This document shows positions 1 to 46,499 of a stretch of 46,499 bases of DNA, in pieces (positions within the stretch are counted from its first letter, which is position 1; the number at the start of each line of letters is the position of its first letter). The stretch is from Akkermansia muciniphila (lineage in GTDB: Bacteria; Verrucomicrobiota; Kiritimatiellia; RFP12; UBA1067): contig CAMBQV010000003.1 of assembly GCA_945870145.1 (NCBI GenBank), positions 1 through 46,499 on the forward strand. The letters are read 5' to 3'. A program made the position numbers and the translations under genes. Below the pieces are notes generated by a model. The model had not been told where the DNA came from. It worked only from the letters and a program-made list of their open reading frames with translations, and made no database searches.

Positions 1-35
1 TGTCGCTGTCGTGATACACTGCCTTTCCTTTTTAA

Positions 36-112
36 GGGCCTATAGCTCAGTCGGTCAGAGCGGAGGACTCATAATCCTTTGGTCGCAGGTTCGAGTCCTG
101 CTGGGCCCACCA
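36..112 (+). tRNA. tRNA-Ile2 (anticodon CAT, lysidine-type)
   Basis: A complete 77-nt cloverleaf with encoded CCA. The acceptor arm GGGCCTA pairs with TGGGCCC, the T arm is GCAGG/CCTGC, and the anticodon loop is CTCATAA, giving CAT. A CAT anticodon could mean elongator Met or the AUA-reading Ile2. The acceptor pairs C4-G69 and C5-G68 are the known TilS identity elements of E. coli tRNA-Ile2, and the stretch around the anticodon (ACTCATAATC, then TTGGTCGC) matches that tRNA. I therefore call Ile2, whose C34 must be converted to lysidine by TilS. There is no U-turn or initiator feature suggesting tRNA-fMet. Isoacceptor choice is the uncertain part. Confidence 0.9.
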
Positions 113-114
113 GC

Positions 115-135
115 CTTCGCCCTTTTTCGGCGAAG
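115..135. terminator. hairpin behind tRNA-Ile2
   Basis: CTTCGCC and GGCGAAG form a 7-bp stem around a T-rich 7-nt loop just behind the tRNA 3' end. The downstream side has no clear T run, so it is a weak or factor-assisted terminator at best, or one more copy of the genome's short palindromes. Confidence 0.3.
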
Positions 136-264
136 CGAAATATATGAAAAACGAGCTTGATTCTGATGGAGCAGGTTAGTAGAATACCGCGCCATTTCTG
201 GGGATAGTGGGCTAGTTCCGTTAAATGTAACATAGGAACGCCCATCAAAAAAGCGAGGAATAGC

Positions 265-1074
265 ATGATGCGGGACTTTTTACGTATACCATCGGAGTCT
301 TTATTTATTGCAATCTATGGTTGTTTGCTGATGGGGTTTTTGGGGCTACCGGCGTTTTGTCAAGAGCTCACAGGGAGAACGCCCCGTGATCTAATCGTGA
401 CGTTCGCAACCCAAGGCATTGATCGTTATGCCGATGAAAAGCCTGTGTGTGATGGTGAGAAGTATGCCTTGGTCTATGCGAAGAAAAAGTCACTGTTTGC
501 AGGATTTATGACCAATGGCCAGCTTGTCGATCCGACGAACAATGTGCTCGTCTATTGTGAAGGACGTGCAAAAGATGGGCAGTGCCCTCAAACGCAGGTG
601 GTGACTAACGACAGCGAGGCAGATCCAAGCGGCACGCTATATGTGGTCTTGCTTGATACGCGTGCACCAGATGGGTCTGTAGGAGGAGACAATCTGGTTC
701 TCGGTTATGCTATTGCCGGCCAAGCCAAGAGCTTTCCCAGCGGGAATCTTGGATCGGGCAACGGGATTGTCCCAGGTAATCGTCCCGATGGCTCTACACA
801 AATCGATGAAAAATCCCAGCTCCCTCCAAATATTCTCACGCCCATCATTACCGCTATTCATGTTGCGGATGGCGTGGCGCATATTTATTTTAAAAATTCG
901 AGCGCTGATGTCTATTATGCCCTTTCCCAAAAGAAAAACGGCAAAGACTGGATAAATTCTTCTTTTAATACCTATCGCAAGGGAGGCTCAAAGCCACAGG
1001 ACGAAGTTTCATTGAGTGTTCTTGCAGACGAAGATTCCAAAATTTTTAAAGTGATTGTGCCGAATCTCAAATAG
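265..1074 (+). CDS. secreted protein of unknown function
   Basis: A 269-residue protein with a Sec-type N-terminus: a basic start, a hydrophobic core at about residues 14-31 and a likely signal-peptidase I site near Ala30-Gln33. The body has four spaced cysteines (about residues 62 to 105) that could form disulfides, then a Gly/Pro/Ser-rich linker (about 155-185) and a C-terminal beta-rich stretch ending in IFKVIVPNLK. I do not recognise a family. Two adjacent ATG codons (265 and 268) sit behind AGGA at 256; either could be used, the second having the better spacing. It stands alone between the tRNA and the aminotransferase. Periplasmic or outer-surface location is inferred only from the signal peptide. 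Confidence 0.7.
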   Translation: MMRDFLRIPSESLFIAIYGCLLMGFLGLPAFCQELTGRTPRDLIVTFATQGIDRYADEKPVCDGEKYALVYAKKKSLFAGFMTNGQLVDPTNNVLVYCEGRAKDGQCPQTQVVTNDSEADPSGTLYVVLLDTRAPDGSVGGDNLVLGYAIAGQAKSFPSGNLGSGNGIVPGNRPDGSTQIDEKSQLPPNILTPIITAIHVADGVAHIYFKNSSADVYYALSQKKNGKDWINSSFNTYRKGGSKPQDEVSLSVLADEDSKIFKVIVPNLK

Positions 1075-1150
1075 CCTCCGTAACGTATCAATCATTGAAC
1101 ACAACAGTCGGTTGTAGTATGATCATCACCTTTAGCAAAGGAGATCGAGC

Positions 1151-2335
1151 ATGCCTCCGACCAGTGACCGTACACGCCATTTCACCGAATCCGTGATCCG
1201 CCGTATGACGCGCGTGGCTAATGCGTGCGGTGCGGTGAACCTCTCGCAGGGCTTTCCTGACTTTGATCCGCCGCCGGAGCTTCTGGCCGCTGGAGAACGC
1301 GCAGGGCGTCAGGGTCCTCATCAGTATGCCGTCACCTGGGGCGCGGCGAACTTTCGCCAGGCCTTCGCCCGTAAGCAGTCGCGCTTCATGGGTATTCCGG
1401 TGGACGCCGATGCGAACGTGGTCGTCACCTGCGGCAGTACTGAGGCGATGATGGCCGCGATGATGACAGCCTGCAATCCCGGGGACAAGGTCGTCATCTT
1501 TTCGCCCTTCTATGAAAATTATACAGCAGACACTGTGTTGACTGGGGCCATACCCGTCTATGTGCCGCTGCGTCCGCCCCATTTCGATTTCGATCCGGCT
1601 GAACTGCGTGCGGCCTTTGAAACCCATCGTCCCAAGGCGCTGATCCTTTGCAATCCGTCCAACCCTTCTGGTAAGGTCTTCACACGCACGGAGCTGGAGT
1701 TGATTGCGAGCCTCGCACAGGAGTTCGATTCCTTTGTCATCATGGACGAAGTCTATGAGCACATTGTCTATGCGCCCCATATCCATACCTACATGGCATC
1801 GCTACCAGGCATGTTTGACCGTACCATCTCGTGCAGTTCGCTCTCAAAGACCTACTCCATCACAGGCTGGCGCCTGGGCACTGTCGTGGCAGCGCCTGCC
1901 ATGATCGAGGTCGTACGGAAGGTACATGATTTTCTCACGGTCGGCGCGGCAGCGCCCTTGCAGGAGGCTGCGGTCACGGCACTGGAGTTCCCGGATAGCT
2001 ACTATCAGGAGCTCGCCGCAAAATATACCGCTATGCGCGATATTTTTACAGGCTGGCTGGAGCGCGCCGGATTAAACTTCACCCGTCCGCAGGGAGCCTA
2101 CTATGTCATGGTCGACGCCAGCGAGTTTGGCGTGACAGATGATGTGGCCTTCTGCGAGTGGATGGCCCGCGAAGTGGGTGTGGCCGCGGTACCGGGGTCC
2201 AGCTTCTTCCGAGAACCTGTCCGGCATCTGGTCCGCTTCCATTTCGCCAAGCGTGCCGAAACCCTGAACAAAGCTGGCGAACGGTTGCTGCGTTTGAGGG
2301 AACGTGTAGCAGTCGGCAGGTGCAGTTGGCAGTAG
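1151..2335 (+). CDS. PLP-dependent aminotransferase, class I/II (fold type I)
   Basis: A 394-residue cytosolic aminotransferase of the aspartate/aromatic/methionine aminotransferase superfamily. Visible landmarks in order: the N-terminal substrate segment NLSQGFPDFDPP (about 30-41), cofactor-phosphate region CGSTEAM (94-100), CNPSNPSGK (167-175) with the Asn that contacts PLP, MDEVYE (198-203) with Asp199 for the pyridine nitrogen, the Schiff-base Lys233 in SLSKTYSITGWR, and Arg362 in HLVRFHF for the substrate carboxylate. The length is normal. The layout resembles the methionine/kynurenine aminotransferase group, but the amino donor cannot be read from sequence. The start is fixed by AAGGAG at 1138-1143. 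The last ten residues read into sequence resembling intergenic repeat, so the natural C-terminus may have been extended. It is monocistronic. Confidence 0.93.
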   Translation: MPPTSDRTRHFTESVIRRMTRVANACGAVNLSQGFPDFDPPPELLAAGERAGRQGPHQYAVTWGAANFRQAFARKQSRFMGIPVDADANVVVTCGSTEAMMAAMMTACNPGDKVVIFSPFYENYTADTVLTGAIPVYVPLRPPHFDFDPAELRAAFETHRPKALILCNPSNPSGKVFTRTELELIASLAQEFDSFVIMDEVYEHIVYAPHIHTYMASLPGMFDRTISCSSLSKTYSITGWRLGTVVAAPAMIEVVRKVHDFLTVGAAAPLQEAAVTALEFPDSYYQELAAKYTAMRDIFTGWLERAGLNFTRPQGAYYVMVDASEFGVTDDVAFCEWMAREVGVAAVPGSSFFREPVRHLVRFHFAKRAETLNKAGERLLRLRERVAVGRCSWQ

Positions 2336-2350
2336 CAGTAGTTTTTTTAA

Positions 2351-2374
2351 CACGGAGACACGGGGACACAGAGG
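2351..2374 (+). repeat. dispersed CACGGAGACAC-type intergenic repeat
   Basis: The stretch beginning CACGGAGACACGGGG follows a T-run behind the aminotransferase gene. A related copy, reverse-complemented, lies at 40178-40200 (CTTTGTGCCTCCGTG). Both are intergenic. It is a short low-complexity word family; function unknown. Confidence 0.5.
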
Positions 2375-2490
2375 ATGTGATAAGCTTGGAGTGCGGCTGT
2401 CCTGATGTCACGTGCTGCAAGTCCCATGTCCAAAGTCCCAGGTCCTCTTTCGACAAAGCTCGCGACAAAGTTTTTCCTGAACCCCCTGGC

Positions 2491-2515
2491 GCGGCGTAGC
2501 TTTAGCGAAGCCGGC
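2491..2515 (+). repeat. dispersed GGCGTAGC-TTAGCGAAGCC repeat
   Basis: Core GGCGTAGCTTTAGCGAAGCC in the gap upstream of the DUF523 gene. Close relatives lie at 32354-32382 (same orientation) and 19535-19567, 32283-32308 and 40122-40150, all intergenic. The recurrent core reads TTCGC-AAGGCTACG-CG in one orientation. Confidence 0.6.
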
Positions 2516-2546
2516 TGACCCCTGGAGTTATTCACAAGGAGCCCAT

Positions 2547-3524
2547 ATGAGCACAAAAGATACACCCGCACCTTCCCCCAAGATTCCGATTGGCGTCTCC
2601 TCTTGCCTTCTCGGTGAGAAGGTCCGCTTTGATGGCGGGCACAAACATGACCCCTACCTCACAGAGACGCTGGCACCCTATTTTGAGTATGTGTCGGTCT
2701 GTCCGGAGGTCGGCTGCGGACTCTCCATCCCGCGCGAAGCCATGCACCTCGAGGGGACCCCTGAAGCGCCGCGCCTCGTCAGTATCAAGAGCGGAACTGA
2801 TTACACGGAGCAGATGCAACGCTATTGCGAAAAGACGGTTGAAGAGCTCCGCGGCAAGAACCTGCATGGGTTCATCTTTAAAGCCAAATCGCCTTCGTCA
2901 GGTCTCTTTCATGTGAAACTCTATACCTCGGATGGCAACCCGAAGACCCAGCATACCTCCGGACTCTTTGCGCGCGCCTTTACGCAGGCCTTTCCGACCC
3001 TCCCGTGCGAGGAGGAGGGACGCCTGAATGATGCGGTACTACGTGAGAATTTTATTGAGCGTGTCTTTGCCCTCAAACGCTTCCGTGACGAGGTCGTGGC
3101 AACTCCTTCAGTCGCCGGACTCCAAAACTTTCATGCCCGTTCAAAATATTTGCTGATGGCCCACTCGCCCGAAGGCGCGCAGGAACTAGGACCACTCGTG
3201 GCAGGGACCAGACCCGAAAACCTCACTGAACGCGTTGCTGCTTATGAGAAGGGTTATCTGAGCACCATGGCCGTCCATGCCACGATCGGCCGCCACGTGA
3301 ATGTCCTGCAGCACATGCAAGGCTACTTCTCGGAACACCTCACACCTGCTGAGCGGGTCGAGCTAGGCAAAATCATTGATGAATACGCGCACGAAGAGGT
3401 GCCGTTAATTGTGCCGATGACGATCTTCCGCCACTTTATTGCGCTCTATCAGATTCCGTACCTGATGCAGCAGCACTATCTCTATCCGCATCCCTCGGAA
3501 CTCAAGTTGCGTAATCACGCTTAG
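2547..3524 (+). CDS. DUF523-DUF1722 fusion protein (TudS/RudS-like)
   Basis: A 325-residue cytosolic protein with an N-terminal DUF523 (TudS) domain, about residues 13-165, and a C-terminal DUF1722 domain, about 190-320, with LLMAHS and the ending YLYPHPSELKLR. Proteins of this architecture (RudS) have been reported to remove sulfur from 4-thiouridine in tRNA using a [4Fe-4S] cluster held by three cysteines. Cys20 (SSCLLG) and Cys52 (CPEVGCG) are present. The third cysteine normally lies in KSPSCG; here the motif reads KSPSSG with Ser118 in its place, codon TCA, two changes from Cys. Activity may be altered or another residue may serve as ligand. AAGGAG at 2536-2541 supports the start. Substrate is inferred from the family only. 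Confidence 0.88.
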   Translation: MSTKDTPAPSPKIPIGVSSCLLGEKVRFDGGHKHDPYLTETLAPYFEYVSVCPEVGCGLSIPREAMHLEGTPEAPRLVSIKSGTDYTEQMQRYCEKTVEELRGKNLHGFIFKAKSPSSGLFHVKLYTSDGNPKTQHTSGLFARAFTQAFPTLPCEEEGRLNDAVLRENFIERVFALKRFRDEVVATPSVAGLQNFHARSKYLLMAHSPEGAQELGPLVAGTRPENLTERVAAYEKGYLSTMAVHATIGRHVNVLQHMQGYFSEHLTPAERVELGKIIDEYAHEEVPLIVPMTIFRHFIALYQIPYLMQQHYLYPHPSELKLRNHA

Positions 3525-3528
3525 GCAA

Positions 3529-3554
3529 GGTGGCGCAGACATTTCTGTCTGCGC
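3529..3554. repeat. solo palindromic unit (GCGCAGACA-TTTC-TGTCTGCGC type)
   Basis: A perfect short palindrome, GCGCAGACA and TGTCTGCGC around a 4-nt pyrimidine loop, starting 5 bp after the preceding stop codon. It is nearly identical to the units of the doublet at 42251-42308. With no T run behind it, it is more a REP-like element than a terminator, although it could block exonucleases on the upstream mRNA. Confidence 0.6.
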
Positions 3555-3677
3555 GTGACGACGAAACATCGCGCCCCGCGTTTTCTTCCTAACATGTTTA
3601 TCGTGCACGGTTGACGAATATAGAAGCAGGTCAGGTCCTATGCAAGAAAGCGATCTTTTATATTTCTGCTTTACAAA

Positions 3678-3699
3678 ACTGTATCCTACATGATACAGT
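3678..3699. promoter_or_regulatory. palindromic operator of the HigB/HigA-type TA module
   Basis: ACTGTATC and GATACAGT form a perfect 8-bp inverted repeat with a 6-nt spacer, ending 6 bp before the toxin ATG. TTTACA just upstream (3671-3676) and TACAGT, 18 bp further, could be the -35 and -10, so the palindrome would overlie the promoter. That placement fits autorepression by the downstream HTH antitoxin, as is usual for these modules. Confidence 0.6.
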
Positions 3700-3705
3700 C
3701 ACTTC

Positions 3706-3996
3706 ATGATTCAAACATACGAAACACAGGAATATGCTTCGTGGTTTTCACATCTTCGAGATCGCATGTCTAAAATGCGGATTTTGACGAGAATTCGTCG
3801 ACTGAGTATTGGAAACTTTGGCGATGTCAAACCAGTAGGCGAAGGTGTTTCTGAAATGAGGATTCATTGTGGGCCTGGGTATCGAATCTATTTCATTCAG
3901 CGAAATAAAGATGTTGTGATTTTGTTGGCAGGTGGCGAGAAAAGTAGCCAGACAAACGATATAAAGAAAGCTATTGCGCTTTCGAAAGTCTATTAG
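3706..3996 (+). CDS. RelE/HigB-superfamily toxin (HI1419-type addiction killer protein)
   Basis: A 96-residue basic protein with the pattern of the HI1419-type family: GNFGDVKPVGEGVSEMR (about 45-61), then a strand GPGYRIYF and the conserved LLAGGEKSSQ with a following DIKKA helix. Members of the RelE/HigB superfamily are ribosome-dependent mRNA interferases; the activity here is inferred from the family. It is the first gene of a two-gene module: its TAG overlaps the AGGAG ribosome-binding site of the antitoxin. Toxin-first order is typical of HigBA-like systems. The codon use is more AT-rich than that of the flanking enzymes, consistent with a mobile origin. Confidence 0.85.
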   Translation: MIQTYETQEYASWFSHLRDRMSKMRILTRIRRLSIGNFGDVKPVGEGVSEMRIHCGPGYRIYFIQRNKDVVILLAGGEKSSQTNDIKKAIALSKVY

Positions 3997-4009
3997 GAGT
4001 TATTATTTT

Positions 4010-4294
4010 ATGAAAGCAAAACTCAAAAAGTGGGATGCCGCTGAGCATCTGAAAACGAAAGAAGATATGGCGGCTTATATGGCCTGCGCCCTTGAAGAGG
4101 GTGATCCTGCTTTGATTGCCGCTGTTCTGGGGGATATTACTCGAGCGCAGGGAATGTCAAAAATTGCAAAAAAAACAGGCTTGGGACGAGAGAGCCTTTA
4201 CAAGACGCTTTCTATTGATGGGAATCCCGCCCTCGCAACAATATTGAAAGTGTTGGATGCACTTGGACTTAAGCTACAAGCTGTTCCAGTATAA
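4010..4294 (+). CDS. HTH antitoxin of HI1420 type
   Basis: A 94-residue protein matching the addiction-module antidote family that partners HI1419-type toxins: N-terminal WDAAEHLKTKEDMAAYM, then a helix-turn-helix around IAKKTGLGRESLYKTLS (about 52-69) and a C-terminal NPALATILKVLDALGLKL. It should bind and neutralise the toxin and repress the shared promoter, probably through the 3678-3699 palindrome. I moved the start from the track's upstream codon to ATG 4010, because AGGAG at 3995-3999 lies directly before it and overlaps the toxin stop. Confidence 0.87.
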   Translation: MKAKLKKWDAAEHLKTKEDMAAYMACALEEGDPALIAAVLGDITRAQGMSKIAKKTGLGRESLYKTLSIDGNPALATILKVLDALGLKLQAVPV

Positions 4295-4369
4295 TAGGGC
4301 ATCATGAGCTCAAGGCCAGGCACCCCTTATCATGGCGTAAAAGACTATCGTTATTATAAGGGATTTTAA

Positions 4370-4441
4370 ATGCCCAACTCATTGCTTTTTGATGCCATCG
4401 TGATTGGCGCAAGACCCGCTGGTAGAAACTCCCCTTCATGA
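4370..4441 (+). pseudogene. truncated start of a FAD/NAD(P)-binding oxidoreductase
   Basis: A 23-codon reading frame preceded by AAGGGA whose product begins like a flavoprotein: the sequence LLFDAIVIGARPAG resembles the beta-alpha-beta dinucleotide-binding start FDAIVIGAGPAG, with Gly changed to Arg. It then ends within a few codons at TGA, its last bases overlapping the 3' end of the convergent methyltransferase-like gene. I read it as the left-over 5' end of a deleted gene, probably a geranylgeranyl-reductase or similar flavoprotein. It is too short for the ORF track. A chance resemblance is possible, but the match covers the entire Rossmann start and follows a ribosome-binding site. Confidence 0.5.
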
Positions 4442-5155
4442 CTCGCTTCGAGTCTTAATCTTTTCCTGGGGTGGCAGGGAACGGGGATCGCTCGCAATGA
4501 GCCAGACACACCGGGCGAGCGCTTTGCCGCCCTTGTACACTGGAACGCGGAAGAGGCGGAAGTGGAGATTTTCCTGTTTGAGCCGACGCTCAAAAGCGTT
4601 ATCGATCGCGCCCGACCAGACAGCCAGGCAACCCTTGGCGTGCAAGGCGCGCATGCAGGCTTGCAGTCCCTGTCGACTGTAGAGACGGTCATTGCCAGCC
4701 GCGGTCAAGGCCTCAGGACCGTTATCGACATCAAGCATGATCGTATCAAAGGCGTGCTCGGACTGCTGAATCAGGCTCATCACATCACAGACCTTGAGCA
4801 CCACGCGCGGATCGCGCAACGGATGATTGTTGAGTTCGCCGAGAAAATCGCGATTCCATTGAACAACATCCGGGAGCAATTCGCTCACCACTACGGTTGC
4901 GCCGGGCTGAAGCAGGTCAAGAGTCTGACGCAAGGTGTAGCCCATCCCGAGCCCGCCAATCAACACCGTGGGGTTTTGTCGTTCCAGAATGCGTGCACAT
5001 CCCAAACGCGCCAACTCTAACTCCGACTCATGCGCACGACTGGTCATCAATTCCTGACAACCCACCTTCATGGAAAAATCTGCATCATGCTGAACCAACG
5101 TGAGTATTTCGCCATCAGGCGTCTTCGTTGTTGCGATCTTTAAAGTCGGTTTCAT
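4436..5155 (-). CDS. spermidine-synthase-like SAM-binding protein
   Basis: A 239-residue cytosolic protein of the spermidine/spermine synthase fold. The SAM (or decarboxylated SAM) loop is VLIGGLGMGYTLRQ (about 64-77), followed by an acidic end of strand two in VVVSELLPDVV and the conserved MLDVDNGPEAL (about 140-150) where true spermidine synthases have DSTDP. That substitution, and the short N-terminal part, mean polyamine synthesis is not established; it could be a methyltransferase or other aminopropyltransferase. Its ATG is separated by one base from the stop of the GDT1-type gene, so it is translationally coupled as the last gene of the oad operon. Its 3' end touches the flavoprotein remnant. 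Confidence 0.8.
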   Translation of the reverse strand: MKPTLKIATTKTPDGEILTLVQHDADFSMKVGCQELMTSRAHESELELARLGCARILERQNPTVLIGGLGMGYTLRQTLDLLQPGATVVVSELLPDVVQWNRDFLGELNNHPLRDPRVVLKVCDVMSLIQQSEHAFDTIMLDVDNGPEALTAAGNDRLYSRQGLQACMRALHAKGCLAVWSGAIDNAFERRLKQENLHFRLFRVPVYKGGKALARCVWLIASDPRSLPPQEKIKTRSES

Positions 5156-5156
5156 A

Positions 5157-5888
5157 TTAGGCGGGTGGAACGCCAGCCTCTGTTTCCTCTTGCGTCTTAA
5201 TCTTTGAGACGCCCCACATGGCGAGGGGAAGCAGGATGGCTGTGGCCAAGAGATAGGGATGATGACAGGTTTCGCCTGGCTTCAGAAGATTGTCAAGCGC
5301 ATCGTGCAAGCCAATCATGCCGAAAGCTGCAAAACAGAGCGCAGCCACCCATTTAACGGCCTTTTCAGGAATATGCTTGTGCAGGACAATGCCAACGACA
5401 ATCCCAAAGGCATCCGCGATCATCATACCCGTTGTCGTTCCCATCCAGACGGGGATGATTTGCTGACACTTGGCCACAAAACCCGCGCCTTCGATCTTGA
5501 CGGCCTCATTTGCGGCAAGGGAGATGGTCATCAGTTGGGTCTTGTCGCCCATTTCAGCAATAAAGAAGGCGACGGCAACTGTCCAGAAGGGAGAGCTCCC
5601 CTGACGCTTCTCTTCGCCGTGAAGGGCATCGCCTCGGATGGTCCAGAGGGCAAAGAGAATAAAGGAAGCCGCAGCCGCCAGCTTGATCCAGTCGATTGGA
5701 ATAAAATGTGTGACCACATTGCCTAAGGCAACCGCGAGCAGATGATTGAGAAGCGTTGCCGCGAGCACCGCCCAGAGCACGGTCTGCCAACGGAAACGCG
5801 TTGCGAACGCCATCGCCAACAGCTGGGTCTTGTCGCCCATCTCCGCTAAGACCACAGCCACTGTTGCAATGATAAACGCGCTTAACAT
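5157..5888 (-). CDS. GDT1/TMEM165 (UPF0016) family divalent-cation exporter
   Basis: A 243-residue inner-membrane protein with the internal duplication typical of the family: two copies of the signature E-M-G-D-K-T-Q-L, in AEMGDKTQLLAMAF (about 16-29) and AEMGDKTQLMTISL (about 112-125), each followed by three predicted membrane helices. Characterised members export Mn2+ or exchange Ca2+ or Mn2+ for protons. The acidic residues of the two motifs form the ion path. The start lies 4 bp after the oadB stop, with no good Shine-Dalgarno, so coupling is likely. The linkage to a sodium pump might mean the exchange is sodium-coupled here; that is speculation. Confidence 0.9.
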   Translation of the reverse strand: MLSAFIIATVAVVLAEMGDKTQLLAMAFATRFRWQTVLWAVLAATLLNHLLAVALGNVVTHFIPIDWIKLAAAASFILFALWTIRGDALHGEEKRQGSSPFWTVAVAFFIAEMGDKTQLMTISLAANEAVKIEGAGFVAKCQQIIPVWMGTTTGMMIADAFGIVVGIVLHKHIPEKAVKWVAALCFAAFGMIGLHDALDNLLKPGETCHHPYLLATAILLPLAMWGVSKIKTQEETEAGVPPA

Positions 5889-5892
5889 GAGG

Positions 5893-7248
5893 TTAGTTGA
5901 AAATGGATAAAATAACGCCGGCGGCGACGACGGAACCGATCTGTCCTGCGAGATTCGCGCCCAGAGCGTGCATCAACAGGAAGTTATGCGGATCAGCCTC
6001 AAGGCCCAGGCGGTTGGAGACACGCGCAGCCATCGGAAAGGCGCTGACGCCAGCCGAACCGATCAGGGGGTTGATCGGATCATTCTTCAAAAAGAGATTC
6101 ATGAACTTCGCAAACAAGACTCCGCCCGCCGTGCCAAGGGAGAAGGCGAGAAGTCCAAGAACGATGATGCCGAGCGTGGTGGGTTGCACAAACTTGTCCG
6201 CCTCCATCTGCATGCCGACGCCCAAGCCGAGGAAGATCGTCGCCAGATTCATCAACTCATTCTGCAAGGTCTTGGAGATGCGTTCGATTGCGCCAGACTC
6301 CTTGATAAAGTTACCAAAGGCGAAACAGCCCATGAGCGGAAGAGCCGTCGGCAACAAGAGCACGCAGAGGCCGACGAGCAAGAGCGGGAAGAGTGTCTTT
6401 TCAAGCTGGCTGACCTCACGGACCTGACGCATCCGGATGAGACGCTCCTTCTTCGTGGTCAAAAGTTTCATGATCGGCGGCTGGATCACAGGAACCAAGG
6501 CCATATACGAATACGCGGCGACCGCGATCGAGCCCATCATCTCAGGCGCATATTTAGAGGCGACAATAATCGAGGTCGGTCCATCCGCACCACCGATGAT
6601 AGCGATCGAGCAGGCCTGCTTGAGGGTGAAGTCAAAGCCCGGGATGAAGTTCAGGGCTGCCACGCCGAGCAGAGTGCCAAAGACACCGAACTGCGCCGCG
6701 GCACCGAGAATAGCGGTTCGCGGCGCGGCCAACAGGGGACCGAAATCGCAGAGCGATCCAATACCCATAAAGATGATGAGCGGGAGCACTTCATTCTTGA
6801 TGCCGTTATCATAAATGAGCGTAAGAAAGCCGTGCGCACTGCCCATTTCGCCCAGCGGAACATTGACGAAGAGCGTGCTAAAGCCGATGGGGACCAGGAG
6901 CAGCGGCTCGAAATCTTTGGCCACACCGAGATAGAGCAACAGGAAGCCCACCAACACCATGATGATCTGGCGCCAGTGTCCGCCAAAAGTCATATCATAG
7001 ACCCCTGTTGAGCGGAGAATGCTCTGGAGACAACCCGAGACGGAAATATTATTTTCCGTGGCAGCGGGTTGGCTGGTTACGGACTGTACGACCGCTGTGA
7101 CGCCCTCAGCGTGCGTCCCTTGCGCCACAAGGGGCGTCGCGGGGAAGAGCAGGGAGAGTACAGCCACGACAGCCAATGTCAAGAGCACGGGCCGCAGGTT
7201 CCGGCGCTGACAAAGGGTTGAAAGAGTAGAGATAAGGGTTCGAAACAT
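5893..7248 (-). CDS. oadB: sodium-pumping oxaloacetate decarboxylase, beta subunit
   Basis: The membrane carboxyltransferase/ion-channel subunit of the OadGAB pump: it decarboxylates carboxybiotin and exports Na+. About eleven hydrophobic segments are visible, along with family motifs [11 protein letters not shown] (with the Asp implicated in Na+ movement), [10 protein letters not shown] and [12 protein letters not shown]. The 451-residue protein is longer than a minimal OadB: residues about 18-42 look like a signal peptide, followed by about 45 polar residues before the first family helix. The track begins at TTG 7260, but GGAG at 7255-7258 lies 6 bp before ATG 7248, so I use that. The stop of oadA is adjacent. 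Methylmalonyl-CoA or glutaconyl-CoA decarboxylase beta subunits are close relatives; the neighbouring OadA supports oxaloacetate. Confidence 0.93.
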
Positions 7249-7260
7249 GATTAACTCCAA

Positions 7261-9054
7261 TTAGACGATTTCAGCGAGAACATCACCTGCCTTGACAGTG
7301 TTGCCTTCCTTGGCAACGAAACGGACGGTCCCCGCTTGAGGGGTTTTAATCGCCATCTCCATCTTCAACGCTTCCATGGTGCAGATGGGCTGATCCTTCT
7401 CGACCCGCGTCCCCTCGGGAACAGAGAGCGAAAGAATCTTGCCGGGCATCGGTGCAAGCACCTTCGCGGCCGTGGCATTAGCCGGGGTGGCGGCGGCGGC
7501 AGTTCCTGCCGTTGCGGGTGAATGGACCTTCGAAACATTGATCTTGAAGGGACTGCCATTCACATGCAGATGGACATTGCCATCCGCATCCGAGAGACGG
7601 CTGACCTGATGTTCGACGCCATCCACCATCACCAGGTAATGCTTATGCTCTTTGTCTGCGGCTGGAGCGGCGACTTCTGCCTTGGGAGCTTCGATCTTGA
7701 CCGGACCATTCGGACGCGTCTTGAAGAATCCAAGCGCGACCTGCGGGAACATCGCGTAGGTCAGGACATCCTCGCGCGTCACGGTGGCAACGCCCATCTT
7801 CTGGCGCAGCTCCTCTTCAAGCTTATGAAATTCATTCGGGATCAGGTCGGCCGGACGGCAGGTGACGGCCTCCTTGATATTCAGTTCCTTCAAGGCGCGC
7901 GCCACGAGATCGGCGTTCGGCTTGGCAGGTGTCTTGCCATAGTTGCCGGCGAGGAGGTTCTTGGACTCATTGCTGAGCTGTGCATAACGTCCGAAGAGAA
8001 CATTCAAGACCGCCTGCGTTCCCGTGATCTGGCTGGTAGGGGTGACAAGCGGGGGATATCCGAAGTCCTTCTGGACGATGGAAATCTCTTCTAATACCGC
8101 ATCCAGCTTATCCAGTGCGTTCTGCTCTTTCAACTGGCTTTCGAGATTCGAGAGCATGCCACCAGGGACTTGGGCAACCAGAATGCGCGGATCAGCGCCC
8201 ACGAAGGAGGATTCAAAAGCTTTGTATTTTTTGCGGACCTCGCGGAAGTAGGCGGAAACTTCGACCAGTGATTTCAGATCGAGGCCGGTATCATATTCGG
8301 TGCCCGCCAGGATCTCAATGAGCGTCTCGGTCGGCGAGTGGCTGGTGCCCATCGCCATAGAGGCGATCGCGGTATCAATACCGTCAGCACCTGCTTCAAT
8401 CGCCTTGACCAGCGTGGCCACGGACATTCCAGTGGTGGCATGGGAGTGAATCTGGATCGGCAGATCAACGGCCTTCTTCAACGCCTTCACAAGTGTGTAG
8501 GCATCGTAGGGCTTGAGCAGTCCGGCCATGTCCTTGATGCAGATCGAATCAGCGCCCATGGTTTGAAGCTCGCGCGCCAAAGAGACAAAGGAGTCAATGG
8601 AATGAACAGGGCTGGTCGCATAGCTCAAGGTCGCTTGAGCATGCTTACCTGCCTTTTTGACCGCCTTGAAGGAGGTCTGCATGTTCCGCGCATCATTCAA
8701 CGCATCAAAGACACGGAAGACATCCACGCCATTGGCGGCGGCGCGTTCGACAAAGGCTTCCACTACGTCGTCGCCATAGTGACGGTAACCCAGCAGGTTT
8801 TGTCCACGCAGGAGCATCTGCATGGGCGTATTGGGCATCGCGGCCTTGAGGGCGCGGATACGCTCCCACGGATCTTCATTCAGGAAACGAATACAGGAAT
8901 CAAAGGTGGCGCCGCCCCAGGTCTCCAGGGACCAGAAGCCCGCGCGGTCCATGGGCTTTGCGACGGGAAGCATATCCGATGTGAGCATACGGGTTGCGAA
9001 GAGCGACTGATGCGCATCGCGGAGGGTGAGGTCAGTGATTTTTATTTTTGCCAT
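7261..9054 (-). CDS. oadA: oxaloacetate decarboxylase alpha subunit (carboxyltransferase plus biotin domain)
   Basis: A 597-residue soluble subunit that moves CO2 from oxaloacetate to biotin. An N-terminal HMGL-like TIM barrel begins ITDLTLRDAHQSL and includes RGQNLLGYRHY, the metal ligands in HSHATTGM and the Lys in SICIKDMAG. A conserved carboxylase domain follows (PGGMLSNLESQL), then an Ala/Pro-rich linker (about 505-530) and a biotinyl domain with Lys564 in MEALKMEM (Met is usual where Leu stands). Pyruvate carboxylase subunit B has the same layout, but the adjacent beta and gamma genes indicate the Na+ pump. AAAGGAG overlapping the stop of oadG supports the start. Biotinylation requires BirA from elsewhere. 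Confidence 0.95.
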   Translation of the reverse strand: MAKIKITDLTLRDAHQSLFATRMLTSDMLPVAKPMDRAGFWSLETWGGATFDSCIRFLNEDPWERIRALKAAMPNTPMQMLLRGQNLLGYRHYGDDVVEAFVERAAANGVDVFRVFDALNDARNMQTSFKAVKKAGKHAQATLSYATSPVHSIDSFVSLARELQTMGADSICIKDMAGLLKPYDAYTLVKALKKAVDLPIQIHSHATTGMSVATLVKAIEAGADGIDTAIASMAMGTSHSPTETLIEILAGTEYDTGLDLKSLVEVSAYFREVRKKYKAFESSFVGADPRILVAQVPGGMLSNLESQLKEQNALDKLDAVLEEISIVQKDFGYPPLVTPTSQITGTQAVLNVLFGRYAQLSNESKNLLAGNYGKTPAKPNADLVARALKELNIKEAVTCRPADLIPNEFHKLEEELRQKMGVATVTREDVLTYAMFPQVALGFFKTRPNGPVKIEAPKAEVAAPAADKEHKHYLVMVDGVEHQVSRLSDADGNVHLHVNGSPFKINVSKVHSPATAGTAAAATPANATAAKVLAPMPGKILSLSVPEGTRVEKDQPICTMEALKMEMAIKTPQAGTVRFVAKEGNTVKAGDVLAEIV

Positions 9055-9068
9055 AACGAGGGCTCCTT

Positions 9069-9296
9069 TTACTTTTTCTCGGTGAAGGTGTGGGTGGCGA
9101 CAGCGATGGCCGCGGCAACACGTCTGCGATGAACACCGTCATCGGCTGTCGCAGCGCTAGCCTTAGCCAACTTCGCCTCATACTGACGGACGAAATAAGC
9201 GATGACGTTCATGCACTGGATGACCACGAAAAGAAAGAAAAACACCAGCGACATACCCACCACCATGATGGTAAAAGTCTCTCTGAAAAGCTCCAT
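9069..9296 (-). CDS. oadG: oxaloacetate decarboxylase gamma-type small membrane subunit
   Basis: A 75-residue protein with one N-terminal membrane helix (about 8-28: IMVVGMSLVFFFLFVV) and a charged cytoplasmic tail, the layout of OadG, which anchors the alpha to the beta subunit and helps assembly. The pattern GMSLVFFFL is typical. Its position directly before oadA is as expected. The track starts at an upstream ATG (9323), but a perfect AGGAGG at 9302-9307 lies 5 bp before ATG 9296, which I take as the start. Sequence conservation in this family is low, so position and topology carry the call. Confidence 0.85.
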   Translation of the reverse strand: MELFRETFTIMVVGMSLVFFFLFVVIQCMNVIAYFVRQYEAKLAKASAATADDGVHRRRVAAAIAVATHTFTEKK

Positions 9297-9325
9297 GTGC
9301 GCCTCCTGTAAAAAGTTGTCCATGC

Positions 9326-9354
9326 AGTATACCCAAGGATCGTATAGCGTTCAA
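9326..9354 (-). promoter_or_regulatory. sigma70-type promoter of the oad operon
   Basis: Reading the minus strand: TTGAAC, a 17-bp spacer and TATACT. Transcription would start near 9319, leaving a leader of about 23 nt with AGGAGG before oadG. Confidence 0.65.
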
Positions 9355-9507
9355 GCCGAATCACCTAGGAGAAAACCGAAATATAAACTTTCTCAACGAT
9401 AGGCCATCTGCGGAACTCCGCGCTGAACTCGTTCACTTTATCCTGTCCTGTCAGAGGCTATTTTGTTATACTTTGCGGTCATTATAACCCATGAGGAGTG
9501 GCACCGC

Positions 9508-10758
9508 ATGAAAGAAATCTTTGTTCACGCTCAAAAAGATCATATCTTGTCTCTCTGCACAGCATCCCCGATTCAGGCCCTCTCGGAACTTATTTGGAAT
9601 TCTCTGGATGCGGATGCGTTCGATGTAAAGGTGGATGTCATCCAAAACCCACTGGGGGGTATCGACGCGATCCGAGTCTCGGATGATGGCACCGGTATCA
9701 ACGCCCTAGAGGCGGATAGCGCTTTTGGAAACCTGGGTGGCTCTTGGAAGCGGGATGCCACCAAAACATTGATCTCTGGACGCGTTTTACATGGACGCAA
9801 GGGCCGTGGACGTTTTAAAGCTTTTTCGCTGGGAAACCATGTTGAATGGCGGACCACCATGCAGACGGCGTCGGGTCTTCGCTCGTTTACGCTCGCGGGT
9901 GAAGCTGAAAATCCCGGTCACTTTACCTTAACGGATGTCGCCGTGCCTGGGCCCGCCACGGGAACTGAGATCATCGTGGCACATATCGAGAATCCGATCG
10001 CGTCGCTCTTGGATGCCACGTGGGTCGTACAACAACTAGCCTCTAATTTTGCACTCTATCTGAAGGCCTATCCAAATGTCCGCATCTACTTCCAGGGTCT
10101 TCTAGTCAACCCAATCATTGTTCAGCGCGCTAACAATACCTATCACCTGAAGGCCTCTGATGGTTCCCGCGCAGAGTTACAGGTGATCGAATGGAAGACG
10201 CGCCAGAGCAGAAGCAAGATCGTCTTTTGTAATGGAAACGGCTTTGCCCTCCATGAGGTTGACGCTGCTGTGCGCACCGGAAGCGGCTTTAACTATACAG
10301 CTTATCTGGTCTCAGACCGCTTTGTCCCCTTGCACGAAGAGAATCTCTTGGTTCTCGAAGAGTTACACCCCGAAGTTAAGGCCTTCTTAGATGCGACACG
10401 CGAGACGTTGCGTAGCCACTTCCGTGAACGCCGCGAGGCATTGACTGTCGAAATGCTCCAACAATGGCAGTCAGACAACATTTACCCCTACACTGGACAA
10501 GCCACCACTGAGGAACAGGTCGCTGCAAGAATGCGCTTCGAGTCGTGCGCGTTGGCGTTTAGATCCTATTCGGATAACTTTGACACGCTCTCGGTCATCG
10601 AAAAGAAGTTCATCTTTAAGCTGATGCAGGAGATGTTGGACACTCGGCCAGAAGCAACCGTCACGATGCTAGGCGACACCTTGGGACTTCCACAAAAGAC
10701 ACGCAAGGAGCTCATGAAGCTTGTCACGCCTCAGAAGGTCAAAAGCAAGAAAGAGTAG
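9508..10758 (+). CDS. stand-alone GHKL (Hsp90/MutL/MORC-type) ATPase
   Basis: A 416-residue cytosolic protein with a clear N-terminal Bergerat fold: motif I ELIWNSLDADA (28-38) with Glu28 and Asn31 for Mg-ATP, motif II VSDDGTGI (57-64), and the lid motif GRKGRGRFK (96-104). Residues about 170-300 read as a transducer-like domain, and the C-terminal 130 residues are helical and unrecognised. It lacks a histidine-kinase DHp domain and a MutL-type endonuclease motif. The lid pattern is closest to MORC and the bacterial MORC-like families found near DNA-modification or conflict genes. AGGAG at 9494-9498 fixes the start at ATG 9508, not the track's 9463; TATACT at 9467-9472 may be the -10. It leads a three-gene set with the next two genes. 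Confidence 0.85.
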   Translation: MKEIFVHAQKDHILSLCTASPIQALSELIWNSLDADAFDVKVDVIQNPLGGIDAIRVSDDGTGINALEADSAFGNLGGSWKRDATKTLISGRVLHGRKGRGRFKAFSLGNHVEWRTTMQTASGLRSFTLAGEAENPGHFTLTDVAVPGPATGTEIIVAHIENPIASLLDATWVVQQLASNFALYLKAYPNVRIYFQGLLVNPIIVQRANNTYHLKASDGSRAELQVIEWKTRQSRSKIVFCNGNGFALHEVDAAVRTGSGFNYTAYLVSDRFVPLHEENLLVLEELHPEVKAFLDATRETLRSHFRERREALTVEMLQQWQSDNIYPYTGQATTEEQVAARMRFESCALAFRSYSDNFDTLSVIEKKFIFKLMQEMLDTRPEATVTMLGDTLGLPQKTRKELMKLVTPQKVKSKKE

Positions 10759-10764
10759 CGTGTT

Positions 10765-11217
10765 GTGAAGATTTCCCCCCGCCACCTTTTGCCAGATTTC
10801 ATCAAAGTCGCCGTCGCGCTCGTCATTATCCTGCTAGCACTGGCTATTCTGTTGAAACCGCCCCTCTTGAAGAGCGACTTTCCGCGTGTTTCTTATACTT
10901 TTAATGGTAATACCTATACCAACGCGGTCTTGTATCGTCCGCTTGCGATGCCCACGCGGTACTACATTGAACTGCCGGAGACACTGGCTGGACGTTATCG
11001 CTGTTTTGCCGTGGATCGCCGGCGCGAGGTCGCTGCGCTCATGACCAATGAGCTGGCTCATACCTTCTTCGGATTGCCCGCTGTCAAGAGAGGGGAACCC
11101 CTGGGTATGGATCTGGAATTCCGCCATCTGGACGATTCCGTTTGGAACGTCGCTTTCCTGCCAGAGACCATTCTGTTCTCTAACGCCGTCCTGTCGGTCC
11201 GATTGGATATCAAATGA
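10765..11217 (+). CDS. membrane-anchored protein of unknown function
   Basis: A 150-residue protein with one N-terminal membrane helix (about 12-32, VAVALVIILLALAILL) and an extracytoplasmic beta-rich domain of about 115 residues. I recognise no family. The GTG start lies 6 bp after the GHKL ATPase stop, and its own TGA overlaps the ATG of the prenyltransferase, so the three are almost certainly one transcript. An alternative GTG lies 5 bp upstream in another frame and is not used. Confidence 0.65.
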   Translation: MKISPRHLLPDFIKVAVALVIILLALAILLKPPLLKSDFPRVSYTFNGNTYTNAVLYRPLAMPTRYYIELPETLAGRYRCFAVDRRREVAALMTNELAHTFFGLPAVKRGEPLGMDLEFRHLDDSVWNVAFLPETILFSNAVLSVRLDIK

Positions 11218-12143
11218 AGACACTTCGCCCATGGTTTCGCCTCGTGAGGCTTCCGAACCTCTTGACGGTTCCTGGGGATTCGATCGCTGGTTTTATGTTA
11301 GCGACCTTCGGACGGATGGAGCATATTCAAATGGGACCGCTCTTGTTCGCTATGGGTGCCGCGCTCTTTCTCTATCTCTTTGGCCTGATCGTAAATGATA
11401 TTGTTGACCTGGAGACCGACCGGACGGAACGGCCGGATCGGCCCCTGCCTGCAGGTGAGATCACCCTGCCGCAGGCGCGTATGGCTGCGATTGCCATGGC
11501 CCTGTCCGGCCTGAATGTCGCGCTCTTGGCAGGAAAATCCGCCTTGATCGTGGCCGGAATCCTCTCAGGCGCGATTCTGCTCTACAACGGAAAGCTCAAG
11601 AACGTTCCAGGGGTAGGGGCTCTGATCATGGGCAGTTGCCGGGGCCTGAGCGTGCTCCTCGGGGTGGCGGCCGCGCGTCCGGAGTGGTTTTTGTCGCTTC
11701 CCTCCACCTGTATAATCTGGCCCTCAATGCTTGCCCCGCTCATCGTGGCCCTTTATGTGGCGGCCTTTACGGCACTTGCAAGACGCGAAACCGAGCGTGA
11801 AAAGCCGATGGGGCCTCTGCGCTGGATACCCATGATTGTTCTGCTGCTTGGACTCCCCTGCCTTCTGATCATGGTCACGGCAATTGGGCTGACGACGGGG
11901 GTAGGACCCACAATCTTTGTCTTTATCTTCTGCATGGCGGTGATGCGTGCCTGGCTACTGGGGGGGCCGCTCTACCGTATTCAAGAGATGCCCTTAATTA
12001 TCGGAGGTTTTATTCGCAACCTGTTACTGGTTCAGGCCGCGCTCTGTGTGGCCTGCGGAACTGCTGGTCTCCTGCCGGCTGTGACGCTGGTCCTGCTCTT
12101 CGCCGTCTTCCCGCGCATTGCCAAGGCGTATTACAGCAGTTGA
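11214..12143 (+). CDS. UbiA-family membrane prenyltransferase
   Basis: A 309-residue membrane protein with about eight or nine helices. The first Asp-rich motif is intact in VNDIVDLETDRTERP (about 61-75), followed by RPLPAGEIT, both hallmarks of UbiA enzymes that bind the diphosphate through Mg2+. After YNGKLKNVPGVGALIMGSCR the usual second Asp-rich motif is not visible; instead the corresponding loop reads ALARRETEREKP. This is reminiscent of EboC-like UbiA relatives. The acceptor is unknown; quinone, lipid or other isoprenoid synthesis are all possible. Start codon and preceding stop overlap as ATGA. Confidence 0.85.
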   Translation: MKTLRPWFRLVRLPNLLTVPGDSIAGFMLATFGRMEHIQMGPLLFAMGAALFLYLFGLIVNDIVDLETDRTERPDRPLPAGEITLPQARMAAIAMALSGLNVALLAGKSALIVAGILSGAILLYNGKLKNVPGVGALIMGSCRGLSVLLGVAAARPEWFLSLPSTCIIWPSMLAPLIVALYVAAFTALARRETEREKPMGPLRWIPMIVLLLGLPCLLIMVTAIGLTTGVGPTIFVFIFCMAVMRAWLLGGPLYRIQEMPLIIGGFIRNLLLVQAALCVACGTAGLLPAVTLVLLFAVFPRIAKAYYSS

Positions 12144-12160
12144 GGAAGCGGGATGATTCC

Positions 12161-12221
12161 CTGGGAGAATAGGCATCTTGCCTGTTTATTTCATGCACAG
12201 GCGGGACGCCTGTGCTCCCAG
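12161..12221. repeat. palindromic doublet with outer inverted arms
   Basis: Outer arms CTGGGAG and CTCCCAG enclose two palindromes: AGGC-ATCTT-GCCT and GCACAGGCG-GGA-CGCCTGTGC. One hairpin has a pyrimidine loop and the other a purine loop, i.e. inverted copies. The same architecture recurs at 34581-34632 and 42251-42308. Confidence 0.6.
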
Positions 12222-12289
12222 TGTGACCAACCCTCCCTTTTTAACCACATCCGTGCGTCCACGGAGTGGGCGCACGAAACGAGTTTCGT

Positions 12290-12319
12290 TTGCGAAACGT
12301 CTAGCGAGTGTGCTATTAT
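12290..12319 (+). promoter_or_regulatory. possible pheT promoter
   Basis: TTGCGA, 18 bp, TATTAT, about 38 bp before the pheT ATG. It follows a small inverted repeat (CGAAAC/GTTTCG). It is moderate in quality. Confidence 0.4.
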
Positions 12320-12357
12320 TTTTAAACATTTTTTGAAGCGCAAGGAAGTGACCCTTT

Positions 12358-14775
12358 ATGAAAGTACCTATCAGCTGGTTAAACGAGTATGTGGATGTCT
12401 CTGATCTCTCTGTAAAAGATTTGGCCGACCGGCTGACCTTTTCAGGCGTTGAAGTGGAGGGCATCGAGGAGGTCGGAGCCCTATTGGATGACAACTTTGT
12501 CGTCGGTGAGATCCTGACGTGCGACCACCATCCGAACTCGGACCATCTGCATATCTGCAGCGTCTCGGACGGCGCGCAAACCTTGCAGATCGTCTGTGGT
12601 GCGCCCAATGCCGCTGCTGGACTCAAGGTGCCGCTGGCCAAGGTCGGAGCTGTTGTCCCGGAGGGGGGCTTTAAAATTAAGCAAGCGAAACTGCGCGGTG
12701 TGGAGTCTTTCGGTATGCTCTGCTCGCAGCGCGAACTGAAGCTCTCGTCCGAACATGGTGGCTTGATGGTTCTCGATCCTGCGCTCAAGACCGGCATGCC
12801 GATGCGCGATGTGTTGCCGAAACCCGAGGTGGTCCTAGACTTGGAGATCACCTGGAATCGTCCGGATTGTCTCTCAATCATCGGTATTGCCCGTGAATTT
12901 GCAGCGCTCCTGAAACGTCCGCTCAAGACACCAGCCATTGATTTTGTCGAAACCAGCGAGCCGGTCGAGAAATTTGCAAAGGTCATTGTGAAGGACACGG
13001 CCAAGTGTCCGCGGTATACGGCGCGTGTAATGACCGACGTGAAGGATGGCGCGTCGCCCGAGTGGATGAAACGGCGGCTTGAGCTATGCGGGGTTCGCGC
13101 GATCAGCCTGACCGTGGACGTCACCAATTACGTGATGCTTGAAATGGGCCAGCCCCTCCATGCCTTTGACTTCCGCAAACTTGCGGAAAACACGATTGTG
13201 GTCCGTTGCGCTGACGCGGGCGAAAAGATGAAGACCCTGGATGGCCTTGAGCGTACCTTAGACAACTCCATGCTTGTGATTGCAGATGCGAAGACGCCCA
13301 ATGCCATCGCGGGTGTCATGGGCGGCGCGGAGAGCGAAATCGCAGTCGGCACAGAGTCCGTGCTGCTGGAGAGCGCCCTCTTTGACTGCGCCTCGACCAA
13401 GTGGACGTCGACCAAGCTGGGGCTATCCAGCGAATCGTCACGCCGTTTCGAACGTGGCGTGGATCCTGACCTCGCGGACCTCGCCAGCCGTCGCGCAACG
13501 CACCTGCTGGCGAAATATGGCGAAGCCAAAGTCGCCAAGGGACTGATCGATTGCGATGCGCGCAATTTTAAGCACGCTGAGGTGGCGCTCCGCTTCAAGC
13601 GCGCCAATGACGTCATCGGTGTCGAGCTGACCCAAGAAGAGATGCTGATCCTATTGACCTCGCTCGGGCTCAGTGTCATTTCAAAAGAGGTGGATTCGGC
13701 GCGTTTTAAAATTCCCTCCTGGCGTTTGGATTTAACCTTGGAGGCGGATCTGATCGAGGAGATTGCGCGGTTGCATGGACTCGATTCAATCCCGGACCGG
13801 ATGCCGCGCTCAACCGCGATTTCCACCTTGAATGACGGCCCCTTCTATTTGCGCGCAAACTGCCGTCAGGCCCTGCTGGGCATGGGCTTTTCAGAGGGGA
13901 TGCACTACAGCTTCCTCGCAGCGCAAGAGCTGGACATGTTTGACAAGCGCAACGCCAAGGGGCGGGCCGTATTGCCCAATCCCGTCAGCGCTGACTATGG
14001 CGTCTTGCGCGACTCCCTGCTGCCCCAGTTGGTGGCTTCATTGGGACGCAATGCCGCGCGTCAAGTAGAGAAGGCCGGACTTTTTGAGATGGGGCGGGTC
14101 TTCTTCCTCGACGAAGCAGGCCAGCCAAAGGAGGAGGAGCGCGTCTCGCTCGGGCTGATGGGACCTTTTGGGCGTTCAGCGATTGATAGCCGCAGAGTGG
14201 TCTCCAACGAGGAGGCCATGCTGTGGCTAAAAGGCACCATCGAGAATCTTGTGGCCGTGCTTCATGCCGGCAAACTGGACTTCACACCTGTACAGCACCC
14301 TGGCATGGATTCGGGTTGCGCCCTTGAGATCTCGCTCAACAAGAGCGTGATAGGAGTCATGGGTGCGGTCTCAACAACCCTGCGTCATCAATGGCGCATG
14401 ACAACCGCAATGGTCGTGGCTGAACTCAAGCTAGCGCCGCTGCTCGCCGGAACGCCGACAGGCGGAGCGATCAAGCCGATTCCCCAATTTCCGGCAGTCC
14501 ATCGTGACATCGCCTTTGTGGCAACGTCGACACTCGCCCATGCGGACGTGCTCACGACCATCCGGAAGGCCGGACCTGCGGAGCTTACCGCTATCTCGCT
14601 CTTTGACATCTTCCAGTCCAAGGAGATGGCCAAAGAGGGAAAACGAAGTCTTGCCTATTCATTGGAGTTCCGTTCTCCGGATAAGACGCTCACCGATGAA
14701 GTCGTCAACGCAGCTTTCACCAAAATCATTGCCGCGCTCAAGAGCGAGCTGAAGGTCGAAGTCCGCGAAGCGTAA
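12358..14775 (+). CDS. pheT: phenylalanine-tRNA ligase beta subunit
   Basis: An 805-residue protein, the normal length for PheT, which with PheS forms the (alpha-beta)2 ligase that charges tRNA-Phe. Domains in order: B1 start MKVPISWLNEYVD, the EMAP/OB tRNA-binding domain (about 40-150, with HPNSDHLHIC), the B3/B4 editing domain (about 210-385), B5 (about 405-475), the catalytic-like core (about 480-680) and the C-terminal FDX-ACB anticodon-binding domain beginning near PIPQFPAVHRDIAFV. AAGGAAG lies 10 bp before the ATG. pheS is not adjacent, which is unusual since the two are often an operon. It converges with the ABC permease gene, 5 bp between stops. Confidence 0.96.
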   Translation: MKVPISWLNEYVDVSDLSVKDLADRLTFSGVEVEGIEEVGALLDDNFVVGEILTCDHHPNSDHLHICSVSDGAQTLQIVCGAPNAAAGLKVPLAKVGAVVPEGGFKIKQAKLRGVESFGMLCSQRELKLSSEHGGLMVLDPALKTGMPMRDVLPKPEVVLDLEITWNRPDCLSIIGIAREFAALLKRPLKTPAIDFVETSEPVEKFAKVIVKDTAKCPRYTARVMTDVKDGASPEWMKRRLELCGVRAISLTVDVTNYVMLEMGQPLHAFDFRKLAENTIVVRCADAGEKMKTLDGLERTLDNSMLVIADAKTPNAIAGVMGGAESEIAVGTESVLLESALFDCASTKWTSTKLGLSSESSRRFERGVDPDLADLASRRATHLLAKYGEAKVAKGLIDCDARNFKHAEVALRFKRANDVIGVELTQEEMLILLTSLGLSVISKEVDSARFKIPSWRLDLTLEADLIEEIARLHGLDSIPDRMPRSTAISTLNDGPFYLRANCRQALLGMGFSEGMHYSFLAAQELDMFDKRNAKGRAVLPNPVSADYGVLRDSLLPQLVASLGRNAARQVEKAGLFEMGRVFFLDEAGQPKEEERVSLGLMGPFGRSAIDSRRVVSNEEAMLWLKGTIENLVAVLHAGKLDFTPVQHPGMDSGCALEISLNKSVIGVMGAVSTTLRHQWRMTTAMVVAELKLAPLLAGTPTGGAIKPIPQFPAVHRDIAFVATSTLAHADVLTTIRKAGPAELTAISLFDIFQSKEMAKEGKRSLAYSLEFRSPDKTLTDEVVNAAFTKIIAALKSELKVEVREA

Positions 14776-14780
14776 GCGCC

Positions 14781-16007
14781 TTACTCGTACCGCAGACAAT
14801 CAATCGGATTGAGGCGGGAGGCGCGGAGGGCTGGATAGAAGCCGAAGAAGATCCCGACAAAGGCGCTAAACCCAAAAGAGATGACCACTGAGATCGGTGT
14901 CACATAGATGGGCCATTTGTTGAGATCCCCCACGGTATAAGCTCCTCCCACACCGAGGAGAATACCGAGAACACCCCCGAGCGTCGAGAGCACTGCGGCC
15001 TCGGTCAGGAATTGGAGCAAAATCGCGACAGGTGCGGCGCCAATGGCCATGCGTAAGCCGATTTCACGCGTACGCTCTGTCACGGAGACGAGCATGATGT
15101 TCATGATGCCGATCCCGCCGACCAGCAAGGAGATCGAGGCAACGACTGCCATCAGAATTGTCATCATGGAGGAGACGCTGGTGAGCATGTCGGATATCTC
15201 CGTCATGTCAATGATGGTAAAGTCATCCTCCACGGTTGGACCCAGGCGATGCCGTTGGCGAAGTAAGTCAGACATCGCGCGTTTAGCCTCGGCCATCTGA
15301 CCCATGTCGTAGATACTGAAGAGCAACTGGTCAACATTGTTGAAGGACCCGCGCCGTAAAACACGCTTCACGGTCGTCAACGGCATGATGATAATGTCAT
15401 CCTGATCCTGTCCCATGGAAGTCGTTCCCTTTTTGGACAGGACCCCCAACACCTTAAACGGTATATTCCGAACACGAAACGTCTCGCCGATCGGATCTTG
15501 TCCGTTAAAGAGGCTATCCACAATGGTCTGGCCCACGACACAGACGCGTGCGCCTGCACGCAAATCAGCATCCGTGAAGAAGACTCCAGAGGCCACATCC
15601 CATTTGCGGACTGCGACAAAGGTGGGTGTGACACCTTGAATCTGGGTGGCCCAGTTGTTTTCCTGATAGATGGCTTGTCCTCCGCTACGTACCAGCGGTG
15701 TATAGGCCTTAATCAACTCCGGATAGTCGCGGCTCATGGCCTCGCCATCTTCGCTCATGAGGGTCTGGAAACCCCCGGAGCCGCCATGTACGCCACCCTT
15801 CTTCATGCTGCCGCCAAAGACGATAAGCATATTGTCACCCATGGAGCTAATCTGCGCCTTCATGCTGGTGGAGGCGCCCTCGCCGATGGCCACGACCGCG
15901 ATCACCGCCGCGATGCCGACAATAATGCCCAGGGCGGTCAAGATCGAGCGTACTTTATTGCGCAACAGGGCACGCAGTGCCACTTTAAAAATCATCATGC
16001 CGTTCAT
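14781..16007 (-). CDS. MacB-type ABC transporter permease
   Basis: A 408-residue inner-membrane protein with the type VII (MacB/LolCE/FtsX-like) layout: an N-terminal helix (about 20-42), a large periplasmic MacB_PCD domain (about 45-265) and a C-terminal FtsX domain with three helices (about 285-395) containing SVTERTREIGLRMAIGA. The family transmits cytoplasmic ATP hydrolysis to the periplasm to push substrates through a MacA-TolC-type conduit. The ATG overlaps the ATPase stop as ATGA. Unlike E. coli MacB, the ATPase is encoded separately. Substrate (macrolide, peptide, siderophore, lipid) cannot be deduced. Confidence 0.93.
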   Translation of the reverse strand: MNGMMIFKVALRALLRNKVRSILTALGIIVGIAAVIAVVAIGEGASTSMKAQISSMGDNMLIVFGGSMKKGGVHGGSGGFQTLMSEDGEAMSRDYPELIKAYTPLVRSGGQAIYQENNWATQIQGVTPTFVAVRKWDVASGVFFTDADLRAGARVCVVGQTIVDSLFNGQDPIGETFRVRNIPFKVLGVLSKKGTTSMGQDQDDIIIMPLTTVKRVLRRGSFNNVDQLLFSIYDMGQMAEAKRAMSDLLRQRHRLGPTVEDDFTIIDMTEISDMLTSVSSMMTILMAVVASISLLVGGIGIMNIMLVSVTERTREIGLRMAIGAAPVAILLQFLTEAAVLSTLGGVLGILLGVGGAYTVGDLNKWPIYVTPISVVISFGFSAFVGIFFGFYPALRASRLNPIDCLRYE

Positions 16008-16675
16008 GGGAGCACCTTCCCATCCCGCATGACTATTTTGCGCTTGGCATAGGCTGCGATATCAGTCTCATGGGTCACCATCACAATGGTCTGGCCCTGT
16101 TCATTCAACTTACGGAAGTAATGCATGATCTCCTGGCTGGCATGGGAGTCAAGATTGCCAGTCGGCTCGTCGGCTAGGAGCAGCGGCGGATTATTCATGA
16201 GCGCACGCGCGATCGCGACGCGTTGCTGCTGTCCGCCGGAAAGCTGTCCAGGTGTATGCAACATGCGGTCACCCAGTCCCACATGTTCCAGCAGATATTC
16301 CGCACGGTCATGCAAGGCTTTTCCGCGAGGAGCGGTCGGATTATAGAGCATGGGCAGTTCGACATTCTCGCGCGCCGTAGTACGCGAGAGCAGATTAAAG
16401 CTTTGAAAGACAAAACCGATCTTCTGGTTGCGCACGCGCGCCAAAGCTGCGCGATTCATCCCTGCAACGGGCGTGCCGTCCAATATATACCTCCCAGAGG
16501 TCGGCACATCAAGACAGCCAAGCACATTCAGCAGCGTGCTCTTTCCTGAGCCACTGTGCCCCATGATCGCAACAAATTCACCCTTCTTCACCTGCAAGGT
16601 GACGCCATTCAGGGCCCAGACATCTTCTTGGCCCATATTATACCCGCGTTTTAAATCTTGAATTTCAATTAACAT
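16004..16675 (-). CDS. ABC transporter ATP-binding protein (MacB/LolD type)
   Basis: A 223-residue ATPase with Walker [10 protein letters not shown] (39-47), Q-loop Gln91, signature LSGGQQQR (145-152), Walker B LLLADEP (165-171) and His202 in VTHETD. The sequence [10 protein letters not shown] is characteristic of the MacB/LolD/FtsE group. It dimerises under the neighbouring permease and powers it. The gene starts 9 bp after the adaptor stop, in the order tolC-like, adaptor, ATPase, permease. Confidence 0.95.
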
Positions 16676-16684
16676 AAAAACACA

Positions 16685-18001
16685 CTAGCGCGCAGCATGC
16701 CGAACGCTATGACTGGGCATCTTGGGAGCAAAAGGGTTAACACTATCTTTTTCCGCAGACGAGGCAGATGCGGTTTGCGATCCGACAATGACTTCGCGGC
16801 CCAAAAGGTCTTGCTCCGCTTCCACACCAATCATCGTCCCGTCGGACAGTTTCTGCTTGATCTTCATACGCTCCGGCTTGTTGTTTGGGCCGACAAGCCA
16901 TACTGCGGGTCCACCCGTTTTCTTGATGCCACCCTTCTCTTCATCTGCGCAGGGTGGCAGATCTGGCGGGGTGAAGCGTAATGCTGCTGCGGGAATCTTC
17001 AAGATGTCCTCAACTCGGCCTGTCTCAACCGCGAGATTGGCGGTCATGCCTGGGAAGAGCCGCTTGTTGGGGTTGTCCGCCTGAATAATGACAGGGAACG
17101 TCACAACATTCTGCACACTGGTTGCCGCCATGCGGACTTGTACCACATTACCAGTAAAAACGACCCTATTATAGGCATCCACGGAGAAGGTTACACGCTG
17201 CCCCATCACAATCCCGCCGATATCTGACTCCGGAATGTCAGCCTGAATCTGGATACGGTTGAGATCGGTCGCAATCGTAAAGATCGTCTGCGCGTTCATA
17301 CTGGAGACCACGGTCTGTCCCTCATCAACATTCCGCTGAATGATCACACCGTCCACAGGCGACTTGATTGTGGTGTAGCCCAGATTAGCGCGCGACAACT
17401 GGAGAGAGGCTTCGCTCTGCTGGATCATCGCCTCTGTCTGTTGGGTCGCTGCCTCGGCCTGCACAACCGCCGCTGCGTTAACCTTCACTTGCGCGAGTAG
17501 CGCATCGCGATTCGAGAGGGCTGTATCAACCTCTGACTGCGCCACCATCTCGTTTTTGCGGAGTTCCTCCATACGGACCAAGTCCTTCTCGGCCAAAACC
17601 AACTTTGCTTGGGTCAGCTCGACCGTGGCACGTGCCTGTGCAAGGTTGGCTTTTGAGGAAAGCACATTCGCCTTGGCTGAGGCCAGCGTGGCCTCGTCCT
17701 TGGAAACATAGGCTTGGTAGACTGCTGGATCAATCTGCGCGATCTGCTGGCCTACTTTCACCTCGTCATTAAAATTCACATACAGCTTTTTGATCGGACC
17801 ATTGACTTGCGTGCCCACTAAAATATTTTTGATGGGCTGGACGGTACCTGTTGCCCGAACCTCTTGGACGATCAGGCCTCGCTCAATTTTGCGCGTACGC
17901 CAAGGCGACTCAACCTTCTCCGTTTTAAAGTATTTCGTGCCCTGCCAGATAGCCAGACCGAGAACACCCAGGACGACCAGAAAGATAATTCCTTTTTTCA
18001 T
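16685..18001 (-). CDS. MacA/HlyD-family periplasmic adaptor
   Basis: A 438-residue membrane-fusion protein: one N-terminal helix (about 4-19), a lipoyl half-motif (about 50-95), a long coiled-coil hairpin rich in Ala, Gln and Glu (about 98-210), the second lipoyl half beginning YTTIKSPVDGVIIQRNVDEG, a beta-barrel and a membrane-proximal domain. It should bridge the ABC permease and the TolC-like channel. It is longer than E. coli MacA because of a low-complexity tail after about residue 405 and an insert with two Cys-poor Pro-rich loops near 345. ATG and the upstream TAA share one base (TAATG), showing translational coupling. Confidence 0.93.
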   Translation of the reverse strand: MKKGIIFLVVLGVLGLAIWQGTKYFKTEKVESPWRTRKIERGLIVQEVRATGTVQPIKNILVGTQVNGPIKKLYVNFNDEVKVGQQIAQIDPAVYQAYVSKDEATLASAKANVLSSKANLAQARATVELTQAKLVLAEKDLVRMEELRKNEMVAQSEVDTALSNRDALLAQVKVNAAAVVQAEAATQQTEAMIQQSEASLQLSRANLGYTTIKSPVDGVIIQRNVDEGQTVVSSMNAQTIFTIATDLNRIQIQADIPESDIGGIVMGQRVTFSVDAYNRVVFTGNVVQVRMAATSVQNVVTFPVIIQADNPNKRLFPGMTANLAVETGRVEDILKIPAAALRFTPPDLPPCADEEKGGIKKTGGPAVWLVGPNNKPERMKIKQKLSDGTMIGVEAEQDLLGREVIVGSQTASASSAEKDSVNPFAPKMPSHSVRHAAR

Positions 18002-19359
18002 TATTGCTTTCCTATGGTGGCGTAAACGCCAGCTTTAGCCAGTTCAAGTGAATACCGCGCGGAGACCGTTGCACTCCGAGCGCGAGTATAGAGGACCTGC
18101 GCATCGGTCAACTCCAGAATCGAACTCGCTCCAACTTCAAACTGTTTCTTAACCAGCTCCAAGTTTTCCTTGGACTGCTGCTCCATCTCCTCTGCCACCA
18201 CCTTGCCCTGTTGAGCTGTCTTGAGGGTCGAAAGCACCTCGATCAGCGAGAGAACCACCTGTTGCTCTTCCTGCGCCAGTGACGCCCGCGCTTGACGCAA
18301 CGCCGTCACCCCGAGCAGAATATTGTCCTGCTTTTCATAGGCCTTAAAAATGTCTTGCAGCAACGACAGTCCCCACGAGAGTCCCAGTGTCTTTATACCG
18401 TCCATCACGTCCGTCGCATAGGCGGTCGAGGCAGTCGCACGGATTTGCGGATAGAGGTCGGCGATGGCCTGGTCAACCGAGGCCATTGCGGACCCGACCT
18501 TTGCCTGAAGCGCGCGAAGGGTCGGCTGATTGGTTTGCGCAACTGAAAAGAGAAGATCAAAATCACTGTCTGGCAGGGGCAGGCTCACCTCTGATGCCAA
18601 GGCATACTTAACCGTCTTGCCAAGACCCATCTCGTTATTGAGCGTTGCTCGCGCCGTTGTCACGGCGTTGCTGGCGGTCAAGAGCGAGAGCAACGCATTG
18701 CTGCGATCTGCCCGAGCCTTGGTGATATCATACTTGCGGCCTGTTCCCACATTGAAACGTAACTCGGCCTGGCGCAGGAGTTCTTCATATTGCCTCAGAT
18801 TCTCCTCCTCCACATGACATTGAGCCTCGGCCTGTCCGAGCTTAAAATACGCTACGCGCACGGCATAAATCCGATTCACGCGCGTCCCCGCCAATGTCTC
18901 CTGCGCTGCGATCAGATCCGAGACTGCGCCACGAATGCTCGCACGCGTCCTTCCAAAATCATAAAGCATCCACGAGAGGGAAAGGCTGGCGCTAAAACCT
19001 TCTTCCGAGGTGAAGTCCCAGTCGCGACTTGAAGCTCCGTTCCGTGAACCATCATAGCCAAGCCCCCCTGAGACCGTCGGCCTCAAGTTAGCCCCTGCCT
19101 TACTGACCATCACCTGAGCCGCCACGACATTCTGTGTTGCCGTCACCATCGCTGGATGCCATGCCAGCGAGAAACGTTCTCCATCTGCCAAGGTCAGTAC
19201 ATCCCCCGCGCGCAAAGCAAACTCCTGCGGTGTCGTTGTCCGCTCTCCAAACGGAAGTGTGTCCCCTGTCTCTTGTTGCGCCTGCCGTGCCTGCCGAACC
19301 GTCGAACAGCCCCCCAACAGCCCCATGATTAATACGAAACCAAAATATTTTTTGTTCAT
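18001..19359 (-). CDS. TolC-family outer-membrane efflux lipoprotein
   Basis: A 452-residue outer-membrane channel with a lipoprotein signal (MGLLGGC, lipidated Cys near residue 18) and two repeats of the OEP domain, each a long helical hairpin flanked by strands (QVMVSKAGANLRPTVSGGLG in the first; VGSAMASVDQAIADLYPQI in the second). Lipidation is typical of the NodT/CusC subgroup. It leads the efflux operon. The track extends to 19521, but the lipobox fixes ATG 19359. No Shine-Dalgarno is visible; a promoter at 19367-19395 puts the transcription start at or within one base of the ATG, so translation may be leaderless. Confidence 0.93.
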   Translation of the reverse strand: MNKKYFGFVLIMGLLGGCSTVRQARQAQQETGDTLPFGERTTTPQEFALRAGDVLTLADGERFSLAWHPAMVTATQNVVAAQVMVSKAGANLRPTVSGGLGYDGSRNGASSRDWDFTSEEGFSASLSLSWMLYDFGRTRASIRGAVSDLIAAQETLAGTRVNRIYAVRVAYFKLGQAEAQCHVEEENLRQYEELLRQAELRFNVGTGRKYDITKARADRSNALLSLLTASNAVTTARATLNNEMGLGKTVKYALASEVSLPLPDSDFDLLFSVAQTNQPTLRALQAKVGSAMASVDQAIADLYPQIRATASTAYATDVMDGIKTLGLSWGLSLLQDIFKAYEKQDNILLGVTALRQARASLAQEEQQVVLSLIEVLSTLKTAQQGKVVAEEMEQQSKENLELVKKQFEVGASSILELTDAQVLYTRARSATVSARYSLELAKAGVYATIGKQ

Positions 19360-19366
19360 GTTGAAT

Positions 19367-19395
19367 ACTATACGTTCTTTCCGTAAAGTCTGCAA
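19367..19395 (-). promoter_or_regulatory. promoter of the efflux operon, probably leaderless
   Basis: On the minus strand: TTGCAG, 17 bp, TATAGT, then only 7 bases before the ATG of the TolC-like gene. The normal start distance from a -10 places +1 at the A of ATG. Confidence 0.55.
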
Positions 19396-19534
19396 ATGAA
19401 AAAAGGGGCAAAAAAAAGGGGCAAGCGGGAAGAAGGTGAAGAGGGCAATGTTTGGGTCCTGAGTCGAGCGTCCTGAGTCCTGGCGCATATTAATTAAATG
19501 TGTAATCCATCTCAGAGGCATCCATCTTCGCGGA

Positions 19535-19567
19535 TCCGCCTTCCTCCTTCGCCAAGGCTACGGCGGA
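19535..19567. repeat. dispersed TTCGCCAAGGCTACGG repeat
   Basis: TCCGCC and GGCGGA enclose CTTCGCCAAGGCTAC. It belongs to the same family as 2491-2515, 32283-32308, 32354-32382 and 40122-40150. Confidence 0.55.
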
Positions 19568-19632
19568 TAAAACGGTGGACAGGCAGAGAGGGCACAGAGA
19601 AATACGTAGCGCGAATGAAGGATAAATACCTT

Positions 19633-19749
19633 TTATGCTGCCTCATTCAATAGATGATTGCTGCTGACATTCAGCGCGGTGAGTGTGGTCGCAAGTGCAT
19701 TCGCCACGCCGTTAACAAAGGTGACCGCTGTCAAAAGGCTGTATGACAA
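19633..19749 (-). CDS. possible 38-residue small protein
   Basis: A TTG-initiated frame 10 bp behind the lipoprotein stop on the same strand, preceded by AGGA at good spacing (CCAGGATAAATTG). The product starts SYSLLTAVTFVNGVANAL and continues as a mildly hydrophobic Ala/Thr/Asn-rich peptide ending LLNEAA. Codon choice looks like real coding sequence. It could be a small membrane peptide or a remnant of a larger gene. I do not recognise it. Confidence 0.25.
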   Translation of the reverse strand: MSYSLLTAVTFVNGVANALATTLTALNVSSNHLLNEAA

Positions 19750-19759
19750 TTTATCCTGG

Positions 19760-20977
19760 TTACAGACCAGCCTCTTTTATCTCTTTGGTTAAGGCTGTCA
19801 TTTCTTTGGAGCCGGGGTTGACCTTGCTCAGAGCGACTTTGAAGGACTCGTTAGCCTCTTTCATTGTCTTTTTTTGGTTCGCCTCGTCTTGAATAGAGGC
19901 GTAGATCTTTGCGATACGTATCGCATTGCGAGCCAAGACCCATTCGCGATTATAGACCAAGCCTGTAGTCGGGTCCATCTCATCCACATGCTTAGCGTTC
20001 TTCCATGCAGTCATAAACTGACGGAAGTTTTCTATTGCCTCAAGGGGCTTATTTTGGGCCAGTGCGCGATGCGCCTTGACCTTGGGGAGGGTGGTCTCGT
20101 GCCACTCGGTGTCCCTGCCAGGAATTCCTTTTTCAAGCATCTCCACCGCCAGGTCAAAATTATCGGTAAGGAAGGCACTGTCCAACATTCGCAGGGTCAC
20201 CGACTCCTGCGCCGTCTTATTCTGGGTCGCGGCCAGAATCTTCGGTCCGAGCACGCAAATCTTCTTTATAATCTCTTTATTTTCTGTCATCTCGTAGAAA
20301 TAACGGTCGAGCAACACCGCGATATGCTCTGCCGGAACCTTGTCGGTGAGTAGTTTTTCAAGGCTGGCGGGCAGAAGTTGGCGATCTTTTTCAACGCAGA
20401 GCCCGACCCAAGTTGTTGTTGCGAGTCGTAGAAGGCGCGGCTTATCGAGAGCACCCTGATAGAGTTGTTGGCTTGTTTTTTCGAGCTGCCCCAAGTGCTG
20501 GTCCCTTTTCAGTGCATCAAATATCTGGCTCAAAAGCGGGTCGGCGGCCTCCTCGGGCAAACGGTTGGCGCAATTCAGGATGGTCTTTTGAAGCTTGGGC
20601 CAATCCTTAGCAGCGCTGTGGCACTTCATTTGGGTTGCAAAGGCTAAAACATGGAGCCCGGACAACTTGTCTGTTAAAATCAGATCGTCGGTGATCTGTT
20701 CAATAACCCCATATTGTCCCTCTCTAATCATCCGTTCAAGGGTCTGTTGGATCACGGGGAGCGCCTTTGCGGAACTAACCGTGGTGTGCGTTTTTTCGAT
20801 CGCTTTTTTCAAAGCTGGGAGGCTTTTGGCTGTCGCGGCTTCAGACAATTCTCGCTCGCAGGTGGCGCGCATCTTTTCGTCGCGGGCCGCTAACTGCTCT
20901 GGACTGGGTGAACACCCTGAGAAGAACGCCATCATCACCATCACACTCACGCCAAGCATCTTTAAACTTCTCTTCAT
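19760..20977 (-). CDS. lipoprotein with helical repeat body, unknown function
   Basis: A 405-residue protein with a lipoprotein signal peptide (MMAFFSGC, lipidated Cys at about 22). The rest is almost entirely helical, with short repeats of TPR/SEL1-like character (for example LKAIEKTH, NFDLAVEMLEKGI, NKPLEAIENFRQFM). No enzyme motif is visible. Such proteins usually act as scaffolds in the periplasm or at the outer membrane. GAGGAG lies about 10 bp before the ATG and a strong promoter lies at 21010-21038. It may be co-transcribed with the possible small ORF behind it. Confidence 0.8.
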   Translation of the reverse strand: MKRSLKMLGVSVMVMMAFFSGCSPSPEQLAARDEKMRATCERELSEAATAKSLPALKKAIEKTHTTVSSAKALPVIQQTLERMIREGQYGVIEQITDDLILTDKLSGLHVLAFATQMKCHSAAKDWPKLQKTILNCANRLPEEAADPLLSQIFDALKRDQHLGQLEKTSQQLYQGALDKPRLLRLATTTWVGLCVEKDRQLLPASLEKLLTDKVPAEHIAVLLDRYFYEMTENKEIIKKICVLGPKILAATQNKTAQESVTLRMLDSAFLTDNFDLAVEMLEKGIPGRDTEWHETTLPKVKAHRALAQNKPLEAIENFRQFMTAWKNAKHVDEMDPTTGLVYNREWVLARNAIRIAKIYASIQDEANQKKTMKEANESFKVALSKVNPGSKEMTALTKEIKEAGL

Positions 20978-21009
20978 AATAGCTCCTCACTTTTTTTAAA
21001 GTCTGATAT

Positions 21010-21038
21010 AGTATATTAAATGGAGGCGCAAATCTCAA
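21010..21038 (-). promoter_or_regulatory. sigma70-type promoter of the lipoprotein gene
   Basis: Minus strand: TTGAGA, 17 bp, TATACT. Transcription would start near 21003, giving a leader of about 25 nt containing GAGGAG. On the plus strand, TTGACG at 21068 and TTAAAC 16 bp on form a weaker candidate for the divergent methyltransferase gene. Confidence 0.6.
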
Positions 21039-21114
21039 CAAAACATCTCTTTTTTCTTTTGGAACGGTTGACGCTTAAGTGATTCCGTGTTAAACTGTTG
21101 ACACTTTTACGATT

Positions 21115-21945
21115 ATGCACTTTGAAACTGAGATACCTTCTGAGCTGTTAGCGTTCACACTGCCCTTGCAAAGTGAGGTCAGTTCTATTTTGCATTTTCT
21201 CAATAAAAGAAAGGGGACGATTCGAGCAGGACTCGATGTCGGCTTCAATCATCCTGGGGTCAGCCGCACGTTACGTGAGCTCGGGGGCTACTGGATGACT
21301 GTGGAGATGAACGAGGGGCGCCGAGAGAGCGTTGCGCATTGCCTTGAAACCGATACCGTTCTTTCTGCGGGACGTCACGGCGAGCTCCCCTTTGAAGATA
21401 AGCAATTCGATGTCGTCGTGGTCTCCTCCTCTGTTTTGACCGCAAACCCCAAGGAGGCAGCTCAAATGCTTCGCGAGTGCCATCGCGTCATCAAGGCAGG
21501 GGGCCATATCATCTTGACCGTCATGCGGAAGAGCACAACGGCATTGGGACCAACCTTAGAGAGCCACGCAACAGGGGTCGCCTCGCCTTTATCAGGTTAT
21601 AGTGAAGCCGCCGTCTTCCAACTCATGCGCGATGGCTTTGATGTCTTGGGCTTCAGGGACTCCTGCCGTTTCTTTGTTCAATGGATCGCCTCCTGGGAGA
21701 GTCACCAGCGGCTTTCTGGTGTTCTTCCTGGCGCAGGCACCCGTTTCTTATATGCGATTGCCCATCTCTTGGATACGCTCTTCCTCTTCTTTACCAAAGG
21801 ATACCAACTGACCGTCTTTGGCCACCGAAAAGGATGGCGAGAGAAACGGGCCAATGTGCTCTCGGAGGTGACGCCGGTTTCGGATGCCATTCTCCTTGAT
21901 CCCCGTCGCGGCACAAAAAGTGTCTCCTCGATCCGCTTCAAATAG
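21115..21945 (+). CDS. class I SAM-dependent methyltransferase (Methyltransf_11 type)
   Basis: A 276-residue protein. SAM motif I is LDVGFNHPGVSRTL (about 40-53), a weak form of DxGxGxG; the acidic end of strand two is in TVEMNEG; the post-II region PFEDKQFDVVVVSSSVL (about 92-108) and RECHRVIKAGGHIILTV (about 120-136) are typical of Methyltransf_11 enzymes. The C-terminal 90 residues hold a hydrophobic patch (LYAIAHLLDTLFLFF) that may touch the membrane. Substrate unknown: lipid, quinone or small molecule. Its 3' end lies 55 bp before the M16 protease gene in the same direction. Confidence 0.82.
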   Translation: MHFETEIPSELLAFTLPLQSEVSSILHFLNKRKGTIRAGLDVGFNHPGVSRTLRELGGYWMTVEMNEGRRESVAHCLETDTVLSAGRHGELPFEDKQFDVVVVSSSVLTANPKEAAQMLRECHRVIKAGGHIILTVMRKSTTALGPTLESHATGVASPLSGYSEAAVFQLMRDGFDVLGFRDSCRFFVQWIASWESHQRLSGVLPGAGTRFLYAIAHLLDTLFLFFTKGYQLTVFGHRKGWREKRANVLSEVTPVSDAILLDPRRGTKSVSSIRFK

Positions 21946-22000
21946 AAGCGCAGATGGCGTTCTTAACCCTCTCTTTACACACGACACCAAAGGATTCCTT

Positions 22001-24730
22001 ATGAAAAACAACCTCTTTTTTCTCCTCTCTCTTCTCCCTATGATTGCCCTGGCTGCACCAGAGGTGACGCCTCCTCCCATCCCTTATACGAGATATACGC
22101 TCGACAATGGCCTGACCCTCATTGTCCACGAGGATCATAAGGCTCCGATTGTTGCTGTCAACGTCTGGTATCACGTTGGCTCCAAAAATGAAAAACCCGG
22201 GCGCACGGGTTTGGCTCATCTCTTCGAACATCTGATGTTCAACGGAAGTGAACACTTCAAGGATGATTGGTTCCGTTCCATCGAGAAGGTCGGTGCCACT
22301 GACATGAACGGCACGACAAGCAATGACCGCACCAATTACTTTCAGAATGTGCCCAAGGATGCCCTCGATTATCTGTTGTGGCTGGAGTCGGACCGTATGG
22401 GCCATTTTCTTAATGCCCTAACCCAGGAGAAGCTGGACGAACAGCGTGGCGTCGTCCAGAACGAAAAACGTCAGGGGGACAATCAGCCCTATCGCCTCGC
22501 ATGGAAGCTGATCACGGAAAACTGCTGGCCCAAAGGCCATCCCTACTCCTGGGAGGTCATCGGCTCCATGGAGGACCTGACGTCGCTCTCCCTGGAGGAT
22601 GCAAAGAGCTGGTTCAAGACCTATTACGGTGCTGCGAATGCCACCCTCGTCATCGCGGGGGATGTCAAGCCCGAGGAGGTCCTGCAGAAGGTCAAGCGCA
22701 CTTTTGGTAGCGTTCTTGCAGGTCCGCCCTTGTCCCGCCAATCCTCTTGGATCGCCAAGCGCTCCGGGACCCATCGTCAGCGCGCCCATGACCGCGTCCC
22801 TGCCTCGCGTGTCTACAAAGTCTGGAACATCCCAGGCTATGGCAATCAGACGGCCACCCACTTAGAAATGATTGCCTCCATCCTTGGCGACGGCCAAAAT
22901 GCACGCTTGTACCAGCGTCTTGTTTGCCAGGATAAAATTGCGACATCGGTCTCGGTCGCTGCGGACCTCAACGAGATCGCAGGAAACTTCTTTATCATGG
23001 CAACTGCGCGCGAGGAACAGCACATCCCCCAGATCAATGCATCAATTGACGAAGAGCTTTCGCGCTTCATCAGCGGCGGACCGACACGCGCCGAGATGGC
23101 GCGCATTAAGTCCAAGGAAGAGTCTGACTTTATCCGTAGTTTAGAGCGCATCGGAGGCCATGGGGGCAAATCTGACCTGCTAGCGATGAACAGCGTCTTT
23201 CTCAATGACCCGGGCTATTATCTAGTCCGCCAGCAGGATGTGCAACAGGCGCGTTACTCCCAGATCCGGGAGGCGGCTAAGATGTGGCTCTCAGATGGTG
23301 AATACCAGCTGGTCATCGAACCTTATCCCACATTCCATGGCGATACAAATGTCGTTGATCGTTCCATGCTTGAAGCCCCCCTGCTTCAGCCTCAGTCCCT
23401 CTTTCCGCCGATCTCACGTGCGAAGCTCCGGAACGGGCTAAACGTGATTCTTGCCCCGCGCGCCGGGGTTCCGATGATTAAAATGTCACTCGTCACAGCC
23501 AGGGGATTCACCTCTGATCCGTTCGGCGCCTCGGGCCGTACGCACCTGACGATGAACCTCCTGAGCGAGAGTACACGTCATCACACAGCAGAGAAGCTGG
23601 CGACGCGTCTTGCACTTCTCGGAGCGTCGATCACCTCTTCCGCCTCCCTAGAGTCGAGCTCTGTCACCCTCAGCGCGTTAAAGAAGAATCTGGATGAATC
23701 ACTCTCCTATTATCACGCGGTCATTGCCGAGCCCGGCTTTGCCGAGGAAGACTTTTTGAGGCTGCAGGTTCAACAGATTGCGGATGTCCGCCGCGAGACG
23801 CGCGAACCCCTTTCCGCGGCGATGCGTCTGCTTCCCTCTCTTTTATATGGACCCACCTCTCCGTATGGTCGTCCCATGTCCGGGAAAGGTTTTGAGCAGG
23901 AGGTCTCCGCACTCAAACGCGCAGATTGCATGACGTGTTATCAACAGTTCTTCTCGCCCTCCACGGCAACGCTCCTGATCACAGGTGACTTCAACCGCGA
24001 AGAACTTCTGCAGAAGCTGGAGCGCACGCTGGGCCGCTGGAAAGTCACGCCACCCACCGCTGTCGCACCTCAACAATCCCCCCCGACAACACGCACGCTC
24101 TTCCAGCCCTCGGTAACCATCATTGATAAGCCAGGAGCTGTTCAGAGTGTAATTGTCGCTGCAAACCTTGCACCCGCGCGCGATACAGGAACACATCTCG
24201 CAAGCGAGCTGATGAATCAAGTCCTGGGTGGCTCGTTCACCTCCCGCCTCAACATGAATTTGCGCGAGTCAAAACACTGGACCTATGGCGCGCGCACTGA
24301 GCTCGTCTCCTCCCGCGCTGTCCGCCCCTTCATGGCCTACACACAGGTCCAGGCCGATAAGACCGCAGAGACCATGCAGGAGATCGCGAAAGAGATCACC
24401 AACATCTACCACGAACAACCAATTTCCGACAGCGAGTTCAAGCAGGTCCGCAATACGCAAGCGCTCCGCCTCTCCGGCAAATGGGAGACGCTCGATCAGG
24501 TGATGTCTTCGATGACCGAACTTGTGCTTTACCAATTGCCAGAAGACTATTTCCAGACCGCGGCCCAGCGTGTCAACAAAGTTTCTTGTGCAGAGACCCG
24601 TCAAGCCGCCATCCAAATTCTAAGACCCAAAAATCTCACGTGGATCATCGTCGGAGACCGCGCAAAAATTGAGGCAGAGGTCCAAAAGACGGGGCTGGGT
24701 GAAATTCGCCTCCAAGAGGCCTGTCAATAA
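22001..24730 (+). CDS. M16 zinc protease with two tandem insulinase-type units
   Basis: A 909-residue secreted peptidase. Signal peptide residues 1-19 end at ALAA. The first M16 half (about 30-440) carries the inverted zinc motif HLFEH (His73, Glu76, His77) and the distal ligand Glu155 in VVQNEKRQ. The second half (about 470-900) repeats the fold (LRNGLNVILAPR...) but has RTHLTMNLL where the zinc motif should be, so it is catalytically silent. Active-plus-inactive pairing in one chain is the pitrilysin or single-chain PqqL-like arrangement; such clamshell proteases degrade peptides in the periplasm. AAAGGA before ATG 22001 and the signal peptide fix the start, not the track's 21884. A rho-independent terminator follows. 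Confidence 0.93.
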   Translation: MKNNLFFLLSLLPMIALAAPEVTPPPIPYTRYTLDNGLTLIVHEDHKAPIVAVNVWYHVGSKNEKPGRTGLAHLFEHLMFNGSEHFKDDWFRSIEKVGATDMNGTTSNDRTNYFQNVPKDALDYLLWLESDRMGHFLNALTQEKLDEQRGVVQNEKRQGDNQPYRLAWKLITENCWPKGHPYSWEVIGSMEDLTSLSLEDAKSWFKTYYGAANATLVIAGDVKPEEVLQKVKRTFGSVLAGPPLSRQSSWIAKRSGTHRQRAHDRVPASRVYKVWNIPGYGNQTATHLEMIASILGDGQNARLYQRLVCQDKIATSVSVAADLNEIAGNFFIMATAREEQHIPQINASIDEELSRFISGGPTRAEMARIKSKEESDFIRSLERIGGHGGKSDLLAMNSVFLNDPGYYLVRQQDVQQARYSQIREAAKMWLSDGEYQLVIEPYPTFHGDTNVVDRSMLEAPLLQPQSLFPPISRAKLRNGLNVILAPRAGVPMIKMSLVTARGFTSDPFGASGRTHLTMNLLSESTRHHTAEKLATRLALLGASITSSASLESSSVTLSALKKNLDESLSYYHAVIAEPGFAEEDFLRLQVQQIADVRRETREPLSAAMRLLPSLLYGPTSPYGRPMSGKGFEQEVSALKRADCMTCYQQFFSPSTATLLITGDFNREELLQKLERTLGRWKVTPPTAVAPQQSPPTTRTLFQPSVTIIDKPGAVQSVIVAANLAPARDTGTHLASELMNQVLGGSFTSRLNMNLRESKHWTYGARTELVSSRAVRPFMAYTQVQADKTAETMQEIAKEITNIYHEQPISDSEFKQVRNTQALRLSGKWETLDQVMSSMTELVLYQLPEDYFQTAAQRVNKVSCAETRQAAIQILRPKNLTWIIVGDRAKIEAEVQKTGLGEIRLQEACQ

Positions 24731-24752
24731 CTGACAACGGTTGTCAGGAAAG

Positions 24753-24775
24753 GGCTCCCTTTTGGGAGCCTATTT
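24753..24775 (+). terminator. rho-independent terminator of the M16 gene
   Basis: GGCTCCC-TTTT-GGGAGCC followed by TATTTTATTT. It is preceded at 24732-24746 by a separate palindrome, TGACAAC-G-GTTGTCA, right after the stop codon. Confidence 0.85.
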
Positions 24776-24824
24776 TATTTGTTAACCCTTACGCGCTTAA
24801 CGAGTTAAAGTTTTTAACAGTGCC

Positions 24825-24844
24825 TGTTGATAACCTGTTGATGG
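24825..24844 (-). promoter_or_regulatory. tandem DnaA-box-like motifs upstream of dnaA
   Basis: Plus-strand TGTTGATAA is the complement of TTATCAACA, one change from the DnaA consensus TTATNCACA. It is followed after 11 bp by TGTTGATGG. Eleven-bp phasing places both on one DNA face. Likely autoregulatory boxes of dnaA or part of the origin. Confidence 0.45.
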
Positions 24845-24962
24845 AATGATTATTCTTTTCGGTTGTTTCAACTGTGAATATATGGTTTAACTATATCATT
24901 CTTTTTAAGAGATTTTCTCGAGATCAAAAATCACTTCTTGCACTTTTTTGTGGACTAGTAAA

Positions 24963-26339
24963 ATGAATAATGAACAGGCATTGTGGCAGCAGGCTATGGA
25001 GCATTTGAAGAGTGTCATTAAGAGTAAAGATCTTTTTGAACGCTGGATCGAAATCATCAAGCCACAGAAGATCAAGGACAATTGTTTTGTCCTGACCGTG
25101 GACAATGATTTTTATCAAGATTGGCTCGAAAAAAATTACAAGAGCCTTATTCTCTCGGCCCTGCAAGCAGCAGGTGCGCCCCAGGAAATGAAGCTCCGTT
25201 TTGATGTCTTACGACCGACCGAAGGCTCTACAGACCAGGAGCCTCTCGACGTCCCTGTGGTGGCGACAAAAAAGCCGCGACTAAAGAGCAACATGCTGGC
25301 AAGCCCCCTGAATCCAATCTTTACTTTTGAGAACTTTGTTACCGGCCCAGCCAATAACTTTGCCCATGCTGCTGCGCTCGGTGCCTCACAAGCCCCTGGC
25401 CGGGCTTACAACCCACTCCTGATCCATGGACAGACTGGAATCGGAAAAACCCATCTGATGCAGGCGGTAGGCCATAGCATTATTCAGAAGCCAGGCATGT
25501 CGGTCTGTTATGTCTCCTCAGAAACCTTCTTGAATGAATATATTGATGCCTTGCAGAAACGGACGATCGTCGACTTTCGAAACCGGTATCGGCGAGCCGA
25601 TGTCCTGCTCGTGGATGATATTCAGTTTCTCGGAGGCAAAGATAGTATCCAAGAGGAGTTTTTCCATACGTTTAATGCTCTCTTTGATGCCCATAAGCAG
25701 ATCATTATGACCAGTGATGTGGCGCCTCAAAAACTAAAAGGCCTTGAGCCTCGCTTAGTTTCTCGCTTTGAATGGGGCATGGTCACCGAGATTGAATCGC
25801 CAGACTTTGAAACCCGTTTAGCGATTCTGCGGTATAAACTGTCCCTGACCAGCGTTAAGTTGCCTGCAGATGTGTTGACCTTTCTGGCAGAGAACATCAA
25901 ATCCAATGTGCGCAGTTTGGAGGGTGCTCTCAAACGAACCATCGCCTTTGCGGATCTTAATAGATCTATGACATTGACTACAGAGATATTGCGCTCCTTG
26001 CTCAAGGATCAGCTCAATAATGAGCGACAAAAGGATATCACTCCTGATGAAATCCAGCGTATTGTCGTTGATTATTTTGATTTGCGTATGGCAGATATGT
26101 CGAGTAAGAAGCGAACGCGTATGTTAGCTGCGCCTCGACAGATCGCTATGTTCCTCTGTCGTAAACTTACCATGCTTTCCTTGCCGGAGATTGCACAATC
26201 CTTTGGTAAAACCCATGCAACCGTTGTTCATGCCTGTAAAACTATTCAGGATCGTTTGCAGCTTGAAAGTGACCTCCGTGACTCTGTCAAACAGCTTGTT
26301 CACCTGTTAGGAAGGGATGCTTCATGTATCAATCTCTAA
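24963..26339 (+). CDS. dnaA: chromosomal replication initiator DnaA
   Basis: A 458-residue initiator that binds DnaA boxes and melts oriC. Domain I (about 1-75) contains LFERWIEIIKP; domain II is a short linker (about 85-115); domain III (about 117-345) has Walker A GQTGIGKT (156-163), Walker B LLVDDIQ (215-221) and the arginine-finger segment LEPRLVSRFEWG; domain IV (about 360-450) ends in the signature helix. That helix reads FGKTHATVVHACKTI, whereas E. coli has FGGRDHTTVLHACRKI: Asp433 and Thr435, which touch bases, are Thr and Ala here. This may go with the TTATNAACA motifs seen around the gene. The track's TTG start (24948) is possible, but I prefer ATG 24963. Confidence 0.97.
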   Translation: MNNEQALWQQAMEHLKSVIKSKDLFERWIEIIKPQKIKDNCFVLTVDNDFYQDWLEKNYKSLILSALQAAGAPQEMKLRFDVLRPTEGSTDQEPLDVPVVATKKPRLKSNMLASPLNPIFTFENFVTGPANNFAHAAALGASQAPGRAYNPLLIHGQTGIGKTHLMQAVGHSIIQKPGMSVCYVSSETFLNEYIDALQKRTIVDFRNRYRRADVLLVDDIQFLGGKDSIQEEFFHTFNALFDAHKQIIMTSDVAPQKLKGLEPRLVSRFEWGMVTEIESPDFETRLAILRYKLSLTSVKLPADVLTFLAENIKSNVRSLEGALKRTIAFADLNRSMTLTTEILRSLLKDQLNNERQKDITPDEIQRIVVDYFDLRMADMSSKKRTRMLAAPRQIAMFLCRKLTMLSLPEIAQSFGKTHATVVHACKTIQDRLQLESDLRDSVKQLVHLLGRDASCINL

Positions 26340-26641
26340 CTTTATTCTTATTCCTTTCTTGTCGATAGGTTGTTCAAATCCTGTAAGCTTATTTTCAATA
26401 ACATCTTATTTATCAACACCCTTTTTAAAGCGATTAGCATTAACCAACTGGAATCATCACCTTATGAACATCTTTACCCCTGCTGTTAAAAGATCACAAC
26501 TCATTGATAATGAGCCTTTTAATAAGTTATCATCACTTTTTACACCCTCTAATATTACTACTATTGATACTTTACATTAATACATAATATCAGCTATAAT
26601 TCCGCTTTTAATTGTGAGATTGTTTTTAAGGAGCATGGACA
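26340..26641. other. AT-rich dnaA-dnaN intergenic region, candidate origin or regulatory site
   Basis: About 300 bp without a credible gene. DnaA-box-like words are TTATCAACA (26410-26418), TTATGAACA (26462-26470) and TTATCATCA (26527-26535), all on the plus strand. The stretch between is AT-rich with long T and A runs. The dnaN promoter lies at its right end. dnaA-dnaN spacers are a common oriC location. Confidence 0.45.
26571..26600 (+). promoter_or_regulatory. dnaN promoter
   Basis: TTTACA, 18 bp, TATAAT, about 41 bp before the dnaN ATG. The -10 is a perfect consensus. Confidence 0.6.
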
Positions 26642-27736
26642 ATGAAATTCACTGTGTTACGATCCAAATTTCTTGAAGGTCTGATGACCGTTCAAAATGT
26701 CGTCTCTTCAAAAGGTTCACTTCAGATTTTGTCGAATGCACTTATTCATGTCGAAAACAATCAGATGATGATCACGACGACTGACTTGGATATTTCCATG
26801 CGGTGTATCATTCCCTGTGAAGTTGAAAAGGCAGGAACCACAACATTGCCTATTCGTCGTCTGGTCAGCATCATGAAAGAGTTAAATGACGGACCCGTGA
26901 CGGTTCAAGTTGATGAAGATGATGCAGCAAAATTTCAGAGTGGGTCTTCATTCTTCCGCATCATCGGTCTTCCAGTTCGCGATTTTCCACCGATTCCTGC
27001 AACCGAGGGTAAATTCTGTTATCGCATTGATCAAGGCGTGTTGAAGGAGATGTTGCGTAAGACCAGCTATGCGGCCTCCTTGGATGAAACACGTCGTGTA
27101 TTGAATGGCGTGTTGATGGCTTTCAAGAATAATAAATTGACCATGGTGGCGACAGATGGACGTCGTTTGGCGCTGGTGGATCATGAAGTGGAGTTTCCTG
27201 AGCAGGCTGAAACGGAAATGATTCTTCCGACGAAAGCCGTCAATGAATTGATGCGCGTCCTCTTGAATGAAGGCGAAGTAAAAATTTATGCTCAGAAGAA
27301 TCAGGTTGTCTTTGAAATCGGTAGCACGGTGATGAGTAGCAAGTTAGTGGATGGCGTCTATCCTAACTATCGTCAAGTTATTCCAGCTGGTTGCGATGAA
27401 CGGGTGACCCTCGAACGCGAAGAGCTCTGGAAGGCTGTACGCCGCGTCTCGGTGATGGCAACGGATAAGTCAAATGCGGTACGTTTGACCTTCTCCGCCA
27501 ATCAGCTGACGATCACAATCAGCAGCCAGGAAGTCGGCGAAGGCCGCGAAACCATTCCTGTGAAATATGTTGGTAAAGAAATCTCGATTGTGTTTAATCC
27601 GGAATATGTGATGGACCCCCTCAAGAATATGGATGATGATGAGGTCTATTTTGAACTCAGTGACGGACACAGTCCCGCGCTGCTCAAGTGTAGCGTTCCT
27701 TTCCTGTACGTCCTGATGCCGTTGCGGTTAAATTAA
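26642..27736 (+). CDS. dnaN: DNA polymerase III beta sliding clamp
   Basis: A 364-residue processivity clamp, normal length, that dimerises into a ring on DNA and tethers polymerase III. Three repeated domains of about 120 residues are seen, starting MKFTVLRSKFLEGLMTVQNVVSS, then EMLRKTSYAASLDETRRVLNGVLM, and the C-terminal PVKYVGKEISIVFNPEYVMDPLKN. It ends with the conserved YVLMPLRLN, close to the canonical VVMPMRL that forms the binding pocket for client peptides. AAGGAG lies 10 bp before the ATG. It follows dnaA at the usual distance, but recF and gyrB are not next to it. Confidence 0.97.
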   Translation: MKFTVLRSKFLEGLMTVQNVVSSKGSLQILSNALIHVENNQMMITTTDLDISMRCIIPCEVEKAGTTTLPIRRLVSIMKELNDGPVTVQVDEDDAAKFQSGSSFFRIIGLPVRDFPPIPATEGKFCYRIDQGVLKEMLRKTSYAASLDETRRVLNGVLMAFKNNKLTMVATDGRRLALVDHEVEFPEQAETEMILPTKAVNELMRVLLNEGEVKIYAQKNQVVFEIGSTVMSSKLVDGVYPNYRQVIPAGCDERVTLEREELWKAVRRVSVMATDKSNAVRLTFSANQLTITISSQEVGEGRETIPVKYVGKEISIVFNPEYVMDPLKNMDDDEVYFELSDGHSPALLKCSVPFLYVLMPLRLN

Positions 27737-27828
27737 AGTCAGCCGGTTCGGTGACGGGTCGTAAAAAAGAATAAAACAGTATTGATTTTGCGTCCCCGTT
27801 TTGAGATTATGACTCGCTTTTCAATTTT

Positions 27829-27902
27829 TGCCTCATAGTGTAACGGCAGCACAACAGATTCTGACTCTGTTTGTTTAGGTTCGAATCCTAATGAGGCAAC
27901 CA
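27829..27902 (+). tRNA. tRNA-Gln (anticodon CTG)
   Basis: A 74-nt cloverleaf with encoded CCA. The acceptor TGCCTCA pairs with TGAGGCA, the anticodon stem ACAGA/TCTGT encloses loop TTCTGAC (anticodon CTG), and the T arm is TTAGG/CCTAA around TTCGAAT. The first pair U1-A72 is the usual weak pair of tRNA-Gln. Confidence 0.95.
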
Positions 27903-27908
27903 TTTTTA

Positions 27909-28018
27909 GAGGTACGACCACCTCTCCGACTGTCCAATAACCAACAACCGATGCGCAGGGTCTGAGGAGAAGGAACCTTAGACAGGACGGAATTCGAGTT
28001 GGCTATTGGTCTTTTTTT
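27909..28018 (+). ncRNA. structured RNA or attenuator between tRNA-Gln and tex
   Basis: Two hairpins are visible. The first is GAGGT-6 nt-ACCTC (27909-27924). The second is a long arm: CCAATAACCAAC (27934-27945) pairs with GTTGGCTATTGG (27998-28009) with one mismatch. It encloses an internal CCG/CGG step and an inner stem GTCTGAGG/CCTTAGAC around the purine loop AGAAGGAA. Seven T residues follow at 28012-28018, as in an intrinsic terminator. It ends 16 bp before the tex ATG. It could be a small RNA processed from the tRNA transcript, an attenuator of tex, or an elaborate terminator. It does not match SRP RNA, tmRNA or 6S RNA. Confidence 0.5.
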
Positions 28019-28034
28019 GTAAGGATTTTACGAG

Positions 28035-30362
28035 ATGAGTGATGCTGCTGAGCAAGATGTTGGATTGGATATCGCTTTGCCTAAATTGGTGGATGAGCTC
28101 TCGATCACGCCCCGCCAGATTATCGCCGTGGCCAAGCTTTTCGCAGAAGGAAATACGATTCCATTTATTGCCCGGTACCGCAAAGAGGTTCATGGTAATC
28201 TAGATGAAGTCCAAATCTCGAAGATCCAAGAACGTCTTGCCTATTATCGCGAATTGGAAGAGCGTCGTTCCACCATTCTAAAATCCATCGAAGAACAAGG
28301 CAAATTGACAGCGGAGCTGAAGGCCAAGATCGTCGCCTGTGTTTCCAAGACTCTGCTCGAAGATCTTTATCTTCCCTATAAACCCAAACGCCGTACGCGC
28401 GCCATGATTGCCCGAGAGAAGGGGCTTGAGCCTTTGGCTGAGAAGATTCTCCAGCAAGGCGGGGGGACTCCGGAAATTGAAGCTGCGGCCTTCATCAATG
28501 AGGAAAAGGGGGTTGCCGATGCGAGCGCAGCCTTAGCCGGGGCACGGGATATTGTCGCGGAAATGATTTCTGAAAACGCGGATATTCGCGGCCTTGTACG
28601 CCAAGCGTTCTTTGCCGAGGGTTGGGTTGTTTCTGAGGTGGTGGATCCCAAGCCGACCGAGCCGACCAAGTTTGAGCAGTACTATGATTTTAAAGAGAAG
28701 GTCGGTGAGATCCCTTCCCATCGCTTCCTGGCGATCCGGCGTGGCCAAGATGAGAAGATCTTGCGCGTCAAGATCGTCTGCGACTCGCAACCCATGCTCC
28801 GCCGCATCCTCGAACTCTATCATGTCAACGAGAGCTCGGCCTTTGCGGAGCATCTGAAACTTGCTTCGGAAGATAGCTATAAGCGATTGATCGAACCCAG
28901 CGTTGAAATCGATGTCAGTGTCGAGATTAAGATGAAGTCCGACCGTGCCGCCGTGGAAATCTTTGCGCAGAATCTGCGAAACTTATTGTTGCAGGCACCC
29001 ATGGGAGAGAAAAAGATTGTCGCCATTGATCCAGGCTTGCGCACGGGATGTAAATGTGTCGCGCTGGACAGCACCGGGAAGTTCATGGAGACCTGCACCA
29101 TCTATCCAAGCCAAGGCGATCGGAAAGAGGTCGAGGCTCAGGTGGATCTCTGTAAGATTGTCTCCAAGTATCGTCCCTATGCCATCGCGATCGGCAATGG
29201 AACTGCAGGACGTGAAACAGAGACGTTCGTGCGCAACACGTTTAAAGAGGCCAATGTCAAAGATGTGATGGTGGTCTCGGTCAATGAATCCGGCGCCTCG
29301 GTCTATAGCGCCTCAGAGGTGGCTCGCGAGGAGTTTCCGGATTTGGATCTTACGATTCGCGGGGCGATCTCGATCGGGCGTCGCCTTCAGGATCCACTAG
29401 CTGAATTGGTGAAGATCGATCCCAAGGCGATCGGCGTCGGACAATATCAGCATGATGTCCATCAGCCGCTGCTGGCCTCTAAGCTCGATGAGGTTGTGGT
29501 CAGTTGCGTGAATCATGTGGGTGTCGAACTAAATACCGCCAGCGCTCCGTTGTTGACGCGTGTCTCGGGGATTGGTTCGACCATGGCCAAGAAGTTGGTC
29601 TCGTATCGTAATGAGAATGGCGCCTTCAAGAGTCGCAAGCAATTGAGCAAGGTTCCCGGCATGGGACCTAAAACCTTTGAGCAGGCTGCCGGCTTCTTAC
29701 GCATCCGTGATGGGGCGCATCTCTTGGATGCCTCGGCTGTCCATCCGGAACGCTATGCCCTTGTGGAACAGATGGCCAAGGATTTGGGTGTCGGACTTGA
29801 GGAGCTAATCGGACATCCCGAAACCGTGGATAAAATCAAGCTTTCGAATTATGTCTCAGAAACTGTCGGCGAACCGACGTTGCGCGATATTATTAATGAG
29901 CTGAAGAAGCCCGGACGTGATCCGCGCGCCACCTTTGAGAAGCCGGCGTTCAGAGACGATGTGACTGAGATTGAACACGTCAAGGAGGGCATGGTGCTCG
30001 AAGGAGTCGTGACCAATGTGACGGCGTTCGGTGCCTTTGTGGATATTGGTGTCCACCAGGATGGACTCGTCCATGTATCCGAACTCTCAAACCGTTTTAT
30101 CAAAGAGCCGTCAGAGGTCGTCAAGGCTGGCGACCGTCTGAAAGTACGTGTCCTCTCTGTGGATAAAGTCCGTCGCCGGATCGCCTTGAGCGCCAAGATG
30201 CCGGTTCCCGGCAGTGGCACCAGCGGAGGCGCTCCCCAGCGTCCTCATGAGCGGCCAGTAGCCCCTCGCCCCAGCGGTGGCGGTCCTCAGCCGAACCGTC
30301 CACGCGAAGAACGCCGCCCCTTCTCCAGTGGCTTCACGAACAATCCCTTTGGAACCCTCTAA
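28035..30362 (+). CDS. tex: Tex-family RNA-binding transcription accessory protein
   Basis: A 775-residue cytosolic protein, the usual length. N-terminal helical Tex domain (about 10-200) with IPFIARYRKEVHGNLDE, a YqgF/RNase-H-like domain beginning VAIDPGLRTGCK (about 332-460), helix-hairpin-helix repeats (about 495-570, with VSGIGSTMAKKLVSYR and VPGMGPKTFEQAAG), and a C-terminal S1 domain (about 650-725, GMVLEGVVTNVTAFGAFVDIGVH). A Gly/Pro/Arg-rich tail of about 45 residues ends the protein. Tex is related to eukaryotic Spt6 and influences transcription of various genes; its biochemical role is poorly defined. AAGGA lies 10 bp before the ATG. mnmE follows after 12 bp, so the two may be co-transcribed. 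Confidence 0.95.
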   Translation: MSDAAEQDVGLDIALPKLVDELSITPRQIIAVAKLFAEGNTIPFIARYRKEVHGNLDEVQISKIQERLAYYRELEERRSTILKSIEEQGKLTAELKAKIVACVSKTLLEDLYLPYKPKRRTRAMIAREKGLEPLAEKILQQGGGTPEIEAAAFINEEKGVADASAALAGARDIVAEMISENADIRGLVRQAFFAEGWVVSEVVDPKPTEPTKFEQYYDFKEKVGEIPSHRFLAIRRGQDEKILRVKIVCDSQPMLRRILELYHVNESSAFAEHLKLASEDSYKRLIEPSVEIDVSVEIKMKSDRAAVEIFAQNLRNLLLQAPMGEKKIVAIDPGLRTGCKCVALDSTGKFMETCTIYPSQGDRKEVEAQVDLCKIVSKYRPYAIAIGNGTAGRETETFVRNTFKEANVKDVMVVSVNESGASVYSASEVAREEFPDLDLTIRGAISIGRRLQDPLAELVKIDPKAIGVGQYQHDVHQPLLASKLDEVVVSCVNHVGVELNTASAPLLTRVSGIGSTMAKKLVSYRNENGAFKSRKQLSKVPGMGPKTFEQAAGFLRIRDGAHLLDASAVHPERYALVEQMAKDLGVGLEELIGHPETVDKIKLSNYVSETVGEPTLRDIINELKKPGRDPRATFEKPAFRDDVTEIEHVKEGMVLEGVVTNVTAFGAFVDIGVHQDGLVHVSELSNRFIKEPSEVVKAGDRLKVRVLSVDKVRRRIALSAKMPVPGSGTSGGAPQRPHERPVAPRPSGGGPQPNRPREERRPFSSGFTNNPFGTL

Positions 30363-30374
30363 ACTCGCCCTTCC

Positions 30375-31724
30375 ATGATGTATACGAACGACACGATTGC
30401 GGCCATTGCGACAGCGCCGGGTCCGGCAGGTGTCTGTATCGTACGCATCTCCGGAAACGAGGCGCTCCAGGTCGCTGATGGCCTGGTTCCCTTATCATCG
30501 CATAAACCTAGCAGACATGCGAGCGGAACCTTCTTTTATGCTGACATTGTCCATCCGCGGACAGGCGAAAAGGTGGATGATGTCTTGATCCTAGTCTTTC
30601 GTGCCCCTAGGAGCTTCACAGGCGAAGATGTCGTCGAGATACAAGGACACGGTGGCACCCTGCCTGCGCGGCTCCTCCTGGAGGCTGTGCTGGCTGCTGG
30701 AGCCCGTCTCGCGGAGCCCGGTGAATTTTCCAAGCGTGCCTTTTTAAATGGACGGTTGGATCTTACACAAGCCGAGGCGATCTGCGACTTTATTCAGGCT
30801 AAGTCTGAACGGATGGCGCATGTGGCGCGTGCGCAACTGGATGGCCGGTTGGGTAAGCACATGACCGCCCTTTATGAGGCGGTGCTTGCGCAGGGTGCGG
30901 ATGTGGAACATCAGCTTGACTTTGATGAGGGTGAACTCTCGGAACGGTTTGTAGAGCAGACCACTCAGGCTGTGCAGAAGATCCTTGTGGAACTCTCACA
31001 CGTACTCCAGTCGTGGAACACCGAGGGCCATCTGCTTCGCGAGGGCGCCTTGGTTGTTTTAAGCGGGAAGCCGAACGCTGGTAAATCATCCTTGCTGAAT
31101 GCCCTGCTGGGGCGTAACCGTGCCATTGTTCATCATATACCAGGGACAACCCGTGATGTCATTGAGGAAAATGCCCTTGTCGAGGGACTGCCCATTCGCT
31201 TGGTGGACACCGCAGGATTGCGCGACACTGCGGATGATGTGGAACAGGAGGGAATCCTACGGACGCAGGCGTTGATGAAACAGGCGGATGTGAATCTCCA
31301 TGTTCTGGATGCCACCACGGCCACGCCTGAAGAGGTCGCTGCCACTCCCAGGGATCAGCAATCGATATGTCTCTTGACGAAGTCAGACCTGTTGACTGCT
31401 CCGATCACGCAGCGGGACGGCGTACTTCTCGTCTCCGCCAAAACAGGCGAGGGGCTTGCGGAACTTGGCAAAGCGATTCTCTCCAACCTTGGGGTCTCTC
31501 ACGACGCAGCAGGAATCGAGATCGTGAATCAGCGACATGCGCAGGAAATTACCACAGCCCATGGTTGCGTGGAACGTGCGCTCAGCCTGTTGTACACGCG
31601 CGACCTTGTGCTCGCCGCTAATGAACTTCGCGTGGCGGCTGAAGCTCTGGGTCGTATCACAGGGCGATGCTATTCCGAGGATCTCTTGGAGTGCATCTTC
31701 TCCCGATTTTGTGTTGGTAAATAA
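30375..31724 (+). CDS. mnmE: tRNA uridine-5-carboxymethylaminomethyl GTPase MnmE
   Basis: A 449-residue K+-dependent GTPase that, with MnmG, modifies wobble U34 of several tRNAs. N-terminal formyl-THF-binding domain (about 5-120: DTIAAIATAPGPAGVCIVRISG), a helical domain, and an inserted G domain with G1 GKPNAGKSS, G2 GTTRD, G3 DTAGLRDT and G4 TKSD. The C-terminal CIFSRFCVGK retains the catalytic Cys of the FC(I/V)GK motif. Tandem ATG codons (30375, 30378) leave the exact start open. It is separated from mnmG by 752 bp of AT-rich DNA. Confidence 0.97.
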   Translation: MMYTNDTIAAIATAPGPAGVCIVRISGNEALQVADGLVPLSSHKPSRHASGTFFYADIVHPRTGEKVDDVLILVFRAPRSFTGEDVVEIQGHGGTLPARLLLEAVLAAGARLAEPGEFSKRAFLNGRLDLTQAEAICDFIQAKSERMAHVARAQLDGRLGKHMTALYEAVLAQGADVEHQLDFDEGELSERFVEQTTQAVQKILVELSHVLQSWNTEGHLLREGALVVLSGKPNAGKSSLLNALLGRNRAIVHHIPGTTRDVIEENALVEGLPIRLVDTAGLRDTADDVEQEGILRTQALMKQADVNLHVLDATTATPEEVAATPRDQQSICLLTKSDLLTAPITQRDGVLLVSAKTGEGLAELGKAILSNLGVSHDAAGIEIVNQRHAQEITTAHGCVERALSLLYTRDLVLAANELRVAAEALGRITGRCYSEDLLECIFSRFCVGK

Positions 31725-31761
31725 CCCGCAAAAATTTTATTTTTTCAACTTGACACTAATG

Positions 31762-31788
31762 AAACCCTAATAAAATAAGGGTTTTTTT
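31762..31788 (+). terminator. intrinsic terminator of mnmE
   Basis: AAACCCT and AGGGTTT form a 7-bp stem with a 9-nt AT loop, continued by a T run to 31788. Confidence 0.7.
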
Positions 31789-31802
31789 CACTTCCCCCAC
31801 CC

Positions 31803-31830
31803 TGTTCATAACTAGTTCATAACTGTTCAT
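31803..31830 (-). promoter_or_regulatory. helically phased DnaA-box-like repeats
   Basis: TGTTCATAA (31803-31811), AGTTCATAA (31814-31822) and TGTTCAT (31824-31830) are spaced 11 and 10 bp. The complement of the first is TTATGAACA, the same word seen at 26462 between dnaA and dnaN. They are candidate initiator-binding sites. Confidence 0.45.
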
Positions 31831-32117
31831 TCTATTTTTTTGACAGGTTTAATCAATAAACAATTATCGAATTGTAAGTTGTTTACAATAAACATGTTCT
31901 GCCTAAAAAATGATTTTTTTTGAGCTCATTTATAGAGATAAAAGTCTATAAAAGAGGGTGTCAATAAAAGTGGAATGTTTACAGGTTTGATGTAAAGGTT
32001 ATGTGCTGACGGGAGATCAATAAAGGGTTGACCATTAACGAAATTTTAACCCAATAACGAAGAAGCGCAGAAAACTTTCTTGTCTACCCACCCAACTTAC
32101 AGCAACGATGTAATTTT

Positions 32118-32203
32118 GTATCGCACAAAGCCATAAAACCATGAAGAAGAGAAATATTTTATTTCTTAACTTTCTTTTGTGGCTTCGAGGCTTTGTGCGA
32201 TAC
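32118..32203. repeat. 86-nt imperfect hairpin with 15-bp perfect ends
   Basis: GTATCGCACAAAGCC (32118-32132) and GGCTTTGTGCGATAC (32189-32203) are perfect inverted repeats. The interior is purine-rich on the left and pyrimidine-rich on the right, so the pairing continues imperfectly. A partial relative, ATCGCACAAAGCCACAAAGC, lies near 34753. This looks like a small miniature-element type repeat. Confidence 0.6.
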
Positions 32204-32282
32204 AGTTATTCAAGCGCTAACTTATTCCTGGCCTACTGCATAGCGAGTTGCTCGCCGATGACTTTGAAAATTGACTCAAGGA

Positions 32283-32308
32283 CCCGCCTTCGCGATGCCT
32301 ACGGCGGG
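32283..32308. repeat. dispersed TTCGC-TACGGCGG repeat
   Basis: CCCGCC and GGCGGG enclose TTCGCGATGCCTAC. Same family as 2491-2515 and 19535-19567. Confidence 0.5.
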
Positions 32309-32353
32309 CAGGCAGTAGGACCCAAGGACGCCGTTAACAACTTTAGAACTTCT

Positions 32354-32382
32354 CCGGCTCGGCGTAGCCTTAGCGAAGCCGG
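32354..32382. repeat. dispersed GGCGTAGCCTTAGCGAAGCC repeat
   Basis: CCGG at both ends encloses the core; it differs from the 2491-2515 copy by one base in the shared core GGCGTAGC(C/T)TTAGCGAAGCC. Confidence 0.6.
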
Positions 32383-32476
32383 CTCGAACTTTAGAACTGT
32401 TTTCCCCACTTGCCATTCGACAAAAAAAACCGTAAGATAACGATCTCTTCAATGGATTGATCGCGAGAGAATTCGA

Positions 32477-34489
32477 ATGGATGTAAACAGAGGAAATATT
32501 GCTTTTGATGTCATCGTTGTCGGCGGTGGCCATGCCGGCTGTGAAGCTGCCTTGGTAAGCGCTCGGATGGGGTGCAAAACCCTCCTGGTCACCAGCTCGA
32601 AGAAGGCCATCGCTAAGATGCCTTGTAACCCATCGATCGGCGGCCTGGCCAAGTCGCACTTGGTCTATGAGCTGGACGCCTTAGGAGGGGAGATGGGAAT
32701 CAATGCCGATCTTTGCGGGATCCAGGCGAAGATGTTGAATGTCAGCCGCGGACCTGCGGTCCAAGCTACCCGGACCCAGTGCGACAAGGAAGTTTACGCT
32801 ACCCGAATGCAAAAGGTGGTCCAGACGACCGCCAATTGCCTCATTCTGGAGGATGAGGTCATCGACCTTGTGATAGAGAATGATCACGTGTCAGGTGTGA
32901 TAACCGCTCAAAACGGTGTGATTTCAGGTGCGACCATCGTATTGACCACGGGAACGGCGTTGGCTGGAAAGATCTTTATTGGTCAGGAGATGGAGGCAGG
33001 AGGAGGAGATGGCCGTTCAGCAGCCACAAAGCTCGCGGAGTCGCTCCGCAAGCGTGGATTTCCCCTGTTTAGACTGAAGACCGGCACGCCACCTCGACTG
33101 ATTGCCAAGAGCATTGATTGGTCCAAGACGGCACCTCAGCCTGGGGATGAACCTCCGCCATTTTTCTCCATTCAAACCAAAATGTTCCACGTGGAACAAT
33201 CGGGTTGTTCTTCAAGCTTAGTTGCGCCTCATCATCAAGGTAGAGACATTCGGGACGCAAATACCTTTTTTAACCTCGAGGATAGGAAATGTTCCACGTG
33301 GAACATTTTGAGACCGTGGACTCCCGGCTCAGACCCGATTCCTTGTTGGTTGACCCATACCACGGAGCAGACGCATGAGATTATTCGTTCAAACCTGAGC
33401 GCCAGCGCGATGTATGGTGGTCTCATTGAAGGTACTGGTGTCCGCTATTGCCCATCGATTGAGGACAAGGTCGTTAAATTTGCAGATGCTACGCAACATC
33501 ACGTCTTTCTGGAGCCAGAGGGAAGGTCCACTGACTGGATCTATCCGAATGGCCTCTCAAATAGTTTGCCCCGTGCGGTACAAGAGGCGTTTGTCCGTAG
33601 CATTCCAGGTCTCGAGCTGGCTGAGTTTGCGCAATATGCCTATGCTATCGAATATGATGCCGTTGATGCTCGGGATTTACTTCACACCTTGGAGAGTAAG
33701 CGTGTGGCCGGACTCTACTTCGCCGGGCAGGTTAATGGCACAACCGGTTACGAAGAGGCTGCAACCCAGGGATTCATGGCAGGAGCCAATGCCGCGCTCC
33801 GTGTCCAAGGTCGCGAACCCTTTGTGTTGAGTCGTCAAGACGCCTATATCGGCGTGATGATCGACGACCTGGTCACAAAAGGCACCAACGAACCCTATCG
33901 CATGTTTACCTCGCGTGCGGAACGACGGTTAATACTGAGACAAGACAATGCGCGGTACCGGTTGCTTTCAGCAGCTGACATGTTGGGCGTCGCTCCAGCG
34001 GCTTGTAGGCAACAGACTAAGGCCTTTGAAATCGAGATTTCTGCTGAGCTGGAACGCTTGGCCTCGCATCGGGTCGAGGGACAGACACTCTTTTCCCTGC
34101 TTTCGCGTCCAGGTATGCGTTACGCAGATATCCCTAAACGGAATAACGGAATAATGGAATCATGGAATACAGGGGAAGGAGTGGTGACAACCGGTTCCGC
34201 CCAATCCCATCATTCCATTGATGTCATTGATCAGATAGAGCTCCGGGTTAAATATGCCGGATACATTGCCCAAGAGGAACGGGTCGCGTTAAAGGCCAAA
34301 GGCCAGGATTCAATTAAGATCCCAGGATGGCTGGACTATTGGAAGATTCCGGCGTTACGTTACGAGTGCCGCGAGAAGCTTTCCAAGATCAAGCCCGAGA
34401 ACCTTGGGCAGGCAGCTCGTATCCCTGGCGTCAACCCTCCGGATATCGCCGTCCTCGCACTCACCATCAAACGCGGCCACCATGTATAA
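32477..34489 (+). CDS. mnmG: tRNA U34 modification FAD enzyme MnmG with two insertions
   Basis: A 670-residue partner of MnmE. FAD-binding start [16 protein letters not shown] (10-25), [22 protein letters not shown] (50-71), RLKTGTPPR (199-207), [27 protein letters not shown] and the C-terminal helical domain ([15 protein letters not shown]) are all present. E. coli MnmG has 629 residues. Two extra segments account for the surplus: about 45 residues within 233-287, encoding two parS-type palindromes, and about 16 residues near 554-585, encoding an imperfect palindrome related to the repeat behind the gene. Both keep frame and fall between conserved blocks. The Shine-Dalgarno is weak (GAGAGAA). 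The enzyme is probably functional, since all core motifs remain. Confidence 0.95.
33183..33198. promoter_or_regulatory. parS-type centromere site 1, inside mnmG
   Basis: TGTTCCACGTGGAACA, a perfect 16-bp palindrome equal to the known chromosomal parS consensus (TGTTNCACGTGNAACA) bound by ParB. In mnmG it is read as codons spanning M-F-H-V-E-Q. It lies in a segment absent from ordinary MnmG. Confidence 0.85.
33290..33305. promoter_or_regulatory. parS-type centromere site 2, inside mnmG
   Basis: A second identical TGTTCCACGTGGAACA, 107 bp from the first and in a different reading frame (C-S-T-W-N). Two identical 16-mers translated differently in one gene indicate selection on DNA. Confidence 0.85.
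34153..34219. repeat. imperfect palindromic element inside mnmG
   Basis: AATGGAATCATGG (34153-34165) and CCATCATTCCATT (34207-34219) pair with one mismatch around a 41-nt loop. The words resemble the GGAATxxTGGAATxxGGG repeat at 34531-34561 and its partner at 34645-34682. Confidence 0.5.
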
Positions 34490-34530
34490 AGATTTCGCGA
34501 ATATGTGGGCTACAGCTTGCCCATAACTTC

Positions 34531-34682
34531 AATGGAATGTTGGAATATGGGAATGATGGGGAAAGCCTGTGTGCTATACTGGTGTGCAGGCGTCTTCGCC
34601 TGCACAAGTACGGGCGAGGACGCCCGTACACCGGTTTTTAAGCACCCCATTCTTCCAGTATTCCACCATCCCATTATTCCCT
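34531..34682. repeat. nested inverted repeat with two internal palindromes
   Basis: Outer arms are GGAATGTTGGAATATGGG and its imperfect complement near 34650-34680 (CAGTATTCCACCATCCC). Inside, GGTGT...ACACC (34581-34632) encloses GTGCAGGCG-TCTT-CGCCTGCAC and GTACGGGCG-AGGA-CGCCCGTAC. The inner part has the same doublet design as 12161-12221 and 42251-42308. Confidence 0.6.
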
Positions 34683-34893
34683 TCCAAGTTACCAGTCAGT
34701 TTATTCCCGGGGCCCCGGGTGGCGCGATTGTCTTTATAACTTGCCCACTATATATCGCACAAAGCCACAAAGCCATAAAGGAATCCAAGAACTTAATTTT
34801 CATGAAAGAACTTCCAGAATATTAATGATTTTGATTAGCTAAGATTATGCGACACAAAATTTCGAAACCGCGATTGGCTTATTGTCTTTCAAC

Positions 34894-34923
34894 TTGACAA
34901 TTCAGGAGCAAATAGACTATCAT
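34894..34923 (+). promoter_or_regulatory. sigma70-type promoter of the CBM48 protein gene
   Basis: TTGACA, 18 bp, TATCAT; the ATG is about 23 bp downstream. The -35 is a perfect consensus. Confidence 0.6.
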
Positions 34924-34945
34924 CCCCCTGTTTTAAAGAGGAATT

Positions 34946-35323
34946 ATGATGAAAAAAACAGTGAAAGCAGCAACGAAAAAGGTCGTAGCCCCTAAGGTAC
35001 CTAAGGCACCTAAGGCCGTGGTCGAGCCGAAGGTCAAAGTAGCAGGTGCGCCAAAAGCGAAGACACAGCGCGTCATCTTTAGTGTGCGTGCCAAAGAGGG
35101 GAGCAAGGTTTTTGTCGCAGGTTCTTTTAATGATTGGGATCCTACCGCAAAGCAACTGCTGGACAAGAAGAATGAAGGTCTTTTCACCGCAACCATTAAT
35201 CTGGAACCCGGTGCTTATCAGTATAAGTTTGTGATTGATGGTATCTGGTGCGCCGATCCGGAATGCACCGACTGGGTCCATAATGATCATGGAACCCTGA
35301 ACAGTGTGAAAAACGTGGAATAA
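34946..35323 (+). CDS. small CBM48/AMPK-type glycogen-binding protein with lysine-rich tail
   Basis: A 125-residue protein in two parts. Residues 1-42 are a Lys/Ala/Pro/Val-rich, histone-H1-like tail (PKVPKAPKAVVEPKVKV). Residues about 43-122 are a single E-set domain of the CBM48/AMPK-beta type: VIFSVRAKEGSKVFVAGSFN, DWDP, the turn LEPGAYQYKFVIDGIW and the end HNDHGTLNSV. Such domains bind alpha-glucans, but here there is no attached enzyme, so it may be a glycogen-associated scaffold or a regulator. The basic tail could bind nucleic acid or an acidic surface. Two ATG codons (34946, 34949) follow AGAGGA. pdxA starts 4 bp after its stop. Confidence 0.85.
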   Translation: MMKKTVKAATKKVVAPKVPKAPKAVVEPKVKVAGAPKAKTQRVIFSVRAKEGSKVFVAGSFNDWDPTAKQLLDKKNEGLFTATINLEPGAYQYKFVIDGIWCADPECTDWVHNDHGTLNSVKNVE

Positions 35324-35327
35324 TAAC

Positions 35328-36341
35328 GTGCAACCCATTCGGCCTCGACTTGCGGTGACGCTTGGCGACCCTGCAGGAGTGGGGCCGGAATTGGTGTTGC
35401 GGTTGCTTGCGGATGAGCAGGTCGCCGCTCAAGGCCAACTGGTTGTCTACGGGAGCTCAATTCTCGCAGTGCGTGTCGCGGAAGCGGCGCGCATTTCTTT
35501 TTCCTCACAGCAGATACCGAATGGTCATGAATGGGTTGAAATACCCTTTTCCGAGGCCGCAACTATCCAGCCCGGACACGTTCAAGCGGCCTGCGGACGA
35601 CAAGCCTTGGCCTGCATTGAAGAGGCGACTCGGGATGTGATGGCGAAACAGGCGAACGCCCTGGTGACCGGGCCCATCAACAAGGAGTCCCTTCGCTTGG
35701 CGGGTGTCCATTTCCCAGGGCATACCGAACTGCTGGCGCATCTGACCCAGAGCTCGATTGAACCCTGCATGGCCTTTTTTGCAGGTGTGGATCGCCTCAA
35801 ATCAACCTTTCCGATGGTCAGTTTGGTCACCATCCATGAGCCGCTCGCCAAAGTTTCGTCCTTGCTGACTGTGGAACGTATTGCGTCGGTCATTGCCCGG
35901 ACTGATGAAGCTTGCCGGAAACGTGGTCTTCGGGAGCCCAGGATCGGCGTCCTTGCCTTTAATCCCCATGCCAGCGAAGGCGGACTCTTTGGCGATGAGG
36001 AGCGACTCGCGATCCAGCCTGCTATCCGTCTTGCACAGGAGAGGGGCATTCAAGCTTTCGGCCCTCTGATCCCTGATACAGCCTTTTTGGAGAAATATGA
36101 TGCGTTAGTGGCGATGTATCATGACCAGGGACTGATTCCCTTTAAAATGGCGGCCTTTGATTCGGGTGTCAATGTCACGCTCGGTCTCCCGATCATCCGA
36201 ACCTCCCCGGATCATGGTACAGCTTTTAAGATTGCCTGGCAGGGGGTTGCAAAGGTTGGAAGTTTTAAAAACGCGCTCCTGCTCGCGGCTCAACTGGCTA
36301 CGCCTAATCAGACGAGCGAAAAGCCCTGCTGTTCCAGATAA
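35328..36341 (+). CDS. pdxA: 4-hydroxythreonine-4-phosphate dehydrogenase
   Basis: A 337-residue NAD-dependent enzyme of pyridoxal-phosphate synthesis (DXP-dependent route). Conserved landmarks: LAVTLGDPAGVGPEL (8-22), VTGPINKESLRLAG, the metal-binding His in FPGHTELLA, FNPHASEGGLFGDEE, AMYHDQGLIPFK with the second His, and RTSPDHGTAF with the third. Length is typical. The start is GTG, 4 bp after the CBM48 gene. Its 3' end overlaps the convergent ispH gene by 34 bp. Some PdxA-like proteins act in other catabolic routes, but the pattern here is that of true PdxA. Confidence 0.95.
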   Translation: MQPIRPRLAVTLGDPAGVGPELVLRLLADEQVAAQGQLVVYGSSILAVRVAEAARISFSSQQIPNGHEWVEIPFSEAATIQPGHVQAACGRQALACIEEATRDVMAKQANALVTGPINKESLRLAGVHFPGHTELLAHLTQSSIEPCMAFFAGVDRLKSTFPMVSLVTIHEPLAKVSSLLTVERIASVIARTDEACRKRGLREPRIGVLAFNPHASEGGLFGDEERLAIQPAIRLAQERGIQAFGPLIPDTAFLEKYDALVAMYHDQGLIPFKMAAFDSGVNVTLGLPIIRTSPDHGTAFKIAWQGVAKVGSFKNALLLAAQLATPNQTSEKPCCSR

Positions 36342-37540
36342 CGGACGGCCTGTTCGAGAAAATCCTCAGGCGTCGAGGCTCCGCTGGTGACCCCCAGGGA
36401 GTGATAAGGACTCCAATCTGTATGCAGGAGCTCGGAAAGGTCGCTGACCAAAACAGCCTCTGAACCTGCTGCCTGAGCGGTCTCCACCAGCCGTTGACTG
36501 TTGGAACTGTTGGCCGAACCTAGGACAATAACACACGCGCAGTGGTGTGCTAAATCCTTCACCGCCCGCTGACGGTCACGAGTTGCATAACAGATGTCTG
36601 TATGGGGAGGGGAGACAAGCTGGGTGTATCGGCTCCGCAGGGCAGCCATGACTTCCGCAACCTGGGATTCGCCGAGTGTGGTCTGGGTCACTACGGCAAT
36701 GGGACGGTCTAGCGGAAGGTCGAGTCGCCCCACCTCTTCTGCGTTTTCAACGACATGGACACGCTCTGGAGCCTCCCCGACCACGCCGATGACCTCTTCG
36801 TGGTTCCGATGGCCGATGCAGACGATCGCGATTCCCGTGGAGGCAAAGCGCTTGACCTCGTCATGCACCTTGGCGACAAAGGGGCAGGTCGCATCAATGA
36901 CCGTCAGGTTGCGGGAGGCGGCCTCCTGACGGACTTTTGGCGAGACCCCATGAGCTGAAAAAAGGAGCTTGGCGCCCTCCGGGACATCCTCCACGCATTT
37001 GACAAAATGTAGTCCCATGGACGTGAGACGTGTGACAACATGCTGGTTATGAACAATCTCGTTGAGACAGAAGATCGTTTCGTTCCCGCTCTTTTGCTCG
37101 AGCGTCTTCTCCGCCATGTGAATCGCCCGCGCGACACCCGTACAAAAGCCATGGGGCTGAGCAATAAAAAGACTGTTGAAGCCCGAACCCTGATCCTCTC
37201 CTAGCTCATACCCATCAGAAGGCTCTTCGTCCTGGAAGAGCGTGGGATCATCCTGTTCGAGCGACCTCAGGATCTGCTCGGCAGGAATCGCCGTTTTCTT
37301 TTGCGTGTTGCACGTTTGACATGCCGGCACGATATTGCCTTTTGTACTGGTACCACCACGCGCGACCGGCACGATGTGATCCATGGTGATGTCTTCGGAC
37401 GCGACCTTCTTCTTGCAGTAATGACAGACCCCAGCCTGCCGCTGTTGTTGCCACCAGACGCTTTTTCGTAAGGCTTTCGCCTTCTCTCGCTCCCGTTTGC
37501 TGTGATCGGGATCGCTCGGACTGTCAATCCACTCGCTCAT
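36308..37540 (-). CDS. ispH: HNH-domain/IspH fusion: 4-hydroxy-3-methylbut-2-enyl diphosphate reductase
   Basis: A 410-residue protein. Residues about 25-85 form an HNH nuclease-type zinc module: Cys39-x2-Cys42, the catalytic DHIVP (Asp54-His55), the GGTSTKGNIVPAC segment and Cys74-x2-Cys77. After an acidic linker (about 92-122) comes a full IspH: Cys133 in GFCTGVARA, HNQHVV, the second cluster Cys in DATCPFV, GHRNHEEVIG, TQTTL, the third Cys in DICYATRDRQ, and GSANSSNSQRL. IspH makes IPP and DMAPP in the MEP pathway with a [4Fe-4S] cluster. No stop, frameshift or internal Shine-Dalgarno separates the halves. ATG 37540 overlaps the end of prmA by 17 bp; the track's longer start runs inside prmA. 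Confidence 0.93.
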   Translation of the reverse strand: MSEWIDSPSDPDHSKREREKAKALRKSVWWQQQRQAGVCHYCKKKVASEDITMDHIVPVARGGTSTKGNIVPACQTCNTQKKTAIPAEQILRSLEQDDPTLFQDEEPSDGYELGEDQGSGFNSLFIAQPHGFCTGVARAIHMAEKTLEQKSGNETIFCLNEIVHNQHVVTRLTSMGLHFVKCVEDVPEGAKLLFSAHGVSPKVRQEAASRNLTVIDATCPFVAKVHDEVKRFASTGIAIVCIGHRNHEEVIGVVGEAPERVHVVENAEEVGRLDLPLDRPIAVVTQTTLGESQVAEVMAALRSRYTQLVSPPHTDICYATRDRQRAVKDLAHHCACVIVLGSANSSNSQRLVETAQAAGSEAVLVSDLSELLHTDWSPYHSLGVTSGASTPEDFLEQAVRYLEQQGFSLV

Positions 37541-38390
37541 GCTTTTTAAAAAGTCCTGTCCGCCAGTTTTCAATACGAAGCGACTCCACCTCTTGCATTC
37601 CCAGCGCCTCATACGCCGCCTTAACGCCGTCATATTGTTCTACCAGAATACCCGACACAATCAGACGGGAGGAGAGGGACGCAATAATCTGCGGTGCAAA
37701 TTGGATGAGCACCGGCGCCAGAATGTTGGCGACCACGATGTCCGCAGGCGGATAGGGGTGGGAGAGGTCATCAATAGTAATGGGGATGGAGACGTTGTTG
37801 ATTTCAGCGTTTTCGTCAGAGACCTTTTTGCAGTCCGGATCATTATCAAAGCCGCGCACATCCTTGAAGCCCAATAATGCCGCGCCGATAGCCAGAATAC
37901 CTGAGCCGCAACCCATATCGAGCACCGAGCGGTTCACGTTTTCGGCGGCCAGCTGATCCAGGAATCGGAGACAGCCTTGAGTTGTCGCATGCTTGCCGGT
38001 ACCGAAGCTGAGACCGGGATCGAGCGTAATCACCACCTCGCCGGGTTTCGCCTCATATTTTTCCCAGGAGGGACGCACCACGATGCGATCAGAAATTTTT
38101 TCCACATGGAAGAAGCGCTTCCAGGCTTCGGCCCAGTCCGCGCGCGCGAGTGTGGAGAGCTCGGGCTTTAACGCCGGCAGGCCAGCCAGTTCGGCGGCTT
38201 GTTGGAGTGATTGGCAGACGCTCTCCACTTGCGAGGCATCTTCCAAAAAGACATCGAGGCGGCAGACCTTGGTCTCCACGTCAAACCACGCTGTCGGCGT
38301 AAAGACATCCGAGTCCAGCAGTTCAAATAGGGCGTCAACGTCTCCTTCCGCAATTGCGCAGGAGACAACAGTCAGAGTGTCAGGTATCAT
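37524..38390 (-). CDS. prmA: ribosomal protein L11 methyltransferase
   Basis: A 288-residue enzyme that methylates ribosomal protein L11. N-terminal recognition domain (about 1-105), then DPGLSFGTGKHATTQGCLRFL (about 125-145), the SAM motif LDMGCGSGILAIGA, an acidic loop GFDNDPDC and VVANILAPVLIQFAP (catalytic loop NILA). Length is normal. The track starts at TTG 38396; I use ATG 38390. The stop overlaps the start of the HNH-IspH gene, indicating one transcript. Confidence 0.94.
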   Translation of the reverse strand: MIPDTLTVVSCAIAEGDVDALFELLDSDVFTPTAWFDVETKVCRLDVFLEDASQVESVCQSLQQAAELAGLPALKPELSTLARADWAEAWKRFFHVEKISDRIVVRPSWEKYEAKPGEVVITLDPGLSFGTGKHATTQGCLRFLDQLAAENVNRSVLDMGCGSGILAIGAALLGFKDVRGFDNDPDCKKVSDENAEINNVSIPITIDDLSHPYPPADIVVANILAPVLIQFAPQIIASLSSRLIVSGILVEQYDGVKAAYEALGMQEVESLRIENWRTGLFKKHERVD

Positions 38391-38468
38391 TTGCAAAATA
38401 TCATAGCATCTGCGTGCCCGATCGGCTACAGAAAAGGGGATTCGTTTCTATCAAAGGTCTTATCGATC

Positions 38469-38563
38469 CCCCCGGCCTTGTGCCGGGGGTGAAGGAAGCT
38501 GGGTGGCGGTACGTCATCTCCTCCCTCAAACAACGTTTGCCTCCACCGACGCAAGGTCGGTGG
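38469..38563. repeat. pair of GC-rich hairpins in inverted arrangement
   Basis: CCCCCGGC-CTTGT-GCCGGGGG (38469-38489) and CCACCGAC-GCAAG-GTCGGTGG (38543-38563). The loops CTTGT and GCAAG are complementary in type (CTTGC), so the second is an inverted relative of the first with a changed stem. Confidence 0.55.
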
Positions 38564-38611
38564 GCGGCCGAGGTCAATGAATTGGAGTTGCGCCCCTGTT
38601 TTACTTGCGCC

Positions 38612-38641
38612 TTGAAGTTAAAAGACAAAAACAGGTATACT
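38612..38641 (+). promoter_or_regulatory. possible promoter of the Gfo/Idh/MocA gene
   Basis: TTGAAG, 18 bp, TATACT. It implies a leader of about 150 nt. Confidence 0.45.
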
Positions 38642-38796
38642 CTCATGCCTGATGTTAACCGTGTAAATCATGAACGACTCCGCGTTGGCGTTGGCGGGGT
38701 TAGAGGAAGATCAGCGTTCGGCGCAAGAGATTGTGATGGATATTTAAAACAGGTAGGCAATTTAGCAGTAACAGAGCAATAGAAAAAGGAGTTCAC

Positions 38797-40014
38797 ATGC
38801 AACGGAGGACATTTTTCATCAATTCAATGGCTTTGGCGGTAACGGAAACGCTCTTCGCACAAACCAACAAAGTGACGGCGGAGCTTCCGGCGAAACTTGA
38901 GGATAGGTCACGGAAGATCAAGGTCGGTTTTGTCGGCGGGGGTGGACGCGGACACTGGATTGCCGGTTTGTTCAAGGCGCACGGCGGATACGAAGCTGTC
39001 GCCGTGGCGGATTATTTCCAACCTGTGGCGGACAAGCTGGGGGACGTCTTTGGGGTGGCACGCGACAAGCGGTTTTCGGGATTGTCGGGTTATAAACGCG
39101 TCATTGAAAGCGGAATTGAAGCTCTGGTGATTGAAGATGTGCCCTACTTCTATCCTGAACAGGCCGCGGCGGCAGTGGCAGCGGGATTGCATGTGTACAT
39201 CGCCAAACCCGTGGCGGTGGATGTGCCCGGTACGCTGGCCATCGGCGAAGCGGGAAAAGCGGCGACACAGAAAGAGCGTGTCTTCTTGGTCGACTATCAG
39301 ATTCCCACCGATCCGTTTAACAGTGAGGTCGCTCAACGTATTCAGGCTGGAGGGCTGGGGCCGCTTGCGCAGGTGCAGACCTACGGAATTAGCAATGGGT
39401 TCTTTGATCCGCCGAAAACCGAGACGATCGAAAGTCGGTTGAGGGGTTTGATCTGGGTGAACGATGTGGCCTTGGGCTGCGACAATATCGGCAATTATGA
39501 TATTCATGCCATCGATGCGGCCATCTGGGTTCTTAAACAGCGGCCCATCTCTGCCGTGGGAACCTCCCGGAGCTGTCGCAAAGAGCCGCACGGAGATGGT
39601 CGCGACGTGATTTCACTGGTGTACGAATATGCCGATGGCGTGATCCATAACCATTATGGCACGGCGTTGAAAAACAACTCGGAGAGTATCTTGCGCGCCA
39701 CCTTTGCCGGACGCGATGCCAATGCGCAAATCATCTATGCGGGAAAAGCGTTTTTGCGCGGCGGGTCGCAACATTACGGCGGCGGCACCGTGGAGAACCT
39801 CTATAAGGCCGGCGCGGAACGCAATATCGCGTCGTTCTACAGGGATATCCTCAACGCGCGCTATGAAAACGAAACGGTCCCTCGGGCAGTGGACGGAACC
39901 CTCGCCTGCATCTTGGGCCGCGAGGCTGCCGCACGGGGTTGCAAACTCACGATGAAGGAGTTGCTCGCGGAAAACCGCAAACTGGATGTCGACCTCAAGG
40001 GACTTAAGGACTAA
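38797..40014 (+). CDS. Gfo/Idh/MocA-family oxidoreductase with possible Tat signal
   Basis: A 405-residue protein starting MQRRTFFINSMALAVTETLFA, a short Tat-like signal (RR followed by TFF) often seen in secreted members of this family. The nucleotide-binding fold follows: KVGFVGGGGRG (about 41-51, a GxGxxG variant), the second strand ending in VAVADYF, and YIAKPVAVDVPG where the family usually has EKP. The C-terminal sheet domain includes GCDNIGNYDIHAIDAAIWVL, with DxxxH catalytic spacing. The likely substrate is a sugar or cyclitol. AAAAAGGAG lies 6-8 bp before the ATG. Secreted versions may carry a tightly bound NAD(P). Confidence 0.9.
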   Translation: MQRRTFFINSMALAVTETLFAQTNKVTAELPAKLEDRSRKIKVGFVGGGGRGHWIAGLFKAHGGYEAVAVADYFQPVADKLGDVFGVARDKRFSGLSGYKRVIESGIEALVIEDVPYFYPEQAAAAVAAGLHVYIAKPVAVDVPGTLAIGEAGKAATQKERVFLVDYQIPTDPFNSEVAQRIQAGGLGPLAQVQTYGISNGFFDPPKTETIESRLRGLIWVNDVALGCDNIGNYDIHAIDAAIWVLKQRPISAVGTSRSCRKEPHGDGRDVISLVYEYADGVIHNHYGTALKNNSESILRATFAGRDANAQIIYAGKAFLRGGSQHYGGGTVENLYKAGAERNIASFYRDILNARYENETVPRAVDGTLACILGREAAARGCKLTMKELLAENRKLDVDLKGLKD

Positions 40015-40121
40015 TCGGCTCCGTGAGTTGAAGACATTTCGGATCTTGCCTAAAACTTCAGGTGTTAGGGGCTAGGGGTCAGGGTTCAGGAAATACTTTG
40101 TGGCGAACCTTGTCGCGCCTG

Positions 40122-40150
40122 TCCGCCGTAACCCGAAGGGCGAAGGTGGA
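40122..40150. repeat. dispersed TCCGCC...GGTGGA repeat
   Basis: A diverged member of the TTCGC-AAGGCTACG family (TCCGCCGTAACCCGAAGGG followed by CGAAGG). Confidence 0.4.
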
Positions 40151-40177
40151 AACTTTGTCGATTCAAAAACTCTTCGT

Positions 40178-40200
40178 CTTTGTGCCTCCGTGTTGAAAAG
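40178..40200 (-). repeat. dispersed CACGGAGGCAC repeat, reverse copy
   Basis: The complement reads CAACACGGAGGCACAAAG; relative of 2351-2374. Confidence 0.5.
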
Positions 40201-40307
40201 TTACTCTTCAGTTTATTCCCGGGGCACTGATAACTGACCACTGGTTACTGATGACTGTGCCGCCCCCGGCAGTTGGCTGGTAGAGGCATAAGCACCATTT
40301 AAAATTT

Positions 40308-40365
40308 TTGACCGGATACGTTCTCGCTTGTCTATTTGCATGAAATGTGATTACATATTCATGCA
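40308..40365 (+). promoter_or_regulatory. vapBC promoter and palindromic operator
   Basis: TTGACC (40308), 17 bp, TCTATT (40331-40336). Directly behind, TGCATGAA (40337-40344) and TTCATGCA (40358-40365) form a perfect 8-bp inverted repeat with a 13-nt spacer whose interior (ATGT/ACAT) also pairs. It lies 21 bp before the vapB ATG and suits repression by the VapBC complex. Confidence 0.6.
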
Positions 40366-40386
40366 CAAAGAAAAGGGAGGTCTAAA

Positions 40387-40650
40387 ATGGCTATATTACA
40401 GGTTCGAAGCATGGATAATATGTTGTATGATGCACTGGGCAGGCTGGCGGCATCAGAAAATCGCTCTATCAGCCAGCAAGTCATTGAGATTATTAAGACT
40501 TATTTAGGCACGCCACGCCAGGAGCTTATCAGCAGGGACGATGCGGCGTTGTCGTTAGCTGGAGCGTGGAAAGATGAGCGGTCTGAGAAGGAAATTGTGA
40601 AGGAGATTCGCAAGAGTCGCGCAACAAAAAGATTTCAGGAGGTGTTATAA
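40387..40650 (+). CDS. vapB: VapB/FitA-type ribbon-helix-helix antitoxin
   Basis: An 87-residue protein with an N-terminal ribbon-helix-helix: strand MAILQVRSM, helix one LYDALGRLAASENRS, helix two SISQQVIEIIKTYL. The C-terminal half is charged and should wrap the toxin (WKDERSEKEIVKEIRKSR). It binds the operator and blocks VapC. AGGGAGG lies 6 bp before the ATG; its TAA abuts the vapC ATG. Confidence 0.88.
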   Translation: MAILQVRSMDNMLYDALGRLAASENRSISQQVIEIIKTYLGTPRQELISRDDAALSLAGAWKDERSEKEIVKEIRKSRATKRFQEVL

Positions 40651-41043
40651 ATGTACTTGCTTGATACGGATACGTTGATTTATTTTCTCAAGGGTAATGC
40701 TTCCGTGCTTGCGCATTTTAAAGCGAGCAGGAATATGCCCAAGGCTTTTTCCGTTGTGACGTATGGGGAGTTGATCTATGGCTGTCGTAAATCACAGCGC
40801 ATGAACGAAAATTTGGCAAAAGTGAGACATTTGGCAGAGATCTATCCCGTCATCGATGTAACGCGTCCAATCATGGAGTGTTTTGGTGAATTAAAGGCCA
40901 TTCTCAGTTCAGCGGGAACAGTGGTTGATGATTTTGATTTGCTGATTGGCTGTACGGCGCTGACTATGAATTATTCCATGGTGACCAACAACATTAAACA
41001 TTACCAGAAAATTCCAGGACTCAAGGTGGTGAATTGGGCGTGA
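40651..41043 (+). CDS. vapC: VapC-type PIN-domain ribonuclease toxin
   Basis: A 130-residue PIN domain. Acidic active-site residues: Asp5 (LLDTD), Glu40 (TYGELIYG) and Asp94/Asp96 (VVDDFDLLIG). The fourth position, in VTNNIKHYQKIPGL, has Asn where some members have Asp. VapC toxins cut tRNA or rRNA in a Mg-dependent manner; the target here is unknown. It is coupled to vapB with no intervening base. Confidence 0.9.
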   Translation: MYLLDTDTLIYFLKGNASVLAHFKASRNMPKAFSVVTYGELIYGCRKSQRMNENLAKVRHLAEIYPVIDVTRPIMECFGELKAILSSAGTVVDDFDLLIGCTALTMNYSMVTNNIKHYQKIPGLKVVNWA

Positions 41044-41099
41044 CTTAAAGCGTGCCTATAGAGGGGCCTTTGGTTGAGCAAACAACCGGGATAACCTTC

Positions 41100-41136
41100 G
41101 GGGCCAGAGTCAGGGGCTAGAGTCGGGGCTAGAGTC
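41100..41136 (+). repeat. three tandem copies of GGGGCTAGAGTC
   Basis: GGGGCCAGAGTC, one extra A, then GGGGCTAGAGTC twice in direct succession. A related word occurs before vapB at 40068-40080, so the TA pair lies between related repeats. Confidence 0.6.
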
Positions 41137-41253
41137 GATCATTCATAAATCATTGACATCGCTACGTTCCGGACCCCTCGCGAATGATAACTGATAAAGA
41201 GCGCGCTACAGCGTATTGGGAGACGTTCCGAATCCTCAGAGAAAAGAAAACAG

Positions 41254-41688
41254 ATGAAAATATCGTGGATTGTATTACTGGTTGCCTGCATCACCATGTT
41301 GCTAGGAACATGTTCCATAGAACAGATAGCTATAGAAAGAGAGGTGCTAAGCATCTGTAACTTTACTTATTGGGGAGCTAAATGTTCATCAAAAAAAATT
41401 ATACCTCTTAGAGTAATAAAAATGGTTGATGTCCAGTTGTGTACGAGTTATATGCATAAAGGAGGAACACCCTATGGAGTAAGTATCATAACAGATACGG
41501 AGCGGACATTATTAACGTCCTGCATATTTAACTCGGAAGAAAAGGCGAGGAAAGTAAAAAAACAGATTGAAGATGGAATTAGTAGTGGAACTTTCTTCTC
41601 GAGGCGAATGGCGAATTTTGTTTGCGTTTATGCAAGTTTGATTGGAGTGATTTTATGGTTTCTCTTTGACCGTAAGATTTTTCAGTGA
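41254..41688 (+). CDS. AT-rich small membrane protein, unknown function
   Basis: A 144-residue protein with an N-terminal hydrophobic segment (about 4-20, possibly a lipoprotein signal ending LLGTC) and a second helix at the C-terminus (about 122-138, FVCVYASLIGVILWFLF). The middle is beta-rich with several Cys. No family recognised. Its codons (AGA, ATA, AAA) are clearly more AT-rich than those of neighbours, which with its place next to vapBC suggests recent arrival. No good Shine-Dalgarno is visible. Confidence 0.6.
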   Translation: MKISWIVLLVACITMLLGTCSIEQIAIEREVLSICNFTYWGAKCSSKKIIPLRVIKMVDVQLCTSYMHKGGTPYGVSIITDTERTLLTSCIFNSEEKARKVKKQIEDGISSGTFFSRRMANFVCVYASLIGVILWFLFDRKIFQ

Positions 41689-41713
41689 TTGAAATATTAG
41701 GAAAGGAAATCAA

Positions 41714-42214
41714 ATGAAAAAAATAGGAATGTTGTTTGTCATGTTAGCGTTAGTCGCCGTTATAGGGCTAACTCAAAAAGCGCCGGCTGATGTGTCCGCA
41801 CGCCTCAAGGAACTGAACAGCTACTGGGCGGAGGTCTCCCGCTGTGTCCGAGAAGGGGACTTTGCGGGCTACAAGGCAACCTGCCATCCGGAGGGTGTCA
41901 TTGTCTCCGGAACAAGCCAGAAAGCGTATCCCCTTTCAGAAGCGCTCGTTCGCTGGGAGCAGGATTTTACCAATACAAAATCAGGCAAAGTGAAAGGTAA
42001 CGTGGTATTTCGATTCAGCCAGCGGCTGGGCGATAGAACCACGGCCCACGAGACCGGCATGTTCTGCTATACCACGTTTAAACCCGATGGCACCAGTAGC
42101 AATGACTATATTCATCTGGAAGCCCTGCTGCTGAAACGCGGCACTTGGCAAATCATGATGGAGTATCAGAAGTCACGCGGCACCGAAGAAGAGTGGAATA
42201 AACTTAAGGAGTAA
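41714..42214 (+). CDS. secreted NTF2/SnoaL-like (DUF4440-type) protein
   Basis: A 166-residue protein with signal peptide residues 1-25 (MLFVMLALVAVIGL, cleaved near PAD). The mature part has the pattern of an NTF2-fold domain: a helix (LKELNSYWAEVSRCVREGDFAGY), HPEGVIV, then strands (VVFRFSQRLGD, GMFCYTTF, HLEALLLKRGTWQIMMEYQ). Such domains are often small-molecule binding or structural; no catalytic residue can be assigned. AGGAAAGGAAATC before the ATG gives a good ribosome-binding site. Confidence 0.72.
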   Translation: MKKIGMLFVMLALVAVIGLTQKAPADVSARLKELNSYWAEVSRCVREGDFAGYKATCHPEGVIVSGTSQKAYPLSEALVRWEQDFTNTKSGKVKGNVVFRFSQRLGDRTTAHETGMFCYTTFKPDGTSSNDYIHLEALLLKRGTWQIMMEYQKSRGTEEEWNKLKE

Positions 42215-42250
42215 GTTGCTGTACGGTGCGGGCGGCGGGTCTACATCTAA

Positions 42251-42308
42251 GGTGTGGCAGACATTCCTGTCTGCCTTTTATTGCGCAGACAGGAATGTCT
42301 GCGCCACC
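42251..42308. repeat. palindromic doublet between orphan and serA
   Basis: GGCAGACA-TTCC-TGTCTGCC, an 8-nt spacer, then GCGCAGACA-GGAA-TGTCTGCGC, enclosed by GGTG/CACC ends. The whole also forms one long hairpin. It lies between convergent genes and could end transcription from both sides, but there is no T run. Confidence 0.65.
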
Positions 42309-42331
42309 TTTCTGAACCCTGCCCCCACTCC

Positions 42332-43906
42332 CTACACCTCCGTACAAACCGCGGCGTGGGCGTTGATCTCTTTGCGGATGTCCGCCATGAGTTTTTCACC
42401 GACGCAGGTGTTTACCTTGACGATCGCGAGGGAGCGGTTCGTCTTAGGATCATGCGGATTGCGCATGTCTTCGATGTTGATGCCCGCATCGGCCAGTTTA
42501 CGGCTGATGGTGGCGATGACACCGGGACGGTCGTCGTAGACACAGAAGAGCGTCATGCCGTTTGGTTCGAAGTAGAGACGGTCGAATTCGTCAATGCGTG
42601 AAACCATGAGGTGGCTCTCGGTCACTGTGCCGCGGATGCTGTAGCGACGAAGTTGCTTGTCCTCGCGTTCCACAGTCATATCCACGGTCAACGCATTACC
42701 ATAGCCCTTGTCAATCGTTTCGCGGTTCACGAGCTCAATACCCATATCCTTGAGGAACTTGAGCGCCGCCTTGTAGTCGTTGTAACGGTCGAAATCGGTC
42801 CAGAGTCCGGAGAGGACCGAGACGGTCAGCCACTTGCTGAAGGGCGCGAGCTGTCCGTAGAAACTGGTCTCCAGAATCTTGATCGGACGGGTTGTGCCGG
42901 CGATCTGACGGATGAGCATGGAGAGCTGATAGGCCAGTTCGCAATAGGCGCGTTCGAGTCCGTCGGGGATATCGCGGTTGACGATGCAACTCATATCGCC
43001 CTTTTCATCCAGATCAATGAGCTCCTTGGCGGCGCGTTCGGCAGCCACATAGTTCGCCTCATTGGTGTTGGCGCCCAGATGGGGGAGCATGAGGTCGGCG
43101 ATGTCCGCCATCGGCTTCGGTCCTGCCTCGTCCTTGGTGTAAACATCGTTCAGATAGCGCAGTCCCTTTTCCGCCTTGATGGCGCGGAAGGCATCCTCGT
43201 CAATGATGCCATAGCGTGCGCAGTTGACAAGGGTGGCGCCCTTCTTCATCAGGCCGAGTAGCTTGGTGCTGACGAGGTTCTTGGTGCTTTCACCGCCCGG
43301 GATGTGAAGGGTAACGTAATCGCACTGGGCGAAAATCTGTTCGAGGGTTGCGCTCTCGATGCCCAGATCGCGCATGCGGTCCGTGGTGATGATCGGGTCG
43401 TATGCGAGGAAGCGGCACTCAAACCCAGTCAGACGCTTGGCGACTAGGCGTCCGATGTTACCGAGACCGACAATGCCGACGGTCTTGCCGGTGAGCTCCT
43501 TGCCCATGTATTTGTTCTTCTCCCAGAGACCTGCGCGCGTGGTCGTGTCACCTGCAACGATATGGCGCGCGTCCGCCAGCATCATGGCAATCACCTCTTC
43601 AGCTACGCCATTCGCATTGGCGCCTGGGGTGTTCATGACATCCACCCCTTTTTTGCGGGCATGCTTGATGTCAATCGTGTCAAAACCTGCGCCAGCGCGG
43701 ACCACAACCTTCAACTGGGGCAGGGCATCCATGATTGCATCGGAGACTTTTTCACTGCGCACGATGAGGGCGTAGGTTTCCGGGTGGAGCTTTACCAGCT
43801 CTTCGATGGGGGTCTTTCCGTCCTGAACCACGGCGTAACCGCCATGTGCCTTGAGAAGGTCAGCCGCGACGGAATCTAACTTTGTTGGGATAAGAACCTT
43901 TTTCAT
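42332..43906 (-). CDS. serA: D-3-phosphoglycerate dehydrogenase
   Basis: A 524-residue enzyme of serine synthesis, the long form. Catalytic domain with the NAD fold GIVGLGNIGRLVAKRL (about 144-159); catalytic Arg in NCARYGIIDEDAF, Glu in DVYTKDEAGPKP and His in LPHLGANTNEA. After about residue 315 comes an intervening (ASB-like) domain, then a C-terminal ACT domain (about 450-524, CVYDDRPGVIATISRKLADAGINI) that senses serine in relatives. AAGGGA precedes the ATG. It is divergent from the next operon. The long type is common in Gram-positives and many other phyla. Confidence 0.95.
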   Translation of the reverse strand: MKKVLIPTKLDSVAADLLKAHGGYAVVQDGKTPIEELVKLHPETYALIVRSEKVSDAIMDALPQLKVVVRAGAGFDTIDIKHARKKGVDVMNTPGANANGVAEEVIAMMLADARHIVAGDTTTRAGLWEKNKYMGKELTGKTVGIVGLGNIGRLVAKRLTGFECRFLAYDPIITTDRMRDLGIESATLEQIFAQCDYVTLHIPGGESTKNLVSTKLLGLMKKGATLVNCARYGIIDEDAFRAIKAEKGLRYLNDVYTKDEAGPKPMADIADLMLPHLGANTNEANYVAAERAAKELIDLDEKGDMSCIVNRDIPDGLERAYCELAYQLSMLIRQIAGTTRPIKILETSFYGQLAPFSKWLTVSVLSGLWTDFDRYNDYKAALKFLKDMGIELVNRETIDKGYGNALTVDMTVEREDKQLRRYSIRGTVTESHLMVSRIDEFDRLYFEPNGMTLFCVYDDRPGVIATISRKLADAGINIEDMRNPHDPKTNRSLAIVKVNTCVGEKLMADIRKEINAHAAVCTEV

Positions 43907-44040
43907 GCTTCAACTGTCCCTTGGGGTTTGATAATCTGTTTACATCACTAGAGGAAGCTAAGAATGACCCGCTTCTCTGTAAAGTGAATTAGTGTAGCGC
44001 AAACCGTTTGGAAACGCAAGAACGAGCAGGAAAAAGCCTC

Positions 44041-45090
44041 ATGAAGAAACAACGTCTCTTTTGCATTGTATCGCTAGTCTCTTTGTGCGCGAGCGCACAA
44101 TTTGAAGACCCGTCCAGTCAGCGTCCAGCAGGAGCCCCTCCCAAAAATTCCGGATATGCAACTGATCAGTTTGAAGGTTTTAAAAATCTGGATCCAGACG
44201 AACGACTCTCCCAGAAGGAGGACTCGATCTGGTTTGGCGTATCGGCTGAATCAGCTGCCCATCAACTGGCTTATTGCCGCAAAGCTTTTGCCGATGGATA
44301 TCTGCGTCGCGCACGCAAGGGCTACGAGGCGTTGATCCGCAAATGGCCGACCACCAAGGAGGCTGCTGAGGCTCAGCTCGGACTCGCGCAACTTTATGAA
44401 GCACGCAAAAACTATGCGCGTGCATTTGAAGAGTATCTGTATTTGTTGACCTTCTATTCAGGCGCGTGTCCCTACAACGATATTTTAGATCGGCAGTTTA
44501 AAATTGCAAATCTGCTGCGAGCGGATAACAAAAGTATGTTTGGCTTTCTCCTTGGGGAGTCTGAGGAAAACCGGGTGCGTTATGAACAGATTGTGCGCAA
44601 GGCCCCTCGTTCCGAAATGGCGCCCAAGTGTATGCTGATCATCGGTGATATTCGACAAGAACAAAAAGAGATGGAGGAAGCCATCAAAGTCTATGATGGC
44701 TTGTTGAATCGCTTCCCCAAGTCGCCAGAGGCTGAAGTCGCTGCCTTCTTTGCTTCTCAGGCTCGTTATGAGCGTGCGAAGAACCAGAAGTCGAATGAGG
44801 CCAATCTGCGCGATGCCCGCTCCTTTATGCAGTCGGTCGTACAGATCATGCCAGGACATCCTCAGAAAGATCAGCTCGCCCTGTGGGTGGCGGAACTCAG
44901 CGAGCAACTCGAGGAGCATAGTTACGCCACGGCAATCTTTTATGATACCAAGCAACGGAATACGGCAGCGGCAATCGCGGCCTATCGTCGTTTTCTCTCG
45001 GAATTTCGTAGTTCAAAATATGAAGAGCGTGTGCGTGAACGTCTCCTGGAACTCGAAGCACGTGAACCCAAGAAAGGAACCGAAAAATGA
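44041..45090 (+). CDS. BamD/YfiO-like TPR protein, exported
   Basis: A 349-residue protein with a Sec signal (1-19, SLVSLCASA) and then TPR repeats: AHQLAYCRKAFADGYLRRARKGYEALIRKWP, AEAQLGLAQLYEARKNYARAFEEYLYLL, PKCMLIIGDIRQEQKEMEEAIKVYDGLLNRFPKSPEAEVAAF and a last pair near the C-terminus. The spacing and the FPKSPEA words are like BamD, which helps insert outer-membrane proteins; but there is no lipobox and the protein is longer, so it is a relative only. The track's TTG start is replaced by ATG 44041 behind AGGAAA. It is coupled to the LptE-like gene by an ATGA overlap. Confidence 0.8.
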   Translation: MKKQRLFCIVSLVSLCASAQFEDPSSQRPAGAPPKNSGYATDQFEGFKNLDPDERLSQKEDSIWFGVSAESAAHQLAYCRKAFADGYLRRARKGYEALIRKWPTTKEAAEAQLGLAQLYEARKNYARAFEEYLYLLTFYSGACPYNDILDRQFKIANLLRADNKSMFGFLLGESEENRVRYEQIVRKAPRSEMAPKCMLIIGDIRQEQKEMEEAIKVYDGLLNRFPKSPEAEVAAFFASQARYERAKNQKSNEANLRDARSFMQSVVQIMPGHPQKDQLALWVAELSEQLEEHSYATAIFYDTKQRNTAAAIAAYRRFLSEFRSSKYEERVRERLLELEAREPKKGTEK

Positions 45091-45722
45091 GCAAGCCCCT
45101 GTTGCGTAACCTTCTCCTCTCCGTTTCTGGTCTGTTTCTTCTCTCCAGTTGCGGAACCTACCATGTCACCTCGGGTGTTCCAGAGGAAATAAGGACCATC
45201 TCTGTTCCTGTCTTTGAAAACAAGACAGGGTTTCCAGAGTTCGGGGCGATTGCCACACAGTATACCCTGCGAGAGATTCAACGGGAGGGTACCTTTAAGA
45301 TTGCTCCCATGGAGAGTGCCTCGTTTAAATTGCTGTGTGACTTGAGTACGGTTCAGCGCGCGGTCAGCTTTAACCGCTCGTATGGCTCGCGCGCGCAGGA
45401 ATATCAATACAAGCTGATTGCTTCCGTGACCCTTGTCGAGCGGAGTACAGGAAAGCTTCTGCTGGATAATGTAAAGGTTGAAGCCGTCACATCTTTTCTA
45501 ACTCATGATGATATGTTGACTGGGATGCAGAGTTCAACGCCCCGTGTCTCAAAGGATCTCGCGCGAGCCATCGTTGACACGGTGTTGGCTTTGTGGCTCC
45601 CGAAAGAGTCGCAACCTAAGGAGATCATCCCAGCGACGGAATGGACCCCTCCAGCGGGCGCTACGATTATTACGTTTCCTCAAGATGCCGAAGATCAGTT
45701 TAAACCTCGGCCGTATAAATAA
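45087..45722 (+). CDS. lptE: LptE-family lipopolysaccharide-assembly lipoprotein
   Basis: A 211-residue lipoprotein: signal with lipobox LFLLSSC (Cys near residue 22), then the family pattern GTYHVTSGVPEEIRTISVPVFENKT, FGAIATQYTLREIQREGTFKIAP and YQYKLIASVTLVERSTGKLLLDN. LptE plugs the LptD barrel that inserts LPS in the outer membrane. Its start overlaps the stop of the TPR gene. The LptE family is weakly conserved, so a different DUF of the same fold cannot be excluded. Confidence 0.72.
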   Translation: MSKPLLRNLLLSVSGLFLLSSCGTYHVTSGVPEEIRTISVPVFENKTGFPEFGAIATQYTLREIQREGTFKIAPMESASFKLLCDLSTVQRAVSFNRSYGSRAQEYQYKLIASVTLVERSTGKLLLDNVKVEAVTSFLTHDDMLTGMQSSTPRVSKDLARAIVDTVLALWLPKESQPKEIIPATEWTPPAGATIITFPQDAEDQFKPRPYK

Positions 45723-45727
45723 TCGTG

Positions 45728-46499
45728 ATGACAAAGCTGCATGACACAAAAAAGGTTGAAGCGGTTGTGTTGGCACAGGTTGTCCTCTCACAGCGTGATG
45801 CTGCAGAGGCCGCCGACTCTTTGCAAGAACTGGGACGCCTCGCGGATACTGCTGGTCTAGAAGTCCAAGGGCAGATCACGCAGCAACGCGAGAAACCAGA
45901 CGGGGGCACCTGTTTTGGCAAGGGCAAGGTGGAACATCTCAAAGCGCTTGTGGAGGAGTCGCGCTCCAATATCGTTCTCTTTGATAATGTCCTGAGTTCG
46001 ATTCAAGCTTATAATCTGACCGTGGAGTTGCCGGGGATCCGAATTATGGATCGCACAGAGGTCATCCTAGAGATCTTTGCTCGTCGGGCTCGCTCGGCTG
46101 AGGCTCAACTGCAGGTGGAACTCGCGCAGCTTGAATTTCAACTCTCCCGTATCCCGGTGACCCAGGAGCAGCAGCGGTTTAAGGGTGGCATTGGCATGAA
46201 GGGCCCAGGTGAGAGCCATCTCCAACTGCGTAACGCGCCGATTCGCCGTCGCATCGGGGAGCTCCGTAAAAGAATCGAAGAGATCCAGAATCGTCAGCAA
46301 CAGGCCCAGCGCAAAGATAAACGGGAGATGCCGGTAGTCTCCTTGGTGGGTTATACGAATGCGGGTAAATCAACCCTTCTCAATACGCTCTCGGGTGCGG
46401 ATGCGTATGTGGATGATCGTCTCTTTGCAACCTTGGATACTAAGACTCGGAAGGTCTGGCTCTCTCAGACTCGCCAACTCATGTTGACCGATACCGTTG
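45728..46499 (+). CDS. hflX: GTPase HflX, 5' part (runs off the window)
   Basis: At least 257 codons; not in the ORF track because it has no stop in the window. ATG 45728 (or GTG 45725) lies 5 bp after lptE. Visible: GGTCFGKGKVEHL (the G-T-x-x-G-x-G-K motif of HflX), VLFDNVLSSIQAYNL, RIMDRTEVILEIFARRA, GGIGMKGPGESHLQL, a coiled coil, and the G domain with G1 VGYTNAGKSTLLN, switch RLFATLDTKTRK and the beginning of G3 LTDTV. HflX binds 50S and splits stalled ribosomes. No ribosome-binding site is obvious, so it may be coupled to lptE. Confidence 0.93.
   Translation, partial: MTKLHDTKKVEAVVLAQVVLSQRDAAEAADSLQELGRLADTAGLEVQGQITQQREKPDGGTCFGKGKVEHLKALVEESRSNIVLFDNVLSSIQAYNLTVELPGIRIMDRTEVILEIFARRARSAEAQLQVELAQLEFQLSRIPVTQEQQRFKGGIGMKGPGESHLQLRNAPIRRRIGELRKRIEEIQNRQQQAQRKDKREMPVVSLVGYTNAGKSTLLNTLSGADAYVDDRLFATLDTKTRKVWLSQTRQLMLTDTV

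Follow-up and report, generated by a model that had tools for sequence, protein, structure and literature searches.

The 46,499-nucleotide stretch of DNA analysed here (the window, contig 3 of a 2.43 Mb genome that is 79% complete and lies in 162 contigs) carries paired hairpins that recur with different stems and similar loops, which raises the question of what these elements are and how they spread. The hairpin pairs belong to at least five small mobile repeat families. The explanation that we propose, and hold with high confidence, is that each pair consists of two REP units in head-to-head orientation, or a BIME (REPIN-like), and that these doublets are non-autonomous and are spread in trans by RAYTs (TnpA-REP), which are single-strand transposases of the HUH/Y1 type. 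The analysis covers the anatomy, copy number and covariation of the elements, their association with RAYTs, the RAYT-REP correlation and one empty site.

The three doublets and the solo unit that a sequence-only reading had picked out in the window are real, and all four are intergenic. Specifically, the doublet at 12161-12221 (family E, no strand assigned) has outer arms CTGGGAG/CTCCCAG and two inverted units that form the hairpins ATAGGCA-TCT-TGCCTGT and GCACAGGCG-GGA-CGCCTGTGC, with a UbiA-family gene (11214-12143) on one side and pheT (12358-14775) on the other. The doublet at 34581-34632 (family B, 34578..34635 with margins, no strand assigned) has mnmG/gidA (32477-34489) upstream and is built on two different stems, GTGCAGGCG and GTACGGGCG, in the hairpins TGTGCAGGCG-TCTT-CGCCTGCACA and GTACGGGCG-AGGA-CGCCCGTAC. 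The doublet at 42251-42308 (family A, 42249..42310 with margins, no strand assigned) has AAGGTG/CACCTT outer arms, CAGACA stems and a TTCC loop in the hairpins GGCAGACA-TTCC-TGTCTGCC and GCGCAGACA-GGAA-TGTCTGCGC, and it is flanked by an ORF (41714-42214) and a convergent 2-hydroxyacid dehydrogenase gene on the minus strand (42332-43906). Finally, the solo family-A unit (3527..3554, plus strand) consists of an AAGGTG tag followed by the hairpin GCGCAGACA-TTTC-TGTCTGCGC at 3533-3554. An addiction-module antidote-like gene (PF21716) is present near this solo unit at 3974-4294.

When read on one strand, each unit has a tag (GGTG, GTGG, GGAG or GGGG), a perfect stem of 7-10 bp and a loop of the TCC/TCT/TTCC/TCCT type, and a doublet is one such unit plus an inverted unit with a few bases in between. 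Since the second hairpin is an inverted copy of the first unit, what had been described as a pyrimidine and a purine type of loop is one loop seen on two strands, with GGAA being TTCC on the other strand. Perfect hairpins with a stem of at least 9 bp and a loop of 3-6 number six in the window versus 0-3 in five shuffles, and five of these six are parts of the doublets or the solo unit. An Rfam scan of the window returned two tRNAs only, with no known RNA family accounting for the hairpins. These hairpins might also be read as plain intergenic terminators, or mRNA-end hairpins, that arose separately at each gene, given that the window copies lie at gene ends and that T-rich stretches with a terminator-like score follow 34608-34629 and 42256-42275. 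However, terminator-like sites are not in excess in the window (10 versus 9.7 in shuffles), family copies with a common sequence occur at unrelated places in solo, doubled and tandem forms, and units of this design flank a transposase gene while one copy is absent in a congener, as described below. A separate origin as terminators is thus very unlikely, and a terminator role of the doublets could be secondary.

The interpretation as mobile repeats draws on the distribution of the elements across the rest of the genome, where the copy counts, being based on searches, are minimum values. Overall, the stems sort into discrete families with near-identical copies. Family A (AAGGTG tag, CAGACA stem; CGCAGACA-TTCC) occupies about 10 places, family B (GTGCAGGCG-TCCT / GTACGGGCG-TCCT) about 11 places, family D (CACGGACT-TTCC / AACGGGTT-TTCC) about 10 places and family E (CTGGGAG, ACAGGCA-TCT) six places including 12161, and family C (GGGAGC, loop TCY) is found around a RAYT gene and as one isolated unit, being hardly amplified elsewhere. 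A pattern for families A and B gave 29 genome matches versus 4 for its reversed control. A covariance model built from 11 doublets of families A, B and D detected 33 doublets at E<=1e-3, with 22 of the 33 outside of the model-building set, and it recovered the 12161 doublet at 44.8 bits with no family-E copy in the building set. The elements are thus not limited to a few copies genome-wide, which would have spoken against this interpretation; they are multicopy, arranged in inverted pairs and mainly intergenic, as judged from these doublets and the window copies. In regards to the tag, GTGG stands directly 5' of the family-A stem, and families D and E carry GGGG or GGAG and not a strict GT[AG]G. 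At one spot (L109, G000:C113:1568-1787) a stretch of 220 bases contains a doublet of family D, a unit of family C and a doublet of family E, which looks as if this spot were collecting different REP families.

In the model alignment 92.8% of the cells pair and 17 of the 24 pairs show two-sided changes. The covariation score of 0.679, versus 0.248 in shuffled alignments (0/500) and at most 0.24 when the alignment is slid, reports on the freedom of the stems and is not independent proof of structure, as the alignment rows are families chosen partly for forming hairpins.

A different picture of the boundaries is obtained for families A and B. Copies of family A, including the solo-type unit, have the unit alone in common and have unrelated flanks, and the eight other family-B copies aligned to the 34581 copy show that this repeat extends into TGGAAT-type arrays on both sides. 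The family-B copies could therefore be taken to indicate MITE-like elements that are moved by a different transposase and that carry the hairpins as passengers, as these copies sit within a longer repeat. This is contradicted by the family-A copies that have no TGGAAT-type flank, and by the bare hairpin unit being both the common part and what flanks RAYT genes, so that we give the MITE-like explanation very little weight. Degenerate TGGAATNNTGGAAT arrays in inverted orientation surround the family-B doublet in the window (34531-34560 and 34645-34680), and TGGAATNNTGGAAT arrays are also free-standing near the gene upstream of pheT in a same-genus genome (G001, locus L203), perhaps as a second repeat family.

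Comparison with this same-genus genome addressed whether each copy is orthologous and fixed, which is not the case at the one of four window sites that allowed a clean comparison. Specifically, the 42251 site is empty in G001, where both flanks are 91-93% identical and the doublet is absent; around the 12161 site, G001 has a different arrangement of genes upstream of pheT. This congener has its own B-type doublets in which outer pairs are changed on both sides (GGTGT/ACACC to GGCGT/ACGCC), and the identical 70-bp family-B copies on several of its contigs point, by their sequence, to a recent spread there. The likeness to REP/BIME doublets noted in the sequence-only reading is thus borne out by the multicopy families, by the units that flank a RAYT and by the empty site in a congener.

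A search for a RAYT-type Y1 transposase, which had been suggested as a check, did find such a gene in the same genome with doublets of the same design on both flanks. Four Y1_Tnp genes are present (L001, L002, L003 and L004), and L002 on contig C95 has family-C doublets on both sides that overlap both ends of its reading frame. The L002 protein matches PF01797 and has NHVH as its HUH motif and YIRNNP as its Y motif, with H119, H121 and Y179 being invariant in 45 sequences; the HUH histidines and the Y motif are kept in its relatives. Its closest REP-bound solved protein is the E. coli TnpA-REP 4er8 (profile E 9.6e-7), and an AlphaFold model (pLDDT 86) superimposes on 4er8 with an rmsd of 3.3 and the top TM-score among the leading matches. 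The best NCBIfam match is REP_Tyr_transpos at 71.7 bits, under the 80-bit cut-off, and we therefore describe this protein as belonging to a divergent RAYT clade and not as a member of the curated equivalog. A hairpin scan around L001, L003, L004 and the Y1 transposases of G001 revealed no such doublets, and these genes were set aside as obvious sources of the REPs. L001 (G000:C133) is located directly downstream of a reverse-transcriptase-like ORF that resembles a group II intron maturase. For families A, B, D and E, neither the own genome (79% complete) nor, within this clade of RAYTs, G001 (92% complete) yielded a cognate RAYT. These families may be orphans, or their RAYT may be encoded in the part of the genome that the assembly lacks.

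Relatives provide further RAYTs of the clade with matching repeats. Scanning genome contigs gave 73 testable named RAYT loci, of which 44 are bordered on both sides by matching hairpins, versus none of 112 control places taken from these loci, and in a wider set 70 of 107 RAYT loci have matching units on both sides. For example, family-A-like units flank a RAYT (L062) in a same-family genome (G026) and E-like units flank another (L046) in G032. A cognate RAYT between matching units is thus seen for family C, but not for families A, B, D or E, in the own, incomplete genome; relatives show it for A-like and similar families. The carriers are mostly Verrucomicrobiota, Kiritimatiellae and Planctomycetota, and plasmid records contain almost no RAYT relatives (two distant matches).

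The units around these 70 RAYTs also bear on what the enzyme would read. Their loops are TCC in 30, TCT in nine and TTCC in five cases, their tags are GTAG (15), GTGG (13), GGAG (12), GGGG (9) or GGTG (7), and the 70 stem 7-mers include 55 different ones. Loop-proximal stem bases are favoured, with C at -2 in 56/70, G at -4 in 48/70 and G at -3 in 44/70, and REP distance rises with RAYT distance (Mantel r 0.28, 0/2000). The sequence-only reading had proposed that stems which vary while loops stay alike suggest a structure-recognising mobilising enzyme. The idea of a RAYT, the constancy of the loop and the two-sided stem changes are supported, but recognition by shape alone is not. A single family recognised by shape only, with stems that drift freely with compensation, would agree with the full pairing, with the many two-sided changes and with a same-family relative (G016) that keeps the AAGGTGG tag and TTCC loop on a stem of CACGGGCA in place of CGCAGACA. 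This reading is unsupported because the tag, loop and inner stem bases are conserved as well; in addition, the stems of the own genome cluster in discrete near-identical families and REP similarity tracks RAYT similarity. We consider it unlikely, and the repeats instead form several families that are defined by sequence, with each family presumably having a RAYT of its own that reads it.

How RAYTs would spread such units can be outlined from work on the TnpA-REP proteins of E. coli, Stenotrophomonas and Marinomonas, by analogy with which folding in vivo, cleavage and transposition are deduced here. A unit that becomes single-stranded, for example on the lagging-strand template, would fold, and the RAYT would recognise its tag on the 5' side (GTGG/GTAG/GGAG), its T-pyrimidine loop and the stem bases closest to this loop. 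The RAYT tyrosine would then cut beside the hairpin, and the doublet would be moved or copied to a new site. Selection would hold the pairing, the tag and the loop, with the remaining stem being changeable if both arms change, and each RAYT lineage would maintain its own version, giving several families of one design. TnpA-REP enzymes are known to bind folded single-stranded REPs via the tag (PMC8266576, PMC6006769), and in the group with short perfect palindromes (group-3 TnpA-REP) the loop bases are essential with no change tolerated (PMC8266576). Binding via the tag and invariant loop bases fits with a constant loop on changing outer stems.

Additional analysis of the RAYT loci revealed, unexpectedly, that many of these genes lie in frame within other genes. 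In 37 of 80 named loci the reading frame of the RAYT continues open for at least 100 aa both before and after the gene, versus 1 of 160 cases for the remaining two forward frames, which excludes chance as the cause and also holds in genomes of 32-36% GC. An assembly artefact is unlikely given the many unrelated genomes, which include the cultured Flavobacterium branchiophilum NBRC 15030 (L123) and Pontiellaceae B12227 (L132). One locus with an open frame of 963 aa (L100) was left out as it belongs to a different Y1 group and its long frame is apparently spurious. Pfam shows a single host protein that is split around the RAYT, with REP-encoded linkers such as GSAGVSPV and HGQDAHAT. The hosts are LeuRS, ValRS, AlaRS, CCA-adding enzyme, CarB, Sua5, XseA, IspG, MetH and UxaC as well as FAD-binding proteins, Eco57I-type methylases, HsdR, MmeI and SNF2 helicases. 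L136, L173, L161, L185, L174 and L147, among others, have a RAYT and flanking REPs in frame within essential or restriction genes. In an HsdR-nested RAYT (L085, G120) the RAYT domain is itself interrupted by REP-encoded sequence at about residues 890-940 of a 1237-aa frame.

In the four draft genomes tested, no copy other than the RAYT-bearing one passes the family cut-off for LeuRS (two genomes), IspG and AlaRS. Where carriers have an insertion in common, their host and RAYT parts diverge to a similar extent, and nested RAYTs show a dN/dS of ~0.06-0.16 where not saturated. The RAYT tree mixes nested with free copies; most carriers of one host gene cluster together, but more than one change is required for the Eco57I, HsdR and SNF2 hosts. 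This indicates many captures, after each of which the RAYT was passed on together with the host gene. Scanning the nested proteins with Pfam found no Hint splicing domain, and the insert appears to stay in the host protein. The reading that these observations suggest, to which we give an even chance, is that RAYTs with their REPs repeatedly insert in frame in host genes, including sole copies of the essential LeuRS, AlaRS and IspG genes, and are long kept under purifying selection as an unspliced inner domain with the stop-free repeats as linkers, a natural gene entanglement. With repeats that are stop-free in the used frame and a transposase inside of an enzyme, the host could not lose the transposase by frameshift or stop without losing the enzyme. 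This in-frame habit would be either an adaptive strategy or the survivorship of tolerated insertions.

These features can be placed against several known systems. As in REP/BIME/REPIN systems with a RAYT (TnpA-REP), or REPtrons, there is a GT[AG]G-type tag, a short perfect hairpin, a 3-4 nt loop, inverted pairs, multiple copies, a transposase gene flanked by its own units and several families per genome; unlike in these systems, several families here have GGAG/GGGG/GGTG tags, the transposase is often in frame inside host genes and its REP_Tyr_transpos score is under the cut-off. TnpA-Y1 subclass 2.4 (Bertels group 4; PMC6006769) shares the NHVH and YIxNNP motifs, a length of ~190 residues and varied phyla, but this clade has a W motif of WQ or WLH, short REPs and T-pyrimidine loops, and the assignment is by motif reading only. 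REPs within coding sequence are known, with Opitutus terrae being richest (PMC3733652), and these intragenic REPs and the Rickettsia palindromic elements are likewise palindromes that are read in frame as part of proteins, with DNA-repair genes and tRNA synthetases among them; those cases involve 20-80 residues of repeat, in contrast to the whole transposase gene plus flanking units seen here. Inteins with homing endonucleases also place a mobile-element enzyme domain in frame within essential genes, and related hosts often carry it at one and the same position, but Pfam detects no splicing domain here and the insert probably remains in the protein. The literature that we searched, a partial coverage that does not prove absence, held no description of in-frame nested RAYTs. 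The window elements are new examples of the known REP/BIME type, with the design of the clade and its in-frame habit being the new part.

RAYTs are usually single copy and do not amplify themselves, and this raises the question of how they persist while spreading REPs. In-frame entanglement, if true, would help explain the persistence of both RAYT and REP. The in-frame residents in essential genes suggest such a route, one that was probably filtered out of earlier surveys in which unexpectedly long TnpA-Y1 proteins were discarded as gene fusions or annotation errors before analysis (PMC6006769). Finally, with many natural RAYT-REP pairs in which the loop type is constant while the tags differ and 55 distinct stems occur, the clade is a ready set for finding the bases that each enzyme reads.

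Follow-up and report, generated by a model that had tools for sequence, protein, structure and literature searches.

We analysed a 46,499-nucleotide stretch of DNA (the window), which carries dnaA, dnaN, mnmE and mnmG (gidA) on the forward strand and, within the mnmG reading frame, two exact copies of a 16-bp palindrome that are putative parS sites. The features needed for what follows are:

24948..26339, forward strand: dnaA (TIGR00362, 511 bits), adjoining the local GC-skew minimum, origin region
26642..27736, forward strand: dnaN (TIGR00663, 310 bits)
30375..31724, forward strand: mnmE, the partner gene upstream of mnmG (NF003661, 402 bits)
32477..34489, forward strand: mnmG (gidA), 670 codons, host of the putative parS sites (TIGR00136, 737 bits; Foldseek of the structural model)
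33182..33340, forward strand: extra MnmG loop, residues 236-288, lacking in MnmG of other phyla and holding both putative parS copies (pLDDT below 50; alignment break; hypervariable in relatives)
33183..33198, no strand assigned: putative parS copy 1, TGTTCCACGTGGAACA, read M-F-H-V-E-Q (exact match; place conserved in relatives)
33290..33305, no strand assigned: putative parS copy 2, TGTTCCACGTGGAACA, read C-S-T-W-N (exact match; place conserved in relatives)

Scanning the window recovered TGTTCCACGTGGAACA without mismatch at 33183-33198 and 33290-33305, with starts 107 bp apart, just where an earlier note on this DNA had placed a pair of identical 16-mers inside mnmG. Translation confirmed that the copies are read in different frames, giving MFHVEQ at copy 1 and CSTWN at copy 2, as the note had also claimed. 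When up to three mismatches were allowed, the window held three matches against 0.18 expected, the third being weak. The flanks shared by both copies extend them to a perfect 21-nt inverted pair. The 16-mer itself is a perfect palindrome of 16 bp that lies two mismatches from the parS consensus TGTTTCACGTGAAACA, as used in PMC10197239. The draft genome to which the window belongs (2.43 Mb, 162 contigs) has these two exact copies only, both in mnmG (2/2), and a search for further parS copies therefore returned no more exact ones; copies this few and unscattered are what is expected of a chromosomal parS. Noc-type sites have the sequence ATTTCCCGGGAAAT. The sites described here have the core CACGTG and the ParB of the window genome reaches 218 bits on TIGR04285, for which the cut-off is 315, so that neither site nor protein is of the Noc/NBS kind.

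The host gene is a recognisable mnmG. With Foldseek, the MnmG model matched the GidA/MnmG structures of Aquifex, E. coli and Chlorobium, with E values down to 5e-57. The segment from TGTPPR to the cysteine of IPC spans 83 codons in the window, against mostly 37-39 codons, free of parS, in about 78 MnmG genes of other phyla (contig-scan loci, mostly Firmicutes, which served as the outgroup for loop length). This agrees with the roughly 45 residues beyond the E. coli-type protein that had been estimated from the sequence. In an AlphaFold2 model built on a shallow alignment of 15 sequences (the window and fetched loci), residues 236-288 have pLDDT below 50 and the rest is mostly a confident MnmG fold, and the alignment of the window protein to MnmG in the PDB is interrupted at residues 235/281. 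The insert is thus predicted to be disordered, and the model lends support to disorder rather than proof of it. Bypass or splicing of the insert was considered and rejected, because in the genes that could be read the frame continues unbroken through the loop.

We then compared the locus across the order of the window in a sample of 145 genomes, most of them draft bins of related species, with the exact 16-mer present in 88 and a match to the mnmG model in 127. The mnmG loci were taken from 102 genomes and the loop could be delimited in 98. Counting as a loop site any sequence within one mismatch of any of three palindromic variants, 95 of the 98 readable genes have a parS-type site in the mnmG loop. 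The loops range from 40 to 310 codons and contain one to seven sites each, with 84, 100 and 33 sites in the three frames. Of the 187 exact copies present in these genomes, the fetched mnmG locus accounts for 183, the mnmG reading frame for 176 and the loop for 168. Among the 43 genomes from which no mnmG was retrieved, only two (G015 and G069) have the 16-mer, and its absence therefore tracks mnmG missing from the assembly (Fisher p ~2e-29 for 16-mer against mnmG presence, a statistic that ignores relatedness). The identical arrangement was found in two database records (L035 and L084), the loop of L035 being that of G105, a member of the window's family. The loops without a site number three of the 98 (G024, G042 and G048). 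G048 (L128) has an ordinary short mnmG loop lacking a site and four exact parS copies elsewhere in its genome, which represents either a relocation or a contaminant contig.

A mobile palindromic element, similar to the Rickettsia palindromic element, could in principle have entered the gene in frame and resemble parS by chance. Such an event has a local precedent, since a different short repeat, which has inverted copies downstream of the gene, did enter mnmG in frame at 34145-34230. The 16-mer, however, is not interspersed, as all its exact copies in the window genome are in mnmG and none in an unrelated gene, and its orthologous position is retained across families, which makes this origin exceedingly improbable. 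The second in-frame MnmG insertion (34145-34230, residues ~557-584, pLDDT below 50 at residues 558-577) is a short interspersed repeat with inverted copies just 3' of mnmG at 34523-34546 and 34655-34683, and looks like a palindromic element that invaded coding sequence.

Several observations indicate that the sites in the loop are maintained as DNA. Across 31 pairs of relatives, identity was 95.5% at nucleotides aligned to exact sites and 73.0% in the remainder of the loop, a difference that is partly biased because the sites were picked by their sequence. Within the sites, phenylalanine is encoded by TTC in 100/100 cases, glutamate by GAA in 100/100 and histidine by CAC in 104/109; elsewhere in the same mnmG genes the codons of those residues are used about equally, each in about half of cases. 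The peptides FHVE, STWN, VPRGT and VSTWK alternate at one loop position, and outside the sites there is no conserved peptide. That one DNA sequence is read in three frames is the clearest sign of selection at the DNA level. The comparison with relatives proposed in the earlier note thus came out as its reading anticipated, with the DNA sites kept, the intervening peptide varying in both length and sequence, and all three frames in use. Could the insert instead be selected as protein, as an added domain or interaction motif of MnmG, with DNA identity as a by-product? In favour of this, the loop never breaks the reading frame and nearly all relatives in the class retain it, but the peptides at the same place differ, their lengths run from 40 to 310 codons, disorder is predicted and the codons within the sites are fixed. 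We consider selection on the protein to have almost no chance of being the explanation.

The genome of the window encodes both partners of a parS site, as a search for parAB revealed. Its one canonical ParB (contig C15) was found at E 6e-54, scores 182.9 bits on TIGR00180 and has a GERR box and a helix-turn-helix (HTH); the nearest solved chains are ParB/Spo0J. A Soj-type ParA of 262 aa (E 2e-59) is encoded on contig C78 and not beside parB. Taken together, ParB is present, the 16-mers are not scattered and what is conserved in the insert is the DNA sites and not the protein, and none of the three outcomes named beforehand as contrary to a centromere in mnmG (loss of ParB, scattered copies, or an insert conserved only as protein) arose. 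In the complete genome of G219, from the same class, parS lies at 1.37 Mb, parA at 2.14 Mb and parB at 2.71 Mb, each more than 0.5 Mb from the others. The parB genes of the window genome (L004, contig C15) and of L324 stand outside any parAB operon, with parA on a different contig. In a sister species, parB has an argC-like upstream neighbour and a cardiolipin-synthase-like gene downstream on the opposite strand.

Changes in the sites are matched by changes in ParB. Genus g2 has no consensus site; its loop repeats V-S-T-W-K two to six times, the underlying DNA being GTTTCCACGTGGAAAC, and exact copies of GTTTCCACGTGGAAAC are at mnmG in 24/24 instances, in eight genomes. The genomes G006, G017, G087 and G107 have TGTGCCACGTGGCACA, or a version one mismatch away from it, at mnmG only, accounting for 9/9 copies of the TGTGCCAC type. 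In the variant sites the two half-sites were altered jointly every time. In the ParB alignment of the order, with the register of residue 178 taken from alignment to 6t1f, genomes with TGTTCCAC have asparagine at the position matching Caulobacter N178 in 30/31 cases; the one exception (G025) probably reflects a paralogue that the search picked up. Genomes with the TGTGCCAC half-site have histidine there (N178H, in the recognition helix) in 4/4 cases from two families, and those with the GTTTCCAC half-site have one additional residue in the ParB HTH turn in 6/6. N178 is a parS-contacting residue that both ParB and Noc conserve (PMC7383237). At the level of sequence, this co-variation links the sites in mnmG with recognition by ParB. 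It resembles the ParB/Noc specificity switch, in which a palindromic site and HTH residues likewise shift together (PMC7383237), but here the changes are an HTH insertion and a substitution at position 178, which ParB and Noc have in common, and the sites stay in mnmG, whereas NBS is another palindrome.

The same evidence bears on whether the palindromes chiefly serve to regulate mnmG expression, through ParB acting as a repressor or roadblock, or through an RNA hairpin formed by the repeated palindromes, and not segregation. Pairing between the two copies is possible in the mRNA (MFE z -3.7), and in some species ParB can influence genes near parS (PMC7022226). Against this, mnmG genes with a single site occur, complementarity beyond the 16-mer barely exceeds that of shuffled partners, the co-variation with the ParB HTH requires recognition of DNA, and the sites mark the origin even where it is far from dnaA. 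We therefore regard regulation as the main role to be very unlikely, and an RNA hairpin function was rejected, since complementarity outside the 16-mers is close to that of shuffled sequences. A coupling of the two processes is a somewhat speculative and doubtful addition: ParB loaded in the mnmG coding sequence might modulate transcription of the gene, or this transcription might modulate ParB loading, and tRNA modification and growth rate would thereby be tied to segregation.

The position of the sites relative to the origin was assessed by GC skew. In the window, the cumulative skew minimum falls at dnaA/dnaN, at 24-27 kb and 6-8 kb from the putative parS sites. The earlier note had described an origin setting for mnmG, and this stands in part: dnaA and dnaN are nearby and at the skew minimum, but an oriC between mnmE and mnmG did not hold up, as strict DnaA boxes (TTATNCACA) were not found between these two genes, and that candidate was dropped. 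In G219, 21 kb separate parS from dnaA, and the sign change of the skew, between 1.34 and 1.42 Mb, falls in the same place. The complete genome of G225 (L284) has dnaA at position 31 and parS/mnmG at 2.155 Mb; in twenty 20-kb samples its skew was negative up to 2.04 Mb, positive from 2.40 Mb and mixed between. With the sign change thus lying in the interval 2.04-2.40 Mb, the origin of G225 is placed in the mnmG region, with dnaA near the terminus. The sites thus cluster at the origin as parS does, by the skew minimum in the window and by the skew flip in G219 and G225. A Hi-C study with A. muciniphila among its species observed clusters of parS at the origin and remarked that the origin is not invariably close to dnaA (PMC10197239).

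Beyond the order, most mnmG loops in other orders of the class have one to three sites, and further families of the phylum commonly have one site in this loop, mostly in the F-H-V-E frame. In family f21 (L287, L205 and L210; complete genomes of 2.7-3.3 Mb) there is a single site in mnmG at codon ~548. Both the 16-mer, anywhere in the genome, and the enlarged loop are missing from f19, f25, f27 and some other families. Among the matches listed for the phylum sample, the exact copies are all at mnmG or within ~1.4 kb of it. The proposal of a centromere in mnmG can therefore be refined to an arrangement much older than the genus, spanning several families and classes, with multi-site expansion typical of the window's class. 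The most economical history, which we infer from this distribution, is that parS has long resided in mnmG within the phylum, was later re-sited in certain lineages and expanded in the class of the window. The f21 site at codon ~548 is close to the position of the second MnmG insertion in the window.

This distribution is also what weighs against regarding the sites as ordinary intragenic parS, by which the centromere would be real but mnmG would have been chosen for its proximity to the origin, the loop would be incidental and there would be no dedicated, expanded host. Sites in coding sequence are normal for parS, with 9/10 P. aeruginosa sites predicted to be of this kind (PMC4368675); moreover, Firmicutes have parS downstream of mnmG, and the f21 site in mnmG is at a different codon. 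Chance, however, should scatter sites over the genes around the origin, whereas a single gene, and mostly a single loop, has almost all of them. The distance from mnmG to dnaA varies from a few kb to 2 Mb with the sites still in mnmG. Long loops occur with sites, and the number of sites grows with loop length (Spearman 0.34 in the order sample). On balance, an incidental loop is rather unlikely.

It is very likely that the two sites are chromosomal parS and that a disposable loop of MnmG houses a working ParABS centromere, binding by ParB being deduced from sequence comparison. ParB, encoded elsewhere, would nucleate on the mnmG sites and with ParA segregate the nearby origin, as in the general ParABS model, from which spreading as a CTP clamp and loading of SMC are also borrowed. 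The host loop, disordered and probably at the surface, would tolerate nearly any peptide, presumably with neutral effect on MnmG. Since the loop may accept almost any peptide, the 16-mers could therefore be selected as DNA, duplicated, shifted in frame and changed together with ParB, and the enzyme core would remain constrained.

Many elements of this system are familiar. As in the chromosomal ParABS of B. subtilis, C. crescentus and P. aeruginosa, there is a 16-bp palindrome with a CACGTG core, a ParB with GERR box and HTH, a Soj-type ParA and sites at the skew-defined origin. In those species, however, parA, parB and parS are clustered, whereas here they are far apart (complete genome of G219) and nearly all sites are in one gene, mostly in one loop, throughout the order. 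The intragenic parS of P. aeruginosa likewise lie in coding sequence, where mutating them needs synonymous changes (PMC4368675), but they are spread over nine genes, in contrast to the variable loop of a single gene with three frames in use and changes in copy number. In the Firmicute origin region, parS is ~2-6 kb from mnmG in many fetched outgroup loci; there, however, the loop of mnmG has just 37-39 codons and no parS, and the sites are in the neighbouring region. Intragenic parS is thus known, and what appears to be new is that the centromere is fixed in a single gene over a large part of a phylum, in a variable host loop and with paired changes in ParB. We met no description of parS in mnmG in the literature searched, which mostly excluded subscription journals, and an earlier account may exist.

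These findings locate the centromere in a little-studied and mostly uncultured branch of bacteria, and suggest that a centromere can persist for a very long time inside one coding gene, with a disordered protein loop as its host. The mnmG loop is in effect a natural record of copy gain, frame change and half-site change with matching ParB, so that co-evolution can be tested directly. In Verrucomicrobiota, mnmG/parS may serve as a gene-based origin finder where dnaA misleads. There is also a warning here for alignments of MnmG and analyses of coding evolution in these groups, which include segments that are probably selected as DNA.

Two further features of the window were noted. A repeat of the TATCGCACAAAGCCA type, ~28-31 nt long, flanks mnmG in both orientations, at 32119-32146, 32172-32202 and 34753-34783. 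The open reading frame at 36308-37633 joins an HNH-type stretch (CHYCKKKVASEDITMDHIVPVARGG), judged by eye, to an IspH-like protein (LytB), and is either an unusual fusion or a frame running through two genes.
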